Shown here one piece after another: positions 1-64,000 of a stretch of 64,000 nucleotides of DNA. How positions within the stretch are numbered: position 1 is the first letter of the stretch; each line of letters starts with the position of its first letter. A program made the position numbers and the translations under genes. A model generated the notes under the pieces. The model made no database searches. It saw nothing but the letters and a program-made list of their open reading frames with translations, and had not been told where the DNA came from. Origin of the DNA: Sulfitobacter guttiformis (lineage in GTDB: Bacteria > Pseudomonadota > Alphaproteobacteria > Rhodobacterales > Rhodobacteraceae); NCBI RefSeq assembly GCF_003610455.1, contig NZ_RAQK01000001.1, forward strand, positions 682,001 to 746,000. The letters run 5' to 3'.

Positions 1-2
1 GC

Positions 3-443
3 CGTTATCTGTTCCGGATCCTACCGCGCCGCGCGCCGCTGACGCATCTGCGCGGCTTCGTTTGGCAAATCAAACAGCAGCTTGATATCGAAGCTATGCA
101 GAGCGCTGCCAACGTTCTGGTGGGGAGGCATGATTTCACCACATTCCGCTCTACAATCTGCCAATCCGCCAGTCCGGTCAAAACCGTTGACAGGCTCGCG
201 ATTGCTCAGGTCGAGACAGATTATGGCACCGAGGTTCATTTTGACGTGCGCGCCCGCTCGTTTCTGCACAATCAGGTGCGCAGCTTTGTCGGCACGCTGG
301 AGCGGGTCGGCTGTGGCTCCATGACCCCTGCTGATGTGCAAACAGCCCTTGATGCCCGCGACCGTGCGGCCTGTGGGCCAGTATGTCCGCCGCACGGCCT
401 TTATCTGGCGCAGGTCACCTACCCAGAGCCGTTGTTCGATTAA
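3..443 (+). CDS. truA: tRNA pseudouridine synthase A, C-terminal part (5' end outside window)
   Basis: The reading frame is open from the left edge and ends at 443, giving about 146 residues of the C-terminal half of TruA, which makes pseudouridine at positions 38-40 of the tRNA anticodon arm. Family-typical stretches are visible: [11 protein letters not shown], the segment [11 protein letters not shown], the SPVKTVDRL strand and [20 protein letters not shown]. The catalytic aspartate lies in the N-terminal half and is not in the window. The stop overlaps the stop of the convergent downstream gene by 4 bp, so no terminator fits between them. The identification is firm; only the start is missing. 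Confidence 0.95.
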
Positions 444-931
444 TCATTATCGTTGCTGACACCCGCACCAGCGCCTGACTGGCGCGATGCATCACTCTCG
501 GCGACAAGCAGGGCGGCGGCAAATGCGCTCCAGCGTATATAGGTATCGTGTGACAAACTAATGCGCATGATGTTGCGACGAAGGGCAGGTTTGCCAACCT
601 CCATGGTCAGGGTGCCATCCGCGTCAAGGCGCGCGCTACAGGGCATACTCTCGACATAGCTACGGGCCAATGAGGTGTCACCGCCCTCCATAATGCCACG
701 TGCAATCCCTTTCACAGCCTGCTCTGCAATCTGCGCAATGCCCAAGGGGTAAGATAGGATTGGCCCATTGGGCAAAGCAGCGAGAGCTTCATCGAGGTCA
801 TCAACTGCTCTGCCCGTGACCAGATGCAGCACAGCAGCGCTGCCGAATTGGGCGGCCTGAGCAGGAGGCGCGCCACCACCACGGGCCGCTTTTGCCGCCA
901 ACACCATCACCTCGTTGGCGGAATGTGTCAT
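440..931 (-). CDS. DUF3726-like conserved hypothetical protein
   Basis: This 163-aa protein begins [20 protein letters not shown], the kind of start I associate from memory with DUF3726 proteins. I chose the ATG at 931 because it forms an ATGA overlap with the stop of the upstream gene (stop 928-930); a longer reading from 952 would overlap by 25 bp. There is no signal peptide and no clear membrane segment. A middle stretch resembling [16 protein letters not shown] and a C-terminal part with [22 protein letters not shown] look conserved rather than random. It is the last gene of a three-gene operon with an M19 dipeptidase homologue and an unknown 551-aa protein. Its function is unknown. Confidence 0.7.
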
Positions 932-2583
932 GCGGCAAAAACCGGCAACCACCAGTCATCCGCGTCCTGCTCCAAATCCTCCGCCAAAGGTGCGCCCTGA
1001 CACAGGGTGATGCGGGTCCAACGGTCGCATTTGGGGTCAAATTTTGACGCACCAAAAAACGACAGCTTGCAGCGCAGCATATCAATGGGCAGGCAGGTCT
1101 GTGCGATGAGATTATCGCGGATCTCGCCATAGGGGTAATGCGCGCTCAGCGTCACCCGCTGGACCGCCAGCGCATGATCGGGATGGCGGTTAAGATAGGT
1201 CGAAACCGGCTCGGCTTTCGAGGGCAGATCATCATATGCGGCCTTGACGCGCCGCCCGATATCCAAGGGAGTTTCCAGCGCAGCCCCCTCCTCCTCGAAA
1301 CGCAGGCCCAAGCGTGGCTCCATCTTGGCCTGTGAGACGTACCAGAATTGGGTGCAGTTTTGGGGCGCGGCGTAATCTACCCCCAACGCCCAGTCGTAAA
1401 GGGCCTCTATCGCTGCCCGAAGGGTGTCTGTATCCCCCAGCGGCGGCGCAAACCCGCCAAAGGGATCAGCCATACATTCTGCCAAACCGTCGACCAGTTC
1501 GCCGAATGGCTCGATCAACAGCGCGGCCATCAACTCCTGCACATCTTCACTCAAGACCGCAACGTCCCGCATCACAGCATCCAACGGGCGCAGCCCACGC
1601 AATCGCTCCGGCAAGAGCAGCGCGGCGGCATGAGTCCAGTCACGGCGCAGCCTATCGATTCGCGACTGGTGCGCTGGATCAGGAACCTGCCATTGATACA
1701 GGTGCGCGCCTGCCCGCCGAGCCAGCGCCCCGATGCGGTGGATTTGCCTGGGCGTCAGCCCCTCGATGGCACGCACCCGCGCGAGCGCCGTCTCGCGCGC
1801 CAGCATCCAGTTATTCAAAAGGACAGGATGGTTCACCAGAAATGGCGCCATCCCGAGACCGGTAGAATTACCGATGCCCAAATACCGCCTCGTTGCACGA
1901 TCAAGAGTGCTGCGCCCCGCATGCTCGGCCAACGCATGCGTAAAGTGCCGGATAAGCCAGACCGTAAGCATTTCGGCAGCGAAGGGCCCCTCAAGACCGG
2001 GACGCGTGTCATAGGCGGCACGGTCTGCAATGCCGAACTTTCCGTTGCCATACACAGCGGTCGTACGCATCAGGTATCCAACGCTGCGGATCATCGCCAA
2101 ATCAGGCTGCCTCCCCGCGCGCAATTCCTCGACCACATGGGCAAACAGACGCACGGATTTATTGGCGCGGCTCAGGATCAGGTCACGCGGGCCAAAACGC
2201 CCCGCTTCTTGCAAGGGTGCATTGGTTTTGATGCGCGCGATGTCATCTGCGGCGGGCAGGCCGTCGAACAAGACATATGCCGTGTCCCATGCGGTAGCGA
2301 TCACGCGGTCTGTACGCAGTTCTGCCGGCAGATCGGTAGAAATTGCCACCAGCGAATAGGTATACCCGCCCAACATCACACTGAACACAGCATGGCCAAA
2401 ACCATCCGCACACATCACCCATTCGCGCTGGACAACGCAGGCGTTCTCCTGTGCTAACCTTCGCATCAGGCTGCGCAGGAACGACAGCCTTGTGGGAAAC
2501 ATCGCACCCATCCGTGACAGGCGCATCACCTGCGAAGGCGGCCGCAACGGCATCTGCGGTGGCGTTTCAAATATGTCTTTCAT
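928..2583 (-). CDS. conserved hypothetical protein, 551 aa
   Basis: This is a long soluble-looking protein that I do not recognise. It is rich in Arg and Ala, has no signal peptide or predicted membrane span, and has no P-loop or other motif I can name. A central glycine/asparagine stretch (YLGIGNSTGLGMAPFLVNHP) looks like a conserved core. Coding potential is strong: the frame is open for 1.65 kb and both ends overlap neighbours by ATGA (2580-2583 with the upstream M19 homologue, 928-931 with the downstream DUF3726-like gene). The tight coupling implies the three products act together, perhaps as subunits or successive enzymes. No function is assigned. Confidence 0.75.
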   Translation of the reverse strand: MKDIFETPPQMPLRPPSQVMRLSRMGAMFPTRLSFLRSLMRRLAQENACVVQREWVMCADGFGHAVFSVMLGGYTYSLVAISTDLPAELRTDRVIATAWDTAYVLFDGLPAADDIARIKTNAPLQEAGRFGPRDLILSRANKSVRLFAHVVEELRAGRQPDLAMIRSVGYLMRTTAVYGNGKFGIADRAAYDTRPGLEGPFAAEMLTVWLIRHFTHALAEHAGRSTLDRATRRYLGIGNSTGLGMAPFLVNHPVLLNNWMLARETALARVRAIEGLTPRQIHRIGALARRAGAHLYQWQVPDPAHQSRIDRLRRDWTHAAALLLPERLRGLRPLDAVMRDVAVLSEDVQELMAALLIEPFGELVDGLAECMADPFGGFAPPLGDTDTLRAAIEALYDWALGVDYAAPQNCTQFWYVSQAKMEPRLGLRFEEEGAALETPLDIGRRVKAAYDDLPSKAEPVSTYLNRHPDHALAVQRVTLSAHYPYGEIRDNLIAQTCLPIDMLRCKLSFFGASKFDPKCDRWTRITLCQGAPLAEDLEQDADDWWLPVFAA

Positions 2584-3563
2584 TTTTGGGGGCCAAAACT
2601 ACTCTCGTAGAACCTGAGCCAGTTGCCCCCCATGATCCCGTCGATATCATCCGCCGAAAGGCTGGTTCCCTCAAGGCCAAGGCGGATATTGCCAAAGTCG
2701 CGGTTGTCACTGAACCAGTCGGGCATCTCGGGAAATCCTGAATCGCTGGCCGTGCCCTCACCGTAATCGATCACTTTTGACCAGCGACCCACCCGCATCC
2801 ACTCCACTATGCTGTCGGGTTGATCCTGACACAGGTCGGTGCCGATGCCGAGATTTCGCGCGCCGTAGCGCCGCGAGGCTTTCTCGATCATCTGGCAAAA
2901 ACTCGCGAGCGTGCAGGCAGGGCCAGCGGCCAGATGGTGCGGATAAACCGAAAAACCCAGCATCCCGCCGCTTTCGGTCAGCGCAGTCAGAACCGCGTCG
3001 GATTTGTTACGCAAAGCGTTGTGCCACCACGCGGGGTTTGCATGGGTTATGGCGATGGGGCGGGTCGAATGGGCGATAGCATCCTTTGTAGAGCGCTCTC
3101 CGGAGTGGGACATGTCCACAACTATCCCGACACGGTTCATCTCGGTGACGACTTGCCGCCCCATACGGGTAAGACCTGCATCATAATCCTCGTAACAGCC
3201 CGTCGCCAGCAAAGACTGGTTGTTATAGGTCAGCTGCATAAAGCGGATGCCAAGCTGATGGCAGATCTCCACAAGACCAATATCATCCTCGATCGGGCTG
3301 GGGTTCTGGAAGCCGAAAAAAATGGCGGTGCGTCCAGTTTTCTGGGCATCGCGGACACAGGCTGCTGTGGTGCCTTTGAAAATCAGATCAGGATGCATCT
3401 CGAACCAGCGGTTCCATTGCTCGAGGTTCAGGACCATCTCGCGGAAATTTTCGTGGTAAGCGATGGTCACATGTACCGCATCCACGCCACCATTGCGCAT
3501 CTGCTCAAATATACGGGGTGAGAATTTTGCGTATTGGAGGTTGTCGATCAGAGGTGTTTTCAT
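2580..3563 (-). CDS. peptidase M19 (renal/membrane dipeptidase) family protein with altered metal ligands
   Basis: This 327-aa protein has the M19 amidohydrolase fold. The segment GIRFMQLTYNNQSLLATG, the stretch VVDMSHSGERS (His153), AITHANP (His174) and GIGTDLCQ (Asp243) match the second half of the family's active site. The usual N-terminal H-x-D zinc ligands are absent: the expected D-x-H-x-D reads LIDNLQY. The bridging glutamate appears as Gln86 in FFGFQNPSPIEDD. A standard binuclear zinc site is therefore doubtful, and dipeptidase activity should not be assumed. It is the first gene of an overlapping three-gene operon, with no signal peptide, so it is probably cytoplasmic. Confidence 0.85.
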   Translation of the reverse strand: MKTPLIDNLQYAKFSPRIFEQMRNGGVDAVHVTIAYHENFREMVLNLEQWNRWFEMHPDLIFKGTTAACVRDAQKTGRTAIFFGFQNPSPIEDDIGLVEICHQLGIRFMQLTYNNQSLLATGCYEDYDAGLTRMGRQVVTEMNRVGIVVDMSHSGERSTKDAIAHSTRPIAITHANPAWWHNALRNKSDAVLTALTESGGMLGFSVYPHHLAAGPACTLASFCQMIEKASRRYGARNLGIGTDLCQDQPDSIVEWMRVGRWSKVIDYGEGTASDSGFPEMPDWFSDNRDFGNIRLGLEGTSLSADDIDGIMGGNWLRFYESSFGPQK

Positions 3564-3637
3564 ACCATCATTGATGGCGCACGACCCTGTACCGGTCCAG
3601 TAAAAACATCCACGAAGGGCATAAACCAGACAAACAA

Positions 3638-3671
3638 GGAAAGGCCCGATATCAGCAAACCGGACCTTTCC
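3638..3671 (-). terminator. hairpin, probable terminator of the sigma/anti-sigma operon
   Basis: An 11-bp inverted repeat (arms 3638-3648 and 3661-3671, one mismatch, 12-nt loop) lies downstream of the anti-sigma gene on the minus strand. Read on that strand, it is followed by TTGTTTGTC, which is T-rich but not a pure T run. It sits between the end of the anti-sigma gene (3827) and the start of the M19 operon (3563). It could insulate the two operons. The remaining part of the 3564-3826 gap shows no gene. Confidence 0.45.
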
Positions 3672-3826
3672 AAACTCGTTACAGCGATGAAACCATCAAA
3701 CTCGTTAATCAGTGCAATGCATTATCAACACTCAACACGCTGATCCTGCATTTCACCGACAGTCACGAAGACCGCGCGCCAGAAGTTTCACCAAAAGGTT
3801 TCTTTTTTCGTAAAAAAATCTGCCCG

Positions 3827-4531
3827 CTAGAGCGCGACCATCGGCGCTGCCGCCAATACGGCTCCAGTCGGAGCACCGGTCGGCGATCCGCCAGTAGGTT
3901 CGTCCGAAATGGCGAGTGTGATCTCTGCAACACGTGCGCGAAGCGCCTCGGGTAAAACAACTCGTGCCCTCTCGGTCACAGGCAGGACGCCCAACGACAC
4001 AGGCGCGGCATCAGGGACAATAGCCCAGAGTTCGAACACGCGCCCCGTCGCCTCTTCACCAGCGACCCGGCCAATCGAAATATCACCCCGCGCCGGATCA
4101 AATACCGCCAATACCTGAAGCGGAACCTCCTGCCCCGACAACTGGCTCGCATAGATCGTCTGATCGGCCTGCGGAACTTCGGGGCCTAGCTGCTGAATGC
4201 CCATGTATGCGACCAACGCAATCGCGGCAAAGCTTAGCCCTTTCCAGACCCAAAGTCGTTCTGACAGGGGCACTGGTGGACCAGCGAACATCTGCTTGAG
4301 CAGTTTCTTTTTGACCCGTCTGGGCGGCGCTACCGGATCAATACTGTCGGTCATCGCGACCAGCCGTTCCTGCCAACCCATTACCAATGCGGCAAAGGCA
4401 GGATCAACAGCTAACCGCGTAGTCGCATAGGCCAGCTCTTCACCTTCCAGCAGCTTCAATACCAGTTCGGCGGCTAAAAGGTCATCGCCATGAGGTGCCA
4501 ATTCGTCAATCATGTCTACCCTATCACTCAC
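3827..4531 (-). CDS. anti-sigma factor, RskA type
   Basis: This 234-aa membrane anti-sigma factor presumably binds the ECF sigma factor encoded just upstream. The cytoplasmic N-terminal part (residues 1-92) starts with an acidic anti-sigma-like segment. One membrane span follows at about residues 94-112 (WVWKGLSFAAIALVAYMG). The periplasmic domain has the RskA-type pattern FELWAIVPDAAPVSLGVLP, and further on LAISDEPTGGSPTGAPTGAV. The start overlaps the sigma gene stop by 8 bp, which supports translational coupling and a matched pair. The inducing signal cannot be read from the sequence. Confidence 0.9.
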   Translation of the reverse strand: MSDRVDMIDELAPHGDDLLAAELVLKLLEGEELAYATTRLAVDPAFAALVMGWQERLVAMTDSIDPVAPPRRVKKKLLKQMFAGPPVPLSERLWVWKGLSFAAIALVAYMGIQQLGPEVPQADQTIYASQLSGQEVPLQVLAVFDPARGDISIGRVAGEEATGRVFELWAIVPDAAPVSLGVLPVTERARVVLPEALRARVAEITLAISDEPTGGSPTGAPTGAVLAAAPMVAL

Positions 4532-5069
4532 GGCTCATGCACTCCCGCAGGGAGATCAGGCCACGGCGCAGCCACGTGCGCATAGTGTTGAGGGGCACAT
4601 TAAATGCATCCGCCAAATCGGAATAGCTTTGACCGTCAAGATATGCACCGCGCACGGCGGCGCCGCGATCCTCTGCCAGTTCATCGAGGCAACCGACAAG
4701 GCGACGCGCCTCACCTGCCGCGATGGCGTTTTGTTCAGGTGTAGCTCCGGGCGCGGACAACTCGAGGCCCGGAGTGTCCACGTCAATGTGACCTTTGCGT
4801 GTGGCGCGAAGACGGTCGATGGCAGTGTTGCGGACGATGGTGATTAGCCACGTCATCGGGCTCAGTCCATTCGACTGATACCGTGATGCGTTATTCCAAA
4901 TCTTTACAAAACTGTCTTGCATTGCGTCCTCTGCCGCGGCCCGATTGTTCAACACACGCAAGGCGACGCCAAATAGTTTCGCAGAAGTCGCATCATAGAG
5001 CGCAGAAAAGGCAGCACGATCGCTGAGCGCGACGCGACCGATCAAATTTTCAATGTCTTGCCGGTCCAT
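4524..5069 (-). CDS. RNA polymerase sigma factor, ECF family
   Basis: This 181-aa ECF sigma factor has region 2 at about residues 15-85 (AAAEDAMQDSFVKIWNNA, then SPMTWLITIVRNTAIDRLR). Region 4 lies at about 125-175 and contains a helix-turn-helix (GQSYSDLADAFNVPLNTMRT, then RRGL). I chose the ATG at 5069 because an upstream in-frame start would run into the divergent gene at 5160. It is paired with an RskA-type anti-sigma factor, as in SigK/RskA-like systems, and is expected to be held inactive at the membrane until a stress signal releases it. Autoregulation is likely but I saw no clear ECF promoter. Confidence 0.93.
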   Translation of the reverse strand: MDRQDIENLIGRVALSDRAAFSALYDATSAKLFGVALRVLNNRAAAEDAMQDSFVKIWNNASRYQSNGLSPMTWLITIVRNTAIDRLRATRKGHIDVDTPGLELSAPGATPEQNAIAAGEARRLVGCLDELAEDRGAAVRGAYLDGQSYSDLADAFNVPLNTMRTWLRRGLISLRECMSRE

Positions 5070-5159
5070 AAAACGACCCAAATTACCACACCTTGCTACA
5101 ATGGTGCATGCGCGCATAAAGTCAAATGGACAAGCCTCATCATTAAGGAATAAATCCCC

Positions 5160-5765
5160 GTGAGCATACCCGTGATCGAGTATTTTTACTCTGCGCATTC
5201 CGCCTATGCCTACCTTGGCGCGCCGACCCTCTACAAAATTGCCGCACACGCGAATGCGCGGGTCGTTCACCGCCCCTTTGACTTTTTGCCGGTTATACAA
5301 GCCTCCGGCGCGATGGGTTTCAAAGAACGTAGTGCGGCGCATATCGCTTATTTCTTCGGCCGCGAGCTCAAACGCTGGGGGCAATGGCGCGCGTTACCGA
5401 TCATGGAGGCGCGGCCAACGTTTCACGATAACCCTCTGGCCCTCGCAAGCGGAGCGATCCTTGCCGCGCGCGATCCCGACAGGTTGAGCCTTGCTATTTT
5501 GCAGGCGCACTGGCGCGACGATGCAGATATTGCCGACCCGCAGATATTGCGCGCGATTGCAGCAGACTGTGACGAAGACGCCACCGCCGTTCTGGAGACC
5601 GCTGGCGCACCGCAGATTCAAATGCAATTTCGCGAAAATACCGCCGAGGCGGTTGCCCGCGGCATCTTTGGCTCGCCCACCTATTTTGTCGGGGGGGATA
5701 TGTTTTACGGCCAGGATCGGCTCGAGATGGTCGAGCGTGCGCTTGCGACACCTTTCGCCCCATAA
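5160..5765 (+). CDS. DsbA-family / 2-hydroxychromene-2-carboxylate isomerase-like protein
   Basis: This 201-aa thioredoxin-fold protein resembles the kappa-class GST / HCCA isomerase group. It starts IEYFYSAHSAYAYLGAPTLY, where a serine replaces the CxxC of true DsbA proteins. An all-alpha insert follows, and it ends with GIFGSPTYFVGGDMFYGQDRLEMV, the cis-proline loop and C-terminal motif of the family. It probably uses glutathione, with aromatic-ring-cleavage isomerisation as the model reaction, but the true substrate is unknown. The start is GTG at 5160 with AAGGA about 9 bases upstream. It is divergent from the sigma factor gene and leads a set of co-directional catabolic-looking genes. 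Confidence 0.88.
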   Translation: MSIPVIEYFYSAHSAYAYLGAPTLYKIAAHANARVVHRPFDFLPVIQASGAMGFKERSAAHIAYFFGRELKRWGQWRALPIMEARPTFHDNPLALASGAILAARDPDRLSLAILQAHWRDDADIADPQILRAIAADCDEDATAVLETAGAPQIQMQFRENTAEAVARGIFGSPTYFVGGDMFYGQDRLEMVERALATPFAP

Positions 5766-5857
5766 ATCCGGCGATCACCTGAACGATAAAACGATCTGGG
5801 CAAGACGCTTGCGCCGTGGTTAACCTGAAGAAAATCCGATTTGGCGAAAGATCCGAA

Positions 5858-7054
5858 ATGCAAACCCCTTCCCGCTCCAGCTATGATGTCGTTATCGTGG
5901 GAGGCGCCATATACGGCTCCTCGGTGGCTTGGTGGCTTACACAGATGGCAGGGTTCGACGGCACCGTTTTGGTGATAGAGCGCGACCCGACCTATCAGTT
6001 CGCCTCCACATCCCACACCAACAGCTGCATCCGCCAGCAATTCAGCAACGCAGCAAACATCCAAGTGAGCCAGTTCGGTGCACAGTTCATTCATAATTTC
6101 CGCGAATTCATGGGCGGCAATCCGGAGGTTCCACACCTCACGCTGCAAAGCTTCGGGTATATGTACCTCGCCGATACGCCAGAGTTTGCCGCAACCCTCA
6201 AAGAGGCGCAGGCGGTGCAGCAATCGCTGGGCGCCGCGACAAAGCATATGAGCCGCGATGAGATCGCCGCTGATTATCCGTTCTACCAGCTTGACGATAT
6301 CATAGGCGGTAATCACAACCTCGTGGATGAGGGGTATTTTGATGGCGGTACGATGTTCGACTGGTTCAAACGGTCTGCCAAAGCGAACGGCGTTGAATAC
6401 GTAACTGCCTGCGTCACCGCGATGACCCGCGCAGCCGACACTGTACAAAGCGTGACGCTGGCTGATGGCACAGTCATCGGCTGCGGCACGGTCGTAAATG
6501 CTTCCGGTCCCCGTGCCGCTGCTACTGCTGCGATGGCGGGGTTAAGCATTCCCGTGGTTCCGCGCAAACGCTACACTTTTGTCTTTAACGCGGCACAGCC
6601 CTTAGACCGCGACCTCCCCCTCACGATTGATCCATCAGGTGTGCACATGCGCTCGGAGGGCAAATACTATCTCGCAGGCTGCCCGCCCGACGTGGACAGC
6701 GATGTGGCCTATGACGATTTTGCCTTTGACCACAGCCTGTGGGAAAGCAAGGTCTGGCCTGCGATCGCCACGCGTATTCCCCAATTCGAGGCGATCAAGG
6801 TGATCAACGAATGGGTTGGCCATTACGCCTATAATACGCTCGACCAGAACGCACTGCTGGGCCGCGCGCGAGACTGCCCGAACTTCATCTTTGTAAACGG
6901 ATTTTCAGGCCACGGCTTGCAACAATCACCAGCCATCGGGCGCGGCATCGCCGAGTTGATTGCCTATGGCGAATACCGCAGTCTCGATCTGGATGCGTTT
7001 GACGTAAACCGCGCCGCGCAAGGCCAGCGCTTTTTGGAAAAAGCCGTTATATAA
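5858..7054 (+). CDS. FAD-dependent oxidoreductase, DAO (glycine/D-amino-acid oxidase) family
   Basis: This 398-aa flavoenzyme has an N-terminal Rossmann dinucleotide-binding motif (VVIVGGAIYGSSVAWWL, then an acidic strand end VIERD). Its C-terminus matches DAO-family enzymes: NEWVGHYAYNTLDQNALLG and FVNGFSGHGLQQSPAIGRGIAELI. The reaction is probably oxidation of a secondary or primary amine or amino acid. I chose the ATG at 5858, preceded by GAAAG at 5845-5850, because the Rossmann motif follows directly; a GTG at 5816 would only add an unconserved tail. It sits 18 bp before a GNAT gene and is probably co-transcribed with it. Confidence 0.9.
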   Translation: MQTPSRSSYDVVIVGGAIYGSSVAWWLTQMAGFDGTVLVIERDPTYQFASTSHTNSCIRQQFSNAANIQVSQFGAQFIHNFREFMGGNPEVPHLTLQSFGYMYLADTPEFAATLKEAQAVQQSLGAATKHMSRDEIAADYPFYQLDDIIGGNHNLVDEGYFDGGTMFDWFKRSAKANGVEYVTACVTAMTRAADTVQSVTLADGTVIGCGTVVNASGPRAAATAAMAGLSIPVVPRKRYTFVFNAAQPLDRDLPLTIDPSGVHMRSEGKYYLAGCPPDVDSDVAYDDFAFDHSLWESKVWPAIATRIPQFEAIKVINEWVGHYAYNTLDQNALLGRARDCPNFIFVNGFSGHGLQQSPAIGRGIAELIAYGEYRSLDLDAFDVNRAAQGQRFLEKAVI

Positions 7055-7072
7055 ACCGAACTGGAGCTTGCT

Positions 7073-7516
7073 ATGTCCGTCACCGTCCGCCCGCTGGAAG
7101 CACAGGACAGACCCGAGTGGGAAGCCCTGTTCACAGGCTATGCAGAATTCTATGGTGTACCCCAAACCCCGCAAATGCGCGCACAGGTCTGGGGCTGGCT
7201 CAACGATCCTGAACATGGCTCAAACTGTTTTGTCGCCGTGCAAGCGGGCAAGCTGATCGGCCTGACGCATTACCGCCCCTTCGTGTCGACCCTGCGCGCC
7301 GCCACAAACGGATTTCTTGACGATCTGTTCGTGGATCCAGCCTACCGCGGGAGCAATGCCGCTACTGCATTGATCGACGCAGTGAGCGCGAAGGGCCGCG
7401 AAAACGGCTGGCTCACGGTCCGCTGGATCACCGCCGACGACAACTACCGTGCGCGCAGTCTTTATGACCGTGTGGCCACCCGCACAGGCTGGATCACCTA
7501 CGATATCAAGCTGTGA
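7073..7516 (+). CDS. GNAT-family N-acetyltransferase
   Basis: This 147-aa protein has the GNAT fold. The acetyl-CoA pyrophosphate-binding region is FLDDLFVDPAYRGSNAATAL (about residues 79-98). The C-terminal part WITADDNYRARSLYDRVATR is the usual helix that packs on the cofactor. The acceptor substrate is unknown. The gene follows the FAD oxidoreductase by 18 bp and precedes the NAD-dependent dehydrogenase by 29 bp, so the three probably form one operon. Confidence 0.9.
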   Translation: MSVTVRPLEAQDRPEWEALFTGYAEFYGVPQTPQMRAQVWGWLNDPEHGSNCFVAVQAGKLIGLTHYRPFVSTLRAATNGFLDDLFVDPAYRGSNAATALIDAVSAKGRENGWLTVRWITADDNYRARSLYDRVATRTGWITYDIKL

Positions 7517-7545
7517 CTTTGAACTTTTCCTGAAAGGCCCTCTTA

Positions 7546-8394
7546 ATGCCCAAAAAACTCTCCAAAATTGTCCTTACCGGTGCCGCTGGCCGCCTCGGCT
7601 CCTATTTACGCGAACCGCTGAGCAAACTTTGCGATGTCCTCGTTTCGACCGATATCAAAGAACAGCCCGGAGCGCTTTATCCGGGCGAAGAGTATATTCA
7701 GGCAGACCTCGCCAGTTTCGACGCAATGAATGCGGTAATCGAGGGCGCAGAGATGGTCGTGCATATGGGGGCATTTGTGGACGAAGGCCCGTTCGAGCAG
7801 TTACTCGGCCCCAATTTCGTAGGCTCCTATAATGTCTGGGAGGCAGCATCGCGCCACGGAGTGCGGCGAGTCGTCTACGGCTCTTCCATTCACGCGGTCG
7901 GCATGTACCCGAAGAATGAATTTATCGGCACAGACGTGGCACACCGCCCCGATACGTTCTACGGCCTTGCGAAATGCTTTACTGAAGATCTGGGGCGGAT
8001 GTACTGGGAAAAGCGCGGACTGGAGAGTGTTCATATGCGCATTCTGTCCTGTGCACAGGTCAACAATGCACGCGCCCTTGGATCATGGCTCAGTTATGAT
8101 GACCTGATCCAGTTGGTTACCCGCTGTATTGAAACGCCGGTGACGGGCTTTGCTATAATCTATGGCGTGAGCAATAATGACCGCGCCCCTGTGGACAATG
8201 CCAAAGCCGCGTTCATCGGATATCGCCCCAAGGATAACGCAGAACAATTCGCTGCAGAAGTATTGGCCAACGAGCCGCCTATCGATCCGCAGGACCCGAA
8301 CCATATGTGCCATGGCGGCCCCTTTGCGGGTGTCGAACTGGGCAATTCAGGATTGGCTGGCATGAACGTGGTGGACGACACCAAAAAGAGCTGA
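7546..8394 (+). CDS. NAD(P)-dependent oxidoreductase, uronate dehydrogenase-like (extended SDR)
   Basis: This 282-aa extended short-chain dehydrogenase has the glycine-rich nucleotide motif TGAAGRLGSYL at residues 11-21, the VVYGSSIHAVG strand carrying the catalytic serine, and the YxxxK pair in DTFYGLAKCFTEDLGR. The overall pattern is close to NAD-dependent uronate dehydrogenases, which oxidise hexuronates to aldarolactones. The substrate is inferred from similarity only and could be another sugar acid. It is the last gene of the co-directional set that starts with the HCCA-isomerase-like gene. Confidence 0.85.
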   Translation: MPKKLSKIVLTGAAGRLGSYLREPLSKLCDVLVSTDIKEQPGALYPGEEYIQADLASFDAMNAVIEGAEMVVHMGAFVDEGPFEQLLGPNFVGSYNVWEAASRHGVRRVVYGSSIHAVGMYPKNEFIGTDVAHRPDTFYGLAKCFTEDLGRMYWEKRGLESVHMRILSCAQVNNARALGSWLSYDDLIQLVTRCIETPVTGFAIIYGVSNNDRAPVDNAKAAFIGYRPKDNAEQFAAEVLANEPPIDPQDPNHMCHGGPFAGVELGNSGLAGMNVVDDTKKS

Positions 8395-8425
8395 CGTGCT
8401 CGCGGCCCTCTGTGATCAGGGGGCC

Positions 8426-9745
8426 TCACACTTCCAGATACCGCCGCATCATATCTGCCACCGGCAGCTTTGTGCCCAAGCGCGCACCCAACAAAAACAT
8501 CCCCCCGAATTTGCGCTGCAAGTACAAGACATCCATAGGCACCACAGGCGGGATAAACCCGTCGCGGGCAAGCGCCTCACCGCCGCGCTGCATCTCGCGG
8601 GTGAGCGTTTTGTCAGTGAAATCGAACAGCGGCGCACCCAGCGCTTCAAACGCTGTGCACATAAGTTGCAGACATTTCGCCCTATGCCGTTCTGGCATCG
8701 AATTCGTTATAAATCCGATACTTACGGCAACTTCCTCAAGTTTATTATACTCACCATCAAGGCCTGACTTTAGGAACGCCCTATAATCATTTGAAAGTGA
8801 AGAACTTAATGGCCTTGTCGCACCGAAATCCAACAAGACAATATCACCTGTTGCGGGGTTATACTGATAGTTTGCAAAATTAGGATCACTTTGCATCAGT
8901 TTGAATTGGAACAACTCTTTCAACGTTAAATCGACCAGGCGCCGCATGATAAGCTCACGGGTTGTCTTATCTTCAGTTTCGGCCGCTTCGATCGGTTTTC
9001 CGGTGACAAAACTCATGGCGAGAATGCTCTTGGTGCTCCAGTCCTCGCAAACCTCTGGCAGCACAAAACCGTCCGTGCCCACCAGCAGATCCCGAAACTG
9101 CATCAAGCACCTCGCTTCGCGCAGATAGTCGGTTTCCTCATGCAGCTGAAGGGCCGCCTCTGCCAGGTAGGGATCAATAGCGAACCCCTTTGGCAACATG
9201 CCCGACATCCGGATCAATGCGCCAACATTGGCCACGTCACTGTCGATGCTGCGAGCCACGCCAGGATATTGCACCTTAATCGCCATATCGCGCCCGTCGT
9301 GTGTTTGGGCGCGATGCACCTGTCCAATCGAGGCCGCCGCGATGGGCCGTACATCAAAGCGCGCAAAATCGCGGAGCCATCCCTCGTGCCACTGCCCGCC
9401 CAGCACTTTTTTGAGCTGGGCGGGCGGCATAAAATGGGCGTCATCCCGCAGCCGCGCCATGATGCCAGACAGCTCTGGCGGAAGCACATCGCCGGTGTCC
9501 ATCGAGACCAATTGCCCGATCTTCATCGCAGCACCGCGCATTTTTGCCAACTGATCAGCGATGCGGGTGACATTCGCTGGGGTAAGCAGCAGATCGCGCC
9601 ACTCGGGCCGCTGCCCGCGCCCCAGTTGCGCCATACTGCCCAACGCCATGTTCCCTGCTACTCCAGCGGTCATGGTCCCCAGACGCGTCAAACGCCCCAA
9701 ACGGCTGCTGGGCACTGCCAGCCCCTTGTCGCGCGCCCCGCTCAT
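8426..9745 (-). CDS. ABC1/AarF/UbiB-family atypical kinase
   Basis: This 439-aa protein of the ABC1 atypical kinase family shows the family signature KIGQ at residues 75-78, the alanine-rich nucleotide loop AAASIGQVHRA, the MAIKVQYPG strand with the VAIK lysine, and the metal-binding region IVLLDFGATRPL. Family members (UbiB, Coq8) support ubiquinone biosynthesis or lipid trafficking by an ATPase activity. There is no C-terminal membrane pair of the UbiB type, so this is an ABC1 paralogue rather than the core UbiB. Its start overlaps the stop of the DUF2805 gene by ATGA (9742-9745). Confidence 0.9.
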   Translation of the reverse strand: MSGARDKGLAVPSSRLGRLTRLGTMTAGVAGNMALGSMAQLGRGQRPEWRDLLLTPANVTRIADQLAKMRGAAMKIGQLVSMDTGDVLPPELSGIMARLRDDAHFMPPAQLKKVLGGQWHEGWLRDFARFDVRPIAAASIGQVHRAQTHDGRDMAIKVQYPGVARSIDSDVANVGALIRMSGMLPKGFAIDPYLAEAALQLHEETDYLREARCLMQFRDLLVGTDGFVLPEVCEDWSTKSILAMSFVTGKPIEAAETEDKTTRELIMRRLVDLTLKELFQFKLMQSDPNFANYQYNPATGDIVLLDFGATRPLSSSLSNDYRAFLKSGLDGEYNKLEEVAVSIGFITNSMPERHRAKCLQLMCTAFEALGAPLFDFTDKTLTREMQRGGEALARDGFIPPVVPMDVLYLQRKFGGMFLLGARLGTKLPVADMMRRYLEV

Positions 9746-9966
9746 TTATACTGCTCGCGGCGGGTACCGAACTCATGCACCCGTTTGCGCCATGTGCGGT
9801 AACTTCCCGCCTTCAGTTCACGCCGCATCAGCGCCTTCACTTCTTTTTCCGATAGACCATATTCCAGCTTGATCGTGGCAAAAGGCATGTGATCGCTCAG
9901 CGCCATTTCGATCACCGCGCTTATGTCGGCGGTGCCAAGGCTGTGCTGTTTGTCTTGTCCGCTCAT
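9742..9966 (-). CDS. DUF2805 / TIGR03643 family small protein
   Basis: This 74-aa protein matches my memory of the TIGR03643/DUF2805 family: ISAVIEMALSDHMPFATIKL, then YGLSEKEVKALMRRELK, and a basic tail with YRTWRKRVHEFG. The helical pattern around YGLSEKEVKALMRREL looks like a small helix-turn-helix, which is inference only. It overlaps its upstream (CIA30) and downstream (ABC1) neighbours by ATGA at both ends, so all three are translated as a coupled unit. The biochemical role is unknown. Confidence 0.8.
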   Translation of the reverse strand: MSGQDKQHSLGTADISAVIEMALSDHMPFATIKLEYGLSEKEVKALMRRELKAGSYRTWRKRVHEFGTRREQYK

Positions 9967-10502
9967 TTGTAAAACCGGATGCCGGACACAGCGATATCTG
10001 CCTGCATTTCCGACCCGATTGCCAACACGCCGATGCGCCGGAGCCTTGCCGGATCGAGTACCGCATCTGTCTTCCGCGCCTCAAACACGTCCCATGGCAG
10101 TTGGACGGTTTCCCAGTCACCGGTGGTGGTAAATTCAGCGCGGAAGGATTGCCACGGACGTGCCAACTGGTCGGTGCGCAGACGGATCTCATAGCTTGCA
10201 CGATTACCGCGCAGATCAATCTCAATCCCGCGCCATCCGGACGCATCCATCACCGCACCACCATCCAGATCGAACGCCATCTGGATGAACCCGCCGTTAT
10301 TATCCAATGACACTTCGCCTGTCAGTCGCGCTGCTTCGCGCCCTGAGACTGTGCCCCGCGATACTTCTCCGGTCGACACACCGCCCATCACCCTATCAGC
10401 CACGTATTCCCAATCGGGATTTAATTCCATAGTGCCGTCTCCTGCCGTCAGTGGCGTTGCGAGGATCACCAGTACCATCATGGCCCGTCTTATTCCGTAC
10501 AT
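9963..10502 (-). CDS. CIA30 (complex I intermediate-associated protein 30) family protein
   Basis: This 179-aa protein has a hydrophobic N-terminus (AMMVLVILATPLTAGDG), probably a signal peptide. The CIA30 domain follows: YVADRVMGGVSTGEVSRG, then LTGEVSLDNNGGFIQMAF, and IRLRTDQLARPWQSFRAEFT. In mitochondria the homologue NDUFAF1 assists complex I assembly; bacterial homologues resemble galactose-binding-like beta-sandwiches of mostly unknown role. The predicted export places it in the periplasm. It is the first gene of an overlapping operon with DUF2805 and ABC1-kinase genes. Confidence 0.85.
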   Translation of the reverse strand: MYGIRRAMMVLVILATPLTAGDGTMELNPDWEYVADRVMGGVSTGEVSRGTVSGREAARLTGEVSLDNNGGFIQMAFDLDGGAVMDASGWRGIEIDLRGNRASYEIRLRTDQLARPWQSFRAEFTTTGDWETVQLPWDVFEARKTDAVLDPARLRRIGVLAIGSEMQADIAVSGIRFYK

Positions 10503-10648
10503 TCCGCACTCCGCATCGTTCAGTTGTATAACTAGCAGCGCAGACCGCCCTGACCAGTTTCACCGCGACAAATGGACCGCACGCGCGCCCCTAGTGGCGG
10601 CCGCTGTGCTGTGGGATAAAGGCATTATGTCTAATCCGGGGGCCGATC

Positions 10649-11305
10649 ATGTTGCTACGCGTCACAGATCTGAAAAAATCATACGCCGGTGCGGATGGGC
10701 CTGTGCCGGTGCTGCGCGGCATCGACATGCAGGTAGAAGCAGGCCAGACGGTTGCCCTCACCGGCGAGAGCGGATCAGGCAAAAGCACGCTGCTGCATTT
10801 GATCGGGGGGCTCGACACTGCGGACGAAGGCAAAATTATACTTGAAGGACGCGAAATCAGCCGAATGAACGATGCAGGCCGCGCGGCCGTTCGTCGGAGC
10901 AGTGTTGGCATTATCTTCCAGCAGTTCAATCTCATTCCCTCACTTGATGTGGCTGCAAATATCGCATTCCAGGCACGTCTGGCCGGAAGCTACAATACCA
11001 GCGAAGCGAATGCCCTCGCCGCCTCTTTGGGACTAACAGAGCATCTACGCAAATATCCAGAACAGCTGTCTGGTGGCCAACAACAACGCGTGGCCATCGC
11101 CCGCGCTCTGGCCGCCAAACCAAAGCTGATCCTTGCGGACGAACCTACGGGCAATCTCGATGAGGCAACGGCGGGCGAAGTTATGGCCCAGATGCTGGCG
11201 CTGGTGTCCCAAACCGGCGCGGCGCTTGTCATGGTCACCCATTCACCCCGTCTTGCCACGCAGATGGAGCGACAACTTCACCTGAGCAAGGGGATGCTGG
11301 CGTGA
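10649..11305 (+). CDS. ABC transporter ATP-binding protein (LolD/MacB-type)
   Basis: This 218-aa ATPase carries Walker [10 protein letters not shown] (about residues 38-46), the Q-loop [12 protein letters not shown], the signature [15 protein letters not shown] and Walker [13 protein letters not shown]. This is the subgroup that drives FtsX-type permeases (LolD, MacB, YbbA). Its stop overlaps the GTG start of the permease gene (11302-11305). With the downstream permease and lipocalin-like gene it forms a set resembling the attEFGH organisation of Agrobacterium. The exported or extracted substrate is probably a lipid or lipoprotein, which is inference. Confidence 0.93.
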
Positions 11306-13698
11306 CGCGCACCGCCCTCTCTACGCTTTGGTCGCACTGGCGGCGCAATCCCCTACAGCTGTTTACACTGATTGCAGGTCTGGCGCTTGCTACCGCCCTG
11401 TGGTCGGGCGTGCAGGCGGTCAATGCCGAGGCGCGCGCGAGCTATGACGCCGCAGCAGCCACCCTCGGCGAGGGGCAATACGACCAGCTGCTGCCATCAG
11501 CGGGTGAGGACATCACAGAAGACACATTTATCGCATTACGCCGTGCCGGATGGCTGGTCGGACCGGTGATTGAAGGGCAAGTCGGCTCTAGCGACGCGCA
11601 GGTGCGTCTGGTGGGGATTGACCCGCTCACGGCGCCCGGCGGTCTTGGACCTGTTGCGGGGGGTAGCGTCGGGTTGCCGGAGTTTCTTGAAGAACGGCCC
11701 GTCTTTGCCAATGCTGCCACAGCAGCCAAGCTCGACGGATTTATCGACGCACCGATCGTGATCGAACCTACGATTGCGCCGGACACTGCCATCACGGATG
11801 TGTTTGTGGCCCAACGCCTGCTGGACGCGAAAGGGCGGTTTACCCGTCTCATCATCGCGCCCGAGCAGCCCATCGGCCGCCCGCCGCTTGAACAGATAGC
11901 ACCGGGGCTCACCCGTCGCCCCGCCCAAGGCGGCAGTGACGTTGGACGCCTGACAGACAGCTTCCACCTCAATCTGAGCGCCTTTGGATTGCTAAGCTTT
12001 GCAGTGGGAATATTCATCGTTCACGGGGCGATCGGGCTCGCATTCGAGCAGCGCCGCGCCATGGTGCGCACCTTGCGCGCCCTTGGCATGCCCCTGCGCC
12101 GTCTCATCCTGCTCATGGCGGCAGAGTTGTCGGTGCTGGCGCTTGTCGGCGGCGGTTTGGGGGTCTGTATGGGATATCTGGTGGCCGCGACCCTACTGCC
12201 GGATGTCGCGGCGACCATAAAGGGCCTGTATGGCGCGCAAGTTTCGGGCACTTTACAGCTGCGCCCATCATGGTGGCTATCGGGGTTGGCTATATCGGTA
12301 CTGGGCACAGCCATTGCCGCCACGGGCGCACTGGCCTCTGTGGCACGGATGCCGCTGCTGGCCAGTGCGCGACCGCATGCATGGGCCACCGCACGGAGTG
12401 GGATGCACCTTGTACAGATGGGCACCAGTATCGGGTTGCTGGCAGCGGCAGGTGTTCTGGCGCTTACGGCGGAAGGGCTGGTGATGGGGTTCGGGCTACT
12501 GGCTTGTCTTCTCATTGGCGCGGCTCTTGCCCTGCCTCTGGTGCTTGACGCTTCACTGCGATTGGCGCTTGCGCTTTCCCGCGGTGTTACGGCGCAATGG
12601 TTTTGGGCGGATACACGCCAGCAGCTTTCGGGGCTCAGCCTTGCGCTTATGGCGCTTCTCCTCGCGATGGCGGCAAATGTGGGCGTATCGACAATGGTGT
12701 CGAGTTTCCGCCTCACCTTCACCGGATTTCTGGACCAGCGCCTCGCCTCCGAACTTTATGTCAGCGCCGAAAGTCCCGCGCAGGCTGTGGCGTTGGAAGC
12801 ATTTGCTGCCACGCGCACCTCCGAAATTCTGCCACTGTTGTCGGTAGAGGCCACTTTGGCACAATTGCCAGCAGAGCTTTATGGCGCGCGCATCGGCGCA
12901 ACCTACCGTGAGAATTGGGGGCTGCTAGCACAGGCGCAAAACGTCTGGGACCGTGTCGCCGCGGGCGAGGCAGTTCTGGTAAACGAGCAGATGGCGCGGC
13001 GTGCTGATATCTGGGTAGGTGATGCACTGTTGGTGGCATCGGATCTCAGCCTGCCCATTGCGGGTGTTTTTGGCGATTATGGAAACCCCATCGGGCAGGC
13101 GATCATCGCAGAGCCGCTCTTCAACACCTTGCATCCAGAAGTGCGCGCTTTGCGGTTCGGCATGCGCACCAGTGATGCAACCGGACTGCGCCGCGCCCTC
13201 ACGACCGAGTTCGGCCTGCCAGAGCAGGCGATCACAGACCAAGCCCAGATCAAGGCATTCTCGCTGGCGGTGTTCGAGCGGACATTTACCGTGACAGCGG
13301 CACTCAACGTGCTGACCCTCACCGTCGCGGGGTTCGCCATTTTTATGAGTTTGCTCACATTGGCGGGTATGCGGGTGCCACAACTGGCGCCTGCGTGGGC
13401 GTTAGGGATGACACGCCGGCAGCTCGGCCAGCTTGAGTTGGTGCGTGCTGTCGTGCTGGCGGTGTTGACAGCTGCCTGTGCGCTGCCGCTGGGGCTGGCG
13501 CTGGCTTGGGTCTTGCTTGCTGTGGTTAACGTAGAGGCTTTCGGCTGGCGCTTGCCGATGTATGTGTTCCCGCGCGACTACGCGGTTCTGGGGCTGTTCG
13601 CGTTGGGTGCAGCAGTTCTTGCGGCGGCATGGCCTGCCCGCAAACTTGCGCGCACTCCGCCGGCGGATTTATTGAAAGTTTTTGCAAATGAGCGTTAG
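11302..13698 (+). CDS. FtsX-type ABC transporter permease (AttF/AttG-like, fused)
   Basis: This 798-aa inner-membrane permease has one N-terminal span (about residues 15-35) and a periplasmic domain to about 225. A membrane block with three to four helices at about 230-370 follows. Two further spans lie at about 375-425 and another pair at about 445-465. A second periplasmic domain and a last set of helices at about 660-790 complete it. This two-fold FtsX layout suggests a fusion of two permease halves. The start is GTG at 11302, overlapping the ATPase stop, and the end overlaps the AttH-like gene. It probably works as a mechanotransmitter rather than a channel. Confidence 0.9.
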   Translation: MTRTALSTLWSHWRRNPLQLFTLIAGLALATALWSGVQAVNAEARASYDAAAATLGEGQYDQLLPSAGEDITEDTFIALRRAGWLVGPVIEGQVGSSDAQVRLVGIDPLTAPGGLGPVAGGSVGLPEFLEERPVFANAATAAKLDGFIDAPIVIEPTIAPDTAITDVFVAQRLLDAKGRFTRLIIAPEQPIGRPPLEQIAPGLTRRPAQGGSDVGRLTDSFHLNLSAFGLLSFAVGIFIVHGAIGLAFEQRRAMVRTLRALGMPLRRLILLMAAELSVLALVGGGLGVCMGYLVAATLLPDVAATIKGLYGAQVSGTLQLRPSWWLSGLAISVLGTAIAATGALASVARMPLLASARPHAWATARSGMHLVQMGTSIGLLAAAGVLALTAEGLVMGFGLLACLLIGAALALPLVLDASLRLALALSRGVTAQWFWADTRQQLSGLSLALMALLLAMAANVGVSTMVSSFRLTFTGFLDQRLASELYVSAESPAQAVALEAFAATRTSEILPLLSVEATLAQLPAELYGARIGATYRENWGLLAQAQNVWDRVAAGEAVLVNEQMARRADIWVGDALLVASDLSLPIAGVFGDYGNPIGQAIIAEPLFNTLHPEVRALRFGMRTSDATGLRRALTTEFGLPEQAITDQAQIKAFSLAVFERTFTVTAALNVLTLTVAGFAIFMSLLTLAGMRVPQLAPAWALGMTRRQLGQLELVRAVVLAVLTAACALPLGLALAWVLLAVVNVEAFGWRLPMYVFPRDYAVLGLFALGAAVLAAAWPARKLARTPPADLLKVFANER

Positions 13699-14755
13699 AA
13701 ATATGTGTGTGAAATCGTTCCTGCTCACGCTGCTCGTCGGTTTTGGCACGCCGATGGAAGCCACTGCACAGGGTTTTGGCGGTCTAGGGACGCAGGCCGA
13801 AGGCTTTGCTATTCCTGCCCCCGATCCCCTATTCGACTTTCCTGCCGATCACGGTTCCCACCCCGACTACCGTATCGAGTGGTGGTATCTCACAGCGAAT
13901 ATGACCGGCGCGGATGGCACCGCTTACGGATTGCAATGGACGCTCTTCCGCTCTGCGCTTGGGCCATACGTTACCTCCGGCTGGGACAGTCCGCAAATCT
14001 GGCTGGGACACGCGGCAGTCACGACACCCACAGCGCATTACACCTCCGAGCGGTTTGCCCGTGGCGGCACAGGTCAGGCGGGCGTGATCCCTGCCCCGTT
14101 CGAGGCATGGATCGACGATTGGCATATGCGCGGCGCCACATTCGACACCTTGGATCTTCGTGCCAGCGGACCGCAATTCAGCTATGATGTGGCCCTTAAC
14201 GCAAAGGGACCGGTGGTTTTTCATGGTGACGCAGGGTATTCGGTCAAGTCCGCACAGGGTCAGGCCAGCTATTACTACTCCCAACCATTTTTTGACCTGG
14301 CAGGGACGCTCACCTTGCCACAAGGCGAGGTAAGCGTAACCGGTACCGCATGGATGGACCGCGAATGGTCCTCGCAGCCTCTTGCCTCGGACCAGACCGG
14401 ATGGGACTGGTTTTCGCTCTCTTTTGTGGACGGCGACAAGCTCATGGGATTCAGACTGCGCCAATCCGACGGCACTTATTTCACCTCCGGAACATGGATA
14501 ACAGCGCAGGGGCAAACGACTCCCCTACAAAACGGTGCCTTTAACGCAGAGCCTCTGGACATTACCGAAGTTAAAGGGCGCGAGGTGCCAACACGCTGGC
14601 AGGTGCGCGTACCACAGTACGACCTCGACGTCACTGTCGCCGCAGCAAACCCGCAGGCGTGGATGGATATGGCAATTCCCTACTGGGAGGGGCCGGTCAC
14701 CGTAAACGGAAGCCGCAGCGGCACAGGGTATCTGGAAATGACCGGCTACGACTGA
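13688..14755 (+). CDS. AttH/carotenoid 1,2-hydratase-like lipocalin-fold secreted protein
   Basis: This protein of 355 aa starts with a signal peptide (VKSFLLTLLVGFGTPMEATAQG). The mature part matches the COG5621 'secreted hydrolase'/AttH group: FDFPADHGSHPDYRIEWWYL, then YGLQWTLFRSAL, WMDREWSSQPL and WDWFSLSFVDGDKLMGFRLR. The fold is a double lipocalin related to CrtC. The ATG at 13688 is preferred over the TTG at 13682; it overlaps the permease stop by 11 bp. It probably is the periplasmic partner that accepts or shields a hydrophobic substrate from the ABC transporter. Confidence 0.88.
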   Translation: MSVRNMCVKSFLLTLLVGFGTPMEATAQGFGGLGTQAEGFAIPAPDPLFDFPADHGSHPDYRIEWWYLTANMTGADGTAYGLQWTLFRSALGPYVTSGWDSPQIWLGHAAVTTPTAHYTSERFARGGTGQAGVIPAPFEAWIDDWHMRGATFDTLDLRASGPQFSYDVALNAKGPVVFHGDAGYSVKSAQGQASYYYSQPFFDLAGTLTLPQGEVSVTGTAWMDREWSSQPLASDQTGWDWFSLSFVDGDKLMGFRLRQSDGTYFTSGTWITAQGQTTPLQNGAFNAEPLDITEVKGREVPTRWQVRVPQYDLDVTVAAANPQAWMDMAIPYWEGPVTVNGSRSGTGYLEMTGYD

Positions 14756-14819
14756 TCCGCAAACTGCCCAACCCGCACCATCGCAAAACCGGCCTTAACC
14801 AAGTATCCGGTGCCAGAAA

Positions 14820-15200
14820 CTAATCGAGCTCAAGCACCCTGCGCGCCACACGAAAACACTCAAGTGCTTGTGGCACACCGCAATAAATCCCGATCACATG
14901 GATGATGGCGCGGATTTCATCGGCGCTGACCCCATTGTTGATCGCACCACGACAGTGCAGCTCCCACTCGGTCATCTTGCCCAGCGCGCCGATCATTGAC
15001 AGGTTCATCATGCTACGCGTTTTCGCGTCGATCACATCGTCGCCCCAGCCAAACCCCCAGCACCAAGCGGTCATTGCTTCCTGAAAAGGACGGGTAAAGT
15101 CATCCGCTGCCGCAAGGTTCTTGTCGACATACTCAGCCCCCAATGTGGACCTACGCTGCTCAAGCCCCTTTAGAAACAAATCCTCGTCAAAACTGCTCAT
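14820..15200 (-). CDS. carboxymuconolactone decarboxylase (CMD) family protein
   Basis: This 126-aa all-helical CMD protein resembles gamma-carboxymuconolactone decarboxylase: FTRPFQEAMTAWCWGFGW, then LDAKTRS-like IDAKTRSMMNLSMIGALGK, WELHCRGAINNGVSADEIRA and GVPQALECFRVA. It lacks the CxxC of AhpD peroxidases, so a decarboxylase-like or unknown role is more probable. No protocatechuate genes are nearby, so pcaC is not asserted. AAAGGAACCGGA precedes the ATG at 15200. It lies downstream of the large decarboxylase gene but a hairpin separates them. Confidence 0.88.
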   Translation of the reverse strand: MSSFDEDLFLKGLEQRRSTLGAEYVDKNLAAADDFTRPFQEAMTAWCWGFGWGDDVIDAKTRSMMNLSMIGALGKMTEWELHCRGAINNGVSADEIRAIIHVIGIYCGVPQALECFRVARRVLELD

Positions 15201-15241
15201 TCCGGTTCCTTTCTCTCAGGTTAAAGCCATTTGAACAAAGC

Positions 15242-15268
15242 GGGGTGCGATCCTTTGGATCACACCCC
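15242..15268 (-). terminator. strong hairpin, probable terminator of the amino-acid decarboxylase gene
   Basis: Arms of 12 bp at 15242-15253 and 15257-15268, with one mismatch and a TTT loop, lie 30 bp past the decarboxylase stop on the minus strand. A partly T-rich GCTTTGTT follows on that strand. The site also sits just upstream of the CMD gene and would insulate it. Confidence 0.6.
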
Positions 15269-15297
15269 TTTGTCCGTACTGGCCGCTTTTGCGCAAA

Positions 15298-17592
15298 TTA
15301 CTCCGCTGCAACACAATCCGCATAATACTGGATCAGGCCGTTCTCGTCTTCTTCCTGAACCAATCCGTGAATATCCGTCTCGAAACCAGGGCACTCGCGC
15401 GCGAAGGCACGATTGAATTTTAGGTATTCTACGATTTTGCGGTTGAAAACCTCACCGGGGATCAGCAGCGGAATGCCGGGGGGATAAGGCGTTACAAGGC
15501 TTGTCGTGATGCGCCCTTCTAACGCGTCGATCGGCACACGTTGGGTCGTGCGCGCCGCGATGCACGAAAAGGCAGCCGTAGGCGTCATTAACGGCGTGTG
15601 ATCGCTCAGATACATCTCGGTGGACAGGATCGCGACATCGTATTTCGCATAGAGCGAGTGCACATGCTGGCACATATCGCGCAAGCCCATCTTCTCATAG
15701 CGCGGATGCTTGGCACAGAATTCCGGCATAGAGCGCCACATCGGCTGGTTCTTGTCGTAGTCATCCTTGAACTGCTGCAGCTCGGTCAAGAGCGAGTTCC
15801 AGCGCCCTTTGGTAATGCCGATCGTGAACATCACGAAAAAGCTGTAAAGCCCGGTTTTCTCAACAACAACACCGTGTTCGGCCAAATATTTTGTCACGAT
15901 TGAAGCAGGGATACCGGTGCTGTCGAACCGTCCGTCGAGGTTGAGACCCGGCGTGATGATTGTCGCCTTGATCGGGTCGAGCATGTTGAACCCACGCTCC
16001 ATATCACCGAAGCCGTGCCACGATTCCTCCCCGTCAGAGCGTTGAACACCCTCCGCATCCGTGCGCTTGAGCACCCAGTTTTGCGGGTTGTCTACGCCGT
16101 CCTCGTCCAGTTCGTCCGGTCCCCAAACCTTGAACCACCAGTCGTCGGATCCGTATTCCTCATCTACTTTACGCATGGCGCGGCGGAAATCGAGGGATTC
16201 GAGCAGGCTCTCCTCGACCAGTGCGCGTCCACCGGGTGGTTCCATCATCGCGGCAGCCACATCGCAACTGGCGATAATGCTATACTGCGGCGAGGTGGAG
16301 GTGTGCATGAGGTACGCCTCATTGAATAGATGCCGGTCAAGCTTTGTGTCTTTGCTGTCTTGGACCAGCACATGGCTTGCCTGTGAAATCCCGGCCAGCA
16401 GCTTATGGATAGACTGGGTTGCGTAGGTTACCGAATGGCTAGGTCGCTCACGTTTTTTGCCCATGGCGTGAAAATTGCCATAAAATGGATGGAAGGCAGC
16501 ATGCGGCAGCCATGCCTCATCGAAATGCAGGTTGTCGATATAGCCGTCCAGCATGTCTTTGATTGTTTCAGTGTTATACAGCACGCCGTCATACGTCGAT
16601 TGCGTCAGCGTGATGATACGCGGCTTTACTGTGTCGGCGTCGATATGCGCGAGCAACGGATTTGCGCGGATCTTTTCCTTGATCGCCTCGATCTCGAACT
16701 CGGACTTCTGGATCGGGCCGATGATGCCATAGTGGTTGCGTGTAGGCTTCATAAATACAGGAATGGCGCCGGTCATGATAATACTGTGAAGGATTGATTT
16801 GTGGCAGTTGCGGTCGACTACAACCACATCACCGGGGGCTACGGTATGGTGCCAGACCATCTTGTTCGAGGTCGAGGTGCCGTTGGTCACAAAAAAGCAG
16901 TGGTCCGCATTGAAAATACGTGCCGCATTACGCTCGGATGCGCCGATTGCACCGTTATGGTCCAACAGCTGGCCCAGTTCTTCGACCGAGTTGCAGACAT
17001 CGGCGCGCAGCATATTTTCGCCGTAAAACTGGTGATACATCTGGCCAATGGGCGACTTAAGAAACGCGACCCCGCCCGAGTGACCAGGGCAATGCCACGA
17101 GTAAGATCCGTCCTCGGCATAGTCCAACAACGCCTTGAAAAAAGGCGGCTTTATTCCATCAAGGTATTTCTTGGCATCACGGATGATATGGCGTGCCACG
17201 AACTCAGGCGTGTCCTCGAACATATGGATGAAACCATGCAGCTCACGCAGGATGTCGTTGGGCAGGTGGCGCGATGTCTTTGTCTCGCCGTAAATATAGA
17301 TCGGCACATCGGCGTTTTTCCAGCGCACTTCTTCGATAAAGTTCCGCAGGTTCAGAACCGCAGGATCAAGGTCGGGACCGGGCGTGAACTCCTCGTCGTC
17401 GATGGACAACACGAAGGCACTTGCACGTGATTGCTGTTGGGCAAATTGCGACAGATCTCCGTAGGTCGTCGCACCCAGCACCTCGAACCCCTCCCCCTCG
17501 ATCGCCTCGGCAATGGCGCGGATGCCAGTACCGGAGGAGTTGTCGGACCGGAAGTCCTCGTCAATAATTACAATAGGGAAACGAAATTTCAT
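15298..17592 (-). CDS. Orn/Lys/Arg decarboxylase, large PLP-dependent fold-III-type group (class I wing domain)
   Basis: This 764-aa enzyme has an N-terminal receiver-like wing domain (residues 1-125, starting MKFRFPIVIIDEDFRSD). A PLP-dependent aspartate-aminotransferase-fold core carries YSWHCPGHSGG, the FVTNGTSTSNKMVWH segment and ATQSIHKLLAG, whose lysine binds PLP. The C-terminal domain has STEMYLSDHTPLMTPTAAFS. It decarboxylates lysine, ornithine or arginine to a diamine or agmatine; the substrate cannot be fixed by eye. I chose the ATG at 17592, which has an AGGAG just upstream, over a GTG at 17607. Polyamine production or acid resistance is the likely role. Confidence 0.92.
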   Translation of the reverse strand: MKFRFPIVIIDEDFRSDNSSGTGIRAIAEAIEGEGFEVLGATTYGDLSQFAQQQSRASAFVLSIDDEEFTPGPDLDPAVLNLRNFIEEVRWKNADVPIYIYGETKTSRHLPNDILRELHGFIHMFEDTPEFVARHIIRDAKKYLDGIKPPFFKALLDYAEDGSYSWHCPGHSGGVAFLKSPIGQMYHQFYGENMLRADVCNSVEELGQLLDHNGAIGASERNAARIFNADHCFFVTNGTSTSNKMVWHHTVAPGDVVVVDRNCHKSILHSIIMTGAIPVFMKPTRNHYGIIGPIQKSEFEIEAIKEKIRANPLLAHIDADTVKPRIITLTQSTYDGVLYNTETIKDMLDGYIDNLHFDEAWLPHAAFHPFYGNFHAMGKKRERPSHSVTYATQSIHKLLAGISQASHVLVQDSKDTKLDRHLFNEAYLMHTSTSPQYSIIASCDVAAAMMEPPGGRALVEESLLESLDFRRAMRKVDEEYGSDDWWFKVWGPDELDEDGVDNPQNWVLKRTDAEGVQRSDGEESWHGFGDMERGFNMLDPIKATIITPGLNLDGRFDSTGIPASIVTKYLAEHGVVVEKTGLYSFFVMFTIGITKGRWNSLLTELQQFKDDYDKNQPMWRSMPEFCAKHPRYEKMGLRDMCQHVHSLYAKYDVAILSTEMYLSDHTPLMTPTAAFSCIAARTTQRVPIDALEGRITTSLVTPYPPGIPLLIPGEVFNRKIVEYLKFNRAFARECPGFETDIHGLVQEEDENGLIQYYADCVAAE

Positions 17593-17810
17593 CAAGTGCT
17601 CCTGCACGATTAAACGCGGCAGCTCAGGATAGAGGCCGACGGATACCGTGTCGGAGGGGCGCTGCCTTTGTCTCGTTGTTATCCCTGCACAGTCTGTCGT
17701 TCAAGGCACATGTTCCAGCACCCTGTGGGTTGGTCGGTGTTTGTCGCGCACTTCCCGCTCGTCGCGCGATGTGAAAAAACAGCACGTCGCACACCAGCGA
17801 TGAGCGAGGA

Positions 17811-18434
17811 TCAGAAAGCCGGCACAAGCCCGCCGATTTCCAGAATAGACCGCAAAACCTCCCGCGTCCCCTCGCCGTGCCGCAAAGCGCAAAACACAAA
17901 TGGCCGCCCGCCGCGCATTTTTTCGCAATCACGCCGCATCACGTCAAGCGAGGCACCAACGTGAGGTGCCAGATCGGTTTTGTTGATGACCAGAACATCG
18001 GATTTCGTGAGGGCAGGCCCACCTTTTCGGGGGATATCCTCGCCTGCGGCCACATCAATCACATAGATGGTAACATCGGCCAGTTCGGGACTGAAGGTCG
18101 CTGACAGGTTGTCGCCGCCGCTCTCAATCAGGATAATATCCAGATCGGCATGGCGGCTGCGCATCTGGGCAATCGCAGCCAGATTAATCGAGGCATCCTC
18201 GCGTATCGCAGTGTGCGGGCAGCCCCCTGTTTCAACACCGATAATGCGATCTTGCGGAAGTATTTGCATCCGCATCAGCGCTTCGGCATCTTCCTGTGTA
18301 TAGATATCGTTGGTTATCACTCCGATGGAATAATCGGGCTGCAAAGCACGGGCCAGACAAGCGGTGAGAGTTGTTTTACCCGCACCCACAGGACCGCCAA
18401 TGCCAATGCGCAAAGGACCGTTAAGCTGGCTCAT
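17811..18434 (-). CDS. ureG: urease accessory GTPase UreG
   Basis: UreG, 207 aa, hydrolyses GTP to drive nickel delivery to urease. It shows the P-loop [11 protein letters not shown] at residues 14-24, the metal-binding Cys-Pro-His in [35 protein letters not shown], and the base-recognition motif [13 protein letters not shown]. It is the last gene of the urease operon, and its start overlaps the ureF stop by ATGA (18431-18434). Confidence 0.97.
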
Positions 18435-19090
18435 GATCGGAATATCCTTGGCTGTAACGTTTCATGGTGCATCGCGACAATGTCCGACAAAAATGCGGTC
18501 CCCGCCAGATCGTCGAGAGTGCTGCTGCGGGTCGCATTTGCAATCTCGCTGCACAATGGTGTGAGTGCAGCCAAAACGCCCTGCCCCTCGGTCTGTCCCA
18601 GAGGTACAGCGCGCACCGCAGCAGAAACCAGATTGGCGGCGAAAGACTGAAGATAAAGCACGGCGGTGAAATCAATATCGATGCCCATGCGCGCCGCGGC
18701 CTGTCCCACGGCGACAGGATAACAGAGCGGTTCCTCCTCGCCCGAGGCGAGGGCCGCGCCCCCCCAGATTGCAGCGGTCGTGCGATTAAAGGCATCCCCC
18801 TGCAGGCAGGTCTCTAACACCCTTTCCGCAGAGGCAGACACAGCCAAGGCCGCATGGTTGACGCGCTCGATTTTGCCACCGGCGGCGTAAGCGGCACGCA
18901 ACAAAATGCAATCGTTGCGCCCGCTGCCATGGGCCAGAACATCCGCCAACCAATCGCCAAGCTTTGGCGCATTGGCGATTGCGCCGCTCTGGATCGCCGC
19001 CTCAAGGCCATGCGAATAGGCAAAAGAGCCCACCGGAAATGCGGGAGACAACCATTGCGCCAGCATCAGCACATCGCGTTCAGTGCTCAT
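18431..19090 (-). CDS. ureF: urease accessory protein UreF
   Basis: UreF, 219 aa, is the helical chaperone that bridges UreD and UreG during nickel insertion. The characteristic N-terminus [20 protein letters not shown] and the segment AYAAGG are present. I placed the start at the ATG at 19090 (MSTERDV), which overlaps the end of ureE by 11 bp; an upstream in-frame start at 19129 would extend far into ureE. It sits between ureE and ureG in the operon. Confidence 0.94.
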
Positions 19091-19553
19091 GGGCCGTCGC
19101 AACATGCTCATGACTATGGGTCCGACCATGCCCGTATGCCCCGCCTTCAGGGGTAAACGCAGCGGTCAGCGGCTCGACCACAGCACCCAGATGCTCAAGC
19201 ATATGACCAATCACAGGGTCAGCCTGTATCAACAGATGGTCGGCATTGATCTGGCAGGGCGTATGGCGGTTGCCGACGTGCCACGCCAACCGCACAAGAT
19301 CCGGACCGGAAATCTTATAAAGCGCCTCGACGCGCGCGGTGATCTGGACAAGCGCACCCGTCTCAAGTTCCAGTGCGTCCCCGTCATCAAGTGAGGCTGT
19401 CTGCGCCAGATCGACCACAAATGCCTCGCCCTCGACTGTCTCCAGACGTTTACGGCGCAGAAATCTGTCGCTGTAATCAAGCGCGCACAGGGTTGCAGGG
19501 CCACTCCACTGCCCCTTTCGGTGCAGGATTTGGGCGATGGGGAGTTTCGTCAT
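19080..19553 (-). CDS. ureE: urease accessory nickel metallochaperone UreE
   Basis: UreE, 157 aa, delivers Ni2+ to the urease apo-complex. The peptide-binding domain (about residues 1-70) is followed by the metal-binding domain with WHVGNRHTPCQI and a central histidine in LIQADPVIGHMLEHLG. The C-terminal tail is histidine-rich ([15 protein letters not shown]), typical of nickel-storing UreE proteins. Nine bases separate it from ureC. Confidence 0.95.
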   Translation of the reverse strand: MTKLPIAQILHRKGQWSGPATLCALDYSDRFLRRKRLETVEGEAFVVDLAQTASLDDGDALELETGALVQITARVEALYKISGPDLVRLAWHVGNRHTPCQINADHLLIQADPVIGHMLEHLGAVVEPLTAAFTPEGGAYGHGRTHSHEHVATAHEH

Positions 19554-19562
19554 ATCAACCTC

Positions 19563-21272
19563 TTAGAACATGAAATATCGTTGAGCCATCGGCAGCACTT
19601 CGGCCGGCTGGCAGGTGAGTAGAACACCGTCGGCACGCACCTCGTATGTCTCTGGATGGACCTCGATCTGCGGCAGTGCGTTATTCAGGATCATGTCTGC
19701 CTTACCAATGGTTCGTGTATTTCTGACGGCCACGGTTTGCTTGCTCAGACCCAGAGTGGCGGCGATGCCCGCATCCTGCGCAGCACCCGACACAAAGCTG
19801 ACCGAGCTGTGGCGCAGTGCAGTGCCGAACGCGCCAAACATCGGGCGACTATAGACAGGCTGGGGCGTGGGAATCGAGGCATTGGGATCGCCCATCTGCG
19901 CGACGACAATCGTCCCGCCCATCAACACCATTTCCGGCTTTACTCCAAAGAACGCAGGGTTCCACAACACCAGATCTGCGCGTTTGCCGATGGCGATATC
20001 GCCCAGAACGTGGCTCACACCCTGTGCGATGGCGGGGTTGATTGTGTACTTGGCGATATAGCGGCGCACGCGCATATTGTCGTTGTCGCCTGTCTCTTCG
20101 GGCAGGCGGCCGCGCTGTTTGCGCATCTTGTCAGCGGTCTGCCATGTGCGGATCAGCACCTCACCCACGCGGCCCATCGCCTGTGAATCGCTTGCGATAA
20201 TTGAAAATGCGCCGATGTCGTGCAGGATATCCTCTGCCGCGATCGTCTCGCGCCGGATCCGGCTCTCGGCAAACGCGATGTCTTCGGGAATGGACTTATC
20301 TAGGTGATGACAGACCATAAGCATGTCGAGATGCTCTTCGAGTGTGTTGACAGTAAATGGCCGTGTCGGGTTCGTTGATGATGGCAGCACATTGGCATCG
20401 CCGCAGATTTTGATAATGTCCGGCGCATGCCCGCCTCCTGCCCCTTCGGTGTGAAAGGCGTGGATCGTGCGGCCCTTCATTGCTGCGACCGTATGCTCGA
20501 CGAATCCGCTTTCGTTGAGGGTGTCGGTATGGATCATCACCTGAACATCCATATCGTCAGCCACTGACAGGCAGCAGTCGATTGCGGCGGGCGTGGTGCC
20601 CCAATCCTCGTGAAGCTTGAGCGCGCAGGCACCGCCCTTGACCATCTCGACCAGCGCCTCAGGCTGGCTGGCGTTACCTTTGCCCGAAAGGCCGATGTTC
20701 ATGGGAATACCGTCAAATGCCTGCAACATCCGCCCGATGTGCCAGGGTCCCGGTGTGCAGGTGGTGGCCAGCGTGCCATGCGCAGGACCGGTTCCACCGC
20801 CAAAACAGGTCGTAACGCCCGAATGCAAGCTGTCCTCCATCTGCTGCGGACAGATGAAATGGATGTGGCTGTCCATTCCGCCTGCGGTAAGTATCCGTCC
20901 CTCGCCCGCAATAACTTCGGTGCCCGGCCCGACGATGATCGTGACCCCAGATTGCGTATCGGGATTACCCGCTTTGCCGATCGCATGGATCAGCCCGTCC
21001 TTGAGGGCGACATCCGCTTTATATATCCCCGAATGATCCACAATAAGCGCGTTGGTGATAACGGTATCGACCGCCCCGCCGGCACGGGTCACCTGGGATT
21101 GTCCCATACCATCGCGGATCGTCTTGCCCCCACCGAATTTCACTTCTTCGCCGTAGGTGGTGAGATCACGCTCCACCTCGATGATGAGGTCGGTGTCTGC
21201 AAGACGCAAACGATCGCCGGTGGTGGGACCATACATCGCTGCATACTGGGCGCGGGGGATTTGAACAGGCAT
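19563..21272 (-). CDS. ureC: urease alpha subunit
   Basis: UreC, 569 aa, is the catalytic subunit that hydrolyses urea to ammonia and carbamate. Nickel ligands are visible in [14 protein letters not shown] (His-x-His) and in the segment with the carbamylated lysine [20 protein letters not shown]. The mobile flap is [25 protein letters not shown], with the Cys-His pair at MVCHHLD. I chose the ATG at 21272 ([20 protein letters not shown]), the usual UreC start; a longer reading to 21374 lies inside the preceding gene. It is complete and should be active. Confidence 0.97.
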
Positions 21273-21282
21273 GGACGCTCCT

Positions 21283-21603
21283 TCAGGACTGAGAGAATTT
21301 CGGGCCGCGTTTCGCGAGGCGTTCGGAGTTGGCGCGTGTTTTACGGCGCACCGGTTTGATCGCGGCAGCAACAACCTGATCGGGGGATTTCCCCGCCATG
21401 ACAGACCGGTTTGCGGCCACTAGGCTTTGTGCAGCTGCTTGTACTTTTTCGCTCACCATCCGGTCATTTTCGGATTTGGTCACTGACCATATGCCCGCCA
21501 TTCCCCAAAGGCGCATGGCAATAACCGCATTCGCTTCTGCCGCCATCAGGCCAAGCTGGATAGCATTGCGAAAGAAATCGGGCTGCTTCTTGGTCGTTGG
21601 CAT
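21283..21603 (-). CDS. small conserved protein embedded in the urease operon ('antifreeze-like')
   Basis: This 106-aa protein is alanine-rich and helical: [35 protein letters not shown], then a stretch ending in a basic tail [19 protein letters not shown] recall similar proteins in roseobacter urease operons, some labelled 'antifreeze protein type I', a label that reflects composition and not function. The gene begins at 21603 in a TAATG overlap with the ureB stop and ends 10 bp before ureC, so it is clearly part of the operon. It shows a phasin-like helical look, but the role is unknown. Confidence 0.8.
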
Positions 21604-21908
21604 TACAAATCCCCCATCACGGCGCCGTTAAAACCGAACACCCGCCGCGCCCCGCCAATCGGAATAAGCTGGACCTCACGCCGCTGGCCAGGCTCGAAAC
21701 GAACCGCAGTGCCGGACGCGATATCAAGGCGCAGCCCATGGGCAGCAGCACGGTCAAACGCGAGAGCTGGGTTCGTCTCGGCAAAATGGTAGTGACTGCC
21801 GACCTGAACGGGACGGTCGCCGGTATTGGCGACCATGAGCGTAATCGCCTCCACCCCAGCATTGAGGGTCAGCGTACCGGCGGCAGGAAAGAGTTCTCCG
21901 GGGATCAT
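21603..21908 (-). CDS. ureB: urease beta subunit
   Basis: UreB, 101 aa, is a structural subunit of urease. The family pattern is plain: [18 protein letters not shown], then [40 protein letters not shown] and [14 protein letters not shown]. It lies 9 bp after ureA and overlaps the next gene by one base. Confidence 0.97.
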
Positions 21909-21917
21909 CGCGTGTTC

Positions 21918-22220
21918 CTATCTTATCGGGTTATGGACGGTGACCAGTTTGGTGCCATCGGGAAAGGTCGCCTCGACCTGTACTTCGTGGATCATCTCCG
22001 CGATCCCCTCCATACACTGGTCGCGGGTTACAACGTGGCCGCCAGCCTGCATCATATCCGCGACCGAGCGGCCATCACGTGCCCCCTCGACCACAGCATC
22101 GGTGATGAGTGCGATTGCTTCGGGGTGGTTGAGTTTTACCCCTCGCGCCAGCCGTTTGCGCGCGACTTCGGCGGCCATGGCGATCAGTAGTTTGTCTTTT
22201 TCACGAGGGGTCAGTTGCAT
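21918..22220 (-). CDS. ureA: urease gamma subunit
   Basis: UreA, 100 aa, is the small structural subunit. It starts [20 protein letters not shown] and contains [20 protein letters not shown] and a C-terminus with [14 protein letters not shown], all diagnostic. It follows ureD by 3 bp. Confidence 0.97.
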
Positions 22221-22223
22221 GGC

Positions 22224-23027
22224 TCAAAGTCTCCAGGAGATCGGTAAACTGTTTTTGGACAGGTGCTGCAAAACGGGGATCAGGCTGCGGCGCAACTCAA
22301 AACTATCACTGGCGAGCAAGCGGATCACCAACAAATCCGGCGTCAGTACACTTGCCCCTGCGGTAAGGGGCAGCAGGGCGCGCACGGCCTTCAATTGCAT
22401 CTGCGCATCAGGGGCCACCATGATGACACTGGCCATCGCCCCTGCGCCATTTGCAATCGCTGGACGGGCCAGATGGGCGGCGGCGTCACCGTTCAGGTCC
22501 ATGCCGTCAATATAGACCGGACGGCCCGCGCGGGTGATCCGGATTCGATCGCGAAACATCACATCGCGCAGCACCTCCGGCATGGCCGCACGCCCGAACA
22601 CCACCGGTTCTACCATCAAGAGCTGCGCCTGTGCAGAAAGTTCAATTTGCAGGCGGCGGTCCAGCGCACAGCGGTCAAACAGTATCAACTCTTGGGGGAG
22701 CCACATCAGGCTTGCGCCATCCTCCACCGATAGAGTGGCGGTAACACGGCCAATCTCGCCGCTTTGAGCGCGGTAGGCGCGCTCGGCCGCTTGGGTGGTC
22801 ATGGTCAGGGCAGCGCCAGACTGTACCTCGACCTGAAGCGAAAAGCAGTCACCGCCCGTGACTCCCCCTGCCGTATTTACAACAATCGCCTCGGCATGAG
22901 GGCTATAGGTCTGCGGAAAAACCAGTTTAAGCGAGCCTGACTGTCGCAGATCCCTAAGACGGGTCGTGCCGCTATCATCACCGTAAACACACAGCTTTCC
23001 ACTTCCCAGCGCACGCGGCTGGGCCAT
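22224..23027 (-). CDS. ureD: urease accessory protein UreD
   Basis: UreD, 267 aa, is the scaffold that binds apo-urease and channels nickel from UreG/UreF. Family features include LKLVFPQTYSPHAEAIVVNT, then AGGVTGGDCFSLQVEVQ, LTMTTQAAERAYRA and LMWLPQELILFDRCALDRRL. It is the first gene of the operon ureD-A-B-orf-C-E-F-G. No nickel or urea transporter gene is present in the window. Confidence 0.95.
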   Translation of the reverse strand: MAQPRALGSGKLCVYGDDSGTTRLRDLRQSGSLKLVFPQTYSPHAEAIVVNTAGGVTGGDCFSLQVEVQSGAALTMTTQAAERAYRAQSGEIGRVTATLSVEDGASLMWLPQELILFDRCALDRRLQIELSAQAQLLMVEPVVFGRAAMPEVLRDVMFRDRIRITRAGRPVYIDGMDLNGDAAAHLARPAIANGAGAMASVIMVAPDAQMQLKAVRALLPLTAGASVLTPDLLVIRLLASDSFELRRSLIPVLQHLSKNSLPISWRL

Positions 23028-23351
23028 ACCTGTTTCGGGTAGCTCTATCTGGCGCGACTGGTTGATGAAAAGCCCCGAGCGTTAAGGTGGCAGGCAAAAT
23101 TTTCGCCCCGTCATGCGACGAAAATGCATGTTTTGACGCCCGAACATCCACCAAAATCGTGCAGATGTTCAAATATAGGGCGCGATCACAAGTAAAAGCC
23201 CAATCTTTCAGCATCCCTGTAAGTTCCAAACCATGACAGCGCAGGTGCAGAGCGTTCTCCTGCTTTGTGTCGGCCATTCCGACGGCGAATCGCAATTGGG
23301 AAGGTCCAACATCGTGCGTCCGCGTTGGTGAGAAACCTAAGGCCTGAGAGG
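23028..23351. other. intergenic region upstream of the urease operon
   Basis: About 324 bp separate ureD from the convergently placed end of the mscS-type gene on the same strand. It should hold the urease promoter. I saw no convincing gene, no repeat and no clear NtrC or sigma-54 site. Confidence 0.5.
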
Positions 23352-24167
23352 TCAGGCTTGGACCGCATGGGTGGCCGCTACCTCCCGACCGCCAGCTTCG
23401 AAGATCGCCTGTTTACCACGTTCGGTCATGTCACTGACAAACAAAAACTGGTCGCGCAGGTCGAACGGATACGCCTTGAGCTGGTAGTGACTGCCGTGAG
23501 GCGTCTGTTCGAGCATGACGAGGGGGAATTTCTTCCAGTCGAGGTAGGCACTGCTCAATGCAACGTCCTGCAAGGCAGACCTTATCACTGTGGCATCGTG
23601 ATCCGGCATAAGGTAAAAATGCGCGACGCACATCAGTGTACGCGCACCGTCGTTTGCGGTTGAAATATTCTCGGTCCAGATATGCGCATGCGGCACCGTT
23701 ATGATGTTGTCGTCAGCCGTCAAAATACGAAGACTGCGAAGGCCTACGGACTGTACCTCGCCGTAATCGCCCTTGATCTCGACCCAGTCGCCGGGGCGGT
23801 ACGGTTTTTCGACAATAGCGACCACACCCGCCACCAGACTGCTCACATAGTCCTTGAAGGCAAAGCCGATTGCGACACTCGCCGCTCCTGCGATCACCAG
23901 AAAATTCTGGAACGTCACATTAAAAATAATCGGAATGATCCAGACAATGGCCATAACCATCAACAAAAGGCGTGCAATCGGAACAGCCCCCAGCATCAGG
24001 AGGCGCATCTGCTGGGGGCCGCGTTCTGCCAGATAGGGTGCCGCTTTGCGTACCGTCAGGATTGCCAGCCACGTTCCAACAATGACGAAAATGATTTCTG
24101 AAAAGCTGATATCCTGAAAATCGTTGATCAGTTTTACGGCCTTTTCGGCGCCGGTATCTTGTTCCAT
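23352..24167 (-). CDS. mechanosensitive ion channel, MscS family
   Basis: This 271-aa small-conductance mechanosensitive channel has three membrane spans at about residues 22-42, 62-90 and 95-130. The pore helix is FLVIAGAASVAIGFAFKDYV, followed by the family signature of the beta domain (EKPYRPGDWVEIKGDYGEV) and DDNIITVPHAHIWTENI. A cytoplasmic C-terminal domain completes it. It opens on membrane tension to release solutes. The gene starts 2 bp after an unknown 394-aa gene, so the two are translated together. Confidence 0.92.
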   Translation of the reverse strand: MEQDTGAEKAVKLINDFQDISFSEIIFVIVGTWLAILTVRKAAPYLAERGPQQMRLLMLGAVPIARLLLMVMAIVWIIPIIFNVTFQNFLVIAGAASVAIGFAFKDYVSSLVAGVVAIVEKPYRPGDWVEIKGDYGEVQSVGLRSLRILTADDNIITVPHAHIWTENISTANDGARTLMCVAHFYLMPDHDATVIRSALQDVALSSAYLDWKKFPLVMLEQTPHGSHYQLKAYPFDLRDQFLFVSDMTERGKQAIFEAGGREVAATHAVQA

Positions 24168-24169
24168 CG

Positions 24170-25354
24170 TTATAGCCTGTCCATCGAATAGCCCGCATTC
24201 GCAAGTTCGCGCCTGATTGTGGGATAGGCCGCTGGAAGGCAGGACAGCAACCCGTTTTCGAGTTTTACGAAACCCGCGCGCATCAGTGTCTCGACAAGAT
24301 TGATCTGACTGCCGAAAGGAACTGTCAGGCTCAAATGCTCAACCGAGAGCGCACCGTGGATCAGCAAGGAATGAAAGATGAGAAGCGCGTTCTGGCGCTG
24401 GGCGGTCGGCATCACAAAATCCTCAAGTTCCGCGATCCAGATCATATCGTCATCGTCATCTTCAACTTTAGCGCCAGCTTCGGTTTCTGTCGTGTCCGCC
24501 TCACGGGTTTCACGCAGGCTGTGCCGCCAAAGGCTCCACGCGACCCAGGGAATACCAAGACTGCGCGCTGCAAGCTTTTGAAAGAAATCGCTTTTGATAG
24601 CGCCATCTTCGTCTGTGGCGAAGACGTTCTTCCCACTTTCGGAGATGCGAAAGGCTTTAACTTCAGAGTTTGGGCGGTGTGCCAAACCGGAAAACCAGTG
24701 GTGCAACCGCTCTTTATCGAAGGCTTGAAACGTTACCCCGCCCGGCAGTTGTAAGTCTGCGTCGATGGTGGCGGACAGGTAAGTCCACGCCCAACTGTTA
24801 CATCCTATCACGCAACGCCTCTTGGTTGCTGAAATCGCTGCAAGCAAAAGCCGCACAGTTCTGAGACCTTTCCGATGCCTTAGAAACCAGCGTTCGAGAT
24901 TGGGGATAACAAGTATCCCTTCTCCGCCCAGATCCGGCATCGCCGGTCCCGTCTCTCCGAGTACTTCATCACGTGTCGGCGCATTCAAACAGGTTATACC
25001 CTGACTCTCAGCCCAAGTTTTCACAATCCCAATGTCATCGCAGGGGGGCATGACGATAAGTTGCACCTTGGATCCGGCACGCCCCGCAGCGATCCATGCG
25101 TTCATCGTCAGATCCAACTCATCGAGTAGTTTTCCATAGGCTGGCGGAGCGGCTATGCGGTTTAATCGTTCAAGTGGAATACCTTCAAGCCGGTCAGCAG
25201 CCACCGCAGGTTCATCACCAGAATTCGACCGGAAGACTTCATTCTTGAAGCGGTTGATTGCCAGCCGCAGGCGATCCTCGGTTGGAAGTTTTGGCCATTC
25301 ATAACCACCAAGTGGCACAAATGGCTTGTCTTGGCTCTTGTCTGTCAAACTCAT
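24170..25354 (-). CDS. conserved hypothetical, degenerate AAA/P-loop-like protein coupled to MscS
   Basis: This 394-aa protein appears to have an NTPase-like layout without a functional P-loop. A hydrophobic strand VQLIVMPPCDDIGIVKTWAE (from residue 97) sits where Walker A would be. GILVIPNLERWFLRHRKGL (about 146-164) sits where Walker B would be. RCVIGCNSWAWTYL resembles a sensor-1 strand. The C-terminal 80 residues look like a winged helix (LLIHGALSVEHLSLTVPF...). Between them is an acidic stretch EDDDDD. No signal peptide is seen. Function unknown; the 2-bp gap to the channel gene points to a joint role. Confidence 0.72.
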   Translation of the reverse strand: MSLTDKSQDKPFVPLGGYEWPKLPTEDRLRLAINRFKNEVFRSNSGDEPAVAADRLEGIPLERLNRIAAPPAYGKLLDELDLTMNAWIAAGRAGSKVQLIVMPPCDDIGIVKTWAESQGITCLNAPTRDEVLGETGPAMPDLGGEGILVIPNLERWFLRHRKGLRTVRLLLAAISATKRRCVIGCNSWAWTYLSATIDADLQLPGGVTFQAFDKERLHHWFSGLAHRPNSEVKAFRISESGKNVFATDEDGAIKSDFFQKLAARSLGIPWVAWSLWRHSLRETREADTTETEAGAKVEDDDDDMIWIAELEDFVMPTAQRQNALLIFHSLLIHGALSVEHLSLTVPFGSQINLVETLMRAGFVKLENGLLSCLPAAYPTIRRELANAGYSMDRL

Positions 25355-25506
25355 CGTATCCCGTCTATGTTGAACATGGTCAACAACCTACCTCTGCCTT
25401 TCAAATCGGATCGGTCGCACACTGCGGCAATCCCCTTTGCAAGGCAGCATCCGCAATTTGGCCACCCGATGTCAACGGGCGGCCATAGGGTACCGACACC
25501 GGATCG

Positions 25507-26652
25507 TCAGGCTACTTTTTGTGTATTCAGGCGTCCTGACGGAAAGTACGTGCTGATCGCACGACCGTTTCCGGCGGCATAATCATGCGCCACGGCATTC
25601 CAGTCGACCAACGCCGCCTGTGACCAGTCTACCAGACCAGGTCCAGCTTCTGTTCTGCTGTGGGCGTCCTCTGCCACAGAGCGCTGCGAATAATCCACAA
25701 TACGCTGACCTTCGGCAAAATCATTGAGTCCATGATCCCAGCGTTGGCCATTTAAAGTTAGGCCCAGAGTAAGCTTTTTGGGGTTATATTCAGCTGTGAA
25801 TAACGTACCAAAGCCCTGCGCATGCCTGTCTTGGAGCAGCGGGGATTTAAGAAACTGCCGGTTCAGCTTTCGAGGTTTTACACGCAGTTTCTCCAGATGC
25901 GCGCGGCGCTGGAATGTCCGTGTGAACGCGGGGCGTTCAGCGACAGTTTTGCCACTCTGATGATTGGTCGCAACCGCGATTGGCATTTGCGTCATCCCAC
26001 CACCCGGTGCCAACTCGACGCTGGCTGTCCGGCCAGACGCATCCGCAAGAACCAGATTGTACGCCATGTGGGAAGGCACCCGTTTTAACGCAACCAGAGC
26101 TTCATCAACGGTACCGCAGGTTTCCAGAACGTAGCGCAGGATTGTGGTTACGCCAAAGCCCTCCCCGCTCTCGGACCGGCCACCGTAAGCCAGCGCAATG
26201 CTCAACCCGGCGTCGTTAATACCGTCGGATAGGCCCCACAGAAACTCGACCATTCCCATAACGGTCCGCCCCGACCATTTCGTCCGCAGCAGCAACCCCT
26301 CGTTCAGCTGGGGTGATAGATCGTAATTGCGCACCAGACGAACGTCCTTTTTGCTGGCAACCGCAGCAAGGGAACACCCCCCAAGATAGGTAGGTGGGCA
26401 CCATGTCGATAAAAATCGTGCTGCGCGGTCGGACCCGCCTGCAACGATAACCAACCTGTCATAGGTGGCAACAAGCTCGGGCATGTAGCGCTTGAGTGCC
26501 TCCCTGCACTGGTCCCGCGATGGTCCCTGATCCCCGCCGCGCGCAATGAACCATGCCTCATAGGCGGGCCATGACCTGTTCCATCGCGCCGCCCATTTAG
26601 GACCGGGTGTTTCTTCGTTTACGGCATCGAAAGTGAGTGAAAGTTGTGTCAT
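25507..26652 (-). CDS. C45-family autoprocessing peptidase / acyl-CoA:6-APA acyltransferase-like Ntn hydrolase
   Basis: This 381-aa protein is probably made as a precursor. Family members cleave themselves before a cysteine; here the site would be Gly92/Cys93 in PTYLGGCSLAAVAS, leaving a 92-residue propeptide. The residues after it, VRLVRNYDLSPQLNEGL, match the Ntn-hydrolase active-site strand (Arg and Asp), and MVEFLWGLSDGINDAGLSIA follows the choloylglycine-hydrolase/AAT pattern. The expected activity is hydrolysis or transfer of a linear amide. The substrate is unknown. It is next to an esterase gene (gap 1 bp), so they may be co-transcribed. Confidence 0.85.
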   Translation of the reverse strand: MTQLSLTFDAVNEETPGPKWAARWNRSWPAYEAWFIARGGDQGPSRDQCREALKRYMPELVATYDRLVIVAGGSDRAARFLSTWCPPTYLGGCSLAAVASKKDVRLVRNYDLSPQLNEGLLLRTKWSGRTVMGMVEFLWGLSDGINDAGLSIALAYGGRSESGEGFGVTTILRYVLETCGTVDEALVALKRVPSHMAYNLVLADASGRTASVELAPGGGMTQMPIAVATNHQSGKTVAERPAFTRTFQRRAHLEKLRVKPRKLNRQFLKSPLLQDRHAQGFGTLFTAEYNPKKLTLGLTLNGQRWDHGLNDFAEGQRIVDYSQRSVAEDAHSRTEAGPGLVDWSQAALVDWNAVAHDYAAGNGRAISTYFPSGRLNTQKVA

Positions 26653-26653
26653 T

Positions 26654-27736
26654 CTAGATTTCCTTATCGGCAGTGTTATAGAAAAAACGGATCATTTCAG
26701 CGCTGGCATCGGGGCCCTGCGCATCGGTGTAGGAGGCGTTCGAATTTCCGCCTGACCATGCGTGGCCCTGTCCATCAACGGTCCAGTGCTCGACAATGGT
26801 CCGCCCTTGCAGGTCGCTGGAAGTGGTGCAGGTAAACGTGCGTCCCGATGCTTCACCGCTTACAGTAGTCTCGATGCTCTGTGGTCCAGCGTTGTTGACG
26901 GCACGCATGGCAATTGCCGCACCGTTTGACGGGTGCACGGTCGCATCTGCTGTCCCGTGAAACACGATTGTCGGGACAGCGTTGTCGCCCCGAGGGCTGA
27001 CAGGCGTGTCGAGGGCGTTGCCCGCCATGGCAGAAAACGCTGAAGCCACGTCTTTCGCGGCCCCTGCAGGCAAGCCTGAGTGCGCGCCAACACCCGCAAA
27101 AATATCGCTGTAAGTTTCCCCCAGAATAACTGCCATCGCCGCACCGGCTGAAAGACCCGCGACAAACGTCCTGTCGCGATGCACATTATGTTCCTTGCAA
27201 ACCTTTGCAGCGATCCCCGCGAGGATTGCAGGCTCGCCCCTACCGCGCCGCTGGTCGCCTCTGCTGAACCAGTTCCAACACGACTGCGCATTATCCCCGC
27301 GTGATTGTGCCGGATAAACCACCACAAACCGGTGCTTTTCCGCCAATATGTTCATGCCTGTGCCTTCCGCAAAACCTTCGGGGGTCTGCGTGCAGCCGTG
27401 AAGCATCATAATCAGACCCGTGATCCCCTCAGACGCAGAAGCGGGAACATACGTCAGGTATGATCTGCTTCCTGCGGCACAACTGAACGTACTTCGGTTG
27501 AAGTCCGACCCGCTGACAGCTTGGGACGTGGACGCACCTGCCAGATCCGATAGTCCGCGAAGTTTTTCGATCATGCTGTCGAGGGATGGCATACTGTGCA
27601 TCTGCGGTGCTTCCGGTTGGCCGGATCGGGGCGCAAGGCCATGCTGTGCAAGTGTACGTTGGACAAGATCGTGGGCAGCCGACAGGCGTGCGCCATCGGT
27701 CGCCGGGCGCAGCGCGCCGACGTCAAAAAATTTCAT
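26654..27736 (-). CDS. PHB depolymerase-family esterase (LpqC/poly(3-hydroxyalkanoate) depolymerase-like)
   Basis: This 360-aa alpha/beta hydrolase has an oxyanion strand LIMMLHGCTQTPEGFAEGTG, the nucleophile Ser196 in FVAGLSAGAAMAVILG, the acid residue in VFHGTADATVHPSNG and the histidine in VDGQGHAWSGG. It belongs to the Esterase_PHB group, which includes intracellular PHB depolymerases and feruloyl esterases. There is no signal peptide, so it is likely cytoplasmic. The adjacent ribbon-helix-helix gene upstream on the same strand may regulate it. Confidence 0.88.
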   Translation of the reverse strand: MKFFDVGALRPATDGARLSAAHDLVQRTLAQHGLAPRSGQPEAPQMHSMPSLDSMIEKLRGLSDLAGASTSQAVSGSDFNRSTFSCAAGSRSYLTYVPASASEGITGLIMMLHGCTQTPEGFAEGTGMNILAEKHRFVVVYPAQSRGDNAQSCWNWFSRGDQRRGRGEPAILAGIAAKVCKEHNVHRDRTFVAGLSAGAAMAVILGETYSDIFAGVGAHSGLPAGAAKDVASAFSAMAGNALDTPVSPRGDNAVPTIVFHGTADATVHPSNGAAIAMRAVNNAGPQSIETTVSGEASGRTFTCTTSSDLQGRTIVEHWTVDGQGHAWSGGNSNASYTDAQGPDASAEMIRFFYNTADKEI

Positions 27737-27764
27737 GTGGTTTTCCTTTTAAGAGTGGGCAGAT

Positions 27765-28181
27765 CTACTTGATGCGGTCTGCTAGTGCCTTTTTAAGATC
27801 GGTGCCGGCTTGCAATGCACCCAGCACGGTAATGGAGGCGATGGTCTGAAGCGCCAATTCCGCAGTAATTTCGGGGGCGAACCGCGCAAGGCCGACAACC
27901 TTGATATGCAAAACCTCACCGGCTTCTCGCACCGCTTCGAGATCCGCAACGGAGTAATCCCGCAGCCCCAATTCCATCGTGTGGCGTTCGAGCGTTTTAC
28001 TGACAACCTCACCTTGGCTTTCAAGCTGGTTGCGAATTGCCGTGCGAATGAAATCGCTGCGGTTGGAATAAAAACCCTCCTGCACCAGCAGGTCGATACG
28101 ACCAAGATCAACAAAGCCGAGGTTGATCGTGATTTTCTCGTTTTCGGGCTGCTTGTCGCGTAACTGCCTTACGTTGCTCAT
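27765..28181 (-). CDS. ribbon-helix-helix (CopG-like) transcriptional regulator
   Basis: This 138-aa protein has a ribbon-helix-helix segment at about residues 16-55: KITINLGFVDLGRIDLLVQE, then GFYSNRSDFIRTAIRNQLES, where the S-N-R-S-D-F-I pattern is typical. A C-terminal domain of about 75 residues follows, with two hydrophobic helices. It probably acts as a dimeric DNA-binding repressor. It lies 28 bp upstream of the PHB-depolymerase-like gene on the same strand, so that gene is the natural target, which is inference. Confidence 0.85.
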   Translation of the reverse strand: MSNVRQLRDKQPENEKITINLGFVDLGRIDLLVQEGFYSNRSDFIRTAIRNQLESQGEVVSKTLERHTMELGLRDYSVADLEAVREAGEVLHIKVVGLARFAPEITAELALQTIASITVLGALQAGTDLKKALADRIK

Positions 28182-28492
28182 ATCAATTCTCCATCTGTAT
28201 GGATGGTATATGGCTGTTACTCCCTACAACACAATGCCTGGATTAAATTTACTTTGAAGTCAGGGTTCGCCATTGTGTCCGACAGCATCACGCGCGCAAG
28301 CATCCGGCACATGAGGCGAGCATCAGGTCCACCGGCCAATACAATGATTTTGCTGTTTTTTATCTGAAATCTTTGATGATGCTCGTAAAAAAGTGAACGC
28401 CATTCATTATTTATCCACGCGGCAAAGCCAATCTGCTCCACCGCGTGGTTTCATATGATCAAGCCGCTAGACTCGATTCAGTGGCGGTCGGA
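28182..28492. other. intergenic region between the RHH regulator and katG
   Basis: About 311 bp. A 74-codon minus-strand frame (28217-28441) is present but shows no recognisable motif or good start context, so it is not called. A loose inverted repeat (TGATC...GATCA, 28456-28495) with pairing inner arms overlaps the katG stop and might help to end its transcript. Confidence 0.35.
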
Positions 28493-30778
28493 TCATACAG
28501 TTTGGTAGGGCTGGTGTCCCTTTATATCGTAACGGTCCAGCATCATTACCTTATGCCAAGCCGCGATAAAGTCGGTGACAAAGCGCGCATGACCATCAGA
28601 TGAGGAATAGACCTCAGCGATGGCACGCAGTTGCGCGTTGGAACCAAAAACAAGGTCATTTCGCGTCGCGGTAAAGCGAACATTGCCTGTTGCACGGTCG
28701 TTCAAAGTAAACGACAGCCCATTTTCGTCATACTTTTTCCACTCGAGTTCCACATCGACGAGGTTCACGAAGAAATCGTTACTGAGGACGCCGACACGGT
28801 CCGTGAAAACACCATCCCGCGAACCATCATGGTTGAGGTTAAGCACCCGCAAACCGCCCGTCAAAGCGACCCACTCAGGGGCAGACAAATTCATAAGATG
28901 GGCCTTGTCGAGGAACATCTGCTCGGGCGCGACACCATGCGCAATGGAGCTGTAATCAGGATCGACAAAGTTTCTGAATCCGTCGATCACAGGCTTTAGC
29001 CATTCAAAGCTTTCTTCGTCGGTAGCTTCCTGCTTGGCGTCCACACGGCCGGGCGTGAACGGGACAGGCGCATCAATTCCCGCATCCTTCGCCGCTTTCT
29101 CTACGGCAACACATCCACCCAGAACAATGAGATCAGCCAGACTGACATCGCCTGAGAATTCTGTTTTGATCCCGCGCAGTGCCGCGATGACAGGCACGCA
29201 GCGTGCATTGATATGCCAGTCTTTTTGCGGTGCCAGCGCGAGACGCGCACCGTCTGCCCCACCTCGCTTATCGCTGTCACGGTACGTCACCGCCGCAGAA
29301 AACGCTGTATAGGCAAGATCAGAAACAGATATTCCGGTCGCCAGAATTGCAGCTTTTAGATCCGCAATTTGCGCATCGCCAATGACCTGCTCACTGCGCG
29401 GTGGTAGCGGATCCTGCCACAGCAGATCATCCGACACAGTAACTTCGGGCCCGAGGTAACGGTCGGTCGGCCCCATATCGCGGTGGGTGAGCTTGTACCA
29501 AGCCTTGGAGAACGCCAGCGTGAAGAGGTCGAAATCCTCAAGAAACCTCTCGCAAACCTTGCGGTACTCAGGATCGACCTTCAACGCGATGTCACTGGTC
29601 ATCATCATCAAGTCGTTCATTTGGCCCGCTATATGCGCATCAGGGGTTTTTGGCGCATCGGGGTCTACCGGAGTCCACTGCAGCGCACCTGCAGGGCTAC
29701 GCTTCTGCGTCCATTCAAATTTGAACAAGTTTTCGAGGTAGTCATTATCCCACGCTGTCGGATCAGGTGTCCAACTGCCTTCGATCCCGTTGGTCATTGT
29801 ATCAGCGCCGTTTCCTGTACCGCGCGGATTGTGCCACCCCAAACCCATGGCTTCCATAGGCGCAATTTCAGGAGGCATACCGATTTGATCCGCCGGCGTC
29901 ATACCATGGCTTTTGCCAAACGCATGGCCGCCCGCAATGAGAGCAACGGTTTCTTCGTCGTTCATTGCCATACGCGTAAAGGTAATGCGGATGTCATTCG
30001 CTGAAAGCTGTGGATCACCCTCGCCATTGGGCCCTTCCGGATCAACATAGATAAGCGCCTGATTGGATGCCGCCAGCGGATTCTCCAGATCATAATCTGC
30101 ATCCCCCGGCTTACCGCGCCAGCGCTTTTCGCGGTTTACCATCGCCGATGGATCCCGCGCCGTTTCAGGGTCCCATACTTCGGGTCCCCAATAGGTCGCG
30201 TTGTCAGCTTCCCACGCGTCGAGGCGACCCCCGCCAAAGCCGTAGGTGGGCAGCCCCATGATTTCGAGCGCGCAATTGCCTGTCAAAACCATGAGATCAC
30301 CCCACGACAAGGCAGCACCGTATTTTTGCTTGATCGGTTGAAGCAAGCGGCGTGATTTATCCGTATTGCCGTTGTCCCACCAACTACTGATCGGCGCGAA
30401 GCGCTGCATCGCCGTACCCGCCCCGCCACGTCCGTCAGCGATGCGGTACGTTCCCGCAGCGTGCCACGCCATACGGACCATCTGCGGTCCGTAATTGTTA
30501 TAATCCGAAGGCCACCACTCCTTTGAGGTGGTCAGAAAAGTTTTAATGTCATTTTTCAGTGCGTCGAAATCAAGTTCGGAAAAAGCCTTTGCGTAATCGA
30601 AATTAGCGCCAAGGGGATTTGCAGACTGTCCGTTATGATGCAAAATTTCAACGCGCAGGCGGTCGGGGTACCAGTTTTCAAGAGTCGGCGGCGCACCTGT
30701 CGCGCCACCAATACGGTCCCCGCCAAAGGGGCATTTGCCTGTCATTTCGGTCGTTTCGGTATCAGTATTGTCTGTCAT
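28493..30778 (-). CDS. katG: catalase-peroxidase HPI
   Basis: KatG, 761 aa, is a bifunctional haem catalase-peroxidase that removes hydrogen peroxide. Distal haem residues are in [19 protein letters not shown] (Arg, Trp, His). The tyrosine of the Met-Tyr-Trp adduct is in [15 protein letters not shown], and the proximal histidine lies in [16 protein letters not shown]. The C-terminal duplicated peroxidase domain follows. I chose the ATG at 30778 (MTDNTDTE) over a longer reading from 30844, because family N-termini begin shortly before GKCPFGG. The gene stands alone; no oxyR is adjacent. Confidence 0.97.
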
Positions 30779-30850
30779 TTCAAAGTCTCCACCGTGTTTG
30801 TTTCCATTCTTTAAACAAGGTGTACCAAGGCATATCGAAGTCAACGTATG

Positions 30851-32257
30851 CTATCCGGATGAGCGGCTTTCCGACGGGCTAAGTTTTGACGCTTCTTTTG
30901 TGACTGTAAGGCGATCAAGCACTAAAAGCCCCGTTCGAGAAGTGGCATACGCCGCCGCAACTCCCCCCAGAACGTTTCCGAGGATCGCGGCAATCAGAAT
31001 ACCCCAGTAACCGAATAACATCACACCGATCCATGCGCCCGGTAGGTAGATCGCAAATATCCGACCAAGGCTGAGAGACATTGACCAGACGGCCTTATCC
31101 CGCGCATTCATAGCCGCATTTGCGACCACAACCATCCCGTATCCGAACATCGAAAGTCCGACGAGCCGCAGATAATCAGCCGCGTATTCCTGATCACTTT
31201 CACCCGATGCAAGTAGCGCGGCGATGGGCGTCGCGAGCAAAAACAAAATAACTGCGACAACGGCACCGTATCCAAGACAAAAACCGAATGCGCCCTTCGT
31301 TGCCGAACGCGCGCGGTCATACTTTTCAGCGCCCCAATTCTGTCCAACGACCGGACCAATGCCCGATGACAGCGCCATAAGCGGGACGAGCAATATCGAC
31401 TGGACGCGACCCGCTGCACCAAAACCTGCAACGGCATCATCCCCTATTGTGGCAACCGCTGCTGTGACCAGCGCCATACCGGCGGGATTGATTGCGTTTG
31501 ACAGGGACGCGGGTATCCCAACTTTGAGGATCTTTCGCGCACTTGCCACTGCTCCTTTGAGCGGATTGCCACACACCCCCAGCAGACCCCGACGCCACGC
31601 GATCCAAAGCGCGACTACAACAGCAACTACACGCCCGATCAGCGTCGACATGGCTGCACCGGCCGTGGACATCTCAGGAATAGGCCCCCAGCCGAAAATG
31701 AATATCGGGTTCAGGGCAATCCCAAAGAACGCGGCAAGGATCATAATCCCTGCCGAGGTTGCCCCGTCGCCGTGAGCGCGGAACACGGAATTAACGATCA
31801 TCATTGTCACAAGGAATGGAAACGAGGCGGACCAGAGCGGCATGTAGGCAGCTACTTCTTCCGCGACCTCGCCCGATGCCCCCAAAGCAGCGAACATTGC
31901 AGGGAATGCGATCCAGATCACCAGACCTAAAACTACAGATAAACCGACAGCCAGACCAATTGCATGCAACCCCAACCGCTGCGTTTCATCTTCGCTTGCT
32001 CCTGCTCCGATGGACTGGGACAACGTGGCATTTGCACCGGCACTCAGCCCGATCGACAAGGACGTAATTGCAGTGATGACAGGATAAATAAATCCAACGG
32101 CAGCCAAAGCGGCGGCGCTGACCTGACCCAAGAAATATGCGTCAGCCAGACCGACTGCGATTACCGAAAAAATCCCGAGGCTCATCGGAGCTGACATCAC
32201 AGTCAGAGCCTTCCAGATAGGTCCGGTTGTTAAATCGCGTTTTTTTGCTTCGGCCAT
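30851..32257 (-). CDS. MATE-family efflux transporter
   Basis: This 468-aa inner-membrane protein has about 12 hydrophobic segments arranged in two MatE halves. The first half starts ALTVMSAPMSLGIFSVIAVG and has the segment LGQVSAAALAAVGFIYPV. The second starts near residue 240 (ILKVGIPASLSNAINPAGMA) and includes LSSGIGPVVGQNWGAEKYDR. MATE proteins export cationic drugs or toxic metabolites in exchange for Na+ or H+. The gene ends 72 bp upstream of katG on the same strand; no regulator is adjacent. Confidence 0.93.
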   Translation of the reverse strand: MAEAKKRDLTTGPIWKALTVMSAPMSLGIFSVIAVGLADAYFLGQVSAAALAAVGFIYPVITAITSLSIGLSAGANATLSQSIGAGASEDETQRLGLHAIGLAVGLSVVLGLVIWIAFPAMFAALGASGEVAEEVAAYMPLWSASFPFLVTMMIVNSVFRAHGDGATSAGIMILAAFFGIALNPIFIFGWGPIPEMSTAGAAMSTLIGRVVAVVVALWIAWRRGLLGVCGNPLKGAVASARKILKVGIPASLSNAINPAGMALVTAAVATIGDDAVAGFGAAGRVQSILLVPLMALSSGIGPVVGQNWGAEKYDRARSATKGAFGFCLGYGAVVAVILFLLATPIAALLASGESDQEYAADYLRLVGLSMFGYGMVVVANAAMNARDKAVWSMSLSLGRIFAIYLPGAWIGVMLFGYWGILIAAILGNVLGGVAAAYATSRTGLLVLDRLTVTKEASKLSPSESRSSG

Positions 32258-32458
32258 GCGTAGAGTCCAATCTGGTCTGCTCAGGGCGTAGCAGAACGTT
32301 TTCTATGGCGACCGATCATTATCACCCCGGTCATCGTCAGGATGAAAACAGATAGCGCCGCAGGATGCTTTGACAAAACTATCAGGCGCATCATGTCACT
32401 TGAAAGCAGGACCTCGGCGCAAGCGCGGTCATTTTTTAAGAACTCTAAAGGACACGCA

Positions 32459-33808
32459 ATGAGCTTCTCTTTGAACGCTAAACACGAAAGTCTGCAAGAC
32501 TACCTTGATCATCACGCGCCCCACCAGCCCGAATTCCATCAGGCCGTAATTGAGGTCATGGAAGATATCAAACCCGTTATAGATCAACACGCTATCTATA
32601 AGGAGGCGAATGTGTTCGAGCGACTGGTAGAGCCGGAACGGCAAATCACATTCCAGATTCCGTGGCAAACCGACAAGGGAGCGATCGAGGTGAACCGCGG
32701 GTACCGCGTCCAGTTCAATGGTGCGATTGGCCCCTATAAAGGCGGGCTCCGTTTTCACCCGTCAGTTAACACGTCTGTCCTCAAATTCCTCGGGTTCGAG
32801 CAAACATTCAAGAATGCATTGACCGGATTGCCGATGGGCGGCGCCAAGGGTGGCGCTGATTTTGACCCACGCGGACGCTCGGAGCAGGAGATTATGCGAT
32901 TTTGTGCAGCATTTATGCAAGAGTTGTACCGCCACATCGGGCCGCACACAGACGTACCCGCAGGCGATATCAACGTTGGTGCCCGTGAAATCGGATACCT
33001 GTTCGGCGCGTACCGCCGTATCACCAACCAGTTTCAGGGCGTTCTGACCGGCAAAGGTCTGACATTCGGCGGCAGTGAAATGCGAACCGAAGCAACAGGC
33101 TACGGCGTAATTTACTTCCTGTCGCAGATGATTGAACAACATGACGATGCTATCGACGGCAAATCTCTCATAATCTCCGGCGCGGGCAACGTGGCAACTT
33201 ATGCCGCGCAAAAAGCGCTAGATCTTGGAGCGAGCGTGATCAGCCTGTCGGATAGCTCAGGCTTCATCCACGACCCCGAAGGGTTGACTGCGGAAAAAAT
33301 CGCGTGGGTACGCGAGCACAAAGCCAAATCTGGAGGTTCGCTTGAGCCTTATGCAAAAGAGTTTGGTGCTAGGTGGCACCCGGGGAAGAAACCATGGGGA
33401 TTGGAGGCAGATGTGGCCATTCCTTGTGCCACACAAAATGAGCTTCTGGGGAATGATGCGGAATCCCTGATTAAAAACGGAATCAAGACAGTGGTCGAAG
33501 GTGCCAATATGCCCTGCACAGCAGAGGCAAAGAAAGCATTCAAAGACGCGGGAGTGTTATTTGCCCCCGGTAAGGCCGCCAATGCAGGAGGTGTTGCGGT
33601 ATCAGGATTGGAGATCAGTCAAAACCGTCAGAACCGGCCCATCAGCGCCGAAAAAGTGGACGAGGCATTGCATCAAATCATGAGAGACATTCACGCCGCG
33701 TGCGTCGATGAGGGGACCCGTGACGGGAAGATAGATTACTCCAAAGGCGCCAATATCGCAGGGTTTCGCAAAGTCGCGGACGCAATGGTCGCACAGGGCA
33801 TAGGATAA
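32459..33808 (+). CDS. gdhA: NADP-specific glutamate dehydrogenase
   Basis: This 449-aa enzyme forms glutamate from 2-oxoglutarate and ammonia. The glutamate-binding segments are YKGGLRFHPSVNTSVLKFLG and LPMGGAKGGADFDPRGRS, the latter with the catalytic lysine. The nucleotide-binding motif is ISGAGNVATYAAQKAL. The length is right for the hexameric NADP-type. I chose the ATG at 32459, which follows an AAAGGA, over a longer reading from 32342. It is divergent from the MATE gene and could use ammonia released by the urease, which is inference. Confidence 0.95.
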   Translation: MSFSLNAKHESLQDYLDHHAPHQPEFHQAVIEVMEDIKPVIDQHAIYKEANVFERLVEPERQITFQIPWQTDKGAIEVNRGYRVQFNGAIGPYKGGLRFHPSVNTSVLKFLGFEQTFKNALTGLPMGGAKGGADFDPRGRSEQEIMRFCAAFMQELYRHIGPHTDVPAGDINVGAREIGYLFGAYRRITNQFQGVLTGKGLTFGGSEMRTEATGYGVIYFLSQMIEQHDDAIDGKSLIISGAGNVATYAAQKALDLGASVISLSDSSGFIHDPEGLTAEKIAWVREHKAKSGGSLEPYAKEFGARWHPGKKPWGLEADVAIPCATQNELLGNDAESLIKNGIKTVVEGANMPCTAEAKKAFKDAGVLFAPGKAANAGGVAVSGLEISQNRQNRPISAEKVDEALHQIMRDIHAACVDEGTRDGKIDYSKGANIAGFRKVADAMVAQGIG

Positions 33809-34738
33809 CCCATCAGCCGCCCTGCCTACAGAGTAATCAAGGTTGAAAGGCAGCCCACATAGAGCCTCAAAACCCATTTGCGAAATGCGCTGCGGTGGAC
33901 AGCAGCGAGCGCACTTACAGCGTTCATGATGAGCAGACCGTCGATATCATCAGGTCGCCGAAAGCTCATCGAAGAGTTGATCCTTGAGCGGCATTATTAA
34001 GGTGAGGCTTTTATAGTCAAAGTTTACGGGCGGCTCGCAAGGCATGTAGGGTATGGTCGGATTTGGTGCCCCAAGCGTGATTACAGTCGTTGCACACGGC
34101 ACACTGGGCCGAGCCCCAATGTGGTAATCACCAGCAAAGATGTGTTGAACCGCCAGCACAAGGAAAGCCATCGGATCATGAACGTATTCGAGATGTACCG
34201 CCCTGTCACAAAATGTTCTTGAGCCGTCACCCGTCCCGACAAATTCCGGTAATCCTACACAAGGCGATTAAACCGGCTGCCGCCAGAAATCGTCGTGTAT
34301 GCCGAGTAGAATTGCCCAAATCCAGTACAGGGAGAAAGGATTGTTCCGTCCGCAAAAGGCTACTGAATATCTAAGCGCTGTTCAGGGTCCCAATGATATC
34401 GTGCTGGTACGAGTGGTTTGGAGGTCATGATGCCGATTTGGGCGTAGTCTCATCTTTAATCGTATGAAAGGTCACAACCTCGGACGCACGTTTCATCCAC
34501 ACTCGGATAATCGCCATTCTCATAGCAACCGATGCGCGCAAGATCAGTCAGGTAACGGATGCCGATAGCGCAAAATCTCCAGAACGGATAAACTTAAATT
34601 GAATTTTAAGACACCAGATCAGGGCTTTATGCACCGCATCAGGTAAGGAGCGCGTGGACGATGATAATGCGAGGCATACGTTCACGATCGAAGATGGCAA
34701 AGACCAATTTCTCGATACATGGCCCCGATCTTGGTAAA
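33809..34738. other. gene-poor region, probably decayed DNA
   Basis: About 930 bp between gdhA and the molybdenum hydroxylase operon hold no gene I can support. Short frames on both strands (for example 33950-34171 and 34090-34374) have no known motif and poor starts. The base composition and scattered stops look like degraded sequence, but no transposase or other parent gene could be recognised. Confidence 0.5.
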
Positions 34739-34771
34739 TGTGCGGGATCGTATACATACCGATCTCGCACA
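34739..34771 (-). terminator. hairpin, probable terminator of the molybdenum hydroxylase operon
   Basis: Arms of 12 bp at 34739-34750 and 34760-34771 (one mismatch, 9-nt loop) lie 4 bp beyond the stop of the large subunit gene on the minus strand. Only a short T-rich tract follows. Confidence 0.6.
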
Positions 34772-34775
34772 TAAA

Positions 34776-36974
34776 TTATGCTTCCGGCAGCTCAGACAGG
34801 ATTTTGTCCAGCGTTGCAGGGTAGTCGCGGACTCGCACACCTGTCGCGTTGAAAATAGCGTTGGTTATTGCCGCTCCAGCGCCGGAAATTCCTAGTTCAC
34901 CAACACCTTTGGCCTGGATCGGATTGGCCCAGCTGTCGCGTTCTTCCAGAAACTCGACTTCGAGTTGGGGCACATCGAGATTTACCGGAATGTGGTACTC
35001 GGCCAAATTGTGGTTAACGATATGACCGTCACGGTGGTCGTGCACCATCTCTTCGGTGAGAGCTGCCCCGATGCCGAAGATCATCCCGCCATAGCACTGC
35101 GACCGCGCAGTCTGTTCGTTCAGAATGCGGCCGGCGGAAAACACGCCCAGCATGCGCCGGACACGCGTTTCCCCTGTGACGGCGTTCACTCCCACTTCCG
35201 CAAAATGCGCGCCAAAACCTGCATGCTCGACGGCACCGCTCATGTCGCCCGGCTCAATGTGGCCGACAGCGATCAAATCGACTGAAAGCGTCTCAGACAA
35301 AGGTCTCTGAACGTTTCCTGCCGTCACAACACCATCTTTTAATGTAATGTCGGCAGCATCGGTGCCCACCAGCTTTGCAATATCGCCGCGCAGGCTCTGG
35401 CAGGCTAAAAACACAGCGGACCCTACAGAACTTGCACCCCACGACCCACCGGAACCGGCGGCCTCAGGGTAATCGGTATCGCCCAACTTCACGGTAACGC
35501 TTGAAAGCGGTAATCCCAACATTTCCGCAGCGATCTGACCGAAAATGGTGTAAGATCCCGTTCCGATATCGGTCATGTCGGTCTCAATGGTGACCGAAGC
35601 ATCAGCATGCAGTATGACCCGCGCTTTCGCTTCGGACAGAATGTTGCCACGGGCGGCAGATGAAACGCCCATACCAATCAACCATTCGCCATCACGCACC
35701 TGCCCTGGAACCGCAGACCGCGCGGACCAGCCAAATTTTTCCGCGCCTTGCGTCAGACACTCTGCAAACCTGCGCGACGAAAACTCCTTGTCGCTTTCGG
35801 GGTGTTTTTCCGGAATATTTTGAACGCGCAAAGCAACAGGATCAATTCCCGCCTTGTGAGCCAGTTCGTCCATCGCGTTTTCAAGCGCAAGCATCCCGAC
35901 CGCCTCGCCCGGTGCGCGCATAGAACCCGCACAAGTCCGATGTATCCGCGCAATGCGGTGCGCGTAGGACCGGTTCTTCCCAGCGTAAAGGAAGTGGGTT
36001 GCCAGAGCGACGGGCTCGCTGAACTCTTCGCCAGGCAGGTTTGATACGGTAGCATCGTGGCCTATCGCGGTCAGGTTACCATCAGAATCTGCGGCCAGCC
36101 TCAGGCGCTGTTGCGTCGAACTTCGCCGCATCGTCGTCTCGAAAACCTGTGGCCGGGTCATTACGACACGAACCGGCCTGCCCAGCTCTTTCGCCGCGAT
36201 GGCCGCTGCAACGGCTTCGGGTGCAATACCCAATTTTGACCCGAAGCCGCCGCCGACATAAGGCGCAACGATGCGAACATGTTTCGCCGCGATGCCCAGC
36301 GCATCTGCCAACTCATTGCGGTTATATTTCAACATCTGATAGGAGCCGTGCAGTGTCAGCTCATCACCCTCCCACTGCGCAATAGAGGCATGTGGCTCCA
36401 TCGCTGCACTGTTTTGGGAAGGTGTTGTGTAATTTACATCCACACTGAACGCCGCCTGCGCCATTGCTGTACTTACGTCGCCCTGCTCTGTCTGCTTTTC
36501 ATCCGGCACATCGAACTGTGCATTCTCGTCGGTTGGGTCAGTCACCGCATCATCGGCGTCATATTCGACAGTAATGTGTTGTGCGGCATGGCGAGCCTGC
36601 TCAAAGCTCTCGGCAACAACAAGCGCTATCGGCTGACCGAAGTAGCTGACAGCTGATGCCCCTTGGATGGGCGCTTCGTTGGCTGTTCCCTGCGCGGGAT
36701 TTCGCAACAGGCGCTCGTCTGTGATAACCGACACCACGCCGGACATCGCCAGCGCTGCAGCTTTGTCTACCGACTTCACGCTGCCCTTGGCTATGGTCGC
36801 ACGCACGAACACACCAACGGCCTCGGTACCGTCACCAATCTCGGCGGCGTATTTCGCCTGTCCGGTAACCTTTGCCGGTCCATCAACGCGTGGCGCGCCG
36901 GTGCCGATGACGCCCTGCGCCATATCGGATAAAACATCGTCGGACTGGCGGTCCATTTTGTGATGCACGGTCAT
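34776..36974 (-). CDS. xanthine dehydrogenase-family molybdopterin-binding subunit (PaoC/YagR-like)
   Basis: This 732-aa large subunit of a molybdenum hydroxylase binds the molybdenum cofactor and carries the active site. It has the N-terminal domain start [20 protein letters not shown], the cofactor-contacting segments [12 protein letters not shown] and [20 protein letters not shown], and the catalytic glutamate at about residue 693 in [19 protein letters not shown]. The length equals that of E. coli PaoC/YagR, an aromatic aldehyde oxidase. The substrate here is inferred. Its start overlaps the FAD subunit gene by ATGA (36971-36974). Confidence 0.92.
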
Positions 36975-37957
36975 TGGTTTGCCTCCGTAGCGGCCTTTAG
37001 CACGGCTTTTAGTGTGCGTCGTGTTAGTGGAATTTTAAAATCGTTTGCGCCGTATCCGGTAGCATTCGCCAGTAATATGTCAGCAGCTTCATCGAATAGC
37101 TCAGGTGATGGCACCTGTCCTTTTAGCGCGCCCTCGACAGATGGGTTGCGCCATGGCTTTGGCGCAAGACCGCCAAAGGCCAGTGCTATATCTTCGATTT
37201 CGTTGTCGTTCATCTTCACGACAGCTGCGACAGACACCAGTGCGAAAGCATAGGAAGAACGATCCCTTACCTTGCGATAAATATGCCTTCCTCCCTTAGG
37301 CTTGGGCAATGTAACCGCCGTGATCAAATCCCCTGCTGCAAGGACTGTTTCGATTTCGGGCGTGCTACCCGGCAAGCAGTATAAATCACCCAACGCGATG
37401 GTACGCAGATCACCATCTGACGCTTGCACCTCAACCGAGGCGTCGAGTGCCATCATAGCGACCGCCATGTCGGACGGATGGGTGGCAATACAATGATCGC
37501 TGGTTCCGAGCACGGCAAGAATGCGATTGAAACCGTCCCGCGCCTGACACCCAGTTCCGGGAGCGCGCTTGTTACAAGGCATTGCAGTGTCGTAGAAGTA
37601 GGCGCAACGCGTCCGTTGGAGTAAGTTACCTCCCGTGGTAGCCTTATTTCTCAACTGTCCTGACGCACCGGCAAGCAAGGCGCGCGCGAGAACCTCGTAA
37701 TCACGTCTGACAATTTCGTTCGCGGCGAGTGCGCTGTTCGTGACAAGCGCCCCGATCCGCAGCCCGCCATGTTCATCAACAGATATATCGTGAAGATCCA
37801 ACCGGTTGATATCAACCAATGTGTCGGGCGACATCACCTCAAGTTTCATCAGATCAATCAAGTTGGTGCCACCCGCGATGATCGTTGCACCGTCTACAGC
37901 AGCAGCCTTTGTTGCGTCCGCAACAGATCCGGCACGTTCATACTCAAATGATTTCAT
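36971..37957 (-). CDS. molybdenum hydroxylase FAD-binding medium subunit (PaoB/YagS-like)
   Basis: This 328-aa subunit passes electrons through FAD. The FAD motif is [16 protein letters not shown] (residues 26-41), followed by [19 protein letters not shown]. Cysteines 118, 128, 137 and 156 lie in the loop after that ([22 protein letters not shown]). PaoB-type subunits use such cysteines for an additional [4Fe-4S] cluster, absent from ordinary xanthine dehydrogenases. It overlaps both neighbours by ATGA. Confidence 0.92.
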
Positions 37958-38469
37958 TGACCCCTCTCCTCTGCGGCTTCACGGATAGCGTTTACGATTC
38001 CTGTGTACGCCGAGCACCGGCACAAATTTCCACTCATCCGCTCCGAGATTTCTTCATCAGATAGGTCGGATACCCCCGCCAAAGATGCAGACACATTAGA
38101 CGGCCATCCGGCTTTGACCTCCTCCAACATCGCGGTCGCTGAACATATCTGGCCCGCCGTACAGTAGCCGCATTGAAAACCGTCGTTTTTGACGAATGAC
38201 CGCTGCAACGGGGACATATCATCAGGGGTGCCCAAACCTTCGATCGTGGTAATTTCATCGCCGTCATGCATGCAAGCAAGCGTGAGGCAGGAGTTGATGC
38301 GTTGCCCGTTCACCAAGATCGTACAGGCGCCACACTGACCATGGTCGCAGCCTTTTTTGGTGCCTGTTAAATTCAGATTATGACGTAACAGATCCAGTAG
38401 AGTGGTCCGGTTATCAACATCGACGTGATGATCTTTGCCGTTGATCGAAAGGGATGTGCTGCGCGTCAT
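37954..38469 (-). CDS. molybdenum hydroxylase [2Fe-2S] small subunit (PaoA/YagT-like, no Tat signal)
   Basis: This 171-aa subunit has a plant-type ferredoxin domain with cysteines 41, 46, 49 and 61 ([20 protein letters not shown]) and a helical domain with cysteines 100, 103, 150 and 152 ([32 protein letters not shown]). I chose the ATG at 38469, preceded by GAGGTC, over a TTG at 38493. Unlike E. coli YagT, it has no twin-arginine signal peptide, so the complex is predicted to stay in the cytoplasm. No XdhC/PaoD-type chaperone gene is nearby. Confidence 0.93.
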
Positions 38470-38749
38470 GGCGACCTCTTTTGTTTGGTTCAACCCGGAT
38501 TTTTTTCAAATCTTGAACTTTGAATATCTGGGTGACCAACAAATGGATCGTGCGAAGGTTCCTGATTAATGTTTCACCGCGTGTCCGGTCAAATGCTGGT
38601 TCAGCGCGCACTGACGAATGACGGGACTATCAGAGAACACAAAGCATTCAGGCGCCCACCTCGTTAGGTGCGCACACTTCCTGACCTCCTTCTCCTTTGG
38701 TGCGGCATTAGCCACGCCTGCCGGAAATTCATTGCTGCTAAGGAAAAGT
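38470..38749. other. intergenic region with the promoter of the molybdenum hydroxylase genes
   Basis: This gap contains no gene. It holds a short hairpin at 38657-38670 (CACCT-CGTT-AGGTG) and, next to the SulP end, the terminator listed separately. The promoter for the three-gene operon should lie within about 150 bp of 38469, but no clear operator was seen. Confidence 0.4.
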
Positions 38750-38770
38750 GCAAAGCTCGCTGCGCTTTGC
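38750..38770 (-). terminator. terminator of the SulP / sulfur operon
   Basis: A 7-bp perfect stem (GCAAAGC at 38750-38756, GCTTTGC at 38764-38770) with a 7-nt loop lies 4 bp past the SulP stop on the minus strand. It is followed there by ACTTTTCCTT. The placement and tract fit an intrinsic terminator. Confidence 0.65.
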
Positions 38771-38773
38771 TGC

Positions 38774-40513
38774 TCAGCCGGGAGTATTGTTCAAAGCCGC
38801 CCCTGATCCGACCTCCCTGACTGCCTCAAATTGGGAGAGGAATACTTTGCCTGTCAGATGTGCAAGGAAGTGTCCGCGCTTCAAACGGTCCATTACCGGA
38901 CCTTTGACTTCAGATAAATGGAGTTGAACGTTCATTTCCCCCAACCGCTCATTGATGGCCTCTAACGACTCCAGCGCACTCAGATCGATTTCATTAATTG
39001 CGGAACATTGGAGGATAACGTGACGGATATTTTTATCTCCGGCGACACGGTTGTGAATCTTGTCCTCAAGATAGCGGGCATTTGCAAAGTAGAGGCTCTC
39101 GTCGATCCGAAGGGTAACAATGCTCGGGTCTGTGATCACATCGTGACGCAAGATATTGCGGAAATGCTCCGTTCCAGGAACCTGACCGACTTCGGCAATA
39201 TGCGGCTTTGACGATTTATAAAGATGCAGCAGCACAGACAGAGCCACCCCGGTTGAGACCCCCACCTCGACGCCCAGTGCAAGGGTGACCAGAATAGTAG
39301 CCAGAACAGCCAAAAAATCGGCCTTGGAATAAGTCCAGCTGCGCTTCAGGATCGAGAAATCAACGAGGCTGAGCACCGCGACGATGATCGTTGCAGCCAA
39401 TGTCGCTATGGGCAGGAAGAATATCAGCGGAGTGAGCGCGAGGGCCGCGATTGCCAATCCTATTGCGGTAAACGCGCCCGCTGCGGGTGTGTCGGCGCCT
39501 GCGTCAAAGTTGACGACCGACCGCGAGAAGCCGCCCGTCACCGGAAAACCACCAGTCAACGACGCGCCGATGTTGGCAGCGCCAAGGCCGATCAACTCCT
39601 GATCCGGATCGATCCGTTGGCGTTTTTTGGCGGCAAGGGTTTGCGCCACCGAAATGGATTCCACAAAGCCAATGATCGAAATAAGAAAGGCAGGTAAAAG
39701 AAGTTGCCCTAAAAGATCAGGCGAAAACGAAGGGAGTGTCAGCGGTGGCAAGCTTTGCGGTACTACGCCCACGATTTTGACGCCCTTATCGGCCAGATCC
39801 AGCCCCCAAACAAAAAGAGTAGTCGCGACGACAACAAACACAGGGCCGGTTTTTACCAGAACGTCTGTTGCGGAAGACGGAACACCAAAACTTTGAAGCA
39901 AAGGTTTTAAGCCCTTGCGCACCCAAAACAAAAAAACAGTGGCGAGAATGCCGATACTGGCGGTGATCCAGTTGATCTCGGACAGATGCGCCACGAGCGA
40001 GATGATCAGCTCAAAAAGGTTATGCCCCTGCGCATTGATGCCGAGGATATGTTTCAGCTGGCTGGCAGCGATAATGATGCCCGATGCCGTGATGAACCCT
40101 GCGATGACCGGATGCGACAGAAAGTTCGCGATAAAACCTAATCGAAACAGCCCCATGACCAAGAGTATGACGCCGGATAATCCGGCCAGCGACAAGGCTG
40201 CAACCGCGTATCCCATGGTGCCTTGCTCAACGATATTACTCAGCGCCGCGGCAGTCATCAAGGATACGACCGCCACAGGACCAACAGCCAGTGCGCGGCT
40301 GGTCCCGAAAACAGCGTAGAGCATGATCGGCACAATGGAAGCATAAAGCCCGGCCTCCGGCGGCAGCCCAGCGAGAAGCGCATAGGCCAGAGATTGCGGT
40401 ATCAGCATAACCGTCACAATTAACGCGGCAACTAAATCATTGGACAATGCGGTGCTGGTGTACCCGCGCCCCCATTTCAGAATAGGCAGATAACGCGCTA
40501 GTTCGGGATCCAT
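38774..40513 (-). CDS. SulP-family inorganic anion transporter with C-terminal STAS domain
   Basis: This 579-aa protein has about 11-12 membrane spans to residue 400 and a STAS domain in the last 130 residues. Family signatures include LIPQSLAYALLAGLPPEAGL and TGGFPVTGGFSRSVVNFDAG. SulP carriers move sulfate, bicarbonate or other anions. I chose the ATG at 40513 (MDPELARYLP). The gene follows the Blh-SQR fusion by 56 bp on the same strand, so it may import or export the sulfur oxyanions made by the persulfide pathway, which is inference. Confidence 0.92.
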   Translation of the reverse strand: MDPELARYLPILKWGRGYTSTALSNDLVAALIVTVMLIPQSLAYALLAGLPPEAGLYASIVPIMLYAVFGTSRALAVGPVAVVSLMTAAALSNIVEQGTMGYAVAALSLAGLSGVILLVMGLFRLGFIANFLSHPVIAGFITASGIIIAASQLKHILGINAQGHNLFELIISLVAHLSEINWITASIGILATVFLFWVRKGLKPLLQSFGVPSSATDVLVKTGPVFVVVATTLFVWGLDLADKGVKIVGVVPQSLPPLTLPSFSPDLLGQLLLPAFLISIIGFVESISVAQTLAAKKRQRIDPDQELIGLGAANIGASLTGGFPVTGGFSRSVVNFDAGADTPAAGAFTAIGLAIAALALTPLIFFLPIATLAATIIVAVLSLVDFSILKRSWTYSKADFLAVLATILVTLALGVEVGVSTGVALSVLLHLYKSSKPHIAEVGQVPGTEHFRNILRHDVITDPSIVTLRIDESLYFANARYLEDKIHNRVAGDKNIRHVILQCSAINEIDLSALESLEAINERLGEMNVQLHLSEVKGPVMDRLKRGHFLAHLTGKVFLSQFEAVREVGSGAALNNTPG

Positions 40514-40569
40514 ATTACTCTCGGCTCTGTGAAACTCCTGTGCGCTCAACACACAGGATCAATTCCGTT

Positions 40570-42243
40570 CTATTCGACCGCGATTTTTTCTGGTTTCGCC
40601 AACCATTCTCGTCCTTTGAGCATGCCTTTCCAATAAACAGGTGGCAGGATCTTTTCCTTCAGGAACCACGCCGCGCGGGTCGCCTTCGTGCCGTCGATGA
40701 CCACCTTGGGAAAGCTTGGCAATAACACCCCGCCATAGCCGAATTCGGCCAAGACAATCTTGCCACGCTCCACAGTTAACGGGCATGATCCATAGCCGTT
40801 ATATTGCGCCACAGGGTTTCCTCCACGCATGTCGGCTATGATATTCTCCGCGACAACAGGCGCTTGAATACGTGCCGCTGCCATCGTCTTGGCATTTGGA
40901 GCGTTCATTACATCTCCCAGTGACCAGATGTTATCATAGGTTTTGTGACGCAAAGTGGCCTGATCCACATCAATCCATCCTGCGGCATCCGCAAGGGCGG
41001 ACACACGAATAAAATCTGGTGCGGTTTGGGGTGGACAGACATGCATCATGTCAAATTCCATCTCTACGCGCTCCACCGGAGTATCGGGTTTGGAAACATC
41101 AAACCACGCCTTTTGAGCCGCGCCATCGATTGCAATCAGATTGTGAAAGAAGTTTAGGCTAGCGTCATATTTCTTTACGTATTCCATCAACGCCGGGACA
41201 TAATCCTTAACCCCGAAGAGCACCCCACCTGCAGTGTTAAACTCGATATCTATGTTATCGAGAACGCCGCGCCTGTGCCACGCATCACCTGACAGATACA
41301 TCGCCTTTTGTGGTGCTCCTGCGCATTTTATCGGCATAGGGGGCTGCGTAAAGATCGCACGCCCTTGCTTCATTCTCTCTACAAGCTGCCATGTATAGGG
41401 CGCCAGATCATAGCGGTAATTGGACGTGACCCCATTTTGGCCAAGCGTTTCAACCAACCCCTCCACACTGTCCCAGTCAAGCTTGATACCCGGACACACA
41501 ATCAGGCGGCCATATTTTACGACACGGCACCCCTCAAGAATGATGGCATTATTCTCGGGCTCGAACGCTGCAACCGCTGCCTTGATCCAATGAACATCTT
41601 TCGGGATCAGCGACCCCATCGTACGCGATGTTTCCTCGGCGGCAAATATACCGCCGCCCACCATTGTCCAGCCGGGCTGATAGTAATGAATATCCGCTGG
41701 ATCAATAATCGCAATTTCAAGGCCGGGTTTGCGCGACTTTAGACTGGCCGCAGCGGCGATCCCGCCTGCCCCTGCGCCGACAATAACAACCTCATAGCTG
41801 GCGCCGCCCGTATCGGTCGGGGTCATGCCGCCATTGACGATCCGGCGGACAATACCGCCCATATCATATCCGGCGGCCTTGGTCGCAGAGAGTATATCCG
41901 CGAGGCTCCGCTTTCCCGATTGCTCCAACGACCAGAGCGTGGCCGAGCGGGTGCCCGTGCGGCAATAAGCAAGAACAGGACCAGGCAATTTGGCTAATGC
42001 GGCATCAAATACTGCTATATCGGCATCCGCTAATTTACCTGAAACAATCGGCACATAGAGTGCGTCAATGCCGAGCTTTCCGGCTGCCTTCTCTATTTGT
42101 GCAAAGGTCGGCTGATCCGGTCCTTCACCGTCAGGCCGGTTGCAGACGATTGCGCGAAAACCTGCATCTTTGATGGCTTGCATATCGGCCGGCATGATCT
42201 GGTCGCTGACGGACAATTCACCGGTAAGCTGTTTCATTCGCAT
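40570..42243 (-). CDS. fusion of a Blh/DUF442 phosphatase-like domain and sulfide:quinone oxidoreductase
   Basis: This 557-aa protein begins with a TIGR01244/DUF442 domain (about residues 1-115) carrying a phosphatase-like loop AYCRTGTRS. It is followed by a flavin oxidoreductase with the FAD motif VVIVGAGAGGIAAAASL. The oxidoreductase resembles human-type (type II) sulfide:quinone oxidoreductase: IHYYQPGWTMVGGGIF, then CPGIKLDWDSVEGL, PIKCAGAPQKAMYLSGD and cysteine-containing MMHVCPPQTAPDF. It should oxidise sulfide to a persulfide and pass electrons to ubiquinone. I chose the ATG at 42243, preceded by AGGAAG. Confidence 0.9.
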   Translation of the reverse strand: MRMKQLTGELSVSDQIMPADMQAIKDAGFRAIVCNRPDGEGPDQPTFAQIEKAAGKLGIDALYVPIVSGKLADADIAVFDAALAKLPGPVLAYCRTGTRSATLWSLEQSGKRSLADILSATKAAGYDMGGIVRRIVNGGMTPTDTGGASYEVVIVGAGAGGIAAAASLKSRKPGLEIAIIDPADIHYYQPGWTMVGGGIFAAEETSRTMGSLIPKDVHWIKAAVAAFEPENNAIILEGCRVVKYGRLIVCPGIKLDWDSVEGLVETLGQNGVTSNYRYDLAPYTWQLVERMKQGRAIFTQPPMPIKCAGAPQKAMYLSGDAWHRRGVLDNIDIEFNTAGGVLFGVKDYVPALMEYVKKYDASLNFFHNLIAIDGAAQKAWFDVSKPDTPVERVEMEFDMMHVCPPQTAPDFIRVSALADAAGWIDVDQATLRHKTYDNIWSLGDVMNAPNAKTMAAARIQAPVVAENIIADMRGGNPVAQYNGYGSCPLTVERGKIVLAEFGYGGVLLPSFPKVVIDGTKATRAAWFLKEKILPPVYWKGMLKGREWLAKPEKIAVE

Positions 42244-42260
42244 GATACGTTTCTTCCTGT

Positions 42261-43142
42261 TCAAAATCCATTGATCGGCGTTTTCAGCATGGGCCTGCCG
42301 TCTTTATCGGTTGGCATGTGTCCGGCCCGCATATTCACCTGTAGCGATGGAATGATGAGTTTCGGAACACTAAGTTGGGCATCACGTTCGGTTCGGAATT
42401 TAATGAAATCTTCGCGGGTTTTGCCGCCGCCAACATGAATATTGTCGGATTTTTGGGCTGCTACCGTGGTTTCCCACTGGATCGCACGGCCGTTGGGGCC
42501 ATAATCGTGGCACATGAAAAGGCGCATCTCGTCGGGCAGTGACAGAACCTTCATGATGCTGTCAAAAAGCTCGCCTGCATCACCACCGGGGAAGTCCGCG
42601 CGCGCTGACCCGCCATCCGGCATAAACAGGGTATCACCCGCAAACGCAGCATTTCCGACAACGTGTACCATGCACGCCGGTGTGTGGCCGGGCGTGTACA
42701 TGGCGAAGGCCTGCATACCGCCGATCATATAGGTATCGCCGTCTTTGAACAATGCGTCGAACTGGGACCCGTCGCGCTGGAATTCGGTCCCTTCGTTGAA
42801 CACTTTGCCGAAGGTTTCCTGAACCACCATGATTTTTTCGCCGACACCGATTTTGCCGCCCAGCTTGTCCTGAATATAGGGCGCTGCACTGAGGTGATCG
42901 GCGTGAACGTGGGTTTCGATGATCCAGTCAACGACCAGTCCACGCTCCTGGATTTCCGCAATCAATTTATCTGCTGCGACGTAGGTGATCCGTCCTGCGG
43001 CGTAATCAATGTCCATGACGCTATCGATCACAGCACAGTGGTCGCTGTCTGGGTCCTTCACGATATAGGTAATCGTGTTTGTTGCCTCGTCGAAGTGGGC
43101 TGAAACGTCCGCTTTTACCGACATGTCTACCGGATAAGTCAT
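42261..43142 (-). CDS. persulfide dioxygenase / ETHE1-like MBL-fold hydrolase
   Basis: This 293-aa metallo-beta-lactamase-fold protein has the metal motif IIETHVHADHLSAAPYI (H-x-H-x-D-H), TPGHTPACMVHVV and FAGDTLFMPDGGSARADFPG, followed by FMCHDYGPNGR. This pattern fits persulfide dioxygenases, which oxidise glutathione persulfide to sulfite. I chose the ATG at 43142, preceded by AAGGAG, over a longer frame that overlaps the YeeE gene. It is placed between the transporter genes and the SQR fusion, so it should consume the persulfide made by SQR. Confidence 0.92.
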   Translation of the reverse strand: MTYPVDMSVKADVSAHFDEATNTITYIVKDPDSDHCAVIDSVMDIDYAAGRITYVAADKLIAEIQERGLVVDWIIETHVHADHLSAAPYIQDKLGGKIGVGEKIMVVQETFGKVFNEGTEFQRDGSQFDALFKDGDTYMIGGMQAFAMYTPGHTPACMVHVVGNAAFAGDTLFMPDGGSARADFPGGDAGELFDSIMKVLSLPDEMRLFMCHDYGPNGRAIQWETTVAAQKSDNIHVGGGKTREDFIKFRTERDAQLSVPKLIIPSLQVNMRAGHMPTDKDGRPMLKTPINGF

Positions 43143-43159
43143 TTGATTTCTCCTTCGGA

Positions 43160-43597
43160 TTAAGCTTGGGCAGGTGCCCGATCTGAAATCATCGCCTGCA
43201 TTTTTTTTGCCGCAAAAATCCCTGCAACCAATGCCGCAACAAAGATGAAAACTTCTGTGCGTCCCGTACCCAGCGCGGGCAGCGCGCCACCAGGGCAGAA
43301 CCCCGCAATACCCCAACCGATGCCGAAAACCGCCGACCCACCGATCAACGATAGATCAAGATCACGGCGTGTAGGCACCTCAAAACTGCTCTGCAAAAGG
43401 GGTGATGGACGTTTGAGAACAATGCGGTAACCAATGAAGGTGACCAGCAAGGCACCCCCCATCACAAACGCAAGGCTTGGATCCCACATGCCCGCAATGT
43501 CGAAGAAATTGATGACCTTTGCGGGATTTGCCATGCCCGAAATAGAAATACCGGTGCCAAAAATAAGGCCGATGAAATACGAGAGGATGATACGCAT
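43160..43597 (-). CDS. YeeE/YedE-family membrane protein, half-transporter (DUF6691-like)
   Basis: This 145-aa protein has four hydrophobic spans. It contains GTGISISGMANPAKVINFFD, VMGGALLVTFIGY and a cysteine-containing motif GWGIAGFCPGGALPALGTGR. Such halves pair with a second YeeE/YedE protein (here the gene upstream) to carry thiosulfate or other sulfur compounds. It is separated from the partner by 3 bp and from the dioxygenase by 17 bp. Confidence 0.88.
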   Translation of the reverse strand: MRIILSYFIGLIFGTGISISGMANPAKVINFFDIAGMWDPSLAFVMGGALLVTFIGYRIVLKRPSPLLQSSFEVPTRRDLDLSLIGGSAVFGIGWGIAGFCPGGALPALGTGRTEVFIFVAALVAGIFAAKKMQAMISDRAPAQA

Positions 43598-43600
43598 CTG

Positions 43601-44035
43601 TCAGGCTCCCAAAACGTGGCGGATCACATAAACCGTGATCGCAGTAGTAACCATGAAAGTGAGGGTTGCGACGATCGAGCGTGGCGACAGGCGCGCCATC
43701 CCGCAAACACCGTGACCCGATGTACAGCCCGAACCAAATGTAACACCTATCCCCACAATAAAACCGCCAACCACAAGCATTGTCGCAGAAGTCGGCACCT
43801 GCACCGCAGGCATTTGCCCTGTCAGCAACGCCACTAAAGGCGGCCCCGAAATCATGCCCGCCAGCACCGCGGCACGCCATGACCAGTCCGGCAGATTTAC
43901 GGGGTGGAACACGCCAGCAAGAATTCCTGTCGCTCCCATGACACGGCCCATCGTCGCCATCAAAAGTACGGCTGCAAGGCCGATCAGGGCCCCGCCAACA
44001 AGCGACTGAACCGGTGTGAAAACCGTCTCTATCAT
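43601..44035 (-). CDS. YeeE/YedE-family membrane protein, half-transporter
   Basis: This 144-aa membrane protein has several spans and the motif GVTFGSGCTSGHGVCGMARL, with two cysteines typical of the sulfur-carrying YeeE family. I chose the ATG at 44035, which overlaps the stop of the DUF2892 gene in TGATG. It forms a pair with the next gene; two-part YeeE proteins occur with BigR/Blh/SQR/ETHE1 clusters in other proteobacteria. Confidence 0.9.
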   Translation of the reverse strand: MIETVFTPVQSLVGGALIGLAAVLLMATMGRVMGATGILAGVFHPVNLPDWSWRAAVLAGMISGPPLVALLTGQMPAVQVPTSATMLVVGGFIVGIGVTFGSGCTSGHGVCGMARLSPRSIVATLTFMVTTAITVYVIRHVLGA

Positions 44036-44247
44036 CAAACTTTGCACGTTCTTATGCCAAAGATGCGGTACAGCGGGCAGAACTTCATGGCTGAAGTGCC
44101 TATCATGATCAGACCAGCGATGACCGAGACAATCGTAGCTGCCACAGATTCAAACAATGCAAGCCCGCTCATGAACGGTAGGGCCAGCAGGACGATGCCT
44201 AGGACCAGGCGAAATGCGCGATCAACAGTGCCAAGGTTCGTAATCAT
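44035..44247 (-). CDS. DUF2892 (YgaP-like) small membrane protein
   Basis: This 70-aa protein starts MITNLGTVDRAFRLVLGIVL and has two membrane spans (about 12-30 and 33-53). It ends in CPLYRIFGIRTCKV with two cysteines. The same domain forms the membrane anchor of YgaP rhodaneses. AAGGAG lies 10 bases upstream of the ATG. It leads the sulfur operon and follows an NsrR-type site. Confidence 0.88.
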   Translation of the reverse strand: MITNLGTVDRAFRLVLGIVLLALPFMSGLALFESVAATIVSVIAGLIMIGTSAMKFCPLYRIFGIRTCKV

Positions 44248-44263
44248 TTTGCGTCTCCTTCTA

Positions 44264-44286
44264 AAGATACATTCACGATAGCTCTT
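44264..44286 (-). promoter_or_regulatory. NsrR-type operator upstream of the sulfur operon
   Basis: The 23-bp site starts with the half-site AAGATACATTC and ends with CTCTT, matching the published pattern of two inverted AAGATGYATTT half-sites at about 17 of 23 positions by eye. The same half-site in nearly identical form (AAGGTACATTC) lies upstream of the nsrR-like gene itself. It lies 17 bp upstream of the DUF2892 start. Confidence 0.55.
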
Positions 44287-44300
44287 TGGCAGGCAGTATC

Positions 44301-44319
44301 TTGGTGACTTTGTCACCAA
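44301..44319. promoter_or_regulatory. perfect palindrome TTGGTGAC-TTT-GTCACCAA, candidate Crp/Fnr-family operator
   Basis: The 8-bp arms are perfectly inverted around a 3-bp centre. The site lies between the crp/fnr-like gene and the DUF2892 start, next to the NsrR-type site. The GTGA...TCAC core is Crp/Fnr-like, but the 5-bp inner spacing differs from the standard 6 bp. A terminator hairpin for the upstream regulator gene is the alternative; there is no T run. Confidence 0.5.
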
Positions 44320-44333
44320 ACATCCAAAATTTC

Positions 44334-45005
44334 TTATGCGTGATGGTCTGCGAGCTGTTCGAGCTGCACACGATCAAGCAGGCTAACACTTCCGCGTGCT
44401 TGCTCGATCCATCCGCGGCGTTGAAATTCCTGAAGTTGCCGCGATATCACCTCGCGGGCTGTTCCAAGTTCGACCGAGAGTTTCTGGTGCGTCGTGATCA
44501 CCTTGTCCATATTGTTCGACAGCTTGATCAACCTGTCCGCAAGACGCACATCAAGGCGCTGGAAGGCGACTTCGTCGATTATCAAAAACAGGTCCGTGAT
44601 CCTTTTTGAAAACGCTGCAAAAACAAAATCCCGAAAGGGCTTGGATTGGGCGACCAGATCATCAAAAACATCGCGTGGGATGGCAGCGGCCTCGACGGCT
44701 GTTTCAGTAACGCCTTCGGCGGAATAATCCTCATACGCAAGCAAACAGGCCGTCGTGAGCACACAGCTTTGGCCAGCCTCGATCCGGTAAAGGACTATCT
44801 CGTGGCCCGTCTCTGACACCTGTTGAACGCGTACGGTGCCGTCCAGAAGAAACAACATGTTTTCGGGGGAGTTGCCCGGTCCAAAGATCGTTGTGTTTTC
44901 CGGAACCTTCACGATTTCGCTTCGCGTCAACAGAAGGTTCTTTGTCGACTGGTCAAGCCGCGACAATCCCGCAAACCTGTCAAGCCATTGTAAATCATGG
45001 TTCAT
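44334..45005 (-). CDS. Crp/Fnr-family transcriptional regulator
   Basis: This 223-aa regulator has a cyclic-nucleotide-binding-like domain (residues 15-130, with FGPGNSPENMLFLLDGTVRV) and a C-terminal winged helix with recognition helix region TAREVISRQLQEFQRRGWIE. It lacks the N-terminal iron-sulfur cysteines of Fnr but has Cys81 and Cys87 in GQSCVLTTACLLA, a possible thiol switch. Its start overlaps the nsrR-like gene stop by ATGA. It probably controls the adjacent sulfur genes. Confidence 0.92.
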   Translation of the reverse strand: MNHDLQWLDRFAGLSRLDQSTKNLLLTRSEIVKVPENTTIFGPGNSPENMLFLLDGTVRVQQVSETGHEIVLYRIEAGQSCVLTTACLLAYEDYSAEGVTETAVEAAAIPRDVFDDLVAQSKPFRDFVFAAFSKRITDLFLIIDEVAFQRLDVRLADRLIKLSNNMDKVITTHQKLSVELGTAREVISRQLQEFQRRGWIEQARGSVSLLDRVQLEQLADHHA

Positions 45006-45466
45006 TGGCCAGAATTCCCAAATCTTGGCACCTCAAGGGGCGCGATGCGATCCAATAGCCGACCACGGTTTGCAGTAATATCAGCGACTGTGAGATCATC
45101 GAGGACTGCCAGAAATGCAGCTGTGGCTTCGTGCAACTTCCGCGACAAAATACATATACCGATCAGTGGGCAGGTATTTTTTTCGGGGTTGAAACACTCG
45201 ACAAGCTCCAGCGGGCCTTCGGTAATCCGCACCACTTCACCGATGACAATTTCATCCGCTGCACGGGCAAGCCTGAAGCCCCCGTTACGGCCCCGCACTG
45301 TTTCCAGGTACCCGGCCTTGCCCAACTCGTGGACAATCTTCGTGACATGGGGCCGCGACAAATTATGGATTTTCGCCACATCATCAATCCGGACGAGGTC
45401 TGGCGATTTGAGCGCAGCAAGCTGCAAAGAACGCATCGCGTAGTTTGTGTAGCTTGTGAGCTTCAT
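45002..45466 (-). CDS. Rrf2-family regulator, NsrR-like
   Basis: This 154-aa regulator starts MKLTSYTNYAMRSLQLAALK and has a winged helix with LSRPHVTKIVHELGKAGYLE and the wing RGRNGGFRLAR. Three cysteines at 91, 99 and 105 (VECFNPEKNTCPLIGICILS) fit the iron-sulfur ligands of NsrR/IscR. NsrR senses nitric oxide through its cluster. I chose the ATG at 45466, preceded by AAGGATT; a longer frame extends into the operator. It is likely autoregulated. Confidence 0.92.
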   Translation of the reverse strand: MKLTSYTNYAMRSLQLAALKSPDLVRIDDVAKIHNLSRPHVTKIVHELGKAGYLETVRGRNGGFRLARAADEIVIGEVVRITEGPLELVECFNPEKNTCPLIGICILSRKLHEATAAFLAVLDDLTVADITANRGRLLDRIAPLEVPRFGNSGQ

Positions 45467-45485
45467 GGGTGAATCCTTTGCCTTA

Positions 45486-45516
45486 GCAAAAGGTACATTC
45501 AAAATATTTCTTTTGC
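45486..45516 (-). promoter_or_regulatory. NsrR-type operator upstream of the Rrf2 gene
   Basis: A 31-bp imperfect palindrome with perfect outer arms GCAAAAG and CTTTTGC lies 20 bp upstream of the regulator start. Its inner 23 bp (45490-45512) match the inverted AAGATGYATTT pattern at about 18 of 23 positions by eye. It shares AAGRTACATTC with the site at 44264. Confidence 0.6.
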
Positions 45517-46085
45517 AAATGCCGCTGGTTAAGCTGCCAGCGTAAAGCACCTATTTCGGGTCTAGGATAAACGGAAACAAGCCGGGAACCAGCGATGCTG
45601 TCTTGGACGTTAGAACAGGCACTATCACCGGCCCGATATTGTTCACCGTTGGAACGTTACGAACGGGGCAATTTTCTAAACCGTTCCGCAAATTTCACAC
45701 CGATAAGTTCATCCACATGGGCTCGGAATGCCCGAAGGGTCGATTAGGTTTCCGCACGCGGGGTCAGTACTACCTATCTGTCGACCGACCCCTTCTCAGC
45801 CGAGAGCAAAATCGATCAAGGATGTGAACTCCCCCCAGACTACAAAGTCTGTCTTCAGCATTTGCGCCGATCCTAACCGGAAGATTGCCAATGCTTTAAG
45901 ACACGATCCATTCGAACAGGAACGAAACAGCAGGATTGAAACTCATGCGAGCTAGAGGTCAAAGAGCTGGCCCGTCTGTTCCGAAAGGCCGTTGGCAGAT
46001 CGCTTTTTTATCCGCTGTTCAGCTACGGTCGCATAGGAATGATGCTCGACCGCAATCTGAACTCCGCGCTGTTCGCAGGTGACGC
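45517..46085. other. gene-poor region upstream of the cydB remnant
   Basis: About 570 bp with many stops in all frames and no supported gene. A 74-codon plus-strand frame at 45603-45827 has no recognised domain. It may be further decayed sequence of the same former locus as the cydB remnant, but I could not identify it. Confidence 0.4.
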
Positions 46086-46515
46086 GGTACCATTCTAATT
46101 TTGGGATATACCCTTTTAGCGCCAGCATGGATTATGCGGAAAACAGAAGTTTGGTTGCCGCGCCTAATCCGAACTTACGCTTGGGATCCGGACGCAGGCA
46201 CATTTTTTATTATCAGCATCGTTATTGTCCTGATGCGCAGTGCGATAATCGCTAAACCGCGAATATTTTTTGGCTGCCCCATGCAGGCGAGAACGAAATC
46301 CCCTCCCAAGCGGAGGTGAGCATGTTCGTCTTGTGTTTCATCGGCATCGGGTTCAGTTTCTATCCCGATGTTAAGCCAAACGGTCCCCCATCAGAAAAGC
46401 CGCCCCTCCTAACAAACGCCTGTGGTTTCTTCTGGCACAAACACTCGTTCTGGCCTCCATAGTCCTTGACAATAATACTCACGCCCTCTGGTTTCTTAGC
46501 GCATCACCAATCTGA
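46086..46515 (+). pseudogene. decayed remnant of cytochrome bd oxidase subunit II (cydB/cioB-like)
   Basis: Three successive frames look like the C-terminal half of CydB. The first (from 46086) reads ILILGYTLLAPAWIMRKTE, like the conserved helix GYALLGATWLIMKTEG. The second (46322 on) reads MFVLCFIGIGFSFYPDVKPN, like the helix before the Tyr/Phe-Pro motif. The third (46390-46515) reads KAAPPNKRLWFLLAQTLVLA, then a Trp-containing last helix. The family order is kept but frames shift twice, so it cannot be functional. No cydA piece was recognised. Confidence 0.5.
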
Positions 46516-46563
46516 AGAGGAACATCACCCAAATGCCTTTTCGGTCCCTCGATGGTAATTAGC

Positions 46564-47352
46564 TTAGCGATTGAGATGCATCCCGGCATCGACCAACAAC
46601 AGCTCACCCGTCACATGCCGTGATGCGTCAGACAGGAAAAAAAGAGCTGCATCCGCAATATCATCCGGTCCTGATGCAACACCCAATGCGCATTTAGCCT
46701 CGACAGCCTGAACCGTCTGCTCGAACGCGTCTTCATCCATCGCATCTTTGAACCAGCGCGTAGCGATAAAACCAGGGCAGATGGCGTTGACGCGAATGGC
46801 CGGAGCGAGGGCGCGCGCCAGCGATAGGGTCATTGTGTTCAATGCACCTTTGGTCGCCGCATAAGCAACGGAAGACCCGATCCCCTTGATGCCCGCGATG
46901 GAGGATGTGTTCAGGACGGTGCTGGCACGTTTTGTCGTTTCATGCGCCGCCACAAGAAGTGACTTGGTGGCTTGCAGCATCAAATAAGGGCCGACCACAT
47001 TGACTTCGTACGTGTCCATGAAATCAGCCTTTGATAGGGCGTCCAGATCGGAGTGATCGCGCGCATGGCGGGTAATTCCGGCGTTGTTGACTAAAATATC
47101 CAGACGCCCCCTTCGCGCTGCCGCTTCTGCCAATGCCTTGCAGCCCTCAGGATCAGCAACATTCGCCTTCACGACTTCGACTTGGGATCCGGCATCCCTG
47201 CACAGATCGGCAGCTTCTTCTGCTTCTTTAGACGAACGCGAGTAGTTGATGATTACATCTGCACCACGCTCTGCGAGTTTTACTGCGATCGAGCGGCCAA
47301 GGCCTGTGGCCGAACCGGTGACCAAGGCAATACGTCCATCGAGATCGGCCAT
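46564..47352 (-). CDS. SDR-family NAD(P)-dependent oxidoreductase
   Basis: This 262-aa classical short-chain dehydrogenase has the nucleotide motif VTGSATGLGRSIA (residues 12-24), the NNAG motif (LDILVNNAGIT), the catalytic serine in STVLNTSSIAG and the YxxxK motif AYAATKGAL. The C-terminus GELLLVDAGMHLN is typical. The substrate is unknown. It is 34 bp downstream of an Ldh-family dehydrogenase gene on the same strand, probably in one operon. Confidence 0.92.
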   Translation of the reverse strand: MADLDGRIALVTGSATGLGRSIAVKLAERGADVIINYSRSSKEAEEAADLCRDAGSQVEVVKANVADPEGCKALAEAAARRGRLDILVNNAGITRHARDHSDLDALSKADFMDTYEVNVVGPYLMLQATKSLLVAAHETTKRASTVLNTSSIAGIKGIGSSVAYAATKGALNTMTLSLARALAPAIRVNAICPGFIATRWFKDAMDEDAFEQTVQAVEAKCALGVASGPDDIADAALFFLSDASRHVTGELLLVDAGMHLNR

Positions 47353-47386
47353 TGCACATTCCTTCTTATAGTTGCGCCATCAATTA

Positions 47387-48460
47387 TTACTCATGATCCG
47401 TCAGCGCACCCATCTGTGCTAAAGGCACGTTCGCTTTGACTGCTGCTTGGGATAGTTGCGCCATTGTTCCCGCATCAAGGGGGATTCCGTTGGCACGTCG
47501 TGTTTGTGCGGTTTTTCGTTCAGGATCACCGGGGAATTGAACCGCGTCCACACCGGGTGCCGGTGGGGATGATTTGACCCACTGTGCATAGCGGTCCATG
47601 TCGACACCGAAGGCTTCAGCCATACCAAAAACATCAGGGTCGATCAGAATTGCCAACATATTGTTTGTGATGCTGGCGGGAATTTCGCGCTCCGGGAGGT
47701 AAGCCCCTCCTCCGCTGAACGATCCGCCCAGAATATCCCCCAGAAGCGCCAGCCCGAAGCCCTTGTGCTGGCCAAACGTTGTCAGGGACCCGCCCCTGTC
47801 ATCGAACATTACGGATGGGTCATTGGTTGGATTGCCTTTGGCATCGATCAACGCGCCGTCCGGCACCTCATTACCGCTCAGGTTCGCCACCCTCGCCTTC
47901 CCCATCGCAATTGTACTGGTGGCCATGTCCAACAAGAACATAGGGGTCTTTTCAGTCGCTGGAATTGCTGTGCAGTAGGGGTTTGTCACGAACCGCGCAT
48001 CACTACCGCCAAAGGGGGCAACAATAGGCCGCGGGGATTGCACATTTGCGTAAAGGATACAGATAAATCCTGCCTCCGCCGCCATTGCACCCCAATCTCC
48101 CAAACGCCCCAGATGAAAGCTGTTGCGCAGCGAGAGAACGGCAAAGTGATTGCTTTTTGCCCGCTCGATTGCATGGTTCATGGCCTGTTCGGCGACAATG
48201 TGGCCAAAGCCATACTGACCGTCCACCAGCAGAAATGGCCCCTTATCCTCGACAATTTTCGCGTCAGCATCCGGATGCAATTGCTGTGCCAGTATCCCGT
48301 CAACATAGGCGGGAATCATCCCCACGCCGTGGCTGTCGTGGCCGGTAAGGTTGGCATCAACGAGGCGTTTGGCAACTTTTTCGGCTTTCGCCACATTCCC
48401 GCTGGCCGCAGCGAGAATGGATTCAGCGATCTTGGTCAAGTCGTCGGCAGATATGTTCAT
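47387..48460 (-). CDS. Ldh-family (malate/L-lactate/ureidoglycolate-type) dehydrogenase
   Basis: This 357-aa oxidoreductase belongs to the MDH2/LDH2 family, unrelated to ordinary lactate dehydrogenases. Conserved parts are LVDANLTGHDSHGVGMIPAY (catalytic His), VDGQYGFGHIVAEQAMNHAI, LRNSFHLGRLGDWGAMAAEAG and GQHKGFGLALLGDILGGS. Family members reduce 2-keto acids, cyclic imino acids or oxidise ureidoglycolate. The nearby proline genes make a cyclic imine role possible but unproven. Confidence 0.9.
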   Translation of the reverse strand: MNISADDLTKIAESILAAASGNVAKAEKVAKRLVDANLTGHDSHGVGMIPAYVDGILAQQLHPDADAKIVEDKGPFLLVDGQYGFGHIVAEQAMNHAIERAKSNHFAVLSLRNSFHLGRLGDWGAMAAEAGFICILYANVQSPRPIVAPFGGSDARFVTNPYCTAIPATEKTPMFLLDMATSTIAMGKARVANLSGNEVPDGALIDAKGNPTNDPSVMFDDRGGSLTTFGQHKGFGLALLGDILGGSFSGGGAYLPEREIPASITNNMLAILIDPDVFGMAEAFGVDMDRYAQWVKSSPPAPGVDAVQFPGDPERKTAQTRRANGIPLDAGTMAQLSQAAVKANVPLAQMGALTDHE

Positions 48461-48749
48461 TCAGGTTATACTCCGTTCAACCATCCGCGGGCCGGCCCAC
48501 TCCCGGATGGTGGACTCGCGCTTTCATGGCGCCATTTCAGTACCCAGACCTGGGGGCCGTCAAGGTGCGTTTGCAAATAACGTGTTTTTGCAAAGTTAGA
48601 CGCCGCCGATGAACAGATCATGGAAGCCAGCATGGGAGAAGGCGCGTCCAATGCGCCTTTTCCCCCTGAAAAAGGTCTTTTCATCATGCAAGCAGCCTGC
48701 CTGACCTCCCCGCTACCACAAACGACGAGGCAGGACCGAATTGGTGTAT
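48461..48749. other. intergenic region between proB and the Ldh-family gene
   Basis: No gene is supported here. An inverted repeat CCTGCCT (48696-48702) / AGGCAGG (48728-48734) lies about 15-50 bp past the proB stop and might be a weak terminator on the minus strand; the loop is 25 nt and there is no T run. Confidence 0.3.
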
Positions 48750-49910
48750 TTACACAGGAATAACGATTTTCTGATCGTGCTCGGGCGCCTCGAGCGGAAG
48801 ATGATTTTCCTCCAGTACAAGGATATTTTCCGCACCAATGATATCACTTTTCGTCTTATAGCCGATGACATTCTCAACGGGCATATCCAAATGGCGTGCC
48901 AGCAGCATCGTCTCTTCTGACGAAAAATTTGTCAGGCCGCGCGCAATTTCCTCGCCAAGTTCGTTATAAACATGCAGCACATCGCCCTTCATGAAATCCC
49001 CCTGCAGCGAGATAATGTCCATCCGGCTGATGCCGCGCTTCTTTTTGACAACTTCTTCGGCAATTTCGTTTGATACGACAAGCGTACCACTGACTTGCAA
49101 GCGGTTGCTAAGCCAGACTTTCAGCGGCGACGCTGTCTCGCCCCGCACAAGACAGCGGGTGAACCGCCGCTCTTTATTGAGTACGGAAGATACGGGGCGT
49201 TCAATGATGCCCTCGGCGATGATCGTCTCGACGCCAGCATTCTGCGCCATGTTTGCCGCATGCATCTTGGTAAGCATGCCCCCGCTCCCCAATGCACTGA
49301 TACCGGTCGTTGATTCCAGATGCTCGCTGACGTCTTCGATTTCATGAATGAAAACTGCGTCCGGATCTGACGGGTCGCGGTCATAAAGACCCTCGACACT
49401 GGTCAGAATGATCAGTTCGTCCGCCTCTACCATTTGCGCCACTTTGGCTGACAAACGGTCATTGTCACCCACACGAAGGTCACGTGTGGCGATTGAGTCG
49501 TTCTCGTTGATGATTGGCATGATGTCGTTTTCGAACAATCTCAGCATGGTGTTTTTAATGTTCAGAAAACGGCGGCGCTCTTCCATATCTTCGACGGTCA
49601 CCAGCATCTGCGCCACCTCCAGATCGTACTCTGATGCGACCTGCCGGTAGGCGTTCATCAGCAGCGGCTGACCACATGCAGCGGCGGCCTGTTTGTCCAG
49701 AACACCCGCGTCTTCGGGCCGTTTTCCGACCATATTCAACCCCAGCGCAACCGAGCCGGACGAGGTCAAAATGATGTTATGGCCCTCACGTTGAAGCTGT
49801 GCGAGATCGCTCAGAAGACCGTTCATAAAAGCGTAGCGCAGGGTAAGGTTATCACTATTGGCAAGCAGGCTTGATCCGATTTTTACGACGATTTTTTTCT
49901 TCGTAGACAT
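48750..49910 (-). CDS. proB: glutamate 5-kinase
   Basis: ProB, 386 aa, phosphorylates glutamate in the first step of proline synthesis. The amino-acid kinase domain starts KKKIVVKIGSSLLANSDNL and contains ILTSSGSVALG and INENDSIATRDLRVGDNDRL. A PUA domain occupies the last 80-100 residues (EIARGLTNFSSEETMLLARH). I chose the ATG at 49910, preceded by GGAG; a much longer frame to 50312 runs over the divergent proC gene. It is not next to obgE, the usual neighbour in related bacteria. Confidence 0.95.
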   Translation of the reverse strand: MSTKKKIVVKIGSSLLANSDNLTLRYAFMNGLLSDLAQLQREGHNIILTSSGSVALGLNMVGKRPEDAGVLDKQAAAACGQPLLMNAYRQVASEYDLEVAQMLVTVEDMEERRRFLNIKNTMLRLFENDIMPIINENDSIATRDLRVGDNDRLSAKVAQMVEADELIILTSVEGLYDRDPSDPDAVFIHEIEDVSEHLESTTGISALGSGGMLTKMHAANMAQNAGVETIIAEGIIERPVSSVLNKERRFTRCLVRGETASPLKVWLSNRLQVSGTLVVSNEIAEEVVKKKRGISRMDIISLQGDFMKGDVLHVYNELGEEIARGLTNFSSEETMLLARHLDMPVENVIGYKTKSDIIGAENILVLEENHLPLEAPEHDQKIVIPV

Positions 49911-50183
49911 GTAATATCTCCGGTATATAATTGTTTTAAGAGGATAAATACTAACTGTTTGCGTCCTTGGATGCAGCCATATAGCAAGACCTCGTTCAGG
50001 TGTTAGCGCCACGTATAGCACGACCCCGGTGTGGGAATGCAAACAGGTTGCTGCAGTGCAGCGCGATTTATGCGGATTTGCTCCGTTTAGCGCGGATAGA
50101 AATTCACCGGTTGAACCAGCGCTTTGTTGAAAGGGTGCAGCACAAGTTGTGTAGAGGTTCGCCGAAGATAAAGGAGACCGAAA

Positions 50184-50963
50184 TTGAAGATACTTTTGAT
50201 CGGATGCGGCAAGATGGGCGGCGCGATGTTGCGCCAGTGGATCAACCACGACGGCAACGCATTTACAGTCGCCGATCCCGCGGCCACAGACCTGCCGGAA
50301 GGCATAACTCATGTCACAAAAGCGACATCCTTGCCGTCTGCAGAATTTGACGTCATCGTTATCGCTATCAAGCCGCAGATGATCGCTGACCTGCTTCCCG
50401 ATTACATTCCTGCGTTGAAACCGGGCGGCTGCTTCGTCTCGATCGCTGCAGGTTGCAGCATTGAGACATTAATCGGTATTGTAGGGAAGGCCGCGATTAT
50501 CCGCGTCATGCCCAATTTGGCTGCAATGGTTGGATTGGGGGTATCAGGGCTCTATGCGAATCCGGCGTGCACAAAACAACAGGTCTCAGACGTTACTGCC
50601 TTTATAGCCCAGACAGGCCGCTGCGTCCCCCTTGGCAGCGAGGACGAAATTGACCGGCTCACCGCTGTGAGTGGAAGCGGGCCGGGATATGTGTTCGAGA
50701 TTATGCGCAGCTATGTCGAAGCCGCCAAGCGCTTGGGTTTTGACGAGGAAACATCCCGCGCGCTTGTCTTCGATACGATAACGGGCACGGTTGAAACCGC
50801 CCGCCAGTCTGATGCGTCCCTCGAGGATCTTCGGAACTCGGTCACGAGCAAAAACGGCACGACGCAGGCCGGACTGGACGAGTTGCGACGTGACGGCAAA
50901 TTGGACGCGCTTCTGAATGACACCGTGCAGGCCGCATACCGACGCGCCGCAGAATTAAAATAA
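50184..50963 (+). CDS. proC: pyrroline-5-carboxylate reductase
   Basis: ProC, 259 aa, makes proline from pyrroline-5-carboxylate. The start is TTG at 50184, seven bases after AAGGAG. It must lie here, because the NADP motif [17 protein letters not shown] begins at residue 3. Other features are [33 protein letters not shown] and the C-terminal signature [20 protein letters not shown]. It is divergent from proB and lies 37 bp upstream of proA. Confidence 0.95.
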
Positions 50964-51000
50964 ATCCTGCGCTTTAGGCGCACCAGACAGGAGAGCCGAT

Positions 51001-52275
51001 ATGAATGATATGAGCAACGACACGAATAATATGGACGTAACAGCAATAGTAGCTGACCTTGGCCGCAGGGCAAAAGCTGCCGCGCAAAAGCTTGCCATGG
51101 CTACTGCGCAGCAGCGCAATCAAGCGTTGAAAGAGGCGGCAAAAGAACTGCGCCTCCGCACGCGCGAAATTCTGGCTGCAAACGCAATCGATCTGAGCAG
51201 CGTTAGCGGCAGGGATGACGCATTTATTGATCGCCTTACGCTGACAGAAAACCGCGTAGCTGCCATGGCGGATGCCGTCGATGCCATAGCAGATCAATCC
51301 GATCCCTTAGGGCGCATGCTTGCGAGTTTTGACCGGCCAAACGGCCTGAAAATCGACCGGGTAAGTGTCCCGATAGGTGTTATTGCGATGATTTACGAAT
51401 CGCGGCCAAATGTCGGCTCGGATGCGGGTGCGCTTTGCATAAAATCAGGTAACACTGTAATCCTGCGCGGCGGTTCTGAAAGCCTGCATTCCTCGCGTGA
51501 GATCGTTGCGTGTCTGGCCGCAGGACTGAAGGCGGCAGGTTTGCCCGAAGACGCCGTACAGCTTGTAGACACCAAAGACCGCGAGGCGGTTAAGCTCCTT
51601 TTACAAAGTACGGATACTGTCGATCTGGCAATTCCCCGAGGCGGACGGGGGCTGGTCTCGCTGGTACAAAAAGAGGCCCGCGTGCCGACATTGCTGCATC
51701 TGGATGGCAACAACCATAGCTACATCCATGAAAGCGCAGATTTTGAGAAAGCCGTGGGGATTGTCCAGAACGCAAAAATGCGCAGGACGGGGATCTGCGG
51801 AGCAACGGAATGTGTCGTCATCGACAGGGCAGTTGCAGCCAAAGTACTGCCACTTCTGGAAGACGCTCTGGGGGATTGTGAACTGCGCGGCGATGCAGAG
51901 GCACAAGATATTCTAGCGGGGATCACCCCTGCCACCGAGGAAGACTGGGACACGGAATATCTGAGCAACATTATCTCTGTGAAGATCGTCGCAGACCTGA
52001 GCGAGGCCATCGCATTTGTGCAGGACCATTCATCAGGGCACACAGACGCGATTATCTCCGAGGATAAGGCGGCTGCAAAACAATTCATGAGTGCCATCGA
52101 TTCAGCTGTCGTAATGCACAACGCTTCGACCCAGTTTTCGGATGGTGGCGAGTTCGGCATGGGAGCTGAAATTGGTATTGCGACAGGAAAGATGCACGCA
52201 CGCGGACCCGTCGGAGCAGAGCAACTGACAAGCTTTAAATATCTTGTATTTGGGGATGGTCAGCAACGACCATAG
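51001..52275 (+). CDS. proA: gamma-glutamyl phosphate reductase
   Basis: ProA, 424 aa, reduces glutamyl-5-phosphate to the semialdehyde. It is an aldehyde-dehydrogenase-fold enzyme with [57 protein letters not shown] and the active-site cysteine in [13 protein letters not shown]. The C-terminal [20 protein letters not shown] is diagnostic. It shares an operon with proC. Confidence 0.96.
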
Positions 52276-52833
52276 ACGCTGAGTTTACGCAACATGCCAT
52301 GTCTCCGCTGGAGCGGCCTTTTCGTACAGTCAGATGAGAACGCAGTTTAAAAGTCGGGGCAGCAACCCTCGCCCCGACCGCCCTGACTTGCGCCGCGATG
52401 CTCTTGCCTCTCACGAAGAGAAGTTTTTCATTCGCGGGAATACTTACCTTTTTGGCTATGCCCAACGTGTGTCATCGAAAACAGCATGAGCTCGTCTTTG
52501 AATTAATCGCGGCAGATTTCTTTTTGCCGTCGCCTCAACAGTAAATTCATATAGTTCCTCACAGCAGGCCAGATCACTTAACACCAAAAAGAGGCCCCGA
52601 TCAGTGGAACAGTTCCGGTTAAACCCCCAGCGATATCCAGACGTTTTCGTTGCCGAGGAATGTTCGCCCGAGCGTGCCAACCTGCATCACAGGTTCCGCG
52701 AAACTCGGTCCGCAAAAATCTGTGAGATGCCCCCCTTGAAAAGCGATCAGAGCGACCCCCATTTCAATCTACTGGCACAGGGTGCGCGTATCACATGCCC
52801 CCCTTGGCCTGCTATTACAGGACATCCAACATC
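52276..52833. other. intergenic region after proA
   Basis: This stretch of about 560 bp holds the hairpin at 52353-52378 and the probable promoter of the antiporter gene. Overlapping short frames on both strands (for example 52456-52680 minus and 52604-52954 plus) have no recognised domains and I do not call them. Confidence 0.45.
52353..52378 (+). terminator. inverted repeat, possible terminator of proC-proA
   Basis: A perfect 8-bp stem GTCGGGGC / GCCCCGAC with a 10-nt loop lies 77 bp past the proA stop. No T run follows, so a factor-dependent or processing role is possible. Confidence 0.45.
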
Positions 52834-53769
52834 GTGGATTATCTCCAACTTATTCTTGGCTTCGCCCTGCTGGTTGCAGGTGGCGAGGCATTGGTGCGCG
52901 GCGCAGTATCGGTCGCCTCAAAATTCGGGGTCTCCCCCCTCCTTATTGGCCTGACACTCGTCGGCTTCGGCACATCAACGCCGGAACTGGTTACAAGTTT
53001 GCAGGCGGCGTGGTCCGGCTTTCCCGGCATCGCTGTCGGTAATGTCGTCGGCTCCAACATCGCAAACGTCCTGCTTATCCTTGGCGCCGCTGCCTTGATC
53101 GCGCCGATAGCGATTGATCCTGTTGCATTCCGCCGCGATGGTACTGCCCTTGCGATCGCGACCGTGCTGGCCGTTGGCGTAATACTCTTCGGCGTTTTGG
53201 ATCGCTGGTTGGGTGCCGTTCTGCTGGGTGCGTTGATCGTCTATATCGGGATCGCCTACCGGACCGATGTCGCCTCGCCCGTGCAGGACGAGACACCTGA
53301 CACTCTCGCAAAGTCCGCCTCAGTGTGGCCTGCCCTCGGTCTAGCCTTCGGGGGGATCGCAATCACCGTGCTGGGCGCGCGCCTGACAGTTGATGCAGCG
53401 GTATCGCTCGCACTGGTGTGGGGGATGAGCGAGACAGTCGTCGGACTGACAGTTGTGGCAGTAGGCACGTCCCTGCCGGAACTGGTCACTTCTGTTATGG
53501 CCGCACTTCGACGCGAATCCGGATTGGCATTCGGCAACGTTATCGGATCGAATATCTATAATATCCTCGGGATCATGGGCGTTACCGCACTTGTACAACC
53601 CATTCCGATACCCCCCCAAATCGCCCAGTTCGACGTGTGGGTCATGGCCGCTACAACGGTTGTGCTGATCCTTGCGGTGATTGCATGGCGCCGGATCGGT
53701 CGGGCCACTGGGTTTGCTTTCGTCGCCGCCTATGCTGCCTACACTGGATGGCTGATAGCCGGAATATAA
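52834..53769 (+). CDS. calcium/sodium antiporter (CaCA family, YrbG-like)
   Basis: This protein of about 311 aa has ten hydrophobic helices and two inverted alpha-repeats: GLTLVGFGTSTPELVTSLQA with GNVVGSNIANVLLILG, and GLTVVAVGTSLPELVTSVMA with GNVIGSNIYNILGIMG. These carry the ion-binding acidic residues. It exchanges Na+ (or H+) for Ca2+. I prefer the GTG at 52834 (VDYLQLILGFALL), with AGGA upstream; an in-frame ATG at 52795 would add 13 residues that are not membrane-like. Confidence 0.92.
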   Translation: MDYLQLILGFALLVAGGEALVRGAVSVASKFGVSPLLIGLTLVGFGTSTPELVTSLQAAWSGFPGIAVGNVVGSNIANVLLILGAAALIAPIAIDPVAFRRDGTALAIATVLAVGVILFGVLDRWLGAVLLGALIVYIGIAYRTDVASPVQDETPDTLAKSASVWPALGLAFGGIAITVLGARLTVDAAVSLALVWGMSETVVGLTVVAVGTSLPELVTSVMAALRRESGLAFGNVIGSNIYNILGIMGVTALVQPIPIPPQIAQFDVWVMAATTVVLILAVIAWRRIGRATGFAFVAAYAAYTGWLIAGI

Positions 53770-53816
53770 GCGCCACGTCTTCAACTTTTTTCAAAATCAC
53801 ACTCAAGGAATGGCAT

Positions 53817-54278
53817 ATGCCCGAAGTGCGAAACACGATTATTGCGTTAGCACTTTCGGGCATTGTGCTGTTTGCCTGCGCCTTTGCCGGTATCGCGCAA
53901 ACAGAAGACAGCTCTGCAAACATCAAGGTAATGGGTAGCTGTGAGGACTGCCTGATCGACGGACAGGATTTCTCAGACCGTAAGCTGACGGGTCTTAAAC
54001 TCTCCTCAGCCCAAATCACCGATACACGCTTTGACCGCGCTGCGCTGAATATCGCGATTTTTGACGGAGCCACCCTAAGCCGCGTGAGCTTTGACGGCGC
54101 AGATCTGAAGGGCGTCAGTTTTGTTGGGACTCGCTTTGAGGATGTGACCTTCGAGGGCGCAGATCTGAGTGGTGCCGTGTTCGAGGGTGCAATTCTGATG
54201 CGCACGTCCCTTGATGGCGCACGTTTATGTAACACTCAGGTGCCTGATGACATTATGGATAAATCCGATTGTGAATAA
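53817..54278 (+). CDS. exported pentapeptide-repeat protein
   Basis: This 153-aa protein has a signal peptide (IIALALSGIVLFACAFAGIA) and, from about residue 45, pentapeptide repeats of the A(D/N)LxG kind: FDRAALNIAIFDGATLSRVS, then FDGADLKGVSFVGTRFED and FEGADLSGAVFEGAIL. These form a right-handed quadrilateral helix. A CxxC pair lies just before the repeats (GSCEDCLIDG) and another cysteine pair at the C-terminus may close the fold by disulfides. It is 47 bp downstream of the antiporter gene. Function is unknown. Confidence 0.85.
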   Translation: MPEVRNTIIALALSGIVLFACAFAGIAQTEDSSANIKVMGSCEDCLIDGQDFSDRKLTGLKLSSAQITDTRFDRAALNIAIFDGATLSRVSFDGADLKGVSFVGTRFEDVTFEGADLSGAVFEGAILMRTSLDGARLCNTQVPDDIMDKSDCE

Positions 54279-54280
54279 CG

Positions 54281-54904
54281 ATGCTTTCGCCTGAGCTCCC
54301 CGCATCATCCGGTCGTGTGGATATCAAGTTTTCGAATGTTCTGCGCCTGTTATTGACCGATCAAAGAGAGCGAATTTCGCTGAATGACATCATTCGTCTT
54401 CTGGGTGACCGTAGCTTTGTGCCGCTGCTCATTATCTTTGCGCTTCCAAACCTGTTTTTCTTCATTCCGGGCGGTTCAGTGATCACGGGCCCTCCCCTTA
54501 TCTTCATCTCGGGCCAGCTTGTACTAGGACGGCCCTCGGTCTGGTTGCCAGATATAATCGGGCTGCGCTCTGTCGATCATGCAGCTTTTGCGCGGATCGT
54601 CACGCGGGCGATACCATGGGTGGAATGGATGGAGCGACTGGCCCGCCCCCGCTACTGGATGCTACCGCCAAAAGCTGCCGATCTGACAATCGGGATCGCT
54701 GCTCTGGTTATGTCGGTCTTTATGTTTCTGCCGATACCCTTCGGGAATACCCTGCCTGCGCTCTCGGTTATCTTGCTGGCGCTAAGCCTGAGCGAGCGGG
54801 ACGGCCTATGGCTGTTGGCAGGTTTTGCAACCAGCCTCGCTTCCTTTGCGGTAGTCGCCGCCGTGTTTGCAGCTGGTGCTTTTGCAATGCTGAGCTTTTT
54901 TTAA
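54281..54904 (+). CDS. ExoD-family membrane protein
   Basis: This 207-aa protein resembles ExoD, needed for exopolysaccharide synthesis in rhizobia. It begins with a soluble segment (ISLNDIIRLLGDRSFVPLLI) and continues with FALPNLFFFIPGGSVITGPP, then four or more membrane helices including FLPIPFGNTLPALSVILLAL. Its role in export or modification of polysaccharides is inferred. It starts 2 bp after the pentapeptide gene, so the two are co-transcribed. Confidence 0.88.
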   Translation: MLSPELPASSGRVDIKFSNVLRLLLTDQRERISLNDIIRLLGDRSFVPLLIIFALPNLFFFIPGGSVITGPPLIFISGQLVLGRPSVWLPDIIGLRSVDHAAFARIVTRAIPWVEWMERLARPRYWMLPPKAADLTIGIAALVMSVFMFLPIPFGNTLPALSVILLALSLSERDGLWLLAGFATSLASFAVVAAVFAAGAFAMLSFF

Positions 54905-54908
54905 TGGG

Positions 54909-56186
54909 TTAACCGCGTTTGCCGATCAGCAACTTGTCGATCCGGCGCCCATCAAGGTCGACTACCTCGATGCGCCAGTTGTCTACCTCAATGGTTTCAC
55001 CCTCTTGCGGTAGCCTCCCGAAAAGCTCCAGCACAAAGCCCGCAGCGGTGTCATAATCGCGGCCCGCTCCTGGCTCTAGCGACAAAAGCTCGGCCAATTC
55101 GTCTACAGGCATCCACCCAGCTACAAGAAAAGACCCATCCGCCCGCGTTACGAACTTCGGGTCCTCTTCTGTCTCGTCAGGAAACTCTCCTGTGATAGCT
55201 TGCAATACGTCCATTGGCGTGATCACGCCCTGCAGGTGGCCGTATTCATCATAGACCAACAGCATATGAGCGGGGGCCGTCCGCAACAGATCAATCACCT
55301 CGGTGGCGGGAAGACCTTCACGCACCACAGGCGCCTCGCGCAACAAACCGCGCAATTCAAAATCCTGTCCAGCGAGTGCAGGAGCGAGAATATCGCGGGT
55401 CAGCAGAATACCGATAACGTTATCCTTTTCTCCCTCCCAGACAGGTAGGCGGGATCGGCTCGTATTGTGCAACACAGACATGAGCTCCGCGCTGCCGCAG
55501 GTCACGTCGATCATTTCCAGATCAAGCCGCGGCGTCATAAGGCCGCGTGCCGTACGGTCCGCCACCCGCATAACACCAGCGATCATACGGCCCTCGGCAG
55601 GCTTCATAGCACCAGTGCTTTCGGCCTCGGCGATGATCATGCGCACCTCCTCGTCGCTGACTCTGGCAACCTTGTTGGACGACTGGCCCAGAAGATACAT
55701 CACGGCCTGTCCCGATCGGGCAAGAACCCAGATGAGCGGCGAGGCGACTTGCGCAACCATGCTCATCATAGGAGCAACCCGCGCTGCGACGGCTTCGGGC
55801 GCTTTCAGCGCGATCTGCTTTGGCACCAACTCCCCCACGATCAGCGATAGATAGGTGATCAAAACTACCACTGTGCCAACGCCAAGCGGAAGTGCGATAT
55901 CCGCCGACATGCCCTGCGCAATCAGTTCTCCGGACAGGCGCGCACCCAGCGTCGCACCCGACACAGCCCCGTTCAGAACGCCCACCAGCGTGATGCCGAT
56001 TTGAACGCTGGATAAAAACCGGTTCGGATTGGCTGCCAGCGTTAATGCTGTTGCAGCACCCTTGCTGCCCTTGTTCACCAAAAGCTTAAGGCGGGCTGGG
56101 CGTGCAGTAACAATGGCGAGCTCGGACATCGCAAACAGACCGTTGAGCAATGTGAGCAAAATGACGATAAAAATTTCGAAATACAT
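54909..56186 (-). CDS. hemolysin family / CorC-HlyC-type membrane protein (CNNM-DUF21, CBS)
   Basis: This 425-aa protein has an N-terminal DUF21 membrane domain (residues 1-160; SELAIVTARPARLKLLVNKG and NPNRFLSSVQIGITLVGVLN). Two CBS domains follow at about 205-330 (GLMTPRLDLEMIDV, VYDEYGHLQGVITPMDVLQA). A C-terminal CorC/HlyC domain lies at 345-420 (TAAGFVLELFGRLPQEGETI). Such proteins are linked to Mg2+ or other cation efflux; haemolysis is not implied. It converges with exoD, 4 bp apart. Confidence 0.93.
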   Translation of the reverse strand: MYFEIFIVILLTLLNGLFAMSELAIVTARPARLKLLVNKGSKGAATALTLAANPNRFLSSVQIGITLVGVLNGAVSGATLGARLSGELIAQGMSADIALPLGVGTVVVLITYLSLIVGELVPKQIALKAPEAVAARVAPMMSMVAQVASPLIWVLARSGQAVMYLLGQSSNKVARVSDEEVRMIIAEAESTGAMKPAEGRMIAGVMRVADRTARGLMTPRLDLEMIDVTCGSAELMSVLHNTSRSRLPVWEGEKDNVIGILLTRDILAPALAGQDFELRGLLREAPVVREGLPATEVIDLLRTAPAHMLLVYDEYGHLQGVITPMDVLQAITGEFPDETEEDPKFVTRADGSFLVAGWMPVDELAELLSLEPGAGRDYDTAAGFVLELFGRLPQEGETIEVDNWRIEVVDLDGRRIDKLLIGKRG

Positions 56187-56252
56187 GATATTTTGTACTT
56201 ATTCCGGTAGATCGGCCCTTTTGATAACGGGCGAATTGAAAAAATTAATAGA

Positions 56253-57218
56253 TCAGCTGCGAAAGATGCGAAAAGCGCTCACGAGAGCATCCCAAACATC
56301 CACAAATCGCGCATAGAAGTGTTCATGCGCAGTGTACCCAATGGTTCCTGCCCCGATGAGCTCATCCTCAACTGCGTCTACAAACTGCAACAGCCGCCTG
56401 CGATGAATGCCAAGACGCGCCTGTAGCGGGTCGGCAAGAACGCCTGAAAAAGCGCTGATAACAGAGCCCACAAACAGCAGTGCGGCAACAACAACCGCCA
56501 CCAGCCACGGCGAGGCGCTGGCCGAGAACACCCCATACCACATCGCCCCCGCTGATTTGCCCAGCGGGAAATTAGCCACCGCAGTTTCCAGCGCAAGAGC
56601 ATTGGCCAACGCCGGCGCCATCGAGATCATCCCCGGCGTAACCGAATGGAAAACCAGCCCGCCGATGACCAAAGCGATCAGCGCATTTGTAATATCTGCG
56701 ACCGCCGATCTAACGCTTGTGTATTCCGTGATAGCATCCGCAACTCTAGCCGCCGATGTCCTGACAGATGCGACATCAGCCTTTGCGCGAAACCCGCCCC
56801 GAAATTGTGGTGCGGCAAGAATAATCTGGGACAACTCCACACTATCGCGGGCTCCGTTTTGTGGCAGCATAATGCCCAACAGATCCGATACAACCGCGGC
56901 TTCGACTTGCGCCGCAACAGCAGTGCGCAGCAAAATGCGCCGTCCCCGAAGCCAGCCTGCAAAGGCATTCAACCCCAACCCTGCGCACAAAGCGGCCAAT
57001 ATGCGGATCAAAACCAGAACCGGAGACAAAACAACGTTCATTGGCGCTCGCAAGATATCAAGCCCCATCGCATGTCTGTGAAGTGCGAGCGCTCCGCGCA
57101 AACGGAAATGCTGGGCGATGAAACCGTCAATGCGAGCGCGCACCACCGTGAAATACTCTCGCTCTCCCTTGGCACCATTTTCATGGAGCCGTGATTTTGC
57201 ATCAGGCAAAATGATCAC
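56253..57218 (-). CDS. DUF6635-like membrane protein
   Basis: This 321-aa protein starts with a soluble region, then FRLRGALALHRHAMGLDILR and APMNVVLSPVLVLIRILAAL, a pattern I recall from DUF6635 proteins. Membrane spans lie at about residues 60-90, 175-200, 205-225 and 240-265. A C-terminal amphipathic region contains ADPLQARLGIHRRRLLQFVD. No catalytic motif is recognised. Its function is unknown and the family name is from memory only. Confidence 0.7.
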   Translation of the reverse strand: MIILPDAKSRLHENGAKGEREYFTVVRARIDGFIAQHFRLRGALALHRHAMGLDILRAPMNVVLSPVLVLIRILAALCAGLGLNAFAGWLRGRRILLRTAVAAQVEAAVVSDLLGIMLPQNGARDSVELSQIILAAPQFRGGFRAKADVASVRTSAARVADAITEYTSVRSAVADITNALIALVIGGLVFHSVTPGMISMAPALANALALETAVANFPLGKSAGAMWYGVFSASASPWLVAVVVAALLFVGSVISAFSGVLADPLQARLGIHRRRLLQFVDAVEDELIGAGTIGYTAHEHFYARFVDVWDALVSAFRIFRS

Positions 57219-57548
57219 AGTGCGTCACCGTATCCTTTCTCGTTGTTCACAGGATTTCACGCAAAACGCGGAATAAACTTCACTGCATCACCACCATTAA
57301 ATCACTACGAAATGTGCATTTTTCAAGCTACGCACAAATATAACTCAGATGCGGACAGCGAAATCACACTGATTATTCTCACGCACATCTTGCGGAGTTC
57401 AGGCCCCAACCATATCTGACAAATTCAAGGCATGCTATCCGCCGTCAGGAGTTGTCCGGTTGGACTGCGTCAGCACTTTCCTAGCCCTCGAATTGCAGGG
57501 TTCCAGCCAATCCTCCGCCTCTTTGAGTCCGGTCCGGGATTTGCACGA
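57219..57548. other. intergenic region upstream of the secDF leader
   Basis: About 330 bp between divergent genes. It must hold the promoter of the secDF leader operon. I saw no gene; a frame from 57432 merges with the leader but has no good ribosome-binding site at its upstream ATG. Confidence 0.4.
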
Positions 57549-57938
57549 ATGACTGGTATGCCGTCCGCGATGACAGTTAGCGTTTCTGAAGTGCGCCGTA
57601 ACGTGGTTCGTTTGCTCACCCTGTTGAGCTTTGCATTGGCACTGCTGGTTGCGCAGGGGCCTTATGGCCTGAAGCAAGCACAAAACACCGATGCTATAGC
57701 GCACGAGTTGTCGAGCATGGCATCGGTCAGGGCATCTGCATATGACCGTGTTGCGAGTGACAGGAAACCAAGCCCGCTTTTCGCTGACGATGACACACCA
57801 AATTTCATCGCAGGCCTAACAGCGGACCTTCAACACCCTGTCTCTGGCACTACACAGGCCATGCGCGCCTGTGACACTTCAAAATCATCTTTGCTGTCGA
57901 ATATCTTGCCCCCCGTTCGGGGGCCGCCTGCGGTCTGA
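57549..57938 (+). CDS. candidate secretion-monitoring arrest peptide upstream of secDF (R-G-P-P motif)
   Basis: This 129-aa leader has a hydrophobic N-terminal segment (residues 19-38, VVRLLTLLSFALALLVAQG), enough to target it to the Sec machinery. A polar, poorly conserved-looking middle part follows. It ends LLSNILPPVRGPPAV, with Arg124-Gly125-Pro126-Pro127 near the C-terminus. R-A-P-P-type arrest peptides (ApdP of alphaproteobacteria, ApdA of actinobacteria) lie in the same position upstream of secDF and stall at such motifs. I infer the same role: stalling when secretion is slow, which would raise secDF translation. The start codon is uncertain (57549, 57558 or 57570). Confidence 0.7.
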   Translation: MTGMPSAMTVSVSEVRRNVVRLLTLLSFALALLVAQGPYGLKQAQNTDAIAHELSSMASVRASAYDRVASDRKPSPLFADDDTPNFIAGLTADLQHPVSGTTQAMRACDTSKSSLLSNILPPVRGPPAV

Positions 57939-57980
57939 CCCTAAACAGTCAAACCCTTATTTTCAGGCTATCAAGGATAT
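57901..57980 (+). promoter_or_regulatory. candidate anti-Shine-Dalgarno structure controlling secDF
   Basis: ATATCTTG (57901-57908, inside the leader) can pair with CAAGGATAT (57972-57980), which contains the secDF ribosome-binding site, over 8 bp with one bulged G. A G/C hairpin (CCCCC 57910-57914, GTTC loop, GGGGG 57919-57923) sits just inside and overlaps the R-G-P-P codons. A ribosome stalled at 57918-57929 would melt the G/C hairpin and disturb the outer helix. Pairing was found by eye. Confidence 0.4.
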
Positions 57981-57985
57981 CCACT

Positions 57986-60445
57986 ATGCGTCGACCAAAA
58001 TGGGTCATCGCGACCTATGCCGCATTGCTTCTTCTCGCAGTTGCGGCCGCTGTCCCGAACTTCCTACCAGCGCAGATGCGCAACACACTGCCGCCTTGGG
58101 TCTCGCGCGAGGTTGTATCGCTCGGCCTTGACCTTCGGGGCGGTGCGCATCTGTTACTTGCCGTAAACCAAGAAGATCTTTCTGCTTCACGGATGCAGGA
58201 CATGCGCGAAACGATCGTGGCCGAGATGAGGCAACTCGGTCTGGATCCTGCGACGTTGCGCAGCAACGGTACTGCATTGACGGTACCTCACAGCGACACG
58301 CTCAAGGCTGCATTGCAATCGGCACTAACCCGCGACGTACAGCCGGGACAGGCGCCCGACTTCACAGTTGAGACATCACAAGGCACACTGCGTCTGAAAT
58401 TGAGCAACTCAGCGCTCGACCGCGCATCGACAGACGCGGCAGACCGTAGCATCGAGGTCATTCGCAACCGCGTAGATCAGGCCGGCGTTTCAGAGCCGGT
58501 CATCAGCCGTGTTGGCACAGATCGTATTCTGGTCCAGATGCCCGGTGTCGAGAACCCTGCGCAACTGCGCGCACTTTTAGGATCGACCGCAAAAATGAGC
58601 TTCCACATGGTCGCTTCCGCCGCCGGTCCGGGCATCTCGATGCTACCTCTGAGTGACGGATCCGGCACGATTGCAGTTCAGGATGCCATTGCTCTGTCAG
58701 GTGACCTATTGGAGCATGCAGCAGCCGCATTTGAACAGGACACAGGACGCCCCATGGTCACCTTCGGTTTTGACCGGCAAGGGGCTGCCGCCTTCGCAGG
58801 GATAACGGCGGATAATATAGGTCGGCAATTCGCCGTTGTTCTGGACGGCAAGGTTCTCACGGCGCCTGTTATCCAGCAGGCAATCCCTGGTGGACAAGGC
58901 CAGATCACCGGCAATTTCAGCGTGGAGGAGGCGCAAACGCTGGGTGTCTTGCTAACTTCTGGCGCGCTACCCGCTTCATTCGATGTGGTCGAGGAGCGCA
59001 GCGTGGGGGCCTCCCTTGGCAGCGATTCTATCCGCTCAGGGCTGGTGACGGGTGCCGCGGGACTTGCCCTTGTGGTGATAATGATGGTCGGTCTTTATGG
59101 CGCCTGGGGGCTGCTCGCTACCGGTTTTCTCGCGCTCAACGTGATGCTGACACTCACTGCAATGGGGATGTTGGGTGCCACGCTGACACTGCCCGGTATC
59201 GCCGGCATAATCTTGTGCCTCGGGATCGCAGTTGACAGCAACATCCTGATATTCAGCCGTATACGAGAGCAGACCAGAGCGGGCGCCACCGCGATAAAAG
59301 CGCTGACAAAAGGTTATGGCCAAGCTTGGGCGACGATCCTTGATGCCAATATCACGACACTATTGGCGATGGTCCTGCTGTTTTTGTTCGGCGCAGGACC
59401 AATACGCGGTTTTGCGATCACGATGAGTCTGGGGATTATGATTTCCATGTTCACAGCCGTAGTCCTCATGCGCTTTGTGATGGAGGCAATCGTACGGCAT
59501 CGCAGGCCAGCACGGCTCGAAATTGCACCGGTGTTCGGCACAGTGCGCGCCCCTGCTGCCTTTTCGTTCATGCGGCGTGGCGGCCTTGCGCTGGCCGCCT
59601 CGGCGGGTCTGTCTGTTGGCGCGCTGGCCGTGCTCGTTTATCCGGGCCCTACCCTCGGCATTGATTTCACCGGTGGAGTTCAGATGCTGCTCCGATCTGA
59701 TGCACCTGTGCCGCTGTCTGAATTACGCACAGCTCTCGCTGCACAAGTCACTGGTGATGCCAGCCTACAAGCGTTCGAAGACGCACGCGAGGCGTTGATA
59801 CGTTTACAGGGTGAGGCCAGCCAAGCGACTGTAGCAGCCGTAGAGCAAGCCGTAGCCAGAGTTGCACCAAATGCCAGCTTTGCCCAAATCGATCTGGTTG
59901 GCCCGACAGTCAGCGGCGAACTCGCGATGACTGGCGTGCTCGCACTCGGCCTCGCTGTGCTTGGTATGTTGTTTTACATTTGGGTCCGGTTCGAATGGCA
60001 TTTTGCAGTCAGCGCTATCGCAGTGCTGTTTCTTGATGTGACAAAGACACTTGGTGTAATTGCCCTGACCGGATGGGAGGTAAACCTGACGACAATTGTC
60101 GCCCTGCTGACGCTCATCGGGTATTCGGTAAACGACAAGGTCGTCGTTTACGACCGGATTCGCGAAACCCTTGCTCAGGGGGGCACCAGACCTCTGGCCG
60201 AAGTGATCGATAGCAGTCTCAATCAGGTTCTTGCCCGATGTCTGTTCACCTCCGGCACGACACTGCTCGCAATTATTCCAATGGCGGTTTGGGGTGGCCC
60301 CGCAGTGTCAGGATTTGCCTGGCCGCTAATCGCGGGTGTGATCATTGCGACAGCGTCATCTTTGTTTATCGCCGGGCCCGTTTTGCACTTTCTCTCGCGA
60401 ACCAATGGCATCGCGATAACACCTGCCCTGTCACCTGCGGATTAA
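57986..60445 (+). CDS. secDF: fused protein translocase subunit SecDF
   Basis: This 819-aa fusion of SecD and SecF pulls exported proteins across the membrane using the proton gradient. The SecD half has the family motif SLGLDLRGGAHLLLAVN, periplasmic P1 domains (VIRNRVDQAGVSEPVISRVG) and six membrane helices with LCLGIAVDSNILIFSRIREQ. The SecF half starts near residue 530 with LGIDFTGGVQMLLR and has LIGYSVNDKVVVYDRIRETL. SD sequence AAGGAT lies 7 bases before the ATG. It follows the arrest-peptide-like leader by 47 bp. Many alphaproteobacteria also have separate secD and secF, so this may be an additional inducible copy. Confidence 0.95.
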   Translation: MRRPKWVIATYAALLLLAVAAAVPNFLPAQMRNTLPPWVSREVVSLGLDLRGGAHLLLAVNQEDLSASRMQDMRETIVAEMRQLGLDPATLRSNGTALTVPHSDTLKAALQSALTRDVQPGQAPDFTVETSQGTLRLKLSNSALDRASTDAADRSIEVIRNRVDQAGVSEPVISRVGTDRILVQMPGVENPAQLRALLGSTAKMSFHMVASAAGPGISMLPLSDGSGTIAVQDAIALSGDLLEHAAAAFEQDTGRPMVTFGFDRQGAAAFAGITADNIGRQFAVVLDGKVLTAPVIQQAIPGGQGQITGNFSVEEAQTLGVLLTSGALPASFDVVEERSVGASLGSDSIRSGLVTGAAGLALVVIMMVGLYGAWGLLATGFLALNVMLTLTAMGMLGATLTLPGIAGIILCLGIAVDSNILIFSRIREQTRAGATAIKALTKGYGQAWATILDANITTLLAMVLLFLFGAGPIRGFAITMSLGIMISMFTAVVLMRFVMEAIVRHRRPARLEIAPVFGTVRAPAAFSFMRRGGLALAASAGLSVGALAVLVYPGPTLGIDFTGGVQMLLRSDAPVPLSELRTALAAQVTGDASLQAFEDAREALIRLQGEASQATVAAVEQAVARVAPNASFAQIDLVGPTVSGELAMTGVLALGLAVLGMLFYIWVRFEWHFAVSAIAVLFLDVTKTLGVIALTGWEVNLTTIVALLTLIGYSVNDKVVVYDRIRETLAQGGTRPLAEVIDSSLNQVLARCLFTSGTTLLAIIPMAVWGGPAVSGFAWPLIAGVIIATASSLFIAGPVLHFLSRTNGIAITPALSPAD

Positions 60446-60464
60446 TGGTTAGCCACTTCTAAAC

Positions 60465-60497
60465 AACGCCCCAAGGCACAGGCGGCCGTGGGGCGTT
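60465..60497 (+). terminator. terminator of secDF
   Basis: A perfect 8-bp stem AACGCCCC (60465-60472) / GGGGCGTT (60490-60497) lies 20 bp past the secDF stop, with a 17-nt loop. ATAAAAGTAT follows. The position fits an end of transcript even without a strong T run. Confidence 0.6.
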
Positions 60498-62775
<2,278 letters not shown>

Positions 62776-62781
62776 AAGTAT

Positions 62782-62816
62782 GCGGCAATGATCTGGCACA
62801 GGCAGGCTTTTGCCGC
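62782..62816. terminator. hairpin between convergent LPOR and membrane-protein genes
   Basis: A 7-bp stem GCGGCAA (62782-62788) / TTGCCGC (62810-62816) with a 21-nt loop lies in the 52-bp gap between the two convergent stops. It may terminate both transcripts. Confidence 0.45.
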
Positions 62817-62827
62817 GCATCGCAAAT

Positions 62828-63214
62828 TTATGACGGGATCAGGTTGTCGGCGTGTTCATGCTCGGCTTGAACGACTGTTGTCCGTTGACCGTCACTGGTG
62901 TGTTCATTGCGGATTTTTGCGAAGAAAAATGACATCGCAGCCGCACCCAGAATAAAGCAGCAGAGAATTGATAGCATCTCGCGAGTTGAACCGGCTACCG
63001 GATTGTTCAAGGTCGATTGAACTTGCTGCTCTAGCCAGAGTGTGCCTTCGGGCACCGGGATAAGAACAAGTGTAACAGCGGTCGCCAGAGCGACCAACAG
63101 TCCGAAATTGAAAATCAGTTTCAGATATTTTTCGCCCCGCCCCTTATGGCGATACGAGAACGTCATTATTGCAGGACCAATGAGGGCCAAAAGTAGGAAT
63201 GCAAATTGTGCCAT
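62828..63214 (-). CDS. unknown small membrane protein next to LPOR
   Basis: This 128-aa protein has three probable membrane spans: residues 2-18 (AQFAFLLLALIGPAIMT), 32-52 (LIFNFGLLVALATAVTLVLI) and 79-98 (EMLSILCCFILGAAAMSFFF). A polar tail with several histidines (VVQAEHEHADNL) follows. GGGAG lies 7 bases before the ATG at 63214. I do not recognise the family. A TGT-N12-ACA site lies 48 bp upstream and overlaps a minus-strand TTGACA, so regulation by a PpsR-type repressor is possible. Confidence 0.75.
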   Translation of the reverse strand: MAQFAFLLLALIGPAIMTFSYRHKGRGEKYLKLIFNFGLLVALATAVTLVLIPVPEGTLWLEQQVQSTLNNPVAGSTREMLSILCCFILGAAAMSFFFAKIRNEHTSDGQRTTVVQAEHEHADNLIPS

Positions 63215-63261
63215 GACGTTCTCCCGATGTGTTCAATCAGAGAACCATTTCCAGCCCAATG

Positions 63262-63279
63262 TGTCAACTTAAGTTTACA
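63262..63279. promoter_or_regulatory. PpsR/CrtJ-type site TGT-N12-ACA (site 1)
   Basis: TGTCAACTTAAGTTTACA fits TGT-N12-ACA exactly, with the extended TGTCA-N8-TTACA form. It lies 48 bp upstream of the minus-strand membrane gene and contains a TTGACA on that strand. PpsR represses photosynthesis genes in purple bacteria at such motifs, usually in pairs. Confidence 0.55.
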
Positions 63280-63415
63280 CATTTGTTTGACTTACGTTCA
63301 ACCTCCATACATTACATGGTGACCTTGCATGCTATACCTATGACAAACATATGAAAATAGGAAGAAAGGAGATCTTGATTTGACGGTGAAAAATTACTTA
63401 AGTGATTTTGAGAGG

Positions 63416-63433
63416 TGTAAGTAAAAATTGACA
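63416..63433. promoter_or_regulatory. PpsR/CrtJ-type site TGT-N12-ACA (site 2)
   Basis: TGTAAGTAAAAATTGACA fits TGT-N12-ACA exactly, in the extended TGTAA-N8-TGACA form. Its right end, TTGACA, could be a plus-strand -35 element, as in known PpsR-repressed promoters. It lies 61 bp upstream of the small plus-strand reading frame at 63495. Confidence 0.55.
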
Positions 63434-63494
63434 TGTTGACATAAAAAATGATCTTTCTTCTGGATGCAGAGAGAAAACACATGACAAGATTACC

Positions 63495-63596
63495 GTGAGC
63501 TCAAACAAAAAACGTTCCAAAATTTTGATCTTAACTGTGGTCTTGCAGGTCGTTGTGATCTTGGTATTTCTCTTTAGGAATTGGACCTTATTTTAG
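63495..63596 (+). CDS. possible 33-aa single-span membrane peptide
   Basis: A GTG-started frame encodes a peptide with a short basic N-terminus (SSNKKRSK) and one hydrophobic span (ILILTVVLQVVVILVFLF), then RNWTLF. The start overlaps the stop of a 5-codon frame (63481-63498) in GTGA; that short frame follows a GAGAG at good spacing, so translational coupling is possible. Tiny one-span peptides occur in reaction-centre complexes, but no family match can be claimed. It lies downstream of PpsR-type site 2. Confidence 0.35.
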   Translation: MSSNKKRSKILILTVVLQVVVILVFLFRNWTLF

Positions 63597-63686
63597 GTTC
63601 TGACTATACGATCAGAGGCCCGTCGCCGGAGCCTTGCAAAATTGAACTGAAGACAAGAGATTTAGCCGTTAATCAGGAGACTCGCC

Positions 63687-64000
63687 GTGACTTACCATGA
63701 CCAACTTCGATACACGTTCCGGTTAGGTTCGGCTGTTTTATTGGGCAGTTCCATACTTTTCGTGGCCATGTATGGCGCGAACGAGGTTGGTTACTTGATC
63801 CTTGGCAACATTCTTTTTGCAGTGGCGCTTGTCATGTTGGTCGTCGCGGTACTTACTCTGGTGGCTGGCCTTGTTGGCCGCAGTGCGCACCGCTGGGTCT
63901 GGTTTAATGTTATTACGCGATCGTCCAGATTAATCTTTGGACGCACAGCATCCCAACGAATGCTTGACAGCCCTGCCAGTCCGATCTTGCGATTGTGGCT
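63687..64000 (+). CDS. unknown membrane protein (3' end outside window)
   Basis: A GTG at 63687, preceded by AGGAG, opens a frame that runs to the right edge (104 codons). The product has two hydrophobic segments at about residues 14-30 (AVLLGSSILFVAMYGA) and 34-62 (YLILGNILFAVALVMLVVAV), then a basic stretch HRWVWFNVITRSSRLIFGR. It is not recognised. It may belong to the same transcript as the short peptide at 63495 and thus to the photosynthesis-linked locus. Confidence 0.7.
   Translation, partial: MTYHDQLRYTFRLGSAVLLGSSILFVAMYGANEVGYLILGNILFAVALVMLVVAVLTLVAGLVGRSAHRWVWFNVITRSSRLIFGRTASQRMLDSPASPILRLW

Follow-up and report, generated by a model that had tools for sequence, protein, structure and literature searches.

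A candidate ApdP-type arrest peptide upstream of a second secDF gene in Sulfitobacter guttiformis and a predicted RNA junction at the secDF2 ribosome-binding site

Results

An upstream open frame precedes a second, fused secDF gene

In the window, by which we mean the whole 64,000-nt stretch of Sulfitobacter guttiformis DNA analysed in this work, a small upstream open reading frame (uORF) occupies positions 57549 to 57938 of the plus strand, and its stop codon lies 47 nt before the ATG of a larger gene on the same strand (57986 to 60445, 819 amino acids). The product of the latter matches the Pfam families SecD_SecF_C, SecDF_P1_head, SecD_1st and Sec_GG and scores above the threshold set for NF009583, the NCBIfam model of the SecDF subfamily, as a full-length fused SecDF. 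Since matches to separate secD and secF genes are found side by side on contig C2 of the same genome, the fused gene of the window constitutes a second secDF copy, hereafter called secDF2. Its distribution is patchy: a copy, 73–100 % identical, is present in four of 58 genomes of the genus, and matches with E ≤ 1e-200 were obtained in eight of 394 sampled genomes of the family, S. guttiformis itself being counted.

The SecF half of the protein carries a distinctive sequence, LD[VI]TKT, at the position where the housekeeping SecF of the genus reads HDV(I/V/L)LT. This motif was recovered in 72 of 89 locus rows (L002 to L118, duplicates included, representing the best 80 of 391 relatives plus the genome loci), the remaining 17 being unmatched by the expression used. 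Its lysine sits one helix turn from an aspartate that we take to be part of the ion path, and the motif may mark a different ion coupling.

Translation of the uORF yields 129 residues ending in SNILPPVRGPPAV and the stop codon, that is, in RGPPAV-stop. The initial annotation had described a 129-residue frame with a hydrophobic segment and this terminus, 47 nt before a fused secDF, all of which was confirmed by translation, hydropathy and the Pfam/NCBIfam matches. The start of the frame is uncertain: ATG 57570 (57570 to 57572) is likelier than ATG 57549, because 16 aligned relatives all begin there (M8, the sole invariant methionine in the 17-sequence alignment A3), and the product may therefore comprise 122 amino acids. 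A hydrophobic targeting segment, LLTLLSFALALLVA, placed by residue count at 57612 to 57653, has a mean hydropathy of 2.68 and, as judged from the hydropathy calculation only, is a candidate signal or signal-anchor sequence. It is separated by a spacer of about 90 residues from the proline expected in the P site. Specifically, the putative arrest core Arg124-Gly125-Pro126-Pro127 is encoded at 57918 to 57929, and the stall is predicted to occur with the Pro126 codon (57924 to 57926) in the P site, by analogy with the toeprints presented for relatives in PMC10987492.

A sequence search with the peptide retrieved no relatives in 59 other genomes, nor in a scan of the genome contigs, and relatives were therefore sought through the downstream SecDF. 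The window peptide and the 16 relatives of A3 have the hydrophobic segment in common, and outside the motif it is 18–28 % identical to them. In four pairs of related uORFs, dN/dS was about 0.25–0.5; a fifth pair, compared out of register, was left out. A loosely conserved D-D-T-P stretch was observed in the middle of the uORF, some 40–50 residues before the stop, in about the part of the chain that would be emerging from the ribosomal tunnel during a stall. A consensus search for a sigma-70 promoter between 57200 and 58050 gave no match, a consensus that says little for this bacterial group.

The C-terminal motif is conserved across loci encoding SecDF2 relatives

Loci were gathered through SecDF2 by taking the best 80 of 391 loci encoding a relative, plus the genome loci. 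After dropping L060 and L077 (matches without a gene start) and seven duplicate junctions, 82 distinct uORF–secDF2 junctions were left. The named relatives among the best 80 are mostly alphaproteobacterial records. Two groups were separated by identity to the window SecDF2, namely a Rhodobacterales-type group (at least 62 %), which also includes records labelled Vreelandella, Pelagibacterium and Oceanibacterium, and a Rhizobiales-type group (about 50 %), which also includes Hyphomicrobium, Parvibaculum and L038, a genome of the window's own family.

Within this set (best 80 of 391 relatives plus genome loci, no minimum frame length), [RHQ][AG]PP was found upstream of secDF2 in all 32 distinct Rhodobacterales-type junctions, the window included: RGPP in 26, HGPP in three, RAPP in two and QGPP in one. 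The motif is followed by two residues before the stop in 28 junctions and by four residues in the other four, and the frame ends 38–48 nt from secDF2. In the Rhizobiales-type group, 46 of 50 distinct junctions carry the motif (RAPP 29, RGPP 17), with the frame ending 73–140 nt from secDF2; as for the four misses, L090 has an RGPP farther from the stop, and none was found in L038, L105 and L112. All four copies of the same genus end in LPPVRGPPAV-stop. The initial annotation had proposed the conservation of a C-terminal R-x-P-P in homologous loci as a check of the arrest-peptide reading, and these counts, together with the divergence of the rest of the peptide, speak in its favour. It had also presented the peptide as a member with Gly in place of Ala; RGPP is indeed present, but it is nothing special, being the commonest form in the Rhodobacterales-type group and occurring in 17 of the 50 Rhizobiales-type junctions.

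Some further observations concern individual loci. HGPP occurs in L056, L057 and L114 and QGPP in L058, and L056, L057 and L058 differ in the preceding sequence (LRPxx). Close cassettes are found in records labelled Vreelandella neptunia (L042), Pelagibacterium lentulum (L055) and as a Sphingomonadales MAG (L049); the uORF DNA of L042 is 96 % identical to that of L043 (Oceaniovalibus), and the L049 junction is identical to that of L048. Judging from these sequences, the three cassettes may reflect horizontal transfer, contamination or misbinning. Two other open segments of the window, 43716 to 44009 (plus strand) and 49555 to 49776 (minus strand), have RAPP within their last nine residues and show no sign of being genes.

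A Na+/Ca2+ exchanger gene usually lies upstream of the cassette

A tblastn comparison of the Rhodobacterales-type loci (best 80 of 391 relatives plus genome loci) revealed, for 29 of the 32 junctions, a gene similar to the L048 exchanger that closely precedes the uORF and has the same orientation. L048:1660-2598 and L042:1588-2598 are examples of such a gene, and three examples were confirmed as PF01699 Na_Ca_ex. The exchanger was not seen just upstream in L003, for which only 91 nt of upstream sequence are available, in L041 and in the window. The distance from the exchanger end to secDF2 is 608 nt in L036 and 363–482 nt elsewhere, and in L042 the stop codon of the exchanger and the start codon of the uORF share the sequence ATGA, suggesting that the two may be translationally coupled. 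Downstream of secDF2, a CitMHS/TrkA_C transporter gene follows in 10 of 32 junctions, some of the contigs being short.

The window retains CNNM and DUF6635 genes that are found upstream in several relatives, and an exchanger homologue, 49 % identical, lies at about 52822 to 53712, 4–5 kb away; on these grounds, the window operon has apparently lost its exchanger gene, or the gene has moved elsewhere. The link of the secDF2 cassette to ions is suggestive only.

A predicted RNA junction of the uORF end and the gap would cover the secDF2 ribosome-binding site

Minimum free energy (MFE) folding of the window RNA predicts that the arrest codons, the stop codon and the gap form a three-way junction, the closing helix of which, H1, would hide the secDF2 ribosome-binding site (RBS; AAGGA, 57973 to 57977). 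All the elements lie on the plus strand. The 5′ arm of H1, an anti-Shine–Dalgarno (SD) element within 57899 to 57907 (57899-57900 and 57902-57907), lies in the codons Asn118-Ile119-Leu120, four to six codons before the Arg of the motif, and pairs with the 3′ arm at 57974 to 57981. The hairpin H4 (57908 to 57924; 57908-57913 with 57919-57924) involves the Leu-Pro-Pro-Val-Arg-Gly codons, H2 (57926 to 57968; 57926-57930 with 57964-57968) pairs the Pro-Pro codons with the gap, and H3 (57932 to 57955; 57932-57939 with 57948-57955) pairs the Val codon and the stop codon with the gap, with one C-A mismatch in the window.

When six sequences were folded singly, the junction appeared in five (z of -2.25 for the window, -5.05 for L053, -2.83 for L042, -4.85 for L059 and -4.22 for L051) and was absent from L039 (z of -0.93). 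Across the MFE folds of the 32 Rhodobacterales-type loci, H3 was present in 30, H2 in 29, H4 in 22 and H1 in 21, so that H1 is missing from 11; all four helices occur together in 19, the window among these. RNAalifold, run on the sequence alignment, found most of H3 and did not find H1, H2 or H4. An Rfam search of 57300 to 58200 gave no match with E up to 1. A role of H3 as an intrinsic terminator was considered and is not supported, no plus-strand terminator match being found there.

Tree-aware covariation is confined to helix H3

Covariation was analysed on alignment A2, which contains 28 of the 32 Rhodobacterales-type junctions, aligned by sequence alone, and which also served for RNAalifold; the four junctions with a 4-residue tail (L036, L062, L063 and L065) are left out of it. 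The predicted structure pairs 79.2 % of the alignment cells, compared to 24–41 % when it is slid by one to three columns, and the covariation score (0.138) exceeds that of shuffled alignments (0.104), none of 500 shuffles scoring as high. As relatedness inflates such counts, changes were reconstructed on the SecDF2 tree. For H3, 12 same-branch double changes were found against 5.1 expected (p = 0.0002), seven of them leading from one pair to another. The same tree-aware test on A2 detected no covariation in H1 (one double change against 2.9 expected, p 0.97), in H2 (two against 1.3, p 0.39) or in H4 (one against 1.7, p 0.88). The H1 columns do vary, with 3–8 and 0–7 inferred changes a column, and the absence of covariation is therefore a real weakness of H1, more than a mere lack of power.

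A covariance model, R1, matched the four divergent Rhodobacterales-type junctions outside its training set, L036, L062, L063 and L065 (E 1.8e-8 to 2.9e-6; L061 duplicates L036), the conserved secDF2 start contributing a part of the score. On the Rhizobiales loci its matches were mostly weak, the best being L067 at 8.5e-6. Across 292 genomes of the order, six had a match at E ≤ 0.001, the S. guttiformis genome included. L119 represents a further RGPPAV junction, outside the 82 counted. One of the six matches, L124 (24.5 bits), was set aside, as it has no motif frame and lies beside the end of a housekeeping SecF gene.

Synonymous recoding and stalled-ribosome calculations

The codons of the uORF tail were swapped for synonyms sampled from the SecDF2 codon usage, and the pairing between the RBS and the small gene was recalculated. 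Recoding lowered this pairing from 0.72 to 0.44 on average, the native sequence being higher in 30 of 32 loci (Wilcoxon 1.4e-9) and in all nine clusters at 82 % identity; total energy agreed in seven of the nine. Taken individually, 10 of the 32 loci reached p < 0.05 for RBS pairing and 15 for total energy. On the window alone, the effect was not significant for RBS pairing (p = 0.225) and gave p = 0.015 for total energy. When only the codons before the Arg were recoded, the native sequence was higher in 27 of 32 loci and in 21 of 26 clusters at 90 % identity, while at 82 % seven of nine clusters agreed (sign test p = 0.18, Wilcoxon 0.02); L035, L041 and L064 went in the opposite direction and L056 and L057 showed no effect. 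The placing of H1 over the RBS thus rests on the folding and synonymous-recoding tests, not on covariation.

A ribosome stalled with Pro126 in the P site was then modelled with an assumed footprint of about 57910 to 57940. Folding only the RNA beyond it raised the calculated accessibility of the RBS from 0.27 to 0.56 on average, with an increase in 28 of 32 loci and a decrease in L037, L062, L063 and L065; for the window the change was from 0.23 to 0.52. Allowing the upstream RNA to pair across the ribosome, for which 21 loci were scored, made the gain smaller, the window then moving from 0.19 (free) to 0.34 (stalled), and the gain vanished in several of the 21, such as L046, L041, L005 and L050. 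On 46 of the 50 Rhizobiales loci (L087, L090, L105 and L112 out, L038 absent, the duplicate L079 retained), the stalling calculation moved accessibility from 0.46 to 0.49, with a rise of more than 0.02 in 21 of the 46.

Proposed switch and alternative explanations

The reading that we favour, and consider probable on the strength of the motif and of the modelled RNA, is that an ApdP-type peptide controls the second secDF via an arrest-opened junction hiding its RBS. According to this model, the hydrophobic segment at the N-terminus would target the small protein to the Sec machinery. In the free mRNA, the last uORF codons, the stop and the 47-nt gap would fold into the three-way junction, in which H1 is predicted to pair the secDF2 RBS with codons 118–120. 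If export were slow, the C-terminal RGPP would stall the ribosome with Pro126 in the P site, as suggested by the tested relatives, and the parked ribosome would unfold H4, H2 and H3 and keep the H1 arms apart, so that the RBS would be free and SecDF2 made. Export, by pulling on the peptide, would end the stall, the RNA would refold and SecDF2 would fall. The tight layout, with the stop two or four codons past the motif and 38–48 nt to secDF2, fits the geometry of such a switch. Opening of the junction RNA could also result from ribosomes that simply translate through it or terminate there.

An alternative would retain the stalling peptide and dispense with RBS hiding: secDF2 would be controlled through mRNA stabilisation, translational coupling or Rho exposure, and the fold, with the exception of H3, would be incidental to GC-rich coding. 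The limitation of tree-aware covariation to H3, the loss of H1 from a third of the MFE folds (11/32) and the Rhizobiales loci, where the order of peptide and secDF2 is the same and accessibility barely shifts, are all consistent with this explanation. In addition, the passages of the ApdP discovery paper that deal with ApcA, ApdA and ApdP report that prediction programs gave no hairpin hiding the downstream SD, and propose another mechanism (PMC7897499). The recoding results over 32 loci and the nested structure recurring in single-sequence folds argue against it, and on the whole we regard control without hiding as unlikely, although it deserves serious consideration.

Far less probable is a reading in which the conserved C-terminus reflects an RNA structure signal lying within an open frame and the peptide causes no arrest. 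The nucleotide sequence around the uORF stop is strongly conserved and H3 covaries, as such a signal would have it, but the residues R/H/Q-G/A-P-P are kept through codon changes (both AGG and CGN are used for the Arg), the motif persists at other spacing in the Rhizobiales-type loci, and RGPP peptides have been shown experimentally to stall ribosomes, as described in PMC10987492 and PMC12992588. Finally, a fortuitous open frame that happens to contain RGPP would accord with the lack of sequence relatives of the peptide and with the occurrence of R[AG]PP-xx-stop in the S. guttiformis genome at chance level (10 places versus 12 for a control pattern), but can practically be dismissed in the face of position-conserved motifs in 32 of 32 junctions, compared to a background, for [RHQ][AG]PP within the last 16 residues of open segments of at least 40 codons, of 21 in 8504 segments from the 82 loci and three in 924 window segments excluding the uORF.

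Discussion

The peptide encoded by the uORF is of an already known kind. Sakiyama 2021 gave the name ApdP to the arrest peptide that alphaproteobacteria encode ahead of a presumed secondary secDF (PMC7897499), and, in the survey of Fujiwara 2024, 293 alphaproteobacterial RAPP-like uORFs were classed as ApdP, with the Rhodobacterales among the orders and RGPP among the variants (PMC10987492). RGPP and RAPP are reported to be the most robust arrest cores (Fujiwara 2025; PMC12992588). The window uORF resembles the ApdP of Sinorhizobium medicae, as portrayed there, in being a small alphaproteobacterial frame with an N-terminal hydrophobic segment and a RAPP-like C-terminal motif, directly before a presumed secondary secDF. 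Specifically, it lies on the same strand before a secondary secDF, its segment is seen by hydropathy, its motif is conserved, and its spacer of 90 residues exceeds the 30–40 residues given for such peptides in PMC10987492 and PMC7897499. The arrest-peptide membership proposed by the initial annotation is thus supported by position, targeting segment, spacer and motif, judged against the published description (PMC7897499); by analogy with the tested members, the window peptide very probably stalls its own ribosome, and secDF2 would be under secretion-responsive control. The initial annotation mentioned neither that this secDF is a second copy nor the predicted hiding of its RBS.

Sinorhizobium loci are found among the SecDF2 relatives (about 49 % identity), with RAPP or RGPP uORFs and LD[VI]TKT in common, S. 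medicae itself not being part of the set. Some differences from ApdP emerge: the window-type loci mostly carry RGPP (26/32), whereas the peptide tested from S. medicae carries RAPP; 38–48 nt separate the frame from secDF2 in the Rhodobacterales-type loci, as opposed to about 73–140 in the Rhizobiales loci; and the same calculation predicts an SD-hiding junction in the Rhodobacterales-type loci only.

The VemP arrest sequence differs from RGPP. VemP–SecDF2 of Vibrio is nonetheless alike in that a monitoring substrate precedes a secondary secDF under arrest feedback (PMC7897499, PMC10987492), and there SecDF1 is described as sodium-dependent and SecDF2, under VemP, as proton-dependent (PMC7897499). 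The closest parallel for the RNA part is uDF_RQH_Enterobacterales of Alteromonas naphthalenivorans (Fujiwara 2024), an RGPP peptide with secDF2 downstream, which induces secDF2 and whose arrest was found by experiment to open a stem-loop partly masking the SD (PMC10987492), an arrangement that is predicted here. That system is gammaproteobacterial and has two stem-loops, whereas the window locus would have a three-way junction of arrest codons, stop codon and gap; the two are likened by these features. SecM–SecA of E. coli likewise has a stalled ribosome opening a structure that hides a downstream SD (PMC7897499), with another target gene and RAGP as the SecM arrest core (PMC10987492).

We found no published report of such an SD-hiding junction for these loci in open-licence PubMed Central. 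What appears to be new relative to the literature is therefore the predicted, partly covarying RNA junction, the type of peptide being known. A broader proposal would be that, in the Rhodobacterales, some 40 nt are dual-coded, specifying the arrest residues and also providing the 5′ arm of each of the four helices in the junction that hides the secDF2 start, and that the cassette, which in most cases follows a Na+/Ca2+ exchanger gene, links failing secretion, and perhaps ionic stress, to an alternative SecDF with a differing motif in its SecF half (LD[VI]TKT versus HDVxLT). We offer this proposal tentatively, and as a whole it is rather doubtful.

In conclusion, the Rhodobacterales-type loci bring together a secondary SecDF and a Na+/Ca2+ exchanger. 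The output mechanism of ApdP was left open by its discoverers, and the junction provides a specific predicted structure that is simple to mutate and that combines arrest site and switch in overlapping sequence. The comparison of the two groups of loci suggests that a single family of peptides may act through RNA output modules that differ between the Rhodobacterales and the Rhizobiales.
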